DNA of 35,068 bases from Patescibacteria group bacterium. GTDB taxonomy: Bacteria > Patescibacteriota > Microgenomatia > UBA1400 > PJMF01. Shown piece by piece: positions 1 to 35,068 of this stretch (positions within the stretch are counted from its first letter, which is position 1; every line of letters starts with the position of its first letter). Below the pieces are notes generated by a model. The model made no database searches. It was not told the origin of the DNA and saw only the letters and a list, made by a program, of their open reading frames with translations. The DNA is taken from positions 4,723 through 39,790 of the forward strand of contig JAHDXH010000008.1 in the NCBI GenBank assembly GCA_023382875.1, read 5' to 3'. The position numbers were made by a program, and so were the translations under genes.

Positions 1-739
1 CTGGGTTATCAGCATCAGCTAAGTGCGACATTACACCTTCTAATTCAAGATGGGGGAATTGCTTGAGAACGTCACAAAACTCATCAATTTGGTTCAACTC
101 AATTCCTTGTCTGTTCATACCGGTGTTAACTTTTAGATGAATTTTGACTGGCTTGTTGAGTTTACTTAACATGATAAGAGAGTCGAGTGTATAGATAGTT
201 GGGGTAATTTTACTCAAATCCATATCATGAAAATTTTCTGGTAAGACAGCTCCGATCAAGAGTACTTTTTGATGGGGATTAATTTTCCAAATGGTTAATG
301 CTTCAAAATAGCTATCTGCAACAAAGTAAGTTGGCTTTCTTTCCTTCAAAATTTCAGTGATTTGCTCTAGACCATGGCCGTAGGCATTGGCTTTAATCAC
401 CGGCCAAATTTCGTGAGTGGGAAATTTGTCAGTAAAAAAATCATAATTAAAAAGAATATTTTCCTTTTTAATGGTTATAAGGTTGAGAGTATCAAAGCCT
501 CGTTCTAGTTTTTTGGCTGATGCTAGAAGATTTTGTTTGACTAGTTTTAAGTCTAAGTTAACAGCTTTAGATAAGTCCAAAAGAGTATTAAGAGTGGTAT
601 TTCTAAAACCAGCTTCAATTTTAGAGATGGTAGTACGGGGTATTCCGGTCTTTTGTGCCAATTGATGTTGGGTTAGTCCGGAGTTAAGACGAGCATTTTT
701 TAGATCGTTTAAGATCTCAATCTGATCATCATGTGTCAT
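1..739 (-). CDS. alr: Alanine racemase with N-terminal XRE/HTH domain (3' end truncated by window edge)
   Basis: Manual translation of the minus strand from ATG at 739..737 (absent from the ORF track because it is open at the edge): MTHDDQIEILNDLKNARLNSGLTQHQLAQKTGIPRTTISKIEAGFRNTTLNTLLDLSKAVNLDLKL (HTH_XRE) followed in frame by ..IWPVIKANAYGHGLEQI.. (Alr PLP-lysine motif) and VNTGMNRQGIE. Confidence 0.9.
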   Translation of the reverse strand, partial: MTHDDQIEILNDLKNARLNSGLTQHQLAQKTGIPRTTISKIEAGFRNTTLNTLLDLSKAVNLDLKLVKQNLLASAKKLERGFDTLNLITIKKENILFNYDFFTDKFPTHEIWPVIKANAYGHGLEQITEILKERKPTYFVADSYFEALTIWKINPHQKVLLIGAVLPENFHDMDLSKITPTIYTLDSLIMLSKLNKPVKIHLKVNTGMNRQGIELNQIDEFCDVLKQFPHLELEGVMSHLADADNP

Positions 740-740
740 A

Positions 741-765
741 TTGTGAACATTATAGCGGTTCACAA
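741..765. promoter_or_regulatory. Perfect palindrome TTGTGAAC-N9-GTTCACAA overlapping the alr -10 (candidate operator)
   Basis: Inverted repeat arms 741-748 and 758-765 flank the -10 of the HTH-alr gene. Confidence 0.6.
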
Positions 766-777
766 ATAAGAATGCAA
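749..777 (-). promoter_or_regulatory. Promoter of HTH-alr: TTGCAT-N17-TATAAT
   Basis: -35 at 777..772, -10 at 754..749, 17-bp spacer; ATG begins 9 nt after the -10. Confidence 0.65.
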
Positions 778-781
778 GTTT

Positions 782-2182
782 TTAGCGACTCACCTTATAT
801 GTCTCGAGGTGGCGAATGAAAATTGCAGGCGCATCTTCAAGGAAGAATTGTTGGAATTCTTCATAGATTTCTTTGCGTTCGGTTTGATTGATGGTAGTTC
901 TACCTCTTTCTAGCAAAGAGTCGATGCGGGTATTTTTATAATGTGTAAAGTTGGAGGGCTGGTCAGAATGCCAGAGCTGATACTGATCAGGATCACCTGC
1001 AGTTTCTTGGCCGATTAAAATTGCCTCAAAGTTATTTAAGTCAGGGAAGTTGGTGACTTTGAGGTTGATTTGCGCATTCAAATTATCGCAAATGGTTTTA
1101 TCTTTGACGTCCTTGTTGCTATTACATGCTTCTTTGGCTTTGGCAAAAAAACTATCCCATTCGCTTTTAATCTTTTCGGCTTCGTTTTGAAACTCACTAG
1201 TTGTAGTCAAAGAAATAACGAAAGGTAATTGAGGTAGATCTGCCAGAATTCTTTCTACGGCTCTATCTATATCGAAAGCATAAGTTTTCCCACCTACTAA
1301 ATAGGCCCATGAGTTGGGGTTAATCGGGCCTATAGCACGATTTTTATCAGTTGGTTTGCTGGTTGCGTAAGATAAAGCTTGTCTAACGTTTTTAGTAAAA
1401 AGAGGATTGTGGTTATCAAAAAACAAACCCAAGTATCTATCATTGCGAATCGTTTTTTCTATTTTAAGATTATTCCAATTTTCTAAGCCATGAGTGCTGT
1501 GCAAATTATCGATAACATCAATTTCACCTCTTTTGAAAGCTAGGACCATTTGATCTTCGGAAAGGTAGAATCGGTAAATTTTTCTTTCTGCAGTGGAATC
1601 AAGAACAATTTGACTCAAATGATTTGATTTGAGGGTGTAGTCAGAGACAAAGTAATCTCCAAGGCCAATTAGATTTTCTCTGGTGAAAAAAAGTCGATGT
1701 TTTTGCTCGATTTTTCTAAGCAAAGGTTGGGTAACGACACTTTGAAATGGAGCAAATGGAGCAGGTAACTTGAAGACAATGTCGTTTTTGGTAGCAACAA
1801 CTTGTGTATCTTTGAGTGGTAAATTGATATCGCTGGGCTCAAGATTTTTTCCATCCTGCCACTTAAGATTCTTTTTTAGAACATAGCGATAAGATTGACC
1901 ATCATCTTCAATGCTAACTCTTTCCGCAAGATTAGGTTTGGTGCTACCGTCTTCTTCCGTTTTGGTTAGGCCTGCACTAATCTGGGATGTAATTTCCTCT
2001 GGCAAATTATCCAAGGTGTACTTACCAACAATGCCCACATAAACTCTGGGCTTTAGTTCAAAGGTTTGAGCCAAGGTGGGAACTAAAATAGAGAATAAAA
2101 CAATCGCGCCAATAATTGACGTAACTAAAACAAGTCCGTGCTTTTTCAGATAAGCAGTGAAGTACCAATAGTATTTACGCAT
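782..2182 (-). CDS. Peptide/oligopeptide ABC transporter substrate-binding protein (SBP_bac_5 family), membrane-anchored
   Basis: 466 aa; N-terminal TM; SBP family 5 features (GLTKTEEDGSTKPNLAERVSIEDDGQSYRYVLKKNLKWQDGK; NVRQALSYATSK). Confidence 0.8.
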   Translation of the reverse strand: MRKYYWYFTAYLKKHGLVLVTSIIGAIVLFSILVPTLAQTFELKPRVYVGIVGKYTLDNLPEEITSQISAGLTKTEEDGSTKPNLAERVSIEDDGQSYRYVLKKNLKWQDGKNLEPSDINLPLKDTQVVATKNDIVFKLPAPFAPFQSVVTQPLLRKIEQKHRLFFTRENLIGLGDYFVSDYTLKSNHLSQIVLDSTAERKIYRFYLSEDQMVLAFKRGEIDVIDNLHSTHGLENWNNLKIEKTIRNDRYLGLFFDNHNPLFTKNVRQALSYATSKPTDKNRAIGPINPNSWAYLVGGKTYAFDIDRAVERILADLPQLPFVISLTTTSEFQNEAEKIKSEWDSFFAKAKEACNSNKDVKDKTICDNLNAQINLKVTNFPDLNNFEAILIGQETAGDPDQYQLWHSDQPSNFTHYKNTRIDSLLERGRTTINQTERKEIYEEFQQFFLEDAPAIFIRHLETYKVSR

Positions 2183-2185
2183 TCT

Positions 2186-2404
2186 CTAGACAGCAAATCC
2201 AGCGAGAGCCACCAAGATAAAAGCTCCAACAGCAACAATGGTGAAATAAAACAAAACTTTTTCTAGACCTCTTTTGGTGTGGTAGGTTTCACCACCACCG
2301 CGCCAAGTCGAGCCAAAGCCTGTGCCATGTTGTGCTTGAAGTAGAATGGCAATAATAATCATGACTGCCAAAACAACTTGTGTGACTAAAAGGATATTTT
2401 GCAT
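2186..2404 (-). CDS. secG: Preprotein translocase subunit SecG
   Basis: 72 aa with two TM segments and SecG-like loop ILLQAQHGTGFGSTWRGGGETYHTKRGLEKVLF. Confidence 0.75.
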   Translation of the reverse strand: MQNILLVTQVVLAVMIIIAILLQAQHGTGFGSTWRGGGETYHTKRGLEKVLFYFTIVAVGAFILVALAGFAV

Positions 2405-2433
2405 ATCTAGTTTTATTCTAACACCTTACCTTG

Positions 2434-4089
2434 TTAGGTGGCGACCTTACTATCGCGAAGTTCACGAATAACGTTGACGGTCACTGTACCTGGATAGGTC
2501 ATCTTTTCCTTAATTTCGTCTCTAATTTTGGTCGAGAGCACGGTGACATCATCATCCTTTGTTTCTTCAGGACTAAGTAAGACTCTGATTTCACGCCCAG
2601 CTTGAATAGCAAAAGCTTCTTTGACACCTTTGTGGGCCATAGCGATTTGCTCTAGGGTTTCTAAACGTTTGACATATTCGTCATGGTTCTCATAACGAGC
2701 TCCTGGTCTAGCACCAGAAATTGCGTCAGCGATATAAACTAACATTTGTTCAACACCAGAGAATGGTTCATCCTCATGATGTTGGGCAATGCAGTCAACA
2801 ACAGCTTGTGGCATGCCGTATTTTTTGGCTATTTTGACACCTAGTTCAACGTGTGAACCTTCGTCTTCACCAGAAACTTTACCAATGTCGTGGAGCAAAC
2901 AACCAAGTTTGACCACATTGACATCAGCACCAACTTCATGAGCCAACTTGATACCAATTTTGGTTTCTTCTAAAGTGTGTTTGATCAAGTTTTGACCGTA
3001 TGAGAAGCGGTATTTGAATTTACCCAACATTTTCATGAGATCATTGGGCAAATTGTAAACTCCAACGTCATAACAGAGTTTTTTGCCAGCTTCGAAGGTG
3101 ATTTTGTCAATTTCAGTTCTGACTTTGTTGACTACTTCTTCGATGCGAGTTGGTTGAATGCGACCGTCTTTAACCAATCTCTCTAGAGAAATTCTGGCGA
3201 TTTCACGTCTGACTGGGTCAAAGCAGGAAAGTTTGACTTCAGTAGCAGAGAAGTCTAAATCGACATCAACGCCTGTGTATCTTTCAAAAGTGTGAATATT
3301 GCGACCTGATTTGCCAATAATTTTACCCTTGGCTTCTTCAGAAGGTAGCTCGATCGTGGAAACAGTGTATTCGGCGACATAATCGGTGGCACCATGTTTC
3401 ATAGCTTCAACGATAATTTCTTGGGCTTTTTCATCGGCCAATCCTTGAGCTTCTTCCTCTTTTTGTCTGACTAATTGAGCCATTTGTTTGCTAATTTGTC
3501 TTTCGACACCATCCATTAAGATGGCTTTAGCCTCATCTTTGGTCATGCTGGAAACTTTTTCCAACTCTTCCAAGATCTTTTCTTTGGTTTTCTCCAATTC
3601 TTTCTTTTCTTTATCAAGATCTTTTTCTGTTTGGGCTAATTTCTTTTCATTAGCTTCCATTTGGCCAAGTTTAATATCGATTTTGTCTAACTTACGATTG
3701 AGTTCTCGTTGTTGGTCTTCGATTTGACGAGCAATTTGGCGCTGTTGATTCTCAGCTTTGGCGCGAAGGGCTAGGGCTTCGTCTTTGGCTTCAAGGACAA
3801 TTTCACGAGCTTTGGCTCTAGCTTCGCGAATAATTTCGCTGGTATCAGCGTGTGTTTCGAGGTTAACGTTGGTTGAAACAGCTGGAGTTGGAGTATTAAC
3901 TGGTGCAACTGCTGGGGTTGGAGCCGGAGCAGCAGGACGGCTGTTATTAATAGGTACAGGCTTGATTTCACGCTTCACAATTGGTTGTGGTTTTGGTGAA
4001 ATCACTGGTTTTTTGGAAACTGGTTTAGCACCAGCATTATTATTTGGTTGATTGCCAAATAGGGTTGATAGATTGCTAAAAAATGACAT
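2434..4089 (-). CDS. rny: Ribonuclease Y, Pro-rich N-terminus, no evident TM segment
   Basis: 551 aa; coiled coil, KH domain (GKIIGKSGRNIHTFERYTGVDVDLD), HD domain (GCLLHDIGKV..GSHVELGVKIAKKYG). Confidence 0.93.
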   Translation of the reverse strand: MSFFSNLSTLFGNQPNNNAGAKPVSKKPVISPKPQPIVKREIKPVPINNSRPAAPAPTPAVAPVNTPTPAVSTNVNLETHADTSEIIREARAKAREIVLEAKDEALALRAKAENQQRQIARQIEDQQRELNRKLDKIDIKLGQMEANEKKLAQTEKDLDKEKKELEKTKEKILEELEKVSSMTKDEAKAILMDGVERQISKQMAQLVRQKEEEAQGLADEKAQEIIVEAMKHGATDYVAEYTVSTIELPSEEAKGKIIGKSGRNIHTFERYTGVDVDLDFSATEVKLSCFDPVRREIARISLERLVKDGRIQPTRIEEVVNKVRTEIDKITFEAGKKLCYDVGVYNLPNDLMKMLGKFKYRFSYGQNLIKHTLEETKIGIKLAHEVGADVNVVKLGCLLHDIGKVSGEDEGSHVELGVKIAKKYGMPQAVVDCIAQHHEDEPFSGVEQMLVYIADAISGARPGARYENHDEYVKRLETLEQIAMAHKGVKEAFAIQAGREIRVLLSPEETKDDDVTVLSTKIRDEIKEKMTYPGTVTVNVIRELRDSKVAT

Positions 4090-4281
4090 ATCTTCTTTCT
4101 GTTATAACAATAAAAGCTATTTTTTAGCACAAACTTATTTCGATACGAAGAGAAGACCCGAGCTTGTGTGGGTCTTAAATTAGTGGATCTAAAGATGTTG
4201 AAGCTATGCTAGCTAAGTGATCTTTGTACATATACTAATTATTAGGTAATCTCTAAAAAAATAAATTTATGCGATGACCGC

Positions 4282-4310
4282 ATTATACAGTTAGACTCAC
4301 TCTTAGTCAA
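4282..4310 (-). promoter_or_regulatory. Promoter upstream of rny: TTGACT-N17-TATAAT
   Basis: -35 at 4310..4305, -10 at 4287..4282, 17-bp spacer; predicted start ~4275, ~185 nt before the rny ATG. Confidence 0.6.
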
Positions 4311-4323
4311 TGGGAGTGAGTCT
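4293..4323. repeat. 10-bp perfect inverted repeat AGACTCACTC / GAGTGAGTCT
   Basis: Arms 4293-4302 and 4314-4323, 34 nt beyond the recA stop and overlapping the rny promoter; no good U-tract. Confidence 0.6.
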
Positions 4324-4356
4324 AAATACTTGAGGAAAAAGATTGATTGATCGTTA

Positions 4357-5409
4357 TTAATTTAGATCGTTGCTGGCTTTAATTTTTTCCCAAATTTCTT
4401 TTTCAATTTTTTTGAGCAAGTCTTTGTCTTCAGCTAATTTAACTTTGGTTGCTTCTTTACCTTGGGCCAAAACTTCACCTTGGTATTTATAGAAACTACC
4501 AGCTTTTTCCATGATGCCTTCTTGAACGCCAATGTCTACAACATCTCCAGTTCTGGAAATACCGTTGGAATCCATTTCGAACTCAGCTTCTTTGAATGGA
4601 GGTGCAACTTTATTCTTTTTGACTTTAACTCTGTGTCTAGAGCCAACGACTTTATCACCCTCTTCAATGTTGCCAATTTTTCTAATATCTAGACGAACTG
4701 AGGCATAAAATTTCAAAGCATTACCACCGGTGGTAGTTTCTGGACTACCAAACATAACGCCAATTTTGTGACGAATTTGGTTGGTGAAGATGACTAGAGT
4801 TTTGGTTTTATTAATTGCAGCAGTGAGTTTTCTCATAGCTTGCGACATTAATCTAGCTTGGGTGCCCATTTGGTGATCGCCCATTTCGCCTTCAATTTCA
4901 CTTTTTGGAACTAAAGCAGCGACTGAGTCGATGACGACAATGTCGATACCACCCGATCTGATTAAGGTTTCAGCAATTTCCAAGGCTTGTTCACCATAGT
5001 CTGGCTGTGAAATGATCATGTCATCAAGATTGACGCCAATTTTACGAGCGCGAACTGGGTCGAGAGCATGTTCGACGTCTACAAACGCAGCAACCCCACC
5101 CTTTTTCTGTACCTCAGCAATAGCGTGTAAACAAACAGTGGTTTTACCTGAAGCTTCAGGTCCATAAATTTCGACAATTCTACCCTTGGGGAAACCACCT
5201 ACGCCTAAAGCTAAGTTGAGTGCTAATGAGCCTGTTGAAACAACGGGTAGTGTAGCCATGTTTTTGAGTGAGTCACCCATCTTCATGATTGAGCCCTTGC
5301 CGAATTGTTTTTCAATCTGTTGCATGGCGATATCGACAGCCTGCATTTTCATATCGTGGTCATTCACTTCGACTGTGTCCTCGATGCTGTTCTTTGTCTT
5401 TTTATTCAT
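4357..5409 (-). CDS. recA: Recombinase RecA
   Basis: 350 aa; GPEASGKTT Walker [44 protein letters not shown] before ATG. Confidence 0.98.
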
Positions 5410-5525
5410 ATTGCTCCTTTAAGTTTGGGTTTTTTTCTTAATTGCAAAAATAATAGTAATGTATAATTGACGAAAGTTTAACTAGCAAATCTTTCACGAA
5501 GATAACATAAGTTGAGCAGTCGCTA

Positions 5526-5598
5526 CAGGCTGTAGCTTAGATGGTAAAGCGCCAGGCTGGGGGTCTGGAGAGCGCAGGTTCGAGACCTGTCAGCCTGA
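5526..5598 (+). tRNA. tRNA-Pro (anticodon GGG), CCA not encoded
   Basis: Acceptor CAGGCTG/CAGCCTG, D-arm GCTT..AAGC, anticodon arm CCAGG-CTGGGGG-TCTGG, T-arm GCAGG-TTCGAGA-CCTGT, discriminator A. Confidence 0.93.
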
Positions 5599-5629
5599 CA
5601 AGTTTGTCTTTTTTTTAATATACTAAGTT

Positions 5630-7255
5630 GTGACTAAATTTTTTCATTGGATATCTAGAGATAAGCTGGTAATTTTTGCGTTAGTTTTCATATTCTTTAT
5701 CGGACTATTTTTGAGGTTATATAGGTTGGCTGATTTTACAGAGTGGCAAGATTCTGCAAGAGACTACATGGTTGGGGAGAGTATTTTTACTGTAAAAAAT
5801 GATGGCTGGCTAATTGCTCCTCTCGCTCTTGGTTCGGTAGGTTATTTTAATAACACCCCAATCTATTACTATATGGTTGGTGTATTAGTTTTGGTTTTTC
5901 ATAACCCTTTGTATGTGGCCTCATTTGTGGCCATATTGGGCAACTTTACAATTTTGTTAAACTTTCTGTTGGCGAAAAAGCTTGGTGATGATAAAACAGG
6001 ATTGCTGGCTGCGGGCTTTACTGCATTTAGCTTTATTTTAATTTCTCAGTCAATTTCACTGTTTCAGCCCAATTTTATTCCTTTTTTTATTAGCTTATTT
6101 CTTTTGTGTCTAGCATTGGCTTATGAGCGTAAATCTTTTTTTTGGTTTTTATTGAGTATTTTTATTTTTTGGTCATTTTTTCATCTTCATTATTCATTTT
6201 TAATTATTGTGCCTTCGCTTATTTTTTCATTCATTGCTATTTTTTATAGAATCTGCGGAACAGCATATGCAAAGTTGAAGATTTCGTATCTGTTGTTTGT
6301 TTTTCTGGTGGGTGGTTTATTTTGGTACTCTTTTTTAAACTTATCATCACCTTTAAATTTATTAAATTTTATTTATGCGGAAATAGGGGGCAACGCTGGC
6401 AATTTTTGGTTAAATGGTTTGCTTACTAGGTTATTCTCAGTTTTCCAAAAATTTATTGGCTTTTATTTAGGATCAGTAGGATGGAGAACAACGACGCTAG
6501 TATTTATTTCGATAATAATATTATCGGTAATAGATTTTTGGCAAAAAAAGCAAAAACGTAAAGATTTTTTCTTAGAAATCCAATTGATTCTTATTTTTTT
6601 GTCATTGTTTCTATTTAGTTTTTTTTCTAGGTCAATATACGATTCGTATTTTATTATTTTCTTTACTTTGGTTCCTATCTTGCTTGCACAGTTGGTTTGG
6701 GTGGTTGCTAAACATAAAAAATGGACTGGATTGGCAATTTCATTTTTGATTCTTGGTTTACTGAATCATGGGAATGAAAGATTGTCGATGCCAATGATTG
6801 GATTGTATGAAAAAAGTCAAAGTATCTCAGAATTAATTATTCAGGACATGGAAGAAAAAAATATATTTAAATTGAGTGATATTTTTGTGTCTTCTAAAAA
6901 CAGTGGAATGTCAGTTTATAACTGGTTTTCTCCAAAATATTGGTATTTTTTGGAGAAAAAATTGAATCAAAAAAATACGATTGTAACGAGAGGATTTAAC
7001 AACCTTTCTTGGACCACTTATAGGCCTTCATATGTTTATTTAGTTTGTGAAAACGAGTCACTTTTGAGTGATAGAGATGTAGTTGATAGTTGTCTGAATC
7101 CATATAAAGACAATTTTTCTTCTATATTTGAACCTCAGTACGAAGTTTTGAAAGCGGAATTTGCAGATTCATTAGTTTATGTATTAACTATTAAGTCAAA
7201 ACCTAACGCCAGTTTATATTGGCCATTTTCCTTTAATAAATTTAGTAAAAAATAA
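5630..7255 (+). CDS. Multi-TM glycosyltransferase, GT39/ArnT-like (GTG start)
   Basis: 541 aa, many TM helices; FLRLYRLADFTEWQDSARDYMVGESIF resembles the N-terminus of the 29015-30565 protein. Confidence 0.7.
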   Translation: MTKFFHWISRDKLVIFALVFIFFIGLFLRLYRLADFTEWQDSARDYMVGESIFTVKNDGWLIAPLALGSVGYFNNTPIYYYMVGVLVLVFHNPLYVASFVAILGNFTILLNFLLAKKLGDDKTGLLAAGFTAFSFILISQSISLFQPNFIPFFISLFLLCLALAYERKSFFWFLLSIFIFWSFFHLHYSFLIIVPSLIFSFIAIFYRICGTAYAKLKISYLLFVFLVGGLFWYSFLNLSSPLNLLNFIYAEIGGNAGNFWLNGLLTRLFSVFQKFIGFYLGSVGWRTTTLVFISIIILSVIDFWQKKQKRKDFFLEIQLILIFLSLFLFSFFSRSIYDSYFIIFFTLVPILLAQLVWVVAKHKKWTGLAISFLILGLLNHGNERLSMPMIGLYEKSQSISELIIQDMEEKNIFKLSDIFVSSKNSGMSVYNWFSPKYWYFLEKKLNQKNTIVTRGFNNLSWTTYRPSYVYLVCENESLLSDRDVVDSCLNPYKDNFSSIFEPQYEVLKAEFADSLVYVLTIKSKPNASLYWPFSFNKFSKK

Positions 7256-7266
7256 AAGTATTGTAA

Positions 7267-7373
7267 AAGAACCCGCCAGATGATGTGCGGGTTCTTGTGA
7301 ACGGTGCTGAACTTTACCCAGTCAGCAGAAGCTAGAGAAGACTAGCTAGGGAGAAGATGGACCACCTCCTTTC
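7267..7373 (+). ncRNA. Candidate structured RNA: serial hairpins ending in a 16S-3'-end-like anti-SD segment
   Basis: AAGAACCCGC/GCGGGTTCTT (7267-7276/7287-7296); TGCTGA/TCAGCA (7305-7310/7322-7327); AGCTAG/CTAGCT (7330-7335/7342-7347); GGGAG/CTCCT (7349-7353/7366-7370); GGACCACCTCCTTTC at 7359-7373. Confidence 0.35.
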
Positions 7374-7402
7374 CTACTGAAAAGTAAGAAATGTTTAGGT
7401 TC

Positions 7403-7445
7403 AACATCTTATATCCCTTCTACTATGTGGATGTTCAGGATATAA
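7403..7445. other. Interleaved complementary segments (possible H-type pseudoknot or alternative hairpins)
   Basis: AACATC (7403-7408), TTATATCC (7409-7416), GATGTT (7430-7435), GGATATAA (7438-7445): order a-b-a'-b'. Confidence 0.4.
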
Positions 7446-7497
7446 ATTATAGGTTGTTTATAAAAATCGTAAAGGGTCAAAAGTGGTCTAAAACGCA

Positions 7498-7527
7498 GAG
7501 ACCCTCGGGTTTGAAACCGAGGGTCTG
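7498..7527 (-). terminator. Strong hairpin AGACCCTCGG / CCGAGGGTCT downstream of the 7560-7871 ORF
   Basis: 10-bp perfect stem just beyond the minus-strand stop codon; only a short downstream T-run (GCGTTTTAG). Confidence 0.55.
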
Positions 7528-7559
7528 TTGCAAGTTGATGGTGGTCTTTGGCTTTTGGC

Positions 7560-7871
7560 CTAGACCAGGTTGATTTTTTCGCGTTTGCTGCGAGCCAGTT
7601 TGAGGGCGAGGTCGCGTTCTTCAGCCTTAACGCCTGCCAGTTTCAGGGCTTCCACGCGCTCGTTTTCGGCGGCGGTGGCGATGGTGTCCTGTTCGGTGGC
7701 AAAGGTTTGCGCCGATTTCAGGTGGTCATCGAGGTCGGGAACAAGTTCCCGAACAGCCTCACCTTTGGCAGTAATCGTGGCTTTAAGGTTCGCGTTTTCG
7801 CGGCTCATGGTGAACATTTTGTATCCACCAACCAGCACAACAGCAGCAGCAATCAACAGTGCGAGTTCCAT
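7560..7871 (-). CDS. Small single-TM coiled-coil protein of unknown function in a GC-rich segment
   Basis: 103 aa MELALLIAAAVVLVGGYKMFTMSRENANLKATITAK..; AGGAGATATACAAG-ATG RBS; own promoter and hairpin terminator. Confidence 0.6.
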   Translation of the reverse strand: MELALLIAAAVVLVGGYKMFTMSRENANLKATITAKGEAVRELVPDLDDHLKSAQTFATEQDTIATAAENERVEALKLAGVKAEERDLALKLARSKREKINLV

Positions 7872-7929
7872 CTTGTATATCTCCTATAACATGCCTTGCG
7901 GCGCTAATCAGATTTACTTGCAGGTGTAA

Positions 7930-7957
7930 TTATTACATACAAGTCCTATAATGTCAA
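7930..7957 (-). promoter_or_regulatory. Promoter for the 7560-7871 ORF: TTGACA-N16-TAATAA
   Basis: -35 at 7957..7952 (consensus), -10-like TAATAA at 7935..7930. Confidence 0.5.
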
Positions 7958-7992
7958 TATACAAAACCTATGGGACTTAAAACCAACATCTG

Positions 7993-8022
7993 TTGATACA
8001 ACATGGAGCAAATACTTATGAT
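7993..8022 (+). promoter_or_regulatory. Promoter of T-box/aspS unit: TTGATA-N18-TATGAT
   Basis: -35 at 7993-7998, -10 at 8017-8022, just upstream of the leader RNA. Confidence 0.45.
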
Positions 8023-8028
8023 AAAATA

Positions 8029-8215
8029 TTCTTAATAACGTCATAGACTGTTGACAACAGTCGATCTAATATAGAACGTTGCCAAGGGTGATAACTTGGT
8101 TGGGTAGGCCCATGATAGCCGGAATTAAGTAAATAGAAGGTGGCACCACCGACTTAAGCAATTAAGAAGGCCCTTTTGTGACTAGATCTTAGATGTAGTC
8201 ATGAGAGGGTTTTTT
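8029..8215 (+). promoter_or_regulatory. T-box riboswitch leader of aspS
   Basis: T-box core AGAAGGTGGCACCACCG (8135-8151) with UGGC (8141-8144) matching tRNA GCCA end; antiterminator GAAGG/CCTTT plus CTTAA-gcaa-TTAAG; competing terminator CCCTTTTGTGACTA/TAGTCATGAGAGGG + T6 (8171-8215); Stem I hairpin GACTG-TTGACAA-CAGTC (8046-8062). Confidence 0.88.
8171..8215 (+). terminator. Regulated intrinsic terminator of the T-box leader
   Basis: 14-bp stem (with G-U pairs) 8171-8184/8196-8209 followed by T6. Confidence 0.85.
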
Positions 8216-8234
8216 ATTGCAAAAAAGGAGAAAT

Positions 8235-9647
8235 ATGCCAAGAACACTCGTCTTGGAGACAGTTAATCAAGTTGGAAAAGAAGTAGTTTTACAAGGTTGG
8301 GTTGATACTAAGCGCGACCATGGTAAAGTCACTTTTATTGACCTTCGTGACCGAACCGGCAAAATTCAATGTGTCGGCTACTTAATGATGAGCGAATTAT
8401 CAACAGAGTCAGTGGTTGAGATTCATGGCTTAGTCAAAGCTCGTCCAGAAAAATTAGTCAACAAAGCTTTGCCAACTGGTGGAGTGGAGATTGAAGTTAA
8501 AAGCTACGAAGTTTTAAACAAAGCTAAGGAATTGCCATTAACTTTGGAAGGTGATGGTTTGGATATTCGCGAAGACGTGCGTTTGAAATATCGCTATTTA
8601 GACTTACGCCGAGAAAGATTGCAACACGCCATCAGACTTCGTTCTAAGTTTATTCATGCTTTAAGCAATGCTTTGCATGAACAAGATTTCGTGGAAATTG
8701 AAACACCAATTTTGACCGAATCAACTAAAGAAGGTGCGCGTGACTTTGTTGTGCCATCTCGCTTAAATCCTGGTAAGTTTTATGCTTTACCTCAAAGTCC
8801 TCAACAATACAAACAACTTTTGATGACTGCTGGATTTGAAAAATACTTCCAGGTGGCTCGTTGTATTCGTGACGAAGACTTGCGTTCAGACAGAGGTTTT
8901 GAATTTACCCAGCTAGATATTGAAATGAGTTTTGTGGACCGCGAAACCGTCATGTCGACTGTTGAGGGCGTGGTTAAAAAAGCCGTTAAAGCTGTGGGTG
9001 GCAAGCTGCAAAAAGAGGAATTCCCAGTGTTCACTTACGAAGAAGCTATGGCAAAGTATGGAGCTGACAAATTCGACCTTCGTACCGAAGAAGAGAAAAA
9101 AGAAGGTGTTCTGGCTTTTGCTTGGGTAATCAAGTTTCCTTTCTTCAAAAAAGTTGACGCCGCTGATGTAGCTGAGGTTCGTGATGGTAAATCTGGTTGG
9201 ACCTTTACCCACAACCCATTCTCATCTCCAGAGCCTGAATTCATTGAAGATCACTTGGCTGGCAAAAATGTCGAGAAGATTGTGACAGCTCAATATGACT
9301 TGGTTTGCAACGGTTATGAAGCTGGTGGTGGCTCTATTAGAGCTCATCGCGCTGATTTACTTTTGGCTACCTATAAAATCATGGGTTACTCAGAGGAAGA
9401 GATTCAGGCCAGTGTTGGCCACATGCTCGAAGCTTTTGAAGTGGGAACGCCACCGCATGGTGGAATTGCACTTGGACTTGATCGCTTGGTAATGCTTTTG
9501 ACTGGTCAAGAATCGCTCAAAGAGGCAATTGCTTTCCCAATGACTTCATCTGGAAAAACATCAATCATGAATGGACCAAGCTCAATCAGTGAAGAACAAC
9601 TTAAAGAACTTCATATCAAGCTAGATGTGAAAAAGAGCAAAGACTAG
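8235..9647 (+). CDS. aspS: Aspartyl-tRNA synthetase, bacterial-type lineage with reduced/absent GAD insertion
   Basis: MPRTLVLETVNQ.. with SD AAAGGAG; FYALPQSPQQYKQLLM, RCIRDEDLRSDRGFEFTQLDIEMSF, GIALGLDRLVMLLTG; ATG at 8235 preferred over the TTG at 8217 in the ORF track. Confidence 0.95.
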   Translation: MPRTLVLETVNQVGKEVVLQGWVDTKRDHGKVTFIDLRDRTGKIQCVGYLMMSELSTESVVEIHGLVKARPEKLVNKALPTGGVEIEVKSYEVLNKAKELPLTLEGDGLDIREDVRLKYRYLDLRRERLQHAIRLRSKFIHALSNALHEQDFVEIETPILTESTKEGARDFVVPSRLNPGKFYALPQSPQQYKQLLMTAGFEKYFQVARCIRDEDLRSDRGFEFTQLDIEMSFVDRETVMSTVEGVVKKAVKAVGGKLQKEEFPVFTYEEAMAKYGADKFDLRTEEEKKEGVLAFAWVIKFPFFKKVDAADVAEVRDGKSGWTFTHNPFSSPEPEFIEDHLAGKNVEKIVTAQYDLVCNGYEAGGGSIRAHRADLLLATYKIMGYSEEEIQASVGHMLEAFEVGTPPHGGIALGLDRLVMLLTGQESLKEAIAFPMTSSGKTSIMNGPSSISEEQLKELHIKLDVKKSKD

Positions 9648-9655
9648 TTTTTTTG

Positions 9656-9913
9656 CTAAACCAACTTAGCCAGCTTGGTTTTTTCTAGCCGTGAAAGTTG
9701 CTTAATCTGATACTCTCTTTTTAGAGCGTCGGATTTATTAGTGCAAGTTTCGTGATAAATAAGTTCAACTGGTCTTCGACTAGCGGTGTACTTTGCTCCT
9801 TTACCAAGGTTGTGATTTTTGATTCTTTGTTCCAAGTTATTTGTTGTGCCAGTGTAATAGGTTTGATCGTGGCATTTCACAATATAGACAAACCAGATTT
9901 GATCATTATTCAT
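9656..9913 (-). CDS. GIY-YIG endonuclease domain protein
   Basis: MNNDQIWFVYIVKCHDQTYYTGTTNNLEQRIKNHNLGKGAKYT; start moved to the internal ATG at 9913. Confidence 0.85.
   Translation of the reverse strand: MNNDQIWFVYIVKCHDQTYYTGTTNNLEQRIKNHNLGKGAKYTASRRPVELIYHETCTNKSDALKREYQIKQLSRLEKTKLAKLV
9659..9684 (+). terminator. aspS terminator (AACCAA / TTGGTT + T6)
   Basis: Hairpin 9659-9664/9675-9680 with T-tract, inside the 3' coding end of the convergent GIY-YIG gene. Confidence 0.65.
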
Positions 9914-9951
9914 TGCTGACAGTATCTCATATGGTTTGGTAGGATTAAGAT

Positions 9952-11202
9952 ATGGAAAATGACGCGCAAATTCAACCTTCTTTAGTAGCAGAGAAAAAAG
10001 CTTTTTCACCTTTATTTTTAATGGGTGGTGTTTTGCTTTTGGTGCTGGGTTTTGTGGGTGGCGCGGTTTTAACCAAGAGTATTAGCGGTGCTAGTTTGCA
10101 AAAAATTAGTCAAAATGACCAAGTCGGTCAGGTAAGTGAGAACAAGCAAGCTGTTGCTAGTAGTTTTGTTTCACTTAATAAGTCTACTTTTGCTTCTTAT
10201 CCGTTGGTTAAAGACGGCAAGTTATTCTTTATTCCGATCACTTCTGGAATTGGTGCCTTTTCACCAAGTATTGAGGTGAGTTGGGGTGGCGGTGCTTATG
10301 GCTTGGGTAGCTCTGATCCAATTGCTTCTCCTGATAATCAAAAAATTGCTCTGATCGAAAGTGGTACTGGTAATTTGTTATTAGTAACTGCAGACGGCAA
10401 GCAACAAGTTCGAGTTTCCAATCAAATGAATGTTAGTTATATCAGCGGTTGGTCTCCTGATTCGAATAAATTGATTGTTTATGCAACTGCGCCAACGGTC
10501 AAAAGCCTTTTTGTTCCAGAAGGTCCCGTTCCCGAAGAGAGTATTCCTTTAATTCAAAAACTTTCTCCAAGTAGTCTTGCGACTGGTTATTATTTAGTTG
10601 ATTTAAATAGCAACAATGTTGAGCACCTTTCTTATCTTGATGGCTCAAATTTTATTACCTGGGTTGATGCTAATAATATTTTATTGAATTTGGAATACAG
10701 TGGCAAAAAATATGTAGTTTTGAATTTAAAGACATACGAGGCAAATGCTGAGTTAGTAGGTAAAGCACTTGACCCATACTTTGGTGAACAAATTTCTTTT
10801 AGTTCAACTGGTGAAATGTGGGCACTAACTTTGGCTCCTACCGAACTTATGAATGGTGAGAGCAGTGAATCTAAAATAGTTTTGGCAGCCTTTCCATCTG
10901 TGACTGGCGAAGTAATTGGTGAAGGTAAGTTTGCCCAGGTACAAGGTCCGCACATTTCGCCTAATGGCAAAAAAGTTATTTTTCAGGGTTACGATGTGGT
11001 TAATGGACCTAATTTTGTTTATTACTATGATGGAAGTGAAACGACCAAGTTATTTGAGGGGTTGCCTAGAAAATGGGTAAATGACGACAAATTTATTTAT
11101 ACTGTCTCAAGCGAAGTTGGTGCAACTAATCCCAGCTTTACGCAAAGTGTCTATGTTTATGACACCACTACCAACCAATCAACTTTGTTATTTGGAGATT
11201 AA
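9952..11202 (+). CDS. Membrane-anchored beta-propeller (TolB/WD40-like) protein
   Basis: 416 aa; N-terminal TM, repeats such as SPDNQKIALIESGTGNLLLVTADG, GWSPDSNKLIVYA, ISPNGKKVIFQGYD. Confidence 0.6.
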   Translation: MENDAQIQPSLVAEKKAFSPLFLMGGVLLLVLGFVGGAVLTKSISGASLQKISQNDQVGQVSENKQAVASSFVSLNKSTFASYPLVKDGKLFFIPITSGIGAFSPSIEVSWGGGAYGLGSSDPIASPDNQKIALIESGTGNLLLVTADGKQQVRVSNQMNVSYISGWSPDSNKLIVYATAPTVKSLFVPEGPVPEESIPLIQKLSPSSLATGYYLVDLNSNNVEHLSYLDGSNFITWVDANNILLNLEYSGKKYVVLNLKTYEANAELVGKALDPYFGEQISFSSTGEMWALTLAPTELMNGESSESKIVLAAFPSVTGEVIGEGKFAQVQGPHISPNGKKVIFQGYDVVNGPNFVYYYDGSETTKLFEGLPRKWVNDDKFIYTVSSEVGATNPSFTQSVYVYDTTTNQSTLLFGD

Positions 11203-11225
11203 AAAACTAGCCACGAAGGCTAGTT
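11201..11225 (-). terminator. Intrinsic terminator of tmRNA
   Basis: Minus strand AACTAGCC-TTCGT-GGCTAGTT followed by T6; immediately 3' of the tmRNA. Confidence 0.75.
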
Positions 11226-11232
11226 AATTAAG

Positions 11233-11647
11233 TGGAGATGACGAGTAACGAACTCGTGTCTGTAAGGAACGTGATCATCATTTTCTACAGATATAGTTTT
11301 GGTCTTAAGTGAGTTGAAATAGGGAGGCCAAAACGAGCCTAAATCAACCTTCATTTCTAAAGTCTTATTCTTTAGCCGAAATGCGAACTAAAGAGGTCAC
11401 ATCGACTGTTTTTTCACCCAAAAGCCATCATCGATGCGAATGGACTTCTGGATGCCAGTTAAGCAGCTAAAGCTGAGTAACTTGGGGCTGAGAAAGCACT
11501 AGCAACGGTGTTAGAAACATCGAGGATTGTGTTCTTAGCTTTGCTGACAATAGAGTCTGCAGTTATTTTTTTGCTTTGTTTTACGCCTTAAAGCAAAAGG
11601 CGATCTGCCAATGATAAAGAGCTCTCACATCAATTCAATACATCCCC
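11233..11647 (-). ncRNA. ssrA: tmRNA (transfer-messenger RNA)
   Basis: Minus strand acceptor GGGGATG (11647..11641)/CATCTCC (11240..11234) + A; T-arm ACGAG-TTCGTTA-CTCGT; PK1 CGCCTT..AAGGCG with GCTTT..AAAGC; further pseudoknots (CCAT/ATGG with CATCG/CGATG; CTTTAG/CTAAAG with CATTTC/GAAATG); tag frame ending ..YSALAA-stop. Confidence 0.95.
11459..11560 (-). other. tmRNA tag reading frame, deduced peptide ADSIVSKAKNTILDVSNTVASAFSAPSYSALAA*
   Basis: Resume GCA after GCAAAAAAATAACT, aligned with E. coli GCAAAAAATAGTC-GCA; runs to TAA with the canonical ALAA C-terminus. Confidence 0.8.
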
Positions 11648-11658
11648 GTGAGACCTAT

Positions 11659-11687
11659 ATTATAAGATAATTTTGTCTAAAATTCAA
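11659..11687 (-). promoter_or_regulatory. tmRNA promoter TTGAAT-N17-TATAAT
   Basis: -35 at 11687..11682, -10 at 11664..11659, upstream of the mature 5' end. Confidence 0.7.
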
Positions 11688-11733
11688 TTAAATCCAAGGT
11701 TCAGGCAAGAATTTGTGTATAATGAAGCTTAAT

Positions 11734-12945
11734 ATGTGGTTAAAACAAATCCTTTATCGTATTAAAAGGCTTTATCATTTTTTTAAGACCGGGCTCTTTA
11801 ATGGTCTCGTGGCTGAGTTTAAATACGGTTTTCCATCTAAAAAATTACATGTTTTGGCTATAACTGGCACCGATGGTAAGACCACGTCTTCGACCATGCT
11901 TTATCATGTGTTGAAAACCGCTGGTAAAAAAGTAGCTTTGATTTCCACTGTGGCTGCCTATATTGGAGACGAAAGAATTGATACAGGTTTCCATGTCACT
12001 ACGCCTACCCCAGCTCAACTACAAAAATTGATGAAAAGATTGGTCAAAGAAGGCTATGAGTATTTGGTGCTAGAAACCACTTCTCAAGGAGTTTACCAAT
12101 TTAGAACTTGGGGGATTTTTCCTTTTATTGCCGGTGTGACCAACATTGCTCAAGACCACTTTGATTATCATTTGAACTATCAAAACTATTTATCTGCCAA
12201 GGCTTTGATCTTGCGTGATAGTGAAAAAATCATCTTGAATAAAGATGATGCTTCCTACCAACCACTCAAGGATATTTTGAGAGTCAGTGAAAGTAGGATT
12301 TTGTCATACTCAGTTGAGCATCAAAATGATCCAGCAATTATGAGGGCGATTAAAAATAGATTTCCTGAAAAATATAATGTTAGCAACGCCTTGTTGGTGG
12401 TGAAATTTGCCAAAAATTTGGAAGTATCTGATCAGGATATTATTGCTGGTATTGAGTCATTTACAGGAATTCCTGGTCGAATGGAGGAAATCAAAAATAG
12501 CAAAGGTATCAGGGCCATTGTTGATTTTGCTCACACTCCACAGGGATTGGAAAAAGCCTTGACTGCGCTTAGGGCACAAACCAAGAGACCAGGCCGATTG
12601 ATTGCAGTTTATGGTTGCGCTGGTCTTCGAGATGCCCTCAAGCGTCCAATGATGGGCAAGATTGGCACAGATATTGCCGATTTCTGTGTTTTCACTGCTG
12701 AAGATCCGCGAACCGAAAGTGTTTGGTCAATCATTAGGCAGATGAAAGAACAACTCACTTCAAATCACGACAAGATTATTTCTATTGCTGACCGTTTTGA
12801 GGCGATTGAGTTTGCTTTAACAAAGCTTGCTAAACAAGGTGACACCGTGGTAGTTTTGGGCAAAGGCCATGAACAAAGTATGTGCTATGGCAATGTTGAA
12901 CATCCTTGGGATGACCGCGAAGCGGTTAGAAAAGTCCTATCATGA
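11734..12945 (+). CDS. murE: Mur ligase, MurE-like (UDP-N-acetylmuramyl-tripeptide synthetase family)
   Basis: AITGTDGKTTSSTM, FHVTTPTPAQLQKLM, TNIAQDHFDYH, EDPRTESV, GKGHEQSM. Start placed at ATG 11734 just after TATAAT 11718-11723; ATG 11722 is an alternative. Confidence 0.82.
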   Translation: MWLKQILYRIKRLYHFFKTGLFNGLVAEFKYGFPSKKLHVLAITGTDGKTTSSTMLYHVLKTAGKKVALISTVAAYIGDERIDTGFHVTTPTPAQLQKLMKRLVKEGYEYLVLETTSQGVYQFRTWGIFPFIAGVTNIAQDHFDYHLNYQNYLSAKALILRDSEKIILNKDDASYQPLKDILRVSESRILSYSVEHQNDPAIMRAIKNRFPEKYNVSNALLVVKFAKNLEVSDQDIIAGIESFTGIPGRMEEIKNSKGIRAIVDFAHTPQGLEKALTALRAQTKRPGRLIAVYGCAGLRDALKRPMMGKIGTDIADFCVFTAEDPRTESVWSIIRQMKEQLTSNHDKIISIADRFEAIEFALTKLAKQGDTVVVLGKGHEQSMCYGNVEHPWDDREAVRKVLS

Positions 12946-13937
12946 CAAACAAAACTGATGTGCAAAAAAAGGTAGTAGTGATTGGTGGTGGCACTGGTAT
13001 TTTTCCAGTGACTGCTGGACTTAGACATTTGAATGTTGATATTAGTACGATTATTTGTGTGTCTGATTCTGGAGGTAGTACTGGCAGAATTCGCGATGAG
13101 TTCGGTTTTCAACCAGTTGGTGATCTGCGTCAATCTCTAGCTGCTTTGGCCGAAAGTGAGGGTGAGGAGTGGATTCGCAAATTGCTTCTGTACCGTTTTG
13201 AAAAAGGCGAAAGCTTAAAAGGTCACAATCTTGGTAATTTAATTTTAACTGCTCTGCAGGATATGACGGGTTCTACTAGCGAAGCCTTATCTAAAGCTGA
13301 GCAAATTTTCCGTCTTAAGGGTGAGGTTATTCCTTCAACTGAAGAAACTGTGGACTTAAAAATTCATTATCAAGACGGTACTTCTGCAGTTGGCGAACAC
13401 TTGCTTGACGATAATTCTACTGCTAAGCCGATTGCCGATATTAGTTTGACTCCACCTGCAAAATTAAGTGCTAATGCTGTGGTGGCAATCGAAAAAGCTG
13501 ACTACATTATTATTGGACCTGGTGATTTCTATGGTAGTTTGATGTCGGCGCTTTCCCCAGATGGACTTTCAGATGCCTTCAAAAATTCTAAAGCTCAGGT
13601 GATTTTTATCATGAATTTAATGACTAGATTAACTCAAACCAAAGATATGACCGCTCGTGATCACTTGGAAAAAATTGAAGCTAAAATTGGACGCAAAGTT
13701 GATGTGGTTATTATTAACAACGAGCCGATTGCTGAAAACATTCTGACTCGCTATGCCAAGTTTGGTGAATTACCAGTGGTTAATGACTTAGATAATGATT
13801 CTAGAGTGGTGAGAGGCAAAATTTTGAGTGACCAAATTTTTGTCAAAGGTTATGAAGATAACACTCATCGCGAATTATTGCGCCATGACTCAAGGAAACT
13901 ACAAAAGGTTTTGGCTGAGGTTATGAAATTAGGCTAA
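12942..13937 (+). CDS. yvcK: YvcK/CofD-family gluconeogenesis factor (UDP-sugar binding)
   Basis: VVVIGGGTGIFPVTAGLRHL.. VSDSGGSTGRIRDEFGFQPVGDLRQSLAAL. Confidence 0.92.
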   Translation: MTNKTDVQKKVVVIGGGTGIFPVTAGLRHLNVDISTIICVSDSGGSTGRIRDEFGFQPVGDLRQSLAALAESEGEEWIRKLLLYRFEKGESLKGHNLGNLILTALQDMTGSTSEALSKAEQIFRLKGEVIPSTEETVDLKIHYQDGTSAVGEHLLDDNSTAKPIADISLTPPAKLSANAVVAIEKADYIIIGPGDFYGSLMSALSPDGLSDAFKNSKAQVIFIMNLMTRLTQTKDMTARDHLEKIEAKIGRKVDVVIINNEPIAENILTRYAKFGELPVVNDLDNDSRVVRGKILSDQIFVKGYEDNTHRELLRHDSRKLQKVLAEVMKLG

Positions 13938-13943
13938 TAGATT

Positions 13944-15356
13944 ATGATCGATTTATTGTCATATCAACATTTTCACTTGATTGGAATCAAGGGTGTGGCC
14001 ATGACTTCATTGGCTCAAATTCTTGTTGATGCTGGCAAAAAGGTGACTGGCACAGATGTGACTCAGGATTTTGTGACCAAGAAAATTTTGGAAAAATTAA
14101 GTATCCAGATTAGTTACGATTTTGCCGCTGATTTTCCCAAAGAAACTGAAGTAGTCATTTACACTGCTGCTCATGGTGGTCCATCTAATCCGATGGTTTT
14201 AAAAACCAAACAAGCTGGATTGGTAGTGATTTCTCATGCTGAGGCTTTGGGATATTTTTTCAATCGCAAGGCAGGAATCGCAGTTTGTGGCGTGGGTGGT
14301 AAATCTACAACTTCTGCCATGATTAGTTATATTTTTGAAAAGACCAAGCCTCAGTCTTTTGCTGTGGGTGTGGGAGACATTGGGGGGTTGGGTAAAACTG
14401 GCCAGTGGTTGGCAGACAGCCAATATTTCGTCGCAGAGGCTGATGAGTATGTAGTTGATCCTAGCGCTCCTGCTCGTGGTGAAAAAATAGTCCCTAGATT
14501 TTCTTTTCTTAATCCTGTCTTAACTGTTTGTACTAACCTTGACTACGATCATCCAGATGTATATAAAGATTTTGACCATACCAAAGAAGTTTATCTTTCG
14601 TTTTTCCATCAGTTGAAAGCTGGCGGCACAATTGTAGTGAATGGTGATGATCGCGACCTATTGGCTTTAGTCAAAAAATCCGGCCAAAGTTTTCTGACTT
14701 TTGGTGAAGGAGAGGGTTCTGATTTGCGTTTGCTGGGTTATGAGGTGAAAGCCGGACAAACTGTTTCTAGAGTTTCATTTGAAAATAAAGAATATGAATT
14801 ATCGCTGATTGTCCCAGGTAAATATAATGTAATGAATGCTTTGGCGGCTTTATTGGCGGTGTCTAAAGCTGGAATTAGTTTTGAAACAGCGATTCAGTCT
14901 TTGGCTAGTTTTTCTTCGACTCGCCGCCGCTTTGAATTTTTAGGTGAGAAAAATGGTGTTAAGTATTACGATGATTACGCTCACCATCCTGACGAAATTT
15001 TGTCTGTTATTGGCGCTTTTAATGATTGGTGTCCAGATAATCATAAAGTTATAGCTTTTCAATCTCATACATTTTCCAGAACCAAAGAATTATTTTTCCA
15101 ATTTGCTGATAGCTTCAGGCATGCAGAAAAGCTGGTGATGATTGATATCTTTCCTTCGGCAAGAGAAAAAATTGATCCAACTATTACCAGTGATTTATTA
15201 TGTGCCGAAATTAATCGTCGCTATCCCAATCTTAAAGCTGAGAATCTCAAGACTAATGAAAATTTAGCTCAGTATTTCAAAGCTTTGCCCAGTGGAACAG
15301 CGGTATTAACAATTGGAGCCGGTGATATCTACGAAGTTCACGACCTTGTACAATAA
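13944..15356 (+). CDS. murC: UDP-N-acetylmuramate--L-alanine ligase (MurC-like)
   Basis: FHLIGIKGVAMTSLAQIL, P-loop GVGGKSTTSAM, NLDYDHPDVY, DDYAHHPDEI, HTFSRTKELF. Confidence 0.88.
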   Translation: MIDLLSYQHFHLIGIKGVAMTSLAQILVDAGKKVTGTDVTQDFVTKKILEKLSIQISYDFAADFPKETEVVIYTAAHGGPSNPMVLKTKQAGLVVISHAEALGYFFNRKAGIAVCGVGGKSTTSAMISYIFEKTKPQSFAVGVGDIGGLGKTGQWLADSQYFVAEADEYVVDPSAPARGEKIVPRFSFLNPVLTVCTNLDYDHPDVYKDFDHTKEVYLSFFHQLKAGGTIVVNGDDRDLLALVKKSGQSFLTFGEGEGSDLRLLGYEVKAGQTVSRVSFENKEYELSLIVPGKYNVMNALAALLAVSKAGISFETAIQSLASFSSTRRRFEFLGEKNGVKYYDDYAHHPDEILSVIGAFNDWCPDNHKVIAFQSHTFSRTKELFFQFADSFRHAEKLVMIDIFPSAREKIDPTITSDLLCAEINRRYPNLKAENLKTNENLAQYFKALPSGTAVLTIGAGDIYEVHDLVQ

Positions 15357-15361
15357 TCTTT

Positions 15362-16450
15362 ATGTCAAACTTAGCTGATCAACTTAGATCTCAGTTTCCT
15401 GATTACGAATTCAAACTTGAAGAACCTCTCGCTCGTTATACAACCGTGAAGATTGGTGGACCAGCTGAGGTTTTTTATGAAGCCAAAGATCAAAAAAAAC
15501 TCATAGATTTATTGCAATTTTCTATTGTTAACAAAATTAAAATCACAATGTTGGGTTGGGGAGCTAATGTATTGATTTCTGATAAAGGAATTAGGGGCTT
15601 GGTGATTAAAAACCGAGCTGGTGAGATAAAAATTTTAGACCAAGCTGACAATGTTTTTGTGGCAGATGAAGTGCCGAGTGAGCAGATTATGGCACGATGG
15701 GATGCTGATGGTTCTAAGGGTAGTTTTAAATATGATTTTAGTGACCTCAATTATTCTGAAGCAGGTAAGCCAAGGGTTTTGGTTGAGATCGATGCAGGTG
15801 TTAATTTAAACCAAGCTATTGTCCAATTAATCAATAAAGGCATTACCGGTCTGCAGTGGTTCGCACGTATTCCCTCAACGATTGGTGGGGGTATTTATAA
15901 CAATATTCATGGCGGCACACATTTTATCAGTGAGGTGTTGGAAACAGTGACGGTTTTAAATGAAGAAGGGAAAATTGTCACATTACCTAAGTCTGAACTT
16001 AAATTTGATTATGATCAGTCTAGATTTCATGACACAAAAGAAATTATTTTATCGGCAGTTTTTAATCTTTATCGGGGAGATGCTTTGAAGGCAAAGAATG
16101 TCGTTATTGAGTGGAATAAGAGAAAGGCAGTTCAGCCTAATAATTCACTAGGTTGTACATTTAAAAATATTACTAATGAAGAAAAAGAACGCTTGGGTTA
16201 TCCCACTACTAGCGTTGGCTACTTAGTTGAACATATTTTGAATTTAAAAGGTTACCATATTGGAGACGCTGTAGTTTCCGATGCTCACTGCGCTTTTATT
16301 GAAAATAAAGGTGCGGCAACAGCAGAACAATATTTACAAGTAATAAAAACAATTATTAGCCAAACCAAGTCCAAGACTGGATTAATCATCAAGCCTGAAA
16401 TTTTCTTTTTAGGATTTGAGAAATCTGAGCTGGAAGGTATAGTATCGTAG
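15362..16450 (+). CDS. murB: UDP-N-acetylenolpyruvoylglucosamine reductase MurB
   Basis: ARYTTVKIGGPAEVF, GWGANVLISDKGIRGLVI, GLQWFARIPSTIGGGIYNN. Confidence 0.93.
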   Translation: MSNLADQLRSQFPDYEFKLEEPLARYTTVKIGGPAEVFYEAKDQKKLIDLLQFSIVNKIKITMLGWGANVLISDKGIRGLVIKNRAGEIKILDQADNVFVADEVPSEQIMARWDADGSKGSFKYDFSDLNYSEAGKPRVLVEIDAGVNLNQAIVQLINKGITGLQWFARIPSTIGGGIYNNIHGGTHFISEVLETVTVLNEEGKIVTLPKSELKFDYDQSRFHDTKEIILSAVFNLYRGDALKAKNVVIEWNKRKAVQPNNSLGCTFKNITNEEKERLGYPTTSVGYLVEHILNLKGYHIGDAVVSDAHCAFIENKGAATAEQYLQVIKTIISQTKSKTGLIIKPEIFFLGFEKSELEGIVS

Positions 16451-16451
16451 T

Positions 16452-17774
16452 ATGTCAAAATTTATCATCACTGGAGGTACGCCTCTGCATGGTTCTGTTA
16501 GAGTTGGTGGAGCAAAGAATGCTTCATATAAATTGATGATTGCTGCTTTGCTTGGTCAAAGCGAATCAAGAATTTTGAATTTTTCACATATTAGCGATGT
16601 TTTATTGGTAGAAAAAATTATTTCCTATCTTGGCGCTAAAGTGAGCTCTGCAGGTGAAAGAGCGATTTTTATCGATCCAAGTACGATGAGTGACTATAAA
16701 ATTGATCCTGCACACGGCGAACAAGGTAGATTTTCTACGATGTTTATTCCTGTGCTGCTTCATCGTTTTGGTAAAGCTGAAGTGCCAGCTCCTGGAGGTG
16801 ACAAAATCGGTAAGCGTTCTCTTGATAGACACTTTGACGGCCTAAAAGCATTGGGAGCTAAAGTTTGGTTTGAAGACGGTATGTACAAGGCTGAAGCAGT
16901 AAAGCTTAAGGGCACAACTTACCGTTTTGAAAAGAACTCTCACACTGGCACCGAAACATTGATTATGGCAGCAGTTTTGGCTGAGGGAAAAACTATTTTG
17001 GAAAATGCAGCAGTTGAGCCAGAAATTGACGATTTAATTGAGTTTTTAAATGAGATGGGTGCGGACATTCGCCGTCGCTCATATCGGGTGATTGAAATTA
17101 ACGGTGTGGCAAAACTGGGTGGAGCCATTCATCGATTGATTCCAGATCGCAATGAATCAGTCAGCTACGCTTGTGCAGCTTTATGCACTAAGGGTGATGT
17201 AATTATTGAAAATGCTCGACACGATCATTTGAAAGCTTTCTTGAATAAATTAGACGAAATCGGCGCCGGCTACGAGGTTGGGTCTTATGGCATTCGTTTT
17301 TACTATAAGGGTCCGATGAGAGGGACTGACATTGTGACTGAAATTGAGCCAGGATTTATGACCGACTGGCAGCCGCTTTGGGCAACTTTAATGACTCAAT
17401 GTGACGGAGAGAGTATTATTCATGAAACTATCATGACCAACCGTTTTCAATACGTCGAAGAACTTCAAAAAATGGGTGTGAAAATTGATATGTTCAATCC
17501 TGAGGTTTCTAATCCTGATAAAGTTTATAACTTCGATCTCAAGGATGATTCACCAGAAAATTTACATGCCATTAAAATCCATGGTCCAGCCAAGCTTAAG
17601 GCTGGTGAGTTTAAAGTCAAAGATTTACGCCATGGTGCTACATTAATTTTGGCTGCAATGACCGCCCAAGGTATTAGTACTATTTATGGTATTGAGCACG
17701 TTGATCGTGGTTATGAAAATCTCGATGGAAGACTGAGATCGATGGGTGCTAAGATAGAGAGAGTTGAGGATTAA
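16452..17774 (+). CDS. murA: UDP-N-acetylglucosamine 1-carboxyvinyltransferase MurA
   Basis: GGTPLHGSVRVGGAKNASYKLMIAALL, PAPGGDKIGKRSLDRH, DLRHGATLILAAMTAQG. Confidence 0.94.
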   Translation: MSKFIITGGTPLHGSVRVGGAKNASYKLMIAALLGQSESRILNFSHISDVLLVEKIISYLGAKVSSAGERAIFIDPSTMSDYKIDPAHGEQGRFSTMFIPVLLHRFGKAEVPAPGGDKIGKRSLDRHFDGLKALGAKVWFEDGMYKAEAVKLKGTTYRFEKNSHTGTETLIMAAVLAEGKTILENAAVEPEIDDLIEFLNEMGADIRRRSYRVIEINGVAKLGGAIHRLIPDRNESVSYACAALCTKGDVIIENARHDHLKAFLNKLDEIGAGYEVGSYGIRFYYKGPMRGTDIVTEIEPGFMTDWQPLWATLMTQCDGESIIHETIMTNRFQYVEELQKMGVKIDMFNPEVSNPDKVYNFDLKDDSPENLHAIKIHGPAKLKAGEFKVKDLRHGATLILAAMTAQGISTIYGIEHVDRGYENLDGRLRSMGAKIERVED

Positions 17775-17780
17775 CATATT

Positions 17781-18827
17781 ATGGCGTCACTCTCACTACT
17801 ACTAGGGTTATTAATTTTTTCTTTTATCATCACTAGTATTTTGATTATTCCGTTTATCAACGTTTTATATACGCTGAAGTTTCAAAGAGCCAATCAAAAA
17901 ACTAGAGATGCTTTTGGTAAATTGACGCCAATTTTTGATAAGTTTCATCAACAAAAAGCCGGTAAGCCGGTAGGTGGTGGATTATTGGTAATTGTAGTAG
18001 TTTCACTTTTGTTTGCTATTATTTTCCCTGTCATCAAATACTTTGGGATTGAAGTAACTAGTTTACATGCCAATTTGCAAGCCAATGTTAATGTGATTTT
18101 CTTTACTTTTTTGTCTTTTGGAATCTTAGGTTTGTATGATGATATTAAGAAATTTTTCCAATTCGAAAAAGAAGGTTTTTTTGGGTTGCGGATGAAACAT
18201 AAGTTAATTTTGCAAATTATTTTGGCCTCAATTGTCTCTTTCATGCTTTATCACAACTTGGGAATTGATTTTGTTCATGTGCCTTTTGTGTCTTACAGTT
18301 TGAAATTAGGTTGGCTGTTTGTTCCTTTTGCCACGTTTGTCATTGTTGCTTTTGCTAATGCAGTCAATATTACAGACGGCTTGGATGGCTTGGCAGCTGG
18401 CAATCTGATGATTAGTTTGTTTGGCTTGTGGTTTTTGTCTGCTTCAATTTTAGATGTGCCATTGTCAATTTTTATTGCTTTGTGGCTGGGATCTTTAATC
18501 TCATTTTTGTACTTCAATGTTTTCCCTGCTCGTATGTTTATGGGTGACGTAGGAGCATTGGCTTTTGGTGCAACTTTGGCGGTCATCGGTTTGCTTTTGG
18601 GTAAGGTTTTGGCTTTGTTAGTTATTGGAGCAGTTTTTGTGTTGGAAATTACTAGTTCTTTTATTCAGTTATCTTCTAAAAAATTCTTAAAAAGAAAGAT
18701 TTTCCCCGCTGCGCCATTTCATTTGACTTTGCAACAAAAGGGTTGGGAAGAACCTAAGATTGTTCAAAGAATTTGGTTGGTGCAAGTAATGCTGACAATT
18801 TTTGGAGTGTGGTTGGCCGTTATTTAA
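17781..18827 (+). CDS. mraY: Phospho-N-acetylmuramoyl-pentapeptide transferase (MraY)
   Basis: Multi-TM; GLYDDIKKFF, NITDGLDGLAAG, ARMFMGDVGALAFG. Confidence 0.92.
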   Translation: MASLSLLLGLLIFSFIITSILIIPFINVLYTLKFQRANQKTRDAFGKLTPIFDKFHQQKAGKPVGGGLLVIVVVSLLFAIIFPVIKYFGIEVTSLHANLQANVNVIFFTFLSFGILGLYDDIKKFFQFEKEGFFGLRMKHKLILQIILASIVSFMLYHNLGIDFVHVPFVSYSLKLGWLFVPFATFVIVAFANAVNITDGLDGLAAGNLMISLFGLWFLSASILDVPLSIFIALWLGSLISFLYFNVFPARMFMGDVGALAFGATLAVIGLLLGKVLALLVIGAVFVLEITSSFIQLSSKKFLKRKIFPAAPFHLTLQQKGWEEPKIVQRIWLVQVMLTIFGVWLAVI

Positions 18828-18896
18828 TTTAAGTTTCCTGAAAGATTCTCTTTATATATTCCTTTCTATTAGTAATTACTAAAGAAGGGTAATTTA

Positions 18897-19442
18897 ATGA
18901 GAGCAAAACTTAATTTCAAAAAAGTGGCTTTGAGTTTACTGAGCGGGTTGGTGGTGGCTGGTACATCGGCTGGTTTAGCATATGCTTGGTCGAGTGCACA
19001 GGGTAAAGTGAGTGGAATTGGCGTGACAGTTGGTAGCACTGGATTGTTGGTTAATGGTGTCCAAGAGTGGTCAGCAAATGTCAGCTTTAATAATATTTTG
19101 CCCGGTTGGACTTCTGAACCAATTTCAATGACGGTAAAAAATGTCAGTCAGGGAATGAATTTGTCTTTATCTACTAGAGTTCTTTTTACAGGCGCCAACT
19201 TCACTAGTTTAGCCAATACGATGATGATGGCTGTAGAAGAAGCTGGCAGTACTAATACTCCCGATTTTCAAACTCTTAATTGGTGGTCGACTAATGGAAA
19301 AATTTTGACAGGCGGACCGTTGGCTGCAGGTGGTAGCCGTGACTATAAAGTTACTTTTAAATTACCTTCGACAGCAGCTGATGATGTTCAAGGCAAAGAA
19401 GTAGGGTTGAGCGTGCTCCTCACCGGGATTCAGGCTCCCTAA
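18897..19442 (+). CDS. Secreted camelysin/TasA-like surface protein
   Basis: 181 aa; signal peptide LSLLSGLVVAGTSAGLAYAWSS then beta-rich domain (NILPGWTSEPISMTVKNVSQGMNLSLSTRVLF). Confidence 0.5.
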   Translation: MRAKLNFKKVALSLLSGLVVAGTSAGLAYAWSSAQGKVSGIGVTVGSTGLLVNGVQEWSANVSFNNILPGWTSEPISMTVKNVSQGMNLSLSTRVLFTGANFTSLANTMMMAVEEAGSTNTPDFQTLNWWSTNGKILTGGPLAAGGSRDYKVTFKLPSTAADDVQGKEVGLSVLLTGIQAP

Positions 19443-19449
19443 TTCGTAG

Positions 19450-19486
19450 GCTAACTGAGGGCAAATCAAACTGCCCTCAAATTAGC
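19450..19486 (+). promoter_or_regulatory. Intercistronic hairpin just upstream of the ATG at 19489
   Basis: TGAGGGCA/TGCCCTCA (19456-19463/19472-19479) plus outer GCTAA/TTAGC (19450-19454/19482-19486); no T-tract. Confidence 0.6.
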
Positions 19487-19488
19487 TT

Positions 19489-20184
19489 ATGAACAAGATT
19501 TATTATTTGATAATCTCAGCCATTGTTATTTTTACCGCAGCAACCTCATGGGTGAGGGCGGCTTTTATTCCTCAGGCCAAATTAGAGCAAGTTGTGATTA
19601 AAATTGCCGATTTTGTGCCACCACCGGAAGTAGATTTTTTCTTGACGAAAAAATATTTTTTGCCGATTTTGACTAAGTTTGAATGGAATAAAGTTTTGGA
19701 TTTTGGGGATCAGCAGAGCGAAGTGAAATATCGTCTAAAATTTGACAATGCTATATATGAAACAGCAAATAGTTATTATCAGTTGAACTTATTCGAGTTT
19801 CAGGAGGGGGAACATAAACTATCCATTGAAGCTTGTGATGTGAGTGATAATTGCAGTGCTTGGTCTTTAGAGCGAACAATCATTATTGATAAGTCACCTC
19901 CTCAAATTGATGTTCTAGATCAAAAAAGAAGTGGCGACGGAGTTTATGGATATCTTAAATTAAAGCTCATGGATAATAACGGTTTGAACAACTTCAGTGT
20001 TTCTCCAGTAATTGATGGGAGTGCGTTGAGTTTTTTTGACGAAGGCTATTTTTATGATTTGTGGGGAAGTGATTTTAGAGATGATTTTTGGGTGATTATG
20101 CAATTATTGAATAATCAACTTACAACACATCTGAAAATTTGGGATGACGCAGGAAATATTGCGGAAGAAGAAATAACTTGGTAA
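19489..20184 (+). CDS. Secreted protein with Ig-like segment, unknown function
   Basis: 231 aa, signal sequence; ..EGEHKLSIEACDVSDNCSAWSLERTIIIDKSPPQIDV.. Confidence 0.5.
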   Translation: MNKIYYLIISAIVIFTAATSWVRAAFIPQAKLEQVVIKIADFVPPPEVDFFLTKKYFLPILTKFEWNKVLDFGDQQSEVKYRLKFDNAIYETANSYYQLNLFEFQEGEHKLSIEACDVSDNCSAWSLERTIIIDKSPPQIDVLDQKRSGDGVYGYLKLKLMDNNGLNNFSVSPVIDGSALSFFDEGYFYDLWGSDFRDDFWVIMQLLNNQLTTHLKIWDDAGNIAEEEITW

Positions 20185-20769
20185 CTACTTGGCTAACAGT
20201 ACTTGAAGGTTAGTGCCGAGAAAATCAGTAGGTTTGACTAAAATAACTTTAGCATCTTGGTCGTTTTTTAAACTATTAATTTGCTGACTCTTTAGTTCTT
20301 TAAAGTGATAAACGTGGTAAGTATACTGACCCTGATTTTTGGCTAAAATTTTTATTTCCGAACCAAGTGATAAATTAGAAAAATCAAAATCCTGACTTGC
20401 TATAAGTAGCTGGTTTTGATTGTTGGGCCAATTGGGAAAATAGACGATTTCATTGGACCAAGTTGTGGGGATGAGAGTAAATTTATCTTGATTCCCAACA
20501 AAGTAGTTTTTGTTTTGAGAAGTTACTTTCAATTCTTGAGGAACAATTTCTGATGGAGTGGCATTAACTCCGGCGCTACTTATTTGAGGTTGAGAAAAAA
20601 TAACTATGCCCAAACCAAAGCCAATGCCCAACCCCATAGGTAAAAGATAAAAAACTTTTTGAGAAAAAATGAAATCCAGTTTGGTAAAAAACTTAATTAA
20701 ACTAGCAACAGGATTGAACCCAATTTCTAAAACTAAGTCGCCGTTTCTTCTTCTATCTATAGCAAACAT
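20185..20769 (-). CDS. Membrane-anchored protein with sortase-like C-terminus lacking catalytic residues
   Basis: MFAIDRRRNG..; TM; IVYFPNWPNNQNQLLIASQDFDFSNLSLGSEIKILAKNQGQYTYHVYHFKEL...AKVILVKPTDFLGTNLQVLLAK. Confidence 0.45.
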   Translation of the reverse strand: MFAIDRRRNGDLVLEIGFNPVASLIKFFTKLDFIFSQKVFYLLPMGLGIGFGLGIVIFSQPQISSAGVNATPSEIVPQELKVTSQNKNYFVGNQDKFTLIPTTWSNEIVYFPNWPNNQNQLLIASQDFDFSNLSLGSEIKILAKNQGQYTYHVYHFKELKSQQINSLKNDQDAKVILVKPTDFLGTNLQVLLAK

Positions 20770-20821
20770 AATCAAATTATAGCATTTTTGCTTGAACAAA
20801 AAATGAGGTAGAATCAAGCTT

Positions 20822-21961
20822 ATGAAAAGCTTAATAACTTTCATGGTAGGTATTTTTTCTGGCTTACTAATAGCTGTAGTCAGCTTTTTTGCCTATCAAG
20901 CAATTCAAGAAAATCTTAATTTAATTTCACCACTAGTGTTGTTCGATAAAAACCAACCCAAAGAATTACCCTTACTTAAATACCGAATAAGTGCACTAGA
21001 TCAGTTTGATTTAGTAGAAAGCGACTTAAGAATAACCAAAAAGGTTAGTGAAAATGAAAACTTTGATAGCTATTTATTTTCTTTTATGACTCAAGGTGGG
21101 TCAATGTCTGGTAAGTTAAATTGGCCTAAAAACTCAGATCATAGCAGAGCAATTGTTATGATCAGGGGTTATGTTCCTCCAGAAATATACCAATCAGGCG
21201 TTGGTACACAAGCAGCTGCAGAAGTGTTTGCCAAAGAGGGTTTTGTTACCTTATCACCAGATTTCTTGGGCTTTGGCGAATCGAGTCCTGATTATGAAGA
21301 CAGTTGGGAGGGTCGGTTTGTCAAACCTGTTCAAGTGATGGAATTAATAAAGAGTTTGGAAAAAACGGATTTGGCCTTGGCAATTTGCCAATATGAAGCT
21401 GTTAGTTCTAATCGGGCTTGCAACAAGCAAAATAACCTACTCAAAATTGGACTTTGGGCACATTCGAATGGCGGTCAGATTGCTTTGACAATGATAGAAG
21501 GTTTTGAAGTAAGTTATCCCACCACTTTGTGGGCGCCGGTGACGGCACCTTTTCCGTACTCAGTTTTATTTTTTACTGATGAAGTTGATGATGAAGGAAA
21601 AGCTAGTCGTAGTTGGGTAAGTATTTTTGAAAAAGACTACGATGTCTTCGATTTTTCTCTTGCTAAACATTTGGATAGGTTGAGAGGGCCATTACAAATT
21701 CATCATGGTACTGCAGATGAAGCAGCTCTTTTTTCGTGGAGTTTGGAGTTTGCTCAAAAACTAGATTTGGAAAATGAAAGACGCAGTCGTCAAATTGCAG
21801 CCAACAAAGTAGCCACTGAAGGTGCGCGAGTGCAAGTTTTTGAACCAATTGAGTATGAGTTATTAAAATACGATGGAGCAGATCATAATATGCGACCAAG
21901 TTGGTCGGCAGTGGTCGCTCGAGATCTCCTCTTTTTCAAAAAACACTTGGGCGAAAACTAA
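20822..21961 (+). CDS. Alpha/beta hydrolase (dienelactone hydrolase/prolyl oligopeptidase-like)
   Basis: Nucleophile elbow WAHSNGGQ, HHGTADEA, DGADHNM; N-terminal TM. Confidence 0.82.
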   Translation: MKSLITFMVGIFSGLLIAVVSFFAYQAIQENLNLISPLVLFDKNQPKELPLLKYRISALDQFDLVESDLRITKKVSENENFDSYLFSFMTQGGSMSGKLNWPKNSDHSRAIVMIRGYVPPEIYQSGVGTQAAAEVFAKEGFVTLSPDFLGFGESSPDYEDSWEGRFVKPVQVMELIKSLEKTDLALAICQYEAVSSNRACNKQNNLLKIGLWAHSNGGQIALTMIEGFEVSYPTTLWAPVTAPFPYSVLFFTDEVDDEGKASRSWVSIFEKDYDVFDFSLAKHLDRLRGPLQIHHGTADEAALFSWSLEFAQKLDLENERRSRQIAANKVATEGARVQVFEPIEYELLKYDGADHNMRPSWSAVVARDLLFFKKHLGEN

Positions 21962-23064
21962 ATTTTAGTTTTATTGGCGAGTAAGTTGCCTTGTCTAACG
22001 TCTTCAATTTTGATTATTTTTTTCTCCATTTGTTTGACTCTGGTGGTGGTTAGTTCTTCGTAATCTTTTTGTAAAGCGCTTAGAGAGCGACCATATTTTT
22101 CAAATTTTTCTCTAAATTTACTCCATTCACCAACGAATTCGTCAACATAAGTGACGACTTCTTTGAGTTTGTCGCCAATCATAAAATTGCGATAACTCTC
22201 AATGACTGTGCGAGCAACAATCAAGAAAGTGAAAGGTGAAACGATTAGGACGCGTTTACTAATGGCTCGATCAACTAAGTCAGACATTTTTTGGTTAATG
22301 AAGGAAAAAACCATTTCATTGGGAACAAAAAGAATAGCGTAATCAAGTGTTTGTTTGGTGGGATCAATGTATTCTGCAACTTTATCAATTTTAAGTTTTA
22401 GGTCGATATTGAACTGTTTTAAATGAGCTTCTTTGGCAGATTTAGTTTCCGCTTCAGATAGTTTTTGAATTTCTGCATAAGGAAATTTGACATCGACTGG
22501 GACATTACGATCATTGGGTAGCAATAAAGTAATATCTGGGCGTTGAACACTGTCGGTTTGTTTGGCTTGCTTCAGATAGTGAACGCCCTCAATGAGGCCA
22601 TTGGCTTGCAATAGGTCCTCGATAATCCTTTCTCCCCAGGCTCCACGAGCTTGATTATTAGAAAGGACTTTGGCCAATTGTTCAGTCGAAATCTTCAAAT
22701 CTTGCGTCAGTTCTTTGTGCTGCTCAAGCGACTGTGTAATTTGGGAAAACTTCAAAGTCCGATCTCTTTCTAGACTTCTAATTTCTTCTTGTCTAATCTT
22801 CAAATCTTCTTGCAAATTGGAAACAAGTTTTTCAATGGCTCGCTGCTTATTTTCTAAATCGTTTTTGATGACGTTTTTTTCTCCCTCTAAAATTTGTTTT
22901 GATTGCTCGGCAATTTTATTAGCACTAAGACCAAAGACTTGATTAACAATCGCTTCAATTTTGTCTTGAGGTTGATTTTGCTCGAGCTGTTTCTTGAGTA
23001 AAAAATATAAAGTGATGAAGCCAAAAACTATTAAAACTAAGATAAGGATCAGATCAATTGACAT
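21958..23064 (-). CDS. rmuC: DNA recombination protein RmuC homolog
   Basis: RGAWGERIIEDLLQANGLIEGVHY, RPDITLLLPNDRNVPVDVKFP, DYAILFVPNEMVFSF; start MSIDLILILV at 23064. Confidence 0.92.
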   Translation of the reverse strand: MSIDLILILVLIVFGFITLYFLLKKQLEQNQPQDKIEAIVNQVFGLSANKIAEQSKQILEGEKNVIKNDLENKQRAIEKLVSNLQEDLKIRQEEIRSLERDRTLKFSQITQSLEQHKELTQDLKISTEQLAKVLSNNQARGAWGERIIEDLLQANGLIEGVHYLKQAKQTDSVQRPDITLLLPNDRNVPVDVKFPYAEIQKLSEAETKSAKEAHLKQFNIDLKLKIDKVAEYIDPTKQTLDYAILFVPNEMVFSFINQKMSDLVDRAISKRVLIVSPFTFLIVARTVIESYRNFMIGDKLKEVVTYVDEFVGEWSKFREKFEKYGRSLSALQKDYEELTTTRVKQMEKKIIKIEDVRQGNLLANKTKI

Positions 23065-23087
23065 GGAATTTAGTATAAAATAGAACT

Positions 23088-23528
23088 GTGAAAAAAGCCA
23101 AATCAAGATTAAAAATAGATCACAATCTTGAAAATTCTAGTCATTCTGCATCCAGGATAGATCTTGGCGAGAGAGCTAAGCATCTGCCTACACTAATCAT
23201 CGGTTTGTTTTTTGCGGTTGTTTTGTTGGGCCTTATATTGTTAATACCACCTGCCCAAGTTAAAAACTTTATTTTGCCCAACTCATATTTTCCATTTTTC
23301 ATTACACTTTTTTTGTCTAGCTTCTTTTTGTTAAGCTGGTTTTTGTTGGATTCTTTAATCGGAGTCTGGTGGTCACTTTGGTTGACAACTCTAGTCTTTT
23401 TGAGAGTGCAGCAAATAATTTTTGGTTGGCCAGAGCTAGTATTTTTTGCTCTAGGTTTTGCTTTGGGGGTGATGGTTCAAATTTGGCGTAGACAAATGAG
23501 GCTCGATTTAGTCCATCATCAAAATTAG
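23088..23528 (+). CDS. Small membrane protein (GTG start), unknown function
   Basis: 146 aa with about four hydrophobic segments. Confidence 0.5.
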   Translation: MKKAKSRLKIDHNLENSSHSASRIDLGERAKHLPTLIIGLFFAVVLLGLILLIPPAQVKNFILPNSYFPFFITLFLSSFFLLSWFLLDSLIGVWWSLWLTTLVFLRVQQIIFGWPELVFFALGFALGVMVQIWRRQMRLDLVHHQN

Positions 23529-25259
23529 TTTATCGGCAATTTTGTACCACAGGGGAGCGGCTGTTTCTGCTGCCCATGGGGAAGTACTTGGTTCATTAAG
23601 TTTGACGAGCATAATAAATTTTGGTTGATCGGCCGGCGCAAAGCCAATAAAACTGGCAATGGTTTTTGTTTCGTCGTAGCCACCTTCGGGCTTAACGACT
23701 TGAGAGGTTCCGGTTTTTCCTGCAACTAGATAATCTTTACTGGCAATCCACTGAGCTTCGCCATGATTGGCGGATTCAATCATCATGGCCGTAACTTTTC
23801 TTGCTGTTTCTGGACTAATGATTTGCGTAAGAGGAGTGGGCGGGGTAACGATTTCTTCTCCAGTTTCTTGGTTGGAAACCCTCTCAATAATTTGAGGTTG
23901 CATCATCAGGCCATTATTAGCAATGGCATTGATAGCTCTTATGACTTGTAAACTAGTAGCACTAATGCCTTGGCCAAATGATCTGGTCGCCAACTCAACT
24001 GGTCCCCATTTCTCTGGAAACTTGGGAGAAGTATCTTCTTGTAAATCGGTAGTAACCTTTTGACCTAGGCCAAAACGTCTTATGTAGTCGATAAATTTTT
24101 CACTGCCAATTTTTTCCTCAGCAAAGATCATGGCAGTATTATCTGACTTGGCTAAGGCATCAGTCATGTTGATATTAGGGTTGTAAACATCATTCCAAGT
24201 TCTAATAGTGTACTTTCCAATCACTCTTGGCTCAGCACATTTGTCACAAATGGTTTCTGGTGTGATGGCACCTGTATCAATGCCAATGGCGACAGTTAAA
24301 ACCTTGAAGGTAGAGCCAGGTTCGTAAAAATTACTGATGCTGGGGTTTTTATAAAGTTCTGGTTCGAACTGGTAAAACTTTTTCTGATCATAATTGGGAT
24401 AGGCAGCTAAGCTCAAGATCTTTCCTGTTTTTGGTTCCATGATAATGACTTCACCTTGAAGCGCTCCATATTTTTCCACGCCTTTTTTGAGCTCGTTTTC
24501 TACCAAAAATTGTATGTCTCGGCGAATGGTTAAAGTAATATCTCGACCATTAATTTTGCTGTCTTGTGAATGATTGTCAAAAGCGGAAACAAGGGATTTT
24601 TGAGTTTCGGCACTGAGTTCTTTATTCAAAGAACCTTCTACACCAAAATAACCAACGGCTTGATCTTGTTCGTCTTTGCCAACGAAGCCTGTTAAATGAG
24701 CGGCCATAGAGGCTTCAGGATAATATCTTTCAAAGTATGGCTCGAAGCCCAAACCTTTGATTTTTAATTGTTCAATTTTTTCTTTAACTTCGTCCGTAAT
24801 TCCATTGACTAAACCTACCCATTTTTTGTCTGAAATACTTAGTTTTTGTAGAAGAGAATTTTTTAAATTAGTTTCAATTTCATCTTTAACTGCACTTTCA
24901 GTTGCATCCTTGTACTCTTGATTAAGTGGCAGGATTAAATCAATTAACTGACTTTTGATGACCTCTGGCTTTTCTTCAACTAGAGGTGGTTCAATAAAAA
25001 GACGATAAAGTCGCTGATTGCCAACTAAAAGATGGTTGTCGCCTGTGAAAATAGAGCCTCTCTTGCCAGTATTAATTTTTAGGCGCTCATACTGTGAAGT
25101 GGCCTCAGCTTCCAATGATTGTTTTTTGATTATTTGCCAATAAAAAAGTCTAGCTTCAATGAAAAAAAGAGTAATGATAATAAAACCTAGGCTGAGTTTG
25201 GCGCGTAGGCTAGATTTGTTGGATGTGGGATTTTTTCTTTGGTTAAAATCAGCTCTCAT
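23508..25259 (-). CDS. ftsI: Penicillin-binding protein 2 / FtsI-like transpeptidase
   Basis: SNFYEPGSTFKVLTVAIGID, SDNTAMIF, VAGKTGTSQVV. Confidence 0.9.
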   Translation of the reverse strand: MRADFNQRKNPTSNKSSLRAKLSLGFIIITLFFIEARLFYWQIIKKQSLEAEATSQYERLKINTGKRGSIFTGDNHLLVGNQRLYRLFIEPPLVEEKPEVIKSQLIDLILPLNQEYKDATESAVKDEIETNLKNSLLQKLSISDKKWVGLVNGITDEVKEKIEQLKIKGLGFEPYFERYYPEASMAAHLTGFVGKDEQDQAVGYFGVEGSLNKELSAETQKSLVSAFDNHSQDSKINGRDITLTIRRDIQFLVENELKKGVEKYGALQGEVIIMEPKTGKILSLAAYPNYDQKKFYQFEPELYKNPSISNFYEPGSTFKVLTVAIGIDTGAITPETICDKCAEPRVIGKYTIRTWNDVYNPNINMTDALAKSDNTAMIFAEEKIGSEKFIDYIRRFGLGQKVTTDLQEDTSPKFPEKWGPVELATRSFGQGISATSLQVIRAINAIANNGLMMQPQIIERVSNQETGEEIVTPPTPLTQIISPETARKVTAMMIESANHGEAQWIASKDYLVAGKTGTSQVVKPEGGYDETKTIASFIGFAPADQPKFIMLVKLNEPSTSPWAAETAAPLWYKIADKLILMMD

Positions 25260-25558
25260 TTCAAAGCAACCAAGGCTTTGTCAGAAATGACAATTGGGTT
25301 TTTGATCGGTGTATATTGATCAAGTGTACCAGAACTAAGTAATTGGTGAAGAGAGGTTGATGACGAAAGTTTGGTGGTAAGAAGTTGGTTTTGCTCGTTT
25401 AAAACCAAGCGTTCTTGTTTGAGATTTTTTAGCTGGTTGGCTTGATAAACATTAATACTACCAACATAAACAGTTTGAACGGCTTTGGTGGCTAAAATCG
25501 CAAATAAAGCTAGGTAATAGGCGACGTATAGATAGTTTTTAAGCGATGTTTTTTTCAT
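25256..25558 (-). CDS. FtsL-like septum protein
   Basis: About 100 aa, one TM and coiled coil, between rsmH and the PBP gene; start MKKTSLKNYLYV. Confidence 0.55.
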   Translation of the reverse strand: MKKTSLKNYLYVAYYLALFAILATKAVQTVYVGSINVYQANQLKNLKQERLVLNEQNQLLTTKLSSSTSLHQLLSSGTLDQYTPIKNPIVISDKALVALK

Positions 25559-26444
25559 TTTTTTCAAAAGCTCGAAGCTTAGCACTTCTGGAGCGTGGGT
25601 TGTTTTGTACTTCTTCCTCACTAGGTTCGATGGCTTTTTTGGTCACTATTGTGCCAAAGCCTTTTTCTTCCCAGTTTCTAAACGCAACTTTGACTTGTCT
25701 GTCTTCGCCCTCATGAAAACCGATGGTAACTATTCGACTACCGCTATTAATGACTTTCAGAGCTTGTGGCAAGACGTGTTCGATATTTGCCAATTCATCA
25801 TTAACCACGATTCTTAAAGCTTGAAAAACTTTGGTAGCGGGGTGAGTTTTGCCTCGATATGATTTGTTTTTTTCTACCAACTTGACTAGGTCTTGGTTGG
25901 TGGAAATAAATTTGCCAGCTTTTCTTTGGGCGACAATGGCTTTGGCAATTTTCTTGGCTTCTAATTCCCCGCCGTATGTAGAAAAGACTTCAGTTAATTG
26001 TTTTTCAGATAAAAGAGCTAGTAAATCTTTGGCTTTGACTCCTAGGTTTTTGTCCATTCTCATGTCGAGCTCTCCTAATCCCGAAAAAGAAAAACCTCTT
26101 TCTTCACTCATGAGTTGATCGGTGCTGGTGCCAAAATCAAAAATCAAACCATCAATTTTTCCTTCAAGTTGATGAGCTTTAATGGTTTTTTCTAAGTTGG
26201 CAAAGTTTTCTTGAACCAAAACCAATTTGTGACTTGCTATTTCTGAAGCAAATTCTTCATTGCCCATTTCTATAGCTCGTTCATCAAAGTCAAAAGCTAA
26301 AACATATCCGTCTTTACTCAAAATATTTCTGGTATGACCTCCACCACCAAAGGTGGCATCAACGTACCAGCGATCAGCTTTGACATTTAATAGCTCAACA
26401 GCTTGGTTAAGAAAAACTGTAATGTGATTAGTTTTCATCTTCAA
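25539..26444 (-). CDS. rsmH: 16S rRNA (cytosine1402-N4)-methyltransferase RsmH/MraW
   Basis: VDATFGGGGHTRNIL, DGLIFDFGTSTDQLMSEERGFSF, HPATKVFQALRIVVNDEL. Confidence 0.95.
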   Translation of the reverse strand: MKMKTNHITVFLNQAVELLNVKADRWYVDATFGGGGHTRNILSKDGYVLAFDFDERAIEMGNEEFASEIASHKLVLVQENFANLEKTIKAHQLEGKIDGLIFDFGTSTDQLMSEERGFSFSGLGELDMRMDKNLGVKAKDLLALLSEKQLTEVFSTYGGELEAKKIAKAIVAQRKAGKFISTNQDLVKLVEKNKSYRGKTHPATKVFQALRIVVNDELANIEHVLPQALKVINSGSRIVTIGFHEGEDRQVKVAFRNWEEKGFGTIVTKKAIEPSEEEVQNNPRSRSAKLRAFEKNEKNIA

Positions 26445-26853
26445 TGCTTTCTGCGATCATTTCGGCATTTTTATCTAGTTGATCAAGATAGGCGTGGTAT
26501 TTGGTTTGATCCCAAATTTCTAGGTAGTTATAACTACCGACCACGACCACATCTTTTGATAATCCTGCTAAGTTGATCAAGTATTCGGGCAGCGAGACTC
26601 GACCATTAGCATCAACTGAGATTTCTTGAGCTTCATTCACCATTAATCTGACAAAATCTCGATTGCGTTTTTTTGTAAAAGAGCGATTGGCGATTTCTTC
26701 GATTTTTTCTAAGAAATCATTTTTTTTAAAAACAAAGAGTCCTCCGTCTAAACCTCGAGTAACAACCCAATCAGTTTCAACATCTCTAAACTTCTTGGGC
26801 AAAGAGACTCGACCTTTATCTTCTAATTTGTGATAATGTCGACCTATAAACAT
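26428..26853 (-). CDS. mraZ: Transcriptional regulator MraZ
   Basis: GRHYHKLEDKGRVSLPKKFRD..; DANGRVSLPEYLINLAGL; upstream of rsmH. Confidence 0.93.
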   Translation of the reverse strand: MFIGRHYHKLEDKGRVSLPKKFRDVETDWVVTRGLDGGLFVFKKNDFLEKIEEIANRSFTKKRNRDFVRLMVNEAQEISVDANGRVSLPEYLINLAGLSKDVVVVGSYNYLEIWDQTKYHAYLDQLDKNAEMIAESIEDEN

Positions 26854-26863
26854 TCTTTATTTA

Positions 26864-26899
26864 TCTCTTTACCATTTTTTACCACTTTCAGTAATTATA
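26864..26899 (-). promoter_or_regulatory. mraZ promoter -10 (TATAAT) with 10-bp-phased repeats (candidate MraZ box)
   Basis: Minus strand TATAATTACTG-AAAGTGGTAA-AAAATGGTAA-AGAGATAAAT-AAAGAATG. Confidence 0.55.
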
Positions 26900-26947
26900 T
26901 TCTCACTTGGAGGAAATAGAGTAAACCCCCAATTTGTTTCGGGTCAT

Positions 26948-26972
26948 AAAAAAACTCCACGAAAATGGAGTT
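26948..26972 (-). terminator. Intrinsic terminator (AACTCCA / TGGAGTT + T-run)
   Basis: 7-bp stem followed by a T-run on the minus strand, between mraZ (upstream) and the 27032-28270 gene on the minus strand side; A-rich on both sides. Confidence 0.5.
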
Positions 26973-27031
26973 AAAAAAATATTACAGGTCTATGATCAAT
27001 AGCTCTTTGGGTAACGAATTAAAAGAAAAAA

Positions 27032-28270
27032 TTATCTTTTAGTTTTGCGGGGGAGAAAGACTGTTTGTTTGGTGAAAAATAGCAGTGCTAAAACAAAAGG
27101 AGTAAAGGTAATGATCTTTTGCCACAATAAAACATTGCCATCGTAGTTGTTGTTCCATAAGAATGGCAAATAACGGAACATTGAGCTAATGCTTAAAACA
27201 ACGAGTGATTGCATCCAGATCTTGATCCATTTATTAGATCTGATTAACGGGATGAACGTTAATGACCATAGTAAATACCAAGGGTGAAATTGCTGGGATC
27301 TGGTCGTTAATAATGGCAAAAACATAACTAAAGAAGCTAGATACGGCCAGTTGTTAATGATGGAATCAAAGCGAGGGATGGTGTTAATTTTTGATCTAAT
27401 GGTAACAACTAACCAAATAGGTAATAGGGCGATAGTTGCTATTTTGACCCACATGGTCAGTAAGATTATGACCAAGGAAATAATTGCTTTCAGCCAAGGA
27501 ATTTTATTTTTGGAAGATTGGCTGAGGAAGAGTAAAGCGCCAATCGCTGGTGCCATCATCCATAGGTCGTTGTGTGAATTTGAAACAACCTCAATTAAGG
27601 TTAAAGGATTAAAAACTACCAAACTTAACCAAAGATATTTTTTTTCTTTACTATTTTTATAGTAGAAGTAAAGTAGTGCAAAAAGCGGTAATAGATTAAA
27701 AATTCTAAAACTTAGCCAGGTTGTGATAAATTTTCCCATGCCTAGGGTATAGGGGATTAGTGATAGATATGTCCAGCCATGGCCATATGGAGCCGTGGTG
27801 TGGGTGTTGTGCATGAATTTTGTCCACGGATCTTCAGGGAAATTTAAAGCTACTTGATAGTGTGGGTCAACGTGGTAAAAGCTGACCATTTTGGCATTAA
27901 AAATATAATTGAAAACATCGTAAGAGAGAGCGTTGTTGCTGATAAGAAGGGGCAAACAAAGCATCGTTAAAATCAATCCAAGCATTTTAAAACTAACCTT
28001 TTTAACTTTGAATAGTTGACTGCAGAAAACAAAAAACGCCCCAAAATTAAGGATCATTAGTCCAAAGTAGACCTGACTCAAGAGTTGTCGATTGTTGAAG
28101 AAAGTTCGCCACATGTAGCTTTGAAAATGCCAAAAAGTGGGATTTTGTGACAGAACTAAGTTTGGAGCAGTCAAGGAGTAGGAAAATACTGCGTATAAGC
28201 TAAGTGAGATGAAATAAAATAGTAAGCTTAGCCAGAGCCAGCGGTTTTTGTTGAAGTTAAACATGCTCAA
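27032..28270 (-). CDS. Multi-TM glycosyltransferase (GT87/mannosyltransferase-like)
   Basis: 412 aa, about 10 TM; YDVFNYIFNAKMVSFYHVDPH, NSHNDLWMM. Confidence 0.6.
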   Translation of the reverse strand: MSMFNFNKNRWLWLSLLFYFISLSLYAVFSYSLTAPNLVLSQNPTFWHFQSYMWRTFFNNRQLLSQVYFGLMILNFGAFFVFCSQLFKVKKVSFKMLGLILTMLCLPLLISNNALSYDVFNYIFNAKMVSFYHVDPHYQVALNFPEDPWTKFMHNTHTTAPYGHGWTYLSLIPYTLGMGKFITTWLSFRIFNLLPLFALLYFYYKNSKEKKYLWLSLVVFNPLTLIEVVSNSHNDLWMMAPAIGALLFLSQSSKNKIPWLKAIISLVIILLTMWVKIATIALLPIWLVVTIRSKINTIPRFDSIINNWPYLASLVMFLPLLTTRSQQFHPWYLLWSLTFIPLIRSNKWIKIWMQSLVVLSISSMFRYLPFLWNNNYDGNVLLWQKIITFTPFVLALLFFTKQTVFLPRKTKR

Positions 28271-29013
28271 TATTTGCCACTAAAATCAGCAATTCTGACT
28301 TTGATAATGTCAGCCAACATTCTTAAAGAATCTTTAATTGGACTGACGCGATCAGTTTCATTATGATGCCAAACAATCGGTACTTCTTGGATTTTGTAGC
28401 CATTTTTACGAGCTAAGTATAAAGCTTCTACATCGAATGCTCCTGTAAAGGCGTCTTGTCGTTCTTTACTTCGTCCATAGACCACGAGCTTGGAGAAAAT
28501 TTCCTGACAAGCATCGCGACGGAAAAGTTTGAATCCACATTGTGTATCGTAAATGCCGGGAATAGCTAGAGTTTGGACCAGGATATTAAAGCCTTTGCCC
28601 ATAATATGTCTATGAAGTGGTTCTTTATCTCTTCTAGCACCGGCAATTTCTCTTGATCCAATAATTACCTGGTGAGTTTTTTCAAAGGTTAAAAGTTTTT
28701 CAATTTCTGAAAGAGGAGTGGATTGATCAAAGTCGGTGAATAAAATCCATTCGCCGGTAGCTTTGAGCATACCCGATTGGACCGTGGGTCCTTTGCCAGC
28801 GTGAATATTTTCTACAACTTTAATTCTTTTATCTTTTTTTGCAAATTCATAGAGTTTCTCGGTGGTACCATCAGTAGAGCCATCGTCACTCAAGAGAACT
28901 TCCCATTCATAGGTTTGCTTCTTGAGGTAATCTACAACCTGATCAAGCACGTTGCGTTTGATATTTTTTAACTCATTATAGGAAGGGATGACGACTGAGA
29001 GAAAAGGTTTCAT
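28267..29013 (-). CDS. GT2 glycosyltransferase (dolichyl-phosphate glucosyltransferase-like)
   Basis: LSVVIPSYNELKNI, LLSDDGSTDGT, LFTDFDQSTPLSEIEKL, YDTQCGFKLFRRDA. Confidence 0.85.
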   Translation of the reverse strand: MKPFLSVVIPSYNELKNIKRNVLDQVVDYLKKQTYEWEVLLSDDGSTDGTTEKLYEFAKKDKRIKVVENIHAGKGPTVQSGMLKATGEWILFTDFDQSTPLSEIEKLLTFEKTHQVIIGSREIAGARRDKEPLHRHIMGKGFNILVQTLAIPGIYDTQCGFKLFRRDACQEIFSKLVVYGRSKERQDAFTGAFDVEALYLARKNGYKIQEVPIVWHHNETDRVSPIKDSLRMLADIIKVRIADFSGKY

Positions 29014-29014
29014 A

Positions 29015-30565
29015 TCATTTCTTTAAGACAGTAATTTCGGGTCCATTCTCAACATTATATACTTCTTTAGGTGTTTTGTTGGGAAAGACTACTATTTCAT
29101 AAATAGGTTCATCGGTGACTTTGGGTGACTTTTTCTCTTCATTGATAATAAAGAGTGTTTCGGTTTCACCGCGCTTTTCGATAGGGAGTGGAGGTTTGTC
29201 GCTGACTTCTAAATAGTAACGGTAGCTTTGACCATCGATATCTCTAGATTCAGACAGAAGAACGATGTTGTATTTTTCTCCTGGGGCAACTTTATCAAGA
29301 ATGGCTTGACTTGTGCGTTTAACATCGCTAATTGACCAACCTTGGGTTTTGAGGTGATAACGAGGAATATTCCAAGCCAAAAAGCCAAACAAGAATACCA
29401 TTGCCACTACTTTGGACATAAAGTAACGATTGGTCAGTGCAGCAATAACAATGCCAAAAGTTAAAAACGAAATTGGAAATAAATAGGCGATGTAGTGGTC
29501 AAAGATGGTGTGACCGTAAAAAGCTGTACCAATAATGCCAACCAGCAAGTAAGACAAAATGACCATTTCGCCATCGAAATTGTCACCTCTTAATTTGAAT
29601 TTTTCATGATTAATGATCAAAGCGATAATAGTAATAGCAAAAATTGCTAAGAGCCAAGTATTGAGATTTCTATTCTTGCCCAAGCTGATTTCAAACAAGA
29701 TATGCATTCCTCGACCATGGGTTTCTTTGATAACTTTTTGCGCTTTTTGAATAAGAGGCAACTCTGAGTTTTGAGCAAAGTTTTCCTCTCCTGTAATCAT
29801 GTTGGCAAAAGCTTTGGCATTAAGATTGTCATGTCTTGAGTCAAAAAGAATTTGGGGTGTTAACGAGGCAAAGAAAATTAAGGCAGAAACTAAGGTGACG
29901 GCGCCCAACTCGAAAAGTTTTTTGGTTTTTTTTCTAAATGTGAAGAGTTGCCACAACCAGATTAAGCCTGCTCCTCCGGCGCTAAGCAGAGTCAAATAGT
30001 GAAGTTGAATAATAATGGAGAAACAAAGTGAAACTAAAATCCAGTAGCGAGGTGATTTTTTGAGGGCTTGATAAGTGAAAAAGACCATCAATAAAGAAAC
30101 CAGTGGAGCTGGGTTGGGATTCCAGCTGAATCTAGTGTTATTAACGACAGTGCTGGAGAGAGCAAAAAAAACTGTACCAATGATAGCTGCTTTTTCGCCA
30201 ACCATTTTTTTACCCAAGAAGTACATCAAGAACATGGCAATAATTCCCAAGAAGGCAACGCCGTAAGCAGGTCCGACAGGAGATGGGTAACTCAATAAAA
30301 GCCAAGGTGCCATGAAATAGTAGTAAAGTGGACCAAGATATAGGTTACCGACGCTAGTCACAGGTCCAATAAAAACAGGGTCAAAATCTTTGATAATTCT
30401 TTTGACAATCATGACATCTCTGCCTTGATCGCCCAAAAACATCATTGAACCAGGAATATTGTAAAGTCTAAGAAAAATGCCGACAGCAAAAATAGCAACT
30501 AAAAGCCAGTGTTTTGGTTTGAATTGAGTCAGGGCTTTGGCCAGCTTCATTTTTTCTTTTTCCAA
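29015..30565 (-). CDS. Multi-TM glycosyltransferase (GT39/PMT-like)
   Basis: 516 aa; FLRLYNIPGSMMFLGDQGRDVMIVKRII, GPLYYYFMAP. Confidence 0.75.
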   Translation of the reverse strand: MEKEKMKLAKALTQFKPKHWLLVAIFAVGIFLRLYNIPGSMMFLGDQGRDVMIVKRIIKDFDPVFIGPVTSVGNLYLGPLYYYFMAPWLLLSYPSPVGPAYGVAFLGIIAMFLMYFLGKKMVGEKAAIIGTVFFALSSTVVNNTRFSWNPNPAPLVSLLMVFFTYQALKKSPRYWILVSLCFSIIIQLHYLTLLSAGGAGLIWLWQLFTFRKKTKKLFELGAVTLVSALIFFASLTPQILFDSRHDNLNAKAFANMITGEENFAQNSELPLIQKAQKVIKETHGRGMHILFEISLGKNRNLNTWLLAIFAITIIALIINHEKFKLRGDNFDGEMVILSYLLVGIIGTAFYGHTIFDHYIAYLFPISFLTFGIVIAALTNRYFMSKVVAMVFLFGFLAWNIPRYHLKTQGWSISDVKRTSQAILDKVAPGEKYNIVLLSESRDIDGQSYRYYLEVSDKPPLPIEKRGETETLFIINEEKKSPKVTDEPIYEIVVFPNKTPKEVYNVENGPEITVLKK

Positions 30566-31734
30566 ATGAACTTGTTATAGGCAAAGAAGTTCCAGAAAAG
30601 TCCGATGAAAATACCTATCACAGCAAAGATTAAACCAGTATCAATTTTCATGCCAATAATTGGTAGGGTGAATAAATGTCTAAGTCCAAATATAAATTCG
30701 CCCAAAGAATTAATGACTAATTGGATCAAGATGGATCCTACTGAAGCCAAATTAAATTGAATGAATTTGCTAGGAACTTGCGAAGCTTCGAGTTTGCGAT
30801 CAGAAAAAGTCCATAAATTGTTTAGAACAAAGTTGGAAATAATGGCACATTCAATACTGAGTAAGGTGGCCAATAAGAAACTGGTCAAAAACAACAAGCT
30901 AAAGTCAGGCAAAATCTGGCGGATGATAGTCAAACTGAGTAATTGAACCAAAGTGCCTACACCGCCAACAAAAGCAAACTTAAAGATGCGATTATTGAGA
31001 ATTTCATCAATTCTGACTTTCAAGATATAGAGTAGAGTATTTTTAATATATTCGTTGCCGAGTTTGGAAACGCCTTCAGTACGATCCACAAACTTAAAAG
31101 GAACTTCGGTCACTTTGTAGCCTTTACGCACGGCTTTATGTAAAAATCCGATTTGGAAGGTATAGCCCATAAATCTCTCCGAGTTAAGCTCATCTTTGAC
31201 TGATTCATAGACAGGTTTGGTAATGGCACGATAGCCGCCAGTCCAATCTCTAATTCTAAAGTCAGTTAAAACCGTCATGATAATCAGGTTGCCAACCACA
31301 CTTAAAAATTTACGGTAAACACCCCAGTCATCAGGAATACCGCCACCACTAATATATCTCGAACCCAAAACCATATCATATCCAGCATCAATCTTGTCTA
31401 AAAACAAAGGAATTTTAGTAGCATCATGTGAAAGATCAGCGTCAAATTCAAAGGCCACATCAGCTTTTAAAGGACCAAAAACTTCCGCCATACCTCTTAG
31501 ATAGGCGCCACCAAGTCCAGCTTTTTGCTTATTAATGACCAAGTGAAGATTGTGCTGGGTTTTTTGAAGTTTTTGAACTATCTCGTAGGTTTTGTCTGGA
31601 CTAGTATCGTCTACGACGAGAATTTCCATTTTCCAACTTTTAATACCAGCGAAAACTTCTTGAAGCTTGTTTATGACTCGCTCAATATTCTTGCTTTCGT
31701 TATAGGTGGGTAAAATGATAACAGCTGTTTTCAT
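30547..31734 (-). CDS. Dolichol-phosphate mannosyltransferase-like GT2 fused to a GtrA-like membrane domain
   Basis: VIILPTYNESKNIERVI, LVVDDTSPDKT, FEFDADLSHDATKIP; C-terminal FKFAFVGGVGTLVQLL..ISNFVLNNLWTFSDR. Confidence 0.88.
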   Translation of the reverse strand: MKTAVIILPTYNESKNIERVINKLQEVFAGIKSWKMEILVVDDTSPDKTYEIVQKLQKTQHNLHLVINKQKAGLGGAYLRGMAEVFGPLKADVAFEFDADLSHDATKIPLFLDKIDAGYDMVLGSRYISGGGIPDDWGVYRKFLSVVGNLIIMTVLTDFRIRDWTGGYRAITKPVYESVKDELNSERFMGYTFQIGFLHKAVRKGYKVTEVPFKFVDRTEGVSKLGNEYIKNTLLYILKVRIDEILNNRIFKFAFVGGVGTLVQLLSLTIIRQILPDFSLLFLTSFLLATLLSIECAIISNFVLNNLWTFSDRKLEASQVPSKFIQFNLASVGSILIQLVINSLGEFIFGLRHLFTLPIIGMKIDTGLIFAVIGIFIGLFWNFFAYNKFIWKKKK

Positions 31735-31741
31735 GTTTTGA

Positions 31742-32722
31742 TTATGACTCCGATTTAGCTTCGTTTTCCAGTTCAGATTTAACCATAATCTCAACTAGCT
31801 GCTCGAAGGTAACTGTTGGCTCCCATTTTAAAACTCTTTTAGCTTTGCCAGGATCACCGATTAGCAAATCAACTTCTGCTGGGCGATCATATTTGGGATT
31901 GTGTTGATAGTATTGTTCCCAACTACCTGGTAATCCTGCCGCTCTGCAGGCAATTTCCAAGAATTCTTTGACTGAGTGTGTTTCGCCGGTGGCGACTACG
32001 TAGTCATCTGGTTTGTCCTGTTGGAGCATTAACCACATTGCTTCAACATAATCTTTGGCATAACCCCAGTCGCGTTTGGCATCAAGATTGCCTAATTCGA
32101 CAAACTTTTGTTTGCCTAATTTAATTCTGGCGACGGCATTAGCGACTTTTCTGGTTACAAATTCTAAGCCACGGCGTGGTGACTCGTGGTTGAACAAGAT
32201 TCCAGAAACTGCAAACATATCGAATGATTCGCGGTAATTAACAGTAATCCAATGTCCATAAACCTTGGCTACACCGTAAGGTGAGCGAGGATAAAAAGGA
32301 GTAGTTTCTGTTTGGGGAACTTCCATGACTTTACCAAACATTTCTGATGAGCTGGCTTGATAAAACTTAGCGTTAGGACAAGCTAAACGCATGGCTTCAA
32401 GAACGCGCACCACGCCAAGAGCTGTAAATTCACCCGTCAAAACAGGTTGTTCCCAACTTGCCTTAACAAATGATTGAGCAGCTAAGTTATAAATTTCGTC
32501 TGGCTGAATTTCTTTAAAAGCATTGGTTAACGAATGTTGATCAATCAAGTCTCCAGAAACCAATTCGAGGTTGGGGTGGTGAATAATTTGCTTAATTCTT
32601 TCGAAGTTTTGAGTACTAGTTCTTCTGGTTAAACCGTAAACTTTGTAGCCCTTTTCGAGAAGGAGTTCTGCTAAATATGAACCGTCTTGGCCGGTAATAC
32701 CAGTGATGAAAGCTTTTTTCAT
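31742..32722 (-). CDS. gmd: GDP-mannose 4,6-dehydratase
   Basis: [68 protein letters not shown]. Confidence 0.93.
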
Positions 32723-33681
32723 GTTTGGCTTCTAAAATAATTTAGTGTTCTTGTTAATGTTTGATCGATAGGAATTGTAGGATGCCAACCTAAGGCAACA
32801 ATTTTAGAGTTGTCAGCCACAATGAAATGATTATCGACTGGTCTCATTCTAGCAGGATCTTCAACAACGTGAATCTTTACTTTGGCCATTCTGGTTAACT
32901 TCTCAAGCACATCTTTGACTTTGATGCCAAAACCTGAGCCAATATTATAAACTTCGCCAATTTCACCTTTAGTCATGAGAAGGTGGTAGGCTCGAACCAT
33001 GTCTTTGACGTCGGTAAAATCTCTAATTGCTTCGAGATTGCCAACTTTAAGAATGTCTTGTTGGTTTTTTTCAATTTTGGCAATTTGTGAGGCAAAAGCG
33101 GGGACAGCAAAGTTGGTTTTTTGTCTTTCGCCAATATGATTAAATGGCCTGGCTCTAATGATTTTTAAGCCTAAGACTGAATAAACGTAAGCCAACATAT
33201 CTTGTGTGGCTTTGGAGACAGCATAGGGATTATTTGGCTCGATAGCCGAAGTTTCTGATAATTTTTCTTCAGATTTTTTATATTGCTCGGCACTAGTAAT
33301 AACTAAAACCTTAGATTCTTTGGAGAATTTTTTGATGGCATCTAACACGTTGATTTGTAAATCAATGTTGTTTTGCATGATTTCTCGCATTTTTTCAAAA
33401 CTATTTTCAACGGTGGAAATCGAAGCGAGGTGGTAAACATGATCTGGTTGAAGATTCTTAATCAGATCTTCAACTTCTTTTTGATTGCTTAGGTCAAGTT
33501 TGTGAATATTTTCTTTAGGAATAAGATCGCCTAAAAAGTTGTCTCTGCCAGAGTGGCTAGTAACATGAATGTTTCTTTCTTTCTGTGAAAGCAAATATTC
33601 CACTAGATGTGTGCCAGCGAAGCCAGTGCCACCAGTAATCAAAATCACAGGGTTATTTCTTGTCATGCTTGAGTCAGCCAT
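32719..33681 (-). CDS. rmd: NAD-dependent epimerase/GDP-6-deoxy-D-mannose reductase-like
   Basis: [62 protein letters not shown]; adjacent to gmd. Confidence 0.85.
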
Positions 33682-33697
33682 GATTAAAAGTATAGCA

Positions 33698-34348
33698 CTA
33701 TTTTTTGCGCTGTTGGTCTCGCCAATTGGCAATTTTAGTGTGATCACCAGATAATAATACATCTGGAACAGGCCAGTTATTGAAAGATTCTGGTCGGGTG
33801 TATTGGGGGTAAGCTAAATCTCCAGCTTGGTCATGAGATTCGTTTTTATTACTATCTTCGTTGCCAAGTGCTCCTGGAATTAATCTGATAATTGTATCTA
33901 AAATAACATTCGCTGCAGGTTCACCACCGGATAAAACATAATCACCAATTCTCATTTCCGCATCAACTAGGTTTTCAGCGACGCGCTCATCAACTCCTTC
34001 ATAGTGGCCGCAAATAATGGTGACTGACTCTAGTTTCACCAACTTTTTAGCCCAACTTTGATCAAAGCTTTGGCCCTTGGCTGAAGTTAAAATTATTTGT
34101 CTATCTTCTTGACCCTTTTTTAAACCTAAGCTCTCAAGAGCCAAAAAAATTGGTTCGACTTTCATCACCATTCCTGGTCCACCACCAAAAGGACGATCAT
34201 CGGTGGTTTTGTGTTTATCCTGAGCATACTGGCGAATATCAATGATATTTACTTTCACTAGGTTATTTTGCAGGGCTCGTTTGACAATGCTTTCATTCAA
34301 AACTGAATCAAAATAGTGGGGAAAGAGGGTCAAGATGTTGATAGTCAT
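33698..34348 (-). CDS. trmD: tRNA (guanine37-N1)-methyltransferase TrmD
   Basis: MTINILTLFPHYFDSVLNESIVKRA, DDRPFGGGPGMVMK, CGHYEGVDERV, IGDYVLSGGEPAA; ATG at 34348 just after TATAAT. Confidence 0.95.
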   Translation of the reverse strand: MTINILTLFPHYFDSVLNESIVKRALQNNLVKVNIIDIRQYAQDKHKTTDDRPFGGGPGMVMKVEPIFLALESLGLKKGQEDRQIILTSAKGQSFDQSWAKKLVKLESVTIICGHYEGVDERVAENLVDAEMRIGDYVLSGGEPAANVILDTIIRLIPGALGNEDSNKNESHDQAGDLAYPQYTRPESFNNWPVPDVLLSGDHTKIANWRDQQRKK

Positions 34349-34396
34349 AATCCTGATTATAGCCGAAAAGCTGTAATCTGGTACAATACACAGCCA

Positions 34397-34939
34397 ATGA
34401 GTAGTTCTAATCTGGTACACGAGCTATTTCCAGATCCAGCCAAAAGAGGATTGGTCATGGAGCCGGTGTGCTGGGATCTCGAATTTCATATTTGGCGATT
34501 ACTACTCAACTCGATTGCTACCAATACTTCTTTAGATCTCTTTTATTCTTCTGCCTTAGGTTTTCAAGATAAAAAACCCAGAATGAATCGTTCATTTCTT
34601 TTGCATAACTCTAAGTTTGCCAATCAAACTGTAGCAGTAACAGGTGAAACTCCAGGGGTGATAACTTACGATTTCCCACCAGACGATAAATACATTATGA
34701 GGGCAGTTTTGGCTGATAGCGCTCGTTTGAACAAAACAGCTATGTTGAGCTCATTGGACAAAAGTTCGGTTGCACCTCAGGTTAAAAATGAGCTTCTACC
34801 ACTTATTGAAAGCCAAGATCGAGACTGGTTTGCTAGTGTTTTTGTGGCGATGCTGCCACATGCAGGAGTAGGCTTGAACGTCGCAGAGCGAACTCAATTG
34901 ATGGGCAACTTGATTTGGTTTCGCGAATCTTTCCGCTAA
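34397..34939 (+). CDS. Hypothetical protein
   Basis: ATG 34397, 9 nt downstream of TACAAT (34382-34387); divergent from trmD. Confidence 0.6.
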   Translation: MSSSNLVHELFPDPAKRGLVMEPVCWDLEFHIWRLLLNSIATNTSLDLFYSSALGFQDKKPRMNRSFLLHNSKFANQTVAVTGETPGVITYDFPPDDKYIMRAVLADSARLNKTAMLSSLDKSSVAPQVKNELLPLIESQDRDWFASVFVAMLPHAGVGLNVAERTQLMGNLIWFRESFR

Positions 34940-34942
34940 GCA

Positions 34943-34971
34943 TTGAAAAAACTATCCTATAGTAGTATAAT
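34943..34971 (+). promoter_or_regulatory. Promoter TTGAAA-N17-TATAAT
   Basis: -35 at 34943-34948, -10 at 34966-34971; upstream of an SD (GGAGG 35000-35004) and ATG 35014. Confidence 0.65.
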
Positions 34972-35013
34972 GAAGATGTAGTCCTATTTTTGTTTTGATG
35001 GAGGTTTTTCCAA

Positions 35014-35068
35014 ATGGTTGCATCGACTACGCAGACGTGGACACAGGTTCCAACCTACGACTTGCTGA
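35014..35068 (+). CDS. 5' end of an unidentified CDS (truncated by window edge)
   Basis: GGAGG RBS, ATG, MVASTTQTWTQVPTYDLL.. Confidence 0.5.
   Translation, partial: MVASTTQTWTQVPTYDLL

Follow-up and report, generated by a model that had tools for sequence, protein, structure and literature searches.

The window, a 35,068-nucleotide stretch of DNA from a Patescibacteria group bacterium, carries aspS on its forward strand at positions 8235–9647. The gene opens with an ATG at 8235, preceded by an AGGAG ribosome site (8226–8230), and its 470-residue product is an aspartate--tRNA ligase that matches the AspRS profile at 591.6 bits against a cut-off of 443, in agreement with the gene identity given in the initial annotation of this DNA. 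The guess made there of a CPR genome is also supported; the relatives that carry a name belong to the Patescibacteria/CPR, namely Candidatus Beckwithbacteria, Candidatus Pacebacteria and an uncultured Patescibacteria group bacterium. Upstream of aspS and on the same strand, as are all features described below unless noted, positions 8029–8215 hold what we read from the sequence as a compact T-box leader. A sigma-70-like promoter, TTGATA-18-TATGAT (7993–8022), lies before it; this is a consensus match only (10/12), and the consensus scan found 3 promoter-like sites in the scanned region where 1.5 were expected. The end of this site at 8022 sets a predicted transcription start at ~8029. Provided that the promoter-like site is used, no room remains for a long Stem I, the element that the initial annotation had reported missing, and the predicted start is separated from the antiterminator bulge by only about 110 nt. 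Elsewhere in the window, on the reverse strand, an Rfam match of 96 bits marks a tmRNA (11230–11647) that was not found by ARAGORN; its 3′ end reads CACUU, and the CCA appears not to be encoded.

Anatomy of the aspS leader

The 5′ part of the leader is organized around an outer Stem I helix, AACGU/ACGUU (8037–8041/8076–8080), which encloses two small hairpins. This helix is compensated in related leaders, where it reads AACGC/GCGUU (L009), AGCGU/ACGCU (L010) or AAAGC/GCUUU (L033 and L041). The first enclosed hairpin is the short Stem I hairpin GACUG-UUGACAA-CAGUC (8046–8062), with 5 bp and a 7-nt apical loop that presents the putative specifier GAC, an Asp codon (8053–8055), followed by the purine A8056; the second is UCUA-AUA-UAGA (8065–8075). 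On paper, the window hairpin alone could extend its stem to 7 bp and leave GAC as a triloop, which most relatives cannot do. The K-turn motif of many relatives (UGA/RA) is degenerate in the window copy, where it reads CAUA/GA.

Two further short helices separate Stem I from the switch. Stem II, CCAAG-GGUGAUAA-CUUGG (8082–8099), has all five of its pairs compensated in 10 leaders. Stem IIA, UGGG-UAGG-CCCA, is followed by an F-box-like UGAUAGC (together 8101–8119) and is supported by covariation; the Stem IIA element of other leaders aligns to the CGg..CCGUUA columns of the Rfam T-box model RF00230.

The 3′ part holds two predicted structures that compete for one strand. The antiterminator (8135–8177; −7.4 kcal/mol as drawn) pairs AGAAGG (8135–8140) with CCUUUU (8172–8177) and carries the 7-nt bulge UGGCACC (8141–8147) and an upper hairpin, CUUAA-GCAA-UUAAG (8153–8166). 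The intrinsic terminator (8171–8215) is formed by the arms CCCUUUUGUGACUA (8171–8184) and UAGUCAUGAGAGGG (8196–8209), which make 14 pairs and run into U6 (8210–8215); the folding energy of 8166–8218 is −27.3 kcal/mol. The 5′ arm of the terminator overlaps the 3′ arm of the antiterminator, and the shared strand, 8171–8177, makes the two mutually exclusive. This terminator is absent from the list produced by a simple consensus scan. The leader as a whole folds more stably than shuffled sequences (z −4.6; 0/200 shuffles as good). The GAC hairpin with its 7-nt loop and trailing purine, the GAAGG-UGGCACC stretch (8136–8147), the competing 14-bp terminator and its U6 had all been picked out in the initial annotation, and each holds up on inspection.

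The genome encodes a tRNA-Asp that fits both ends of this leader. Its anticodon, GUC, is complementary to the loop GAC, and its 3′ end, ...GGGGTCGCCA, carries G73, so that its terminal GCCA is complementary to the UGGC of the bulge (8141–8144), a match that had been proposed from the bulge.

The putative specifier codon in aspS leaders of relatives

We identified aspS in 51 of 52 related genomes; a leader is present in 11 of the 27 aspS upstream regions inspected, and the remaining regions lack one. Most of the T-box-bearing aspS leaders keep GAC and the following purine in the apical loop while the stem around them changes by compensation, as in AUCUU-CUGACAA-AAGAU (L009), GCCAG-CUGACAA-CUGGC (L041), GCCUU-CUGACAC-AAGGU (L039) and GUCUG-CUGACAC-CAGAU (L096). 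The comparison of related leaders that the initial annotation had suggested thus favours it, and the finding that would have told against it, a conserved specifier elsewhere, did not appear: the T-box-bearing aspS leaders of relatives contain no other conserved Asp codon.

This comparison also bears on a canonical arrangement, in which the specifier would sit in an internal bulge and the hairpin would be structural only. GAU at 8063–8065, just 3′ of the hairpin, is an Asp codon that follows a distal helix, the placement found in T-boxes with a long Stem I, and it recurs in L009 and L042. It is absent, however, from L041 (AAGC), L010 (AAGU), L059 (AAUC), L096 (AAGU) and L039 (AAUC), all of which keep the loop GAC, and leaders for other amino acids hold their own codon in the loop. 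We therefore reject GAU at 8063 as the specifier, which is not conserved while the loop GAC is kept, and regard the canonical arrangement as very improbable.

In one genus, the aspS leaders of G016 and G027 (L043/L046, identical to L024/L032) carry AAC, an Asn codon, in place of the loop GAC. The aspS leader L114 of G353 likewise has AAC in its loop. No AsnRS over the curated cut-off was found among the order-level relatives tested, nor in G016, G027 or G353, which fits a non-discriminating AspRS. In relatives without AsnRS, AspRS probably charges tRNA-Asn as well, and by this inference sensing of tRNA-Asn by the AAC leaders would be sensible.

The aspS leaders of G014, G017 and G028 (L014, L015 and L020) are of a smaller form without a recognisable Stem II, in which the Stem I hairpin is followed by a possible H-type pseudoknot, AAGUAC and the bulge. 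The loops of the possible pseudoknot are compensated among the three (GGCA/UGCC, GCGA/UCGC and CGCG/CGCG). When this form was sought in 42 family genomes, clear matches were obtained only in these three leaders.

Predicted T-box leaders across the genome and the phylum

The initial annotation had suggested a search with RF00230, which does not recover the window leader, even at E = 10. Across the host genome (1.0 Mb, 29 contigs) the same model yields seven sub-threshold matches of 33–48 bits, against a gathering threshold of 93, and these precede argG, argH, proS, serS, ileS, glyS and one unidentified gene. Read by eye, the loop codons are CGC for argG and argH, CCU for proS, AGC for serS, AUC for ileS and GGC for glyS. 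With aspS included, the genome has eight such predicted leaders, each readable with a matching codon in a short apical loop. The leader before the unidentified gene (L004; C1:72151–72348) has CGC (Arg) in its loop; the 396-aa protein downstream has no match in Pfam or NCBIfam, and its function is perhaps arginine-related.

The genome contains tRNAs for the leader codons, with anticodons GUC, GCG, GGG, GCU, GAU and GCC. At the other end of the tRNA, N73 can form a Watson-Crick pair with the bulge base in the Asp, Arg, Pro and Gly leaders and a wobble pair in the serS leader, where we take tRNA-Ser to have its usual G73. In the ileS leader (L006; C2:73243–73383), UGGC faces A73 of tRNA-Ile(GAU), so the fourth base of the bulge meets a C-A mismatch.

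We then surveyed the phylum with a core model that runs from Stem II to the bulge. Stem I was left out because a full-length MAFFT alignment misaligned it, and its exclusion makes the codon test independent of Stem I. The core model found matches in 35 of the 52 relatives; among 380 genomes sampled from the phylum, 47 gave a match. We compiled 106 leaders, mostly core-model matches together with leaders found earlier by other routes, and assigned the downstream genes by hmmscan of representatives, sequence clustering and signature motifs. Apical loops of Stem I are typically 6–9 nt across the set, and 7 nt in the window and most of its aspS relatives.

To read specifiers automatically, the best short hairpin with K-turn-like flanks was chosen in each leader and a triplet close to the loop's 3′ end was taken. 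Of 71 leaders read in this way, 42 gave a codon cognate to the gene downstream, compared with 14.4 ± 3.0 when the genes were shuffled (maximum 26 in 20,000); a looser codon test gave 54/91 against 29.4 expected (maximum 41 in 5,000). The rule was fixed after the leaders had been viewed; the shuffle of gene identities uses the identical rule. Of the 29/71 non-cognate readings, many come from leaders whose cognate hairpin was passed over by the rule, and not all are resolved. Ile, Asp, Ser and Val are the commonest specificities among the cognate readings; Arg, Pro and Tyr are represented too, and inspection shows leaders for Gly, Trp and Ala. Among individual leaders, L066 (G038) carries UCC (Ser) and lies before the gene of a protein in the histidine phosphatase family that is possibly a phosphoserine phosphatase, and the genes downstream of L089 (G407; GUC) and L090 (G186; AUC) have an unclear amino acid role.

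Stem II and Stem IIA are 95.5% paired across the set and contain 23 doubly changed cells where 7.4 were expected, a value reached by 0/500 shuffles, and this covariation far exceeds both shuffled and slid controls. The bulge base in turn tracks the discriminator base of the tRNA across the phylum: leaders for amino acids with A73-type tRNAs have 42 U and 4 C, and those for Asp and Ser (G73-type) have 11 U and 31 C (Fisher 2e-10). To assign an N73 class to each amino acid, we used the tRNAs seen in the host genome and, for the others, general knowledge. The leaders are related by descent, so the shuffle and Fisher values treat them as more independent than they are.

Of the 106 leaders, 92 end in a terminator-like hairpin with a U-run, which weighs against the possibility that the aspS leader acts mainly on translation and that its U-tract hairpin is incidental. 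The precedent for such control is real, since actinobacterial short Stem I T-boxes are mostly translational. In the window, however, the terminator, U6 included, stops at 8215, ahead of the AGGAG (8226–8230), and its 5′ arm overlaps the antiterminator. With terminators this widespread, we reject mainly translational control, which keeps no better standing than an internal specifier. Weakest is leader-peptide attenuation or an unregulated terminator with a chance GAC hairpin, which we discount almost entirely: the leader does contain the short frame TTG ACA ACA GTC GAT CTA ATA TAG, but a single Asp codon and no evident ribosome site led us to reject a leader peptide, and a chance hairpin would not explain the agreement between codon and gene, the fit to N73 or the covariation.

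In 287 sampled phylum genomes RF00230 gave a match over the cut-off in 9 and some match in 95, and those of the over-cut-off matches that were aligned to the model display a full long Stem I. Two kinds of predicted T-box, with short and with long Stem I, thus coexist in the phylum, and the short-Stem I leaders are near-invisible to Rfam. Longer, higher-scoring T-boxes in other Patescibacteria (L179–L188) include some that lie before genes of unclear function.

Proposed mechanism and relation to known T-box classes

We hold it very likely that aspS is preceded by a compact T-box riboswitch that senses tRNA-Asp and acts on transcription, with the following mechanism. The GAC in the apical loop of the short Stem I would pair with the anticodon GUC of tRNA-Asp, and Stem II and Stem IIA, substituting for the absent long Stem I, would brace this codon–anticodon contact. 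With uncharged tRNA-Asp, the 3′ GCCA would pair with the bulge UGGC and stabilise the antiterminator, allowing readthrough into aspS; with charged tRNA-Asp, the more stable terminator would form and transcription would stop. Sequence and comparison show how the leader is built, that its cognate codon is conserved and its helices are compensated, that it fits a tRNA of the same genome and that a terminator is present. Binding of the tRNA, dependence on charging and the direction of control are inferred by analogy with studied T-boxes, with no experiment behind them.

Whether the Patescibacteria hold a separate T-box class we judge to be evenly balanced. Such a class would be defined by an apical-loop specifier, termination and about ten specificities, and would include the ~90-nt aspS form (L014, L015 and L020) of two genera, which lacks both a long Stem I and a recognisable Stem II, leaving only codon pairing, a small pseudoknot and the 3′ end to hold the tRNA. 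The class may have arisen by independent reduction, or it may be an old form. For a large phylum most of whose members are uncultured, the leaders would amount to a regulatory code based on tRNA sensing; where a gene is unannotated, the loop codon tells which amino acid is sensed.

Four T-box classes have been described (PMC10482949). Class III, typified by ileS of Nocardia farcinica and Mycobacterium tuberculosis, is mostly translational and has a 5–6-nt apical loop (PMC10482949, PMC7583486, PMC10651847); the statement in the initial annotation that terminal-loop specifiers occur in translational actinobacterial ileS leaders agrees with this description (PMC10482949). The Patescibacteria leaders resemble Class III in their short Stem I, which has no distal motif (IDTM) for binding the tRNA elbow, in the apical-loop specifier followed by a purine, in the K-turn-like bases that many relatives have in Stem I, in the presence of Stem II, with an S-turn AGUA/GAA in L006 and L010, and in the Stem IIA element and UGGN bulge. 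Of the Class III Stem IIA/B pseudoknot, the main Patescibacteria form has Stem IIA; a pseudoknot partner was not identified. Unlike Class III, these leaders have a terminator rather than ribosome-site control, a loop of typically 6–9 rather than 5–6 nt, about ten amino acids rather than Ile, and a host in the Patescibacteria rather than the actinobacteria; the Stem II of the window is also very short. The initial annotation had called a transcription-terminating Asp version unusual: it does differ from the described Class III, but it does not stand alone, being one of eight leaders in its genome and part of a phylum-wide set. A literature search returned no paper on T-boxes in CPR/Patescibacteria, which is weak evidence of absence given poor coverage of subscription papers. 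What is new relative to the described Class III is the transcriptional output, the breadth of specificity, the host and the near-invisibility to Rfam, although prior description is not excluded.

With Class I (the B. subtilis tyrS type, RF00230) the leaders share the antiterminator/terminator switch, the UGGN bulge, Stem II, Stem IIA and control of aminoacyl-tRNA synthetase and amino acid genes; unlike Class I, the window leader has no long Stem I, distal IDTM or internal specifier loop. Class II (B. subtilis glyQS) is likewise transcriptional, with a compact stretch between Stem I and the antiterminator, but glyQS keeps a long Stem I and drops Stem II, whereas the Patescibacteria leader shortens Stem I instead. 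Transcriptional T-boxes generally need a long Stem I; a review holds its distal, tRNA-elbow-binding part to be dispensable in translational T-boxes and essential in transcriptional ones, and ties this need to fast tRNA capture during transcription (PMC7583486). A transcriptional, multi-specificity set without an elbow-binding Stem I challenges that view and supplies many small RNAs for testing the elbow-binding requirement.
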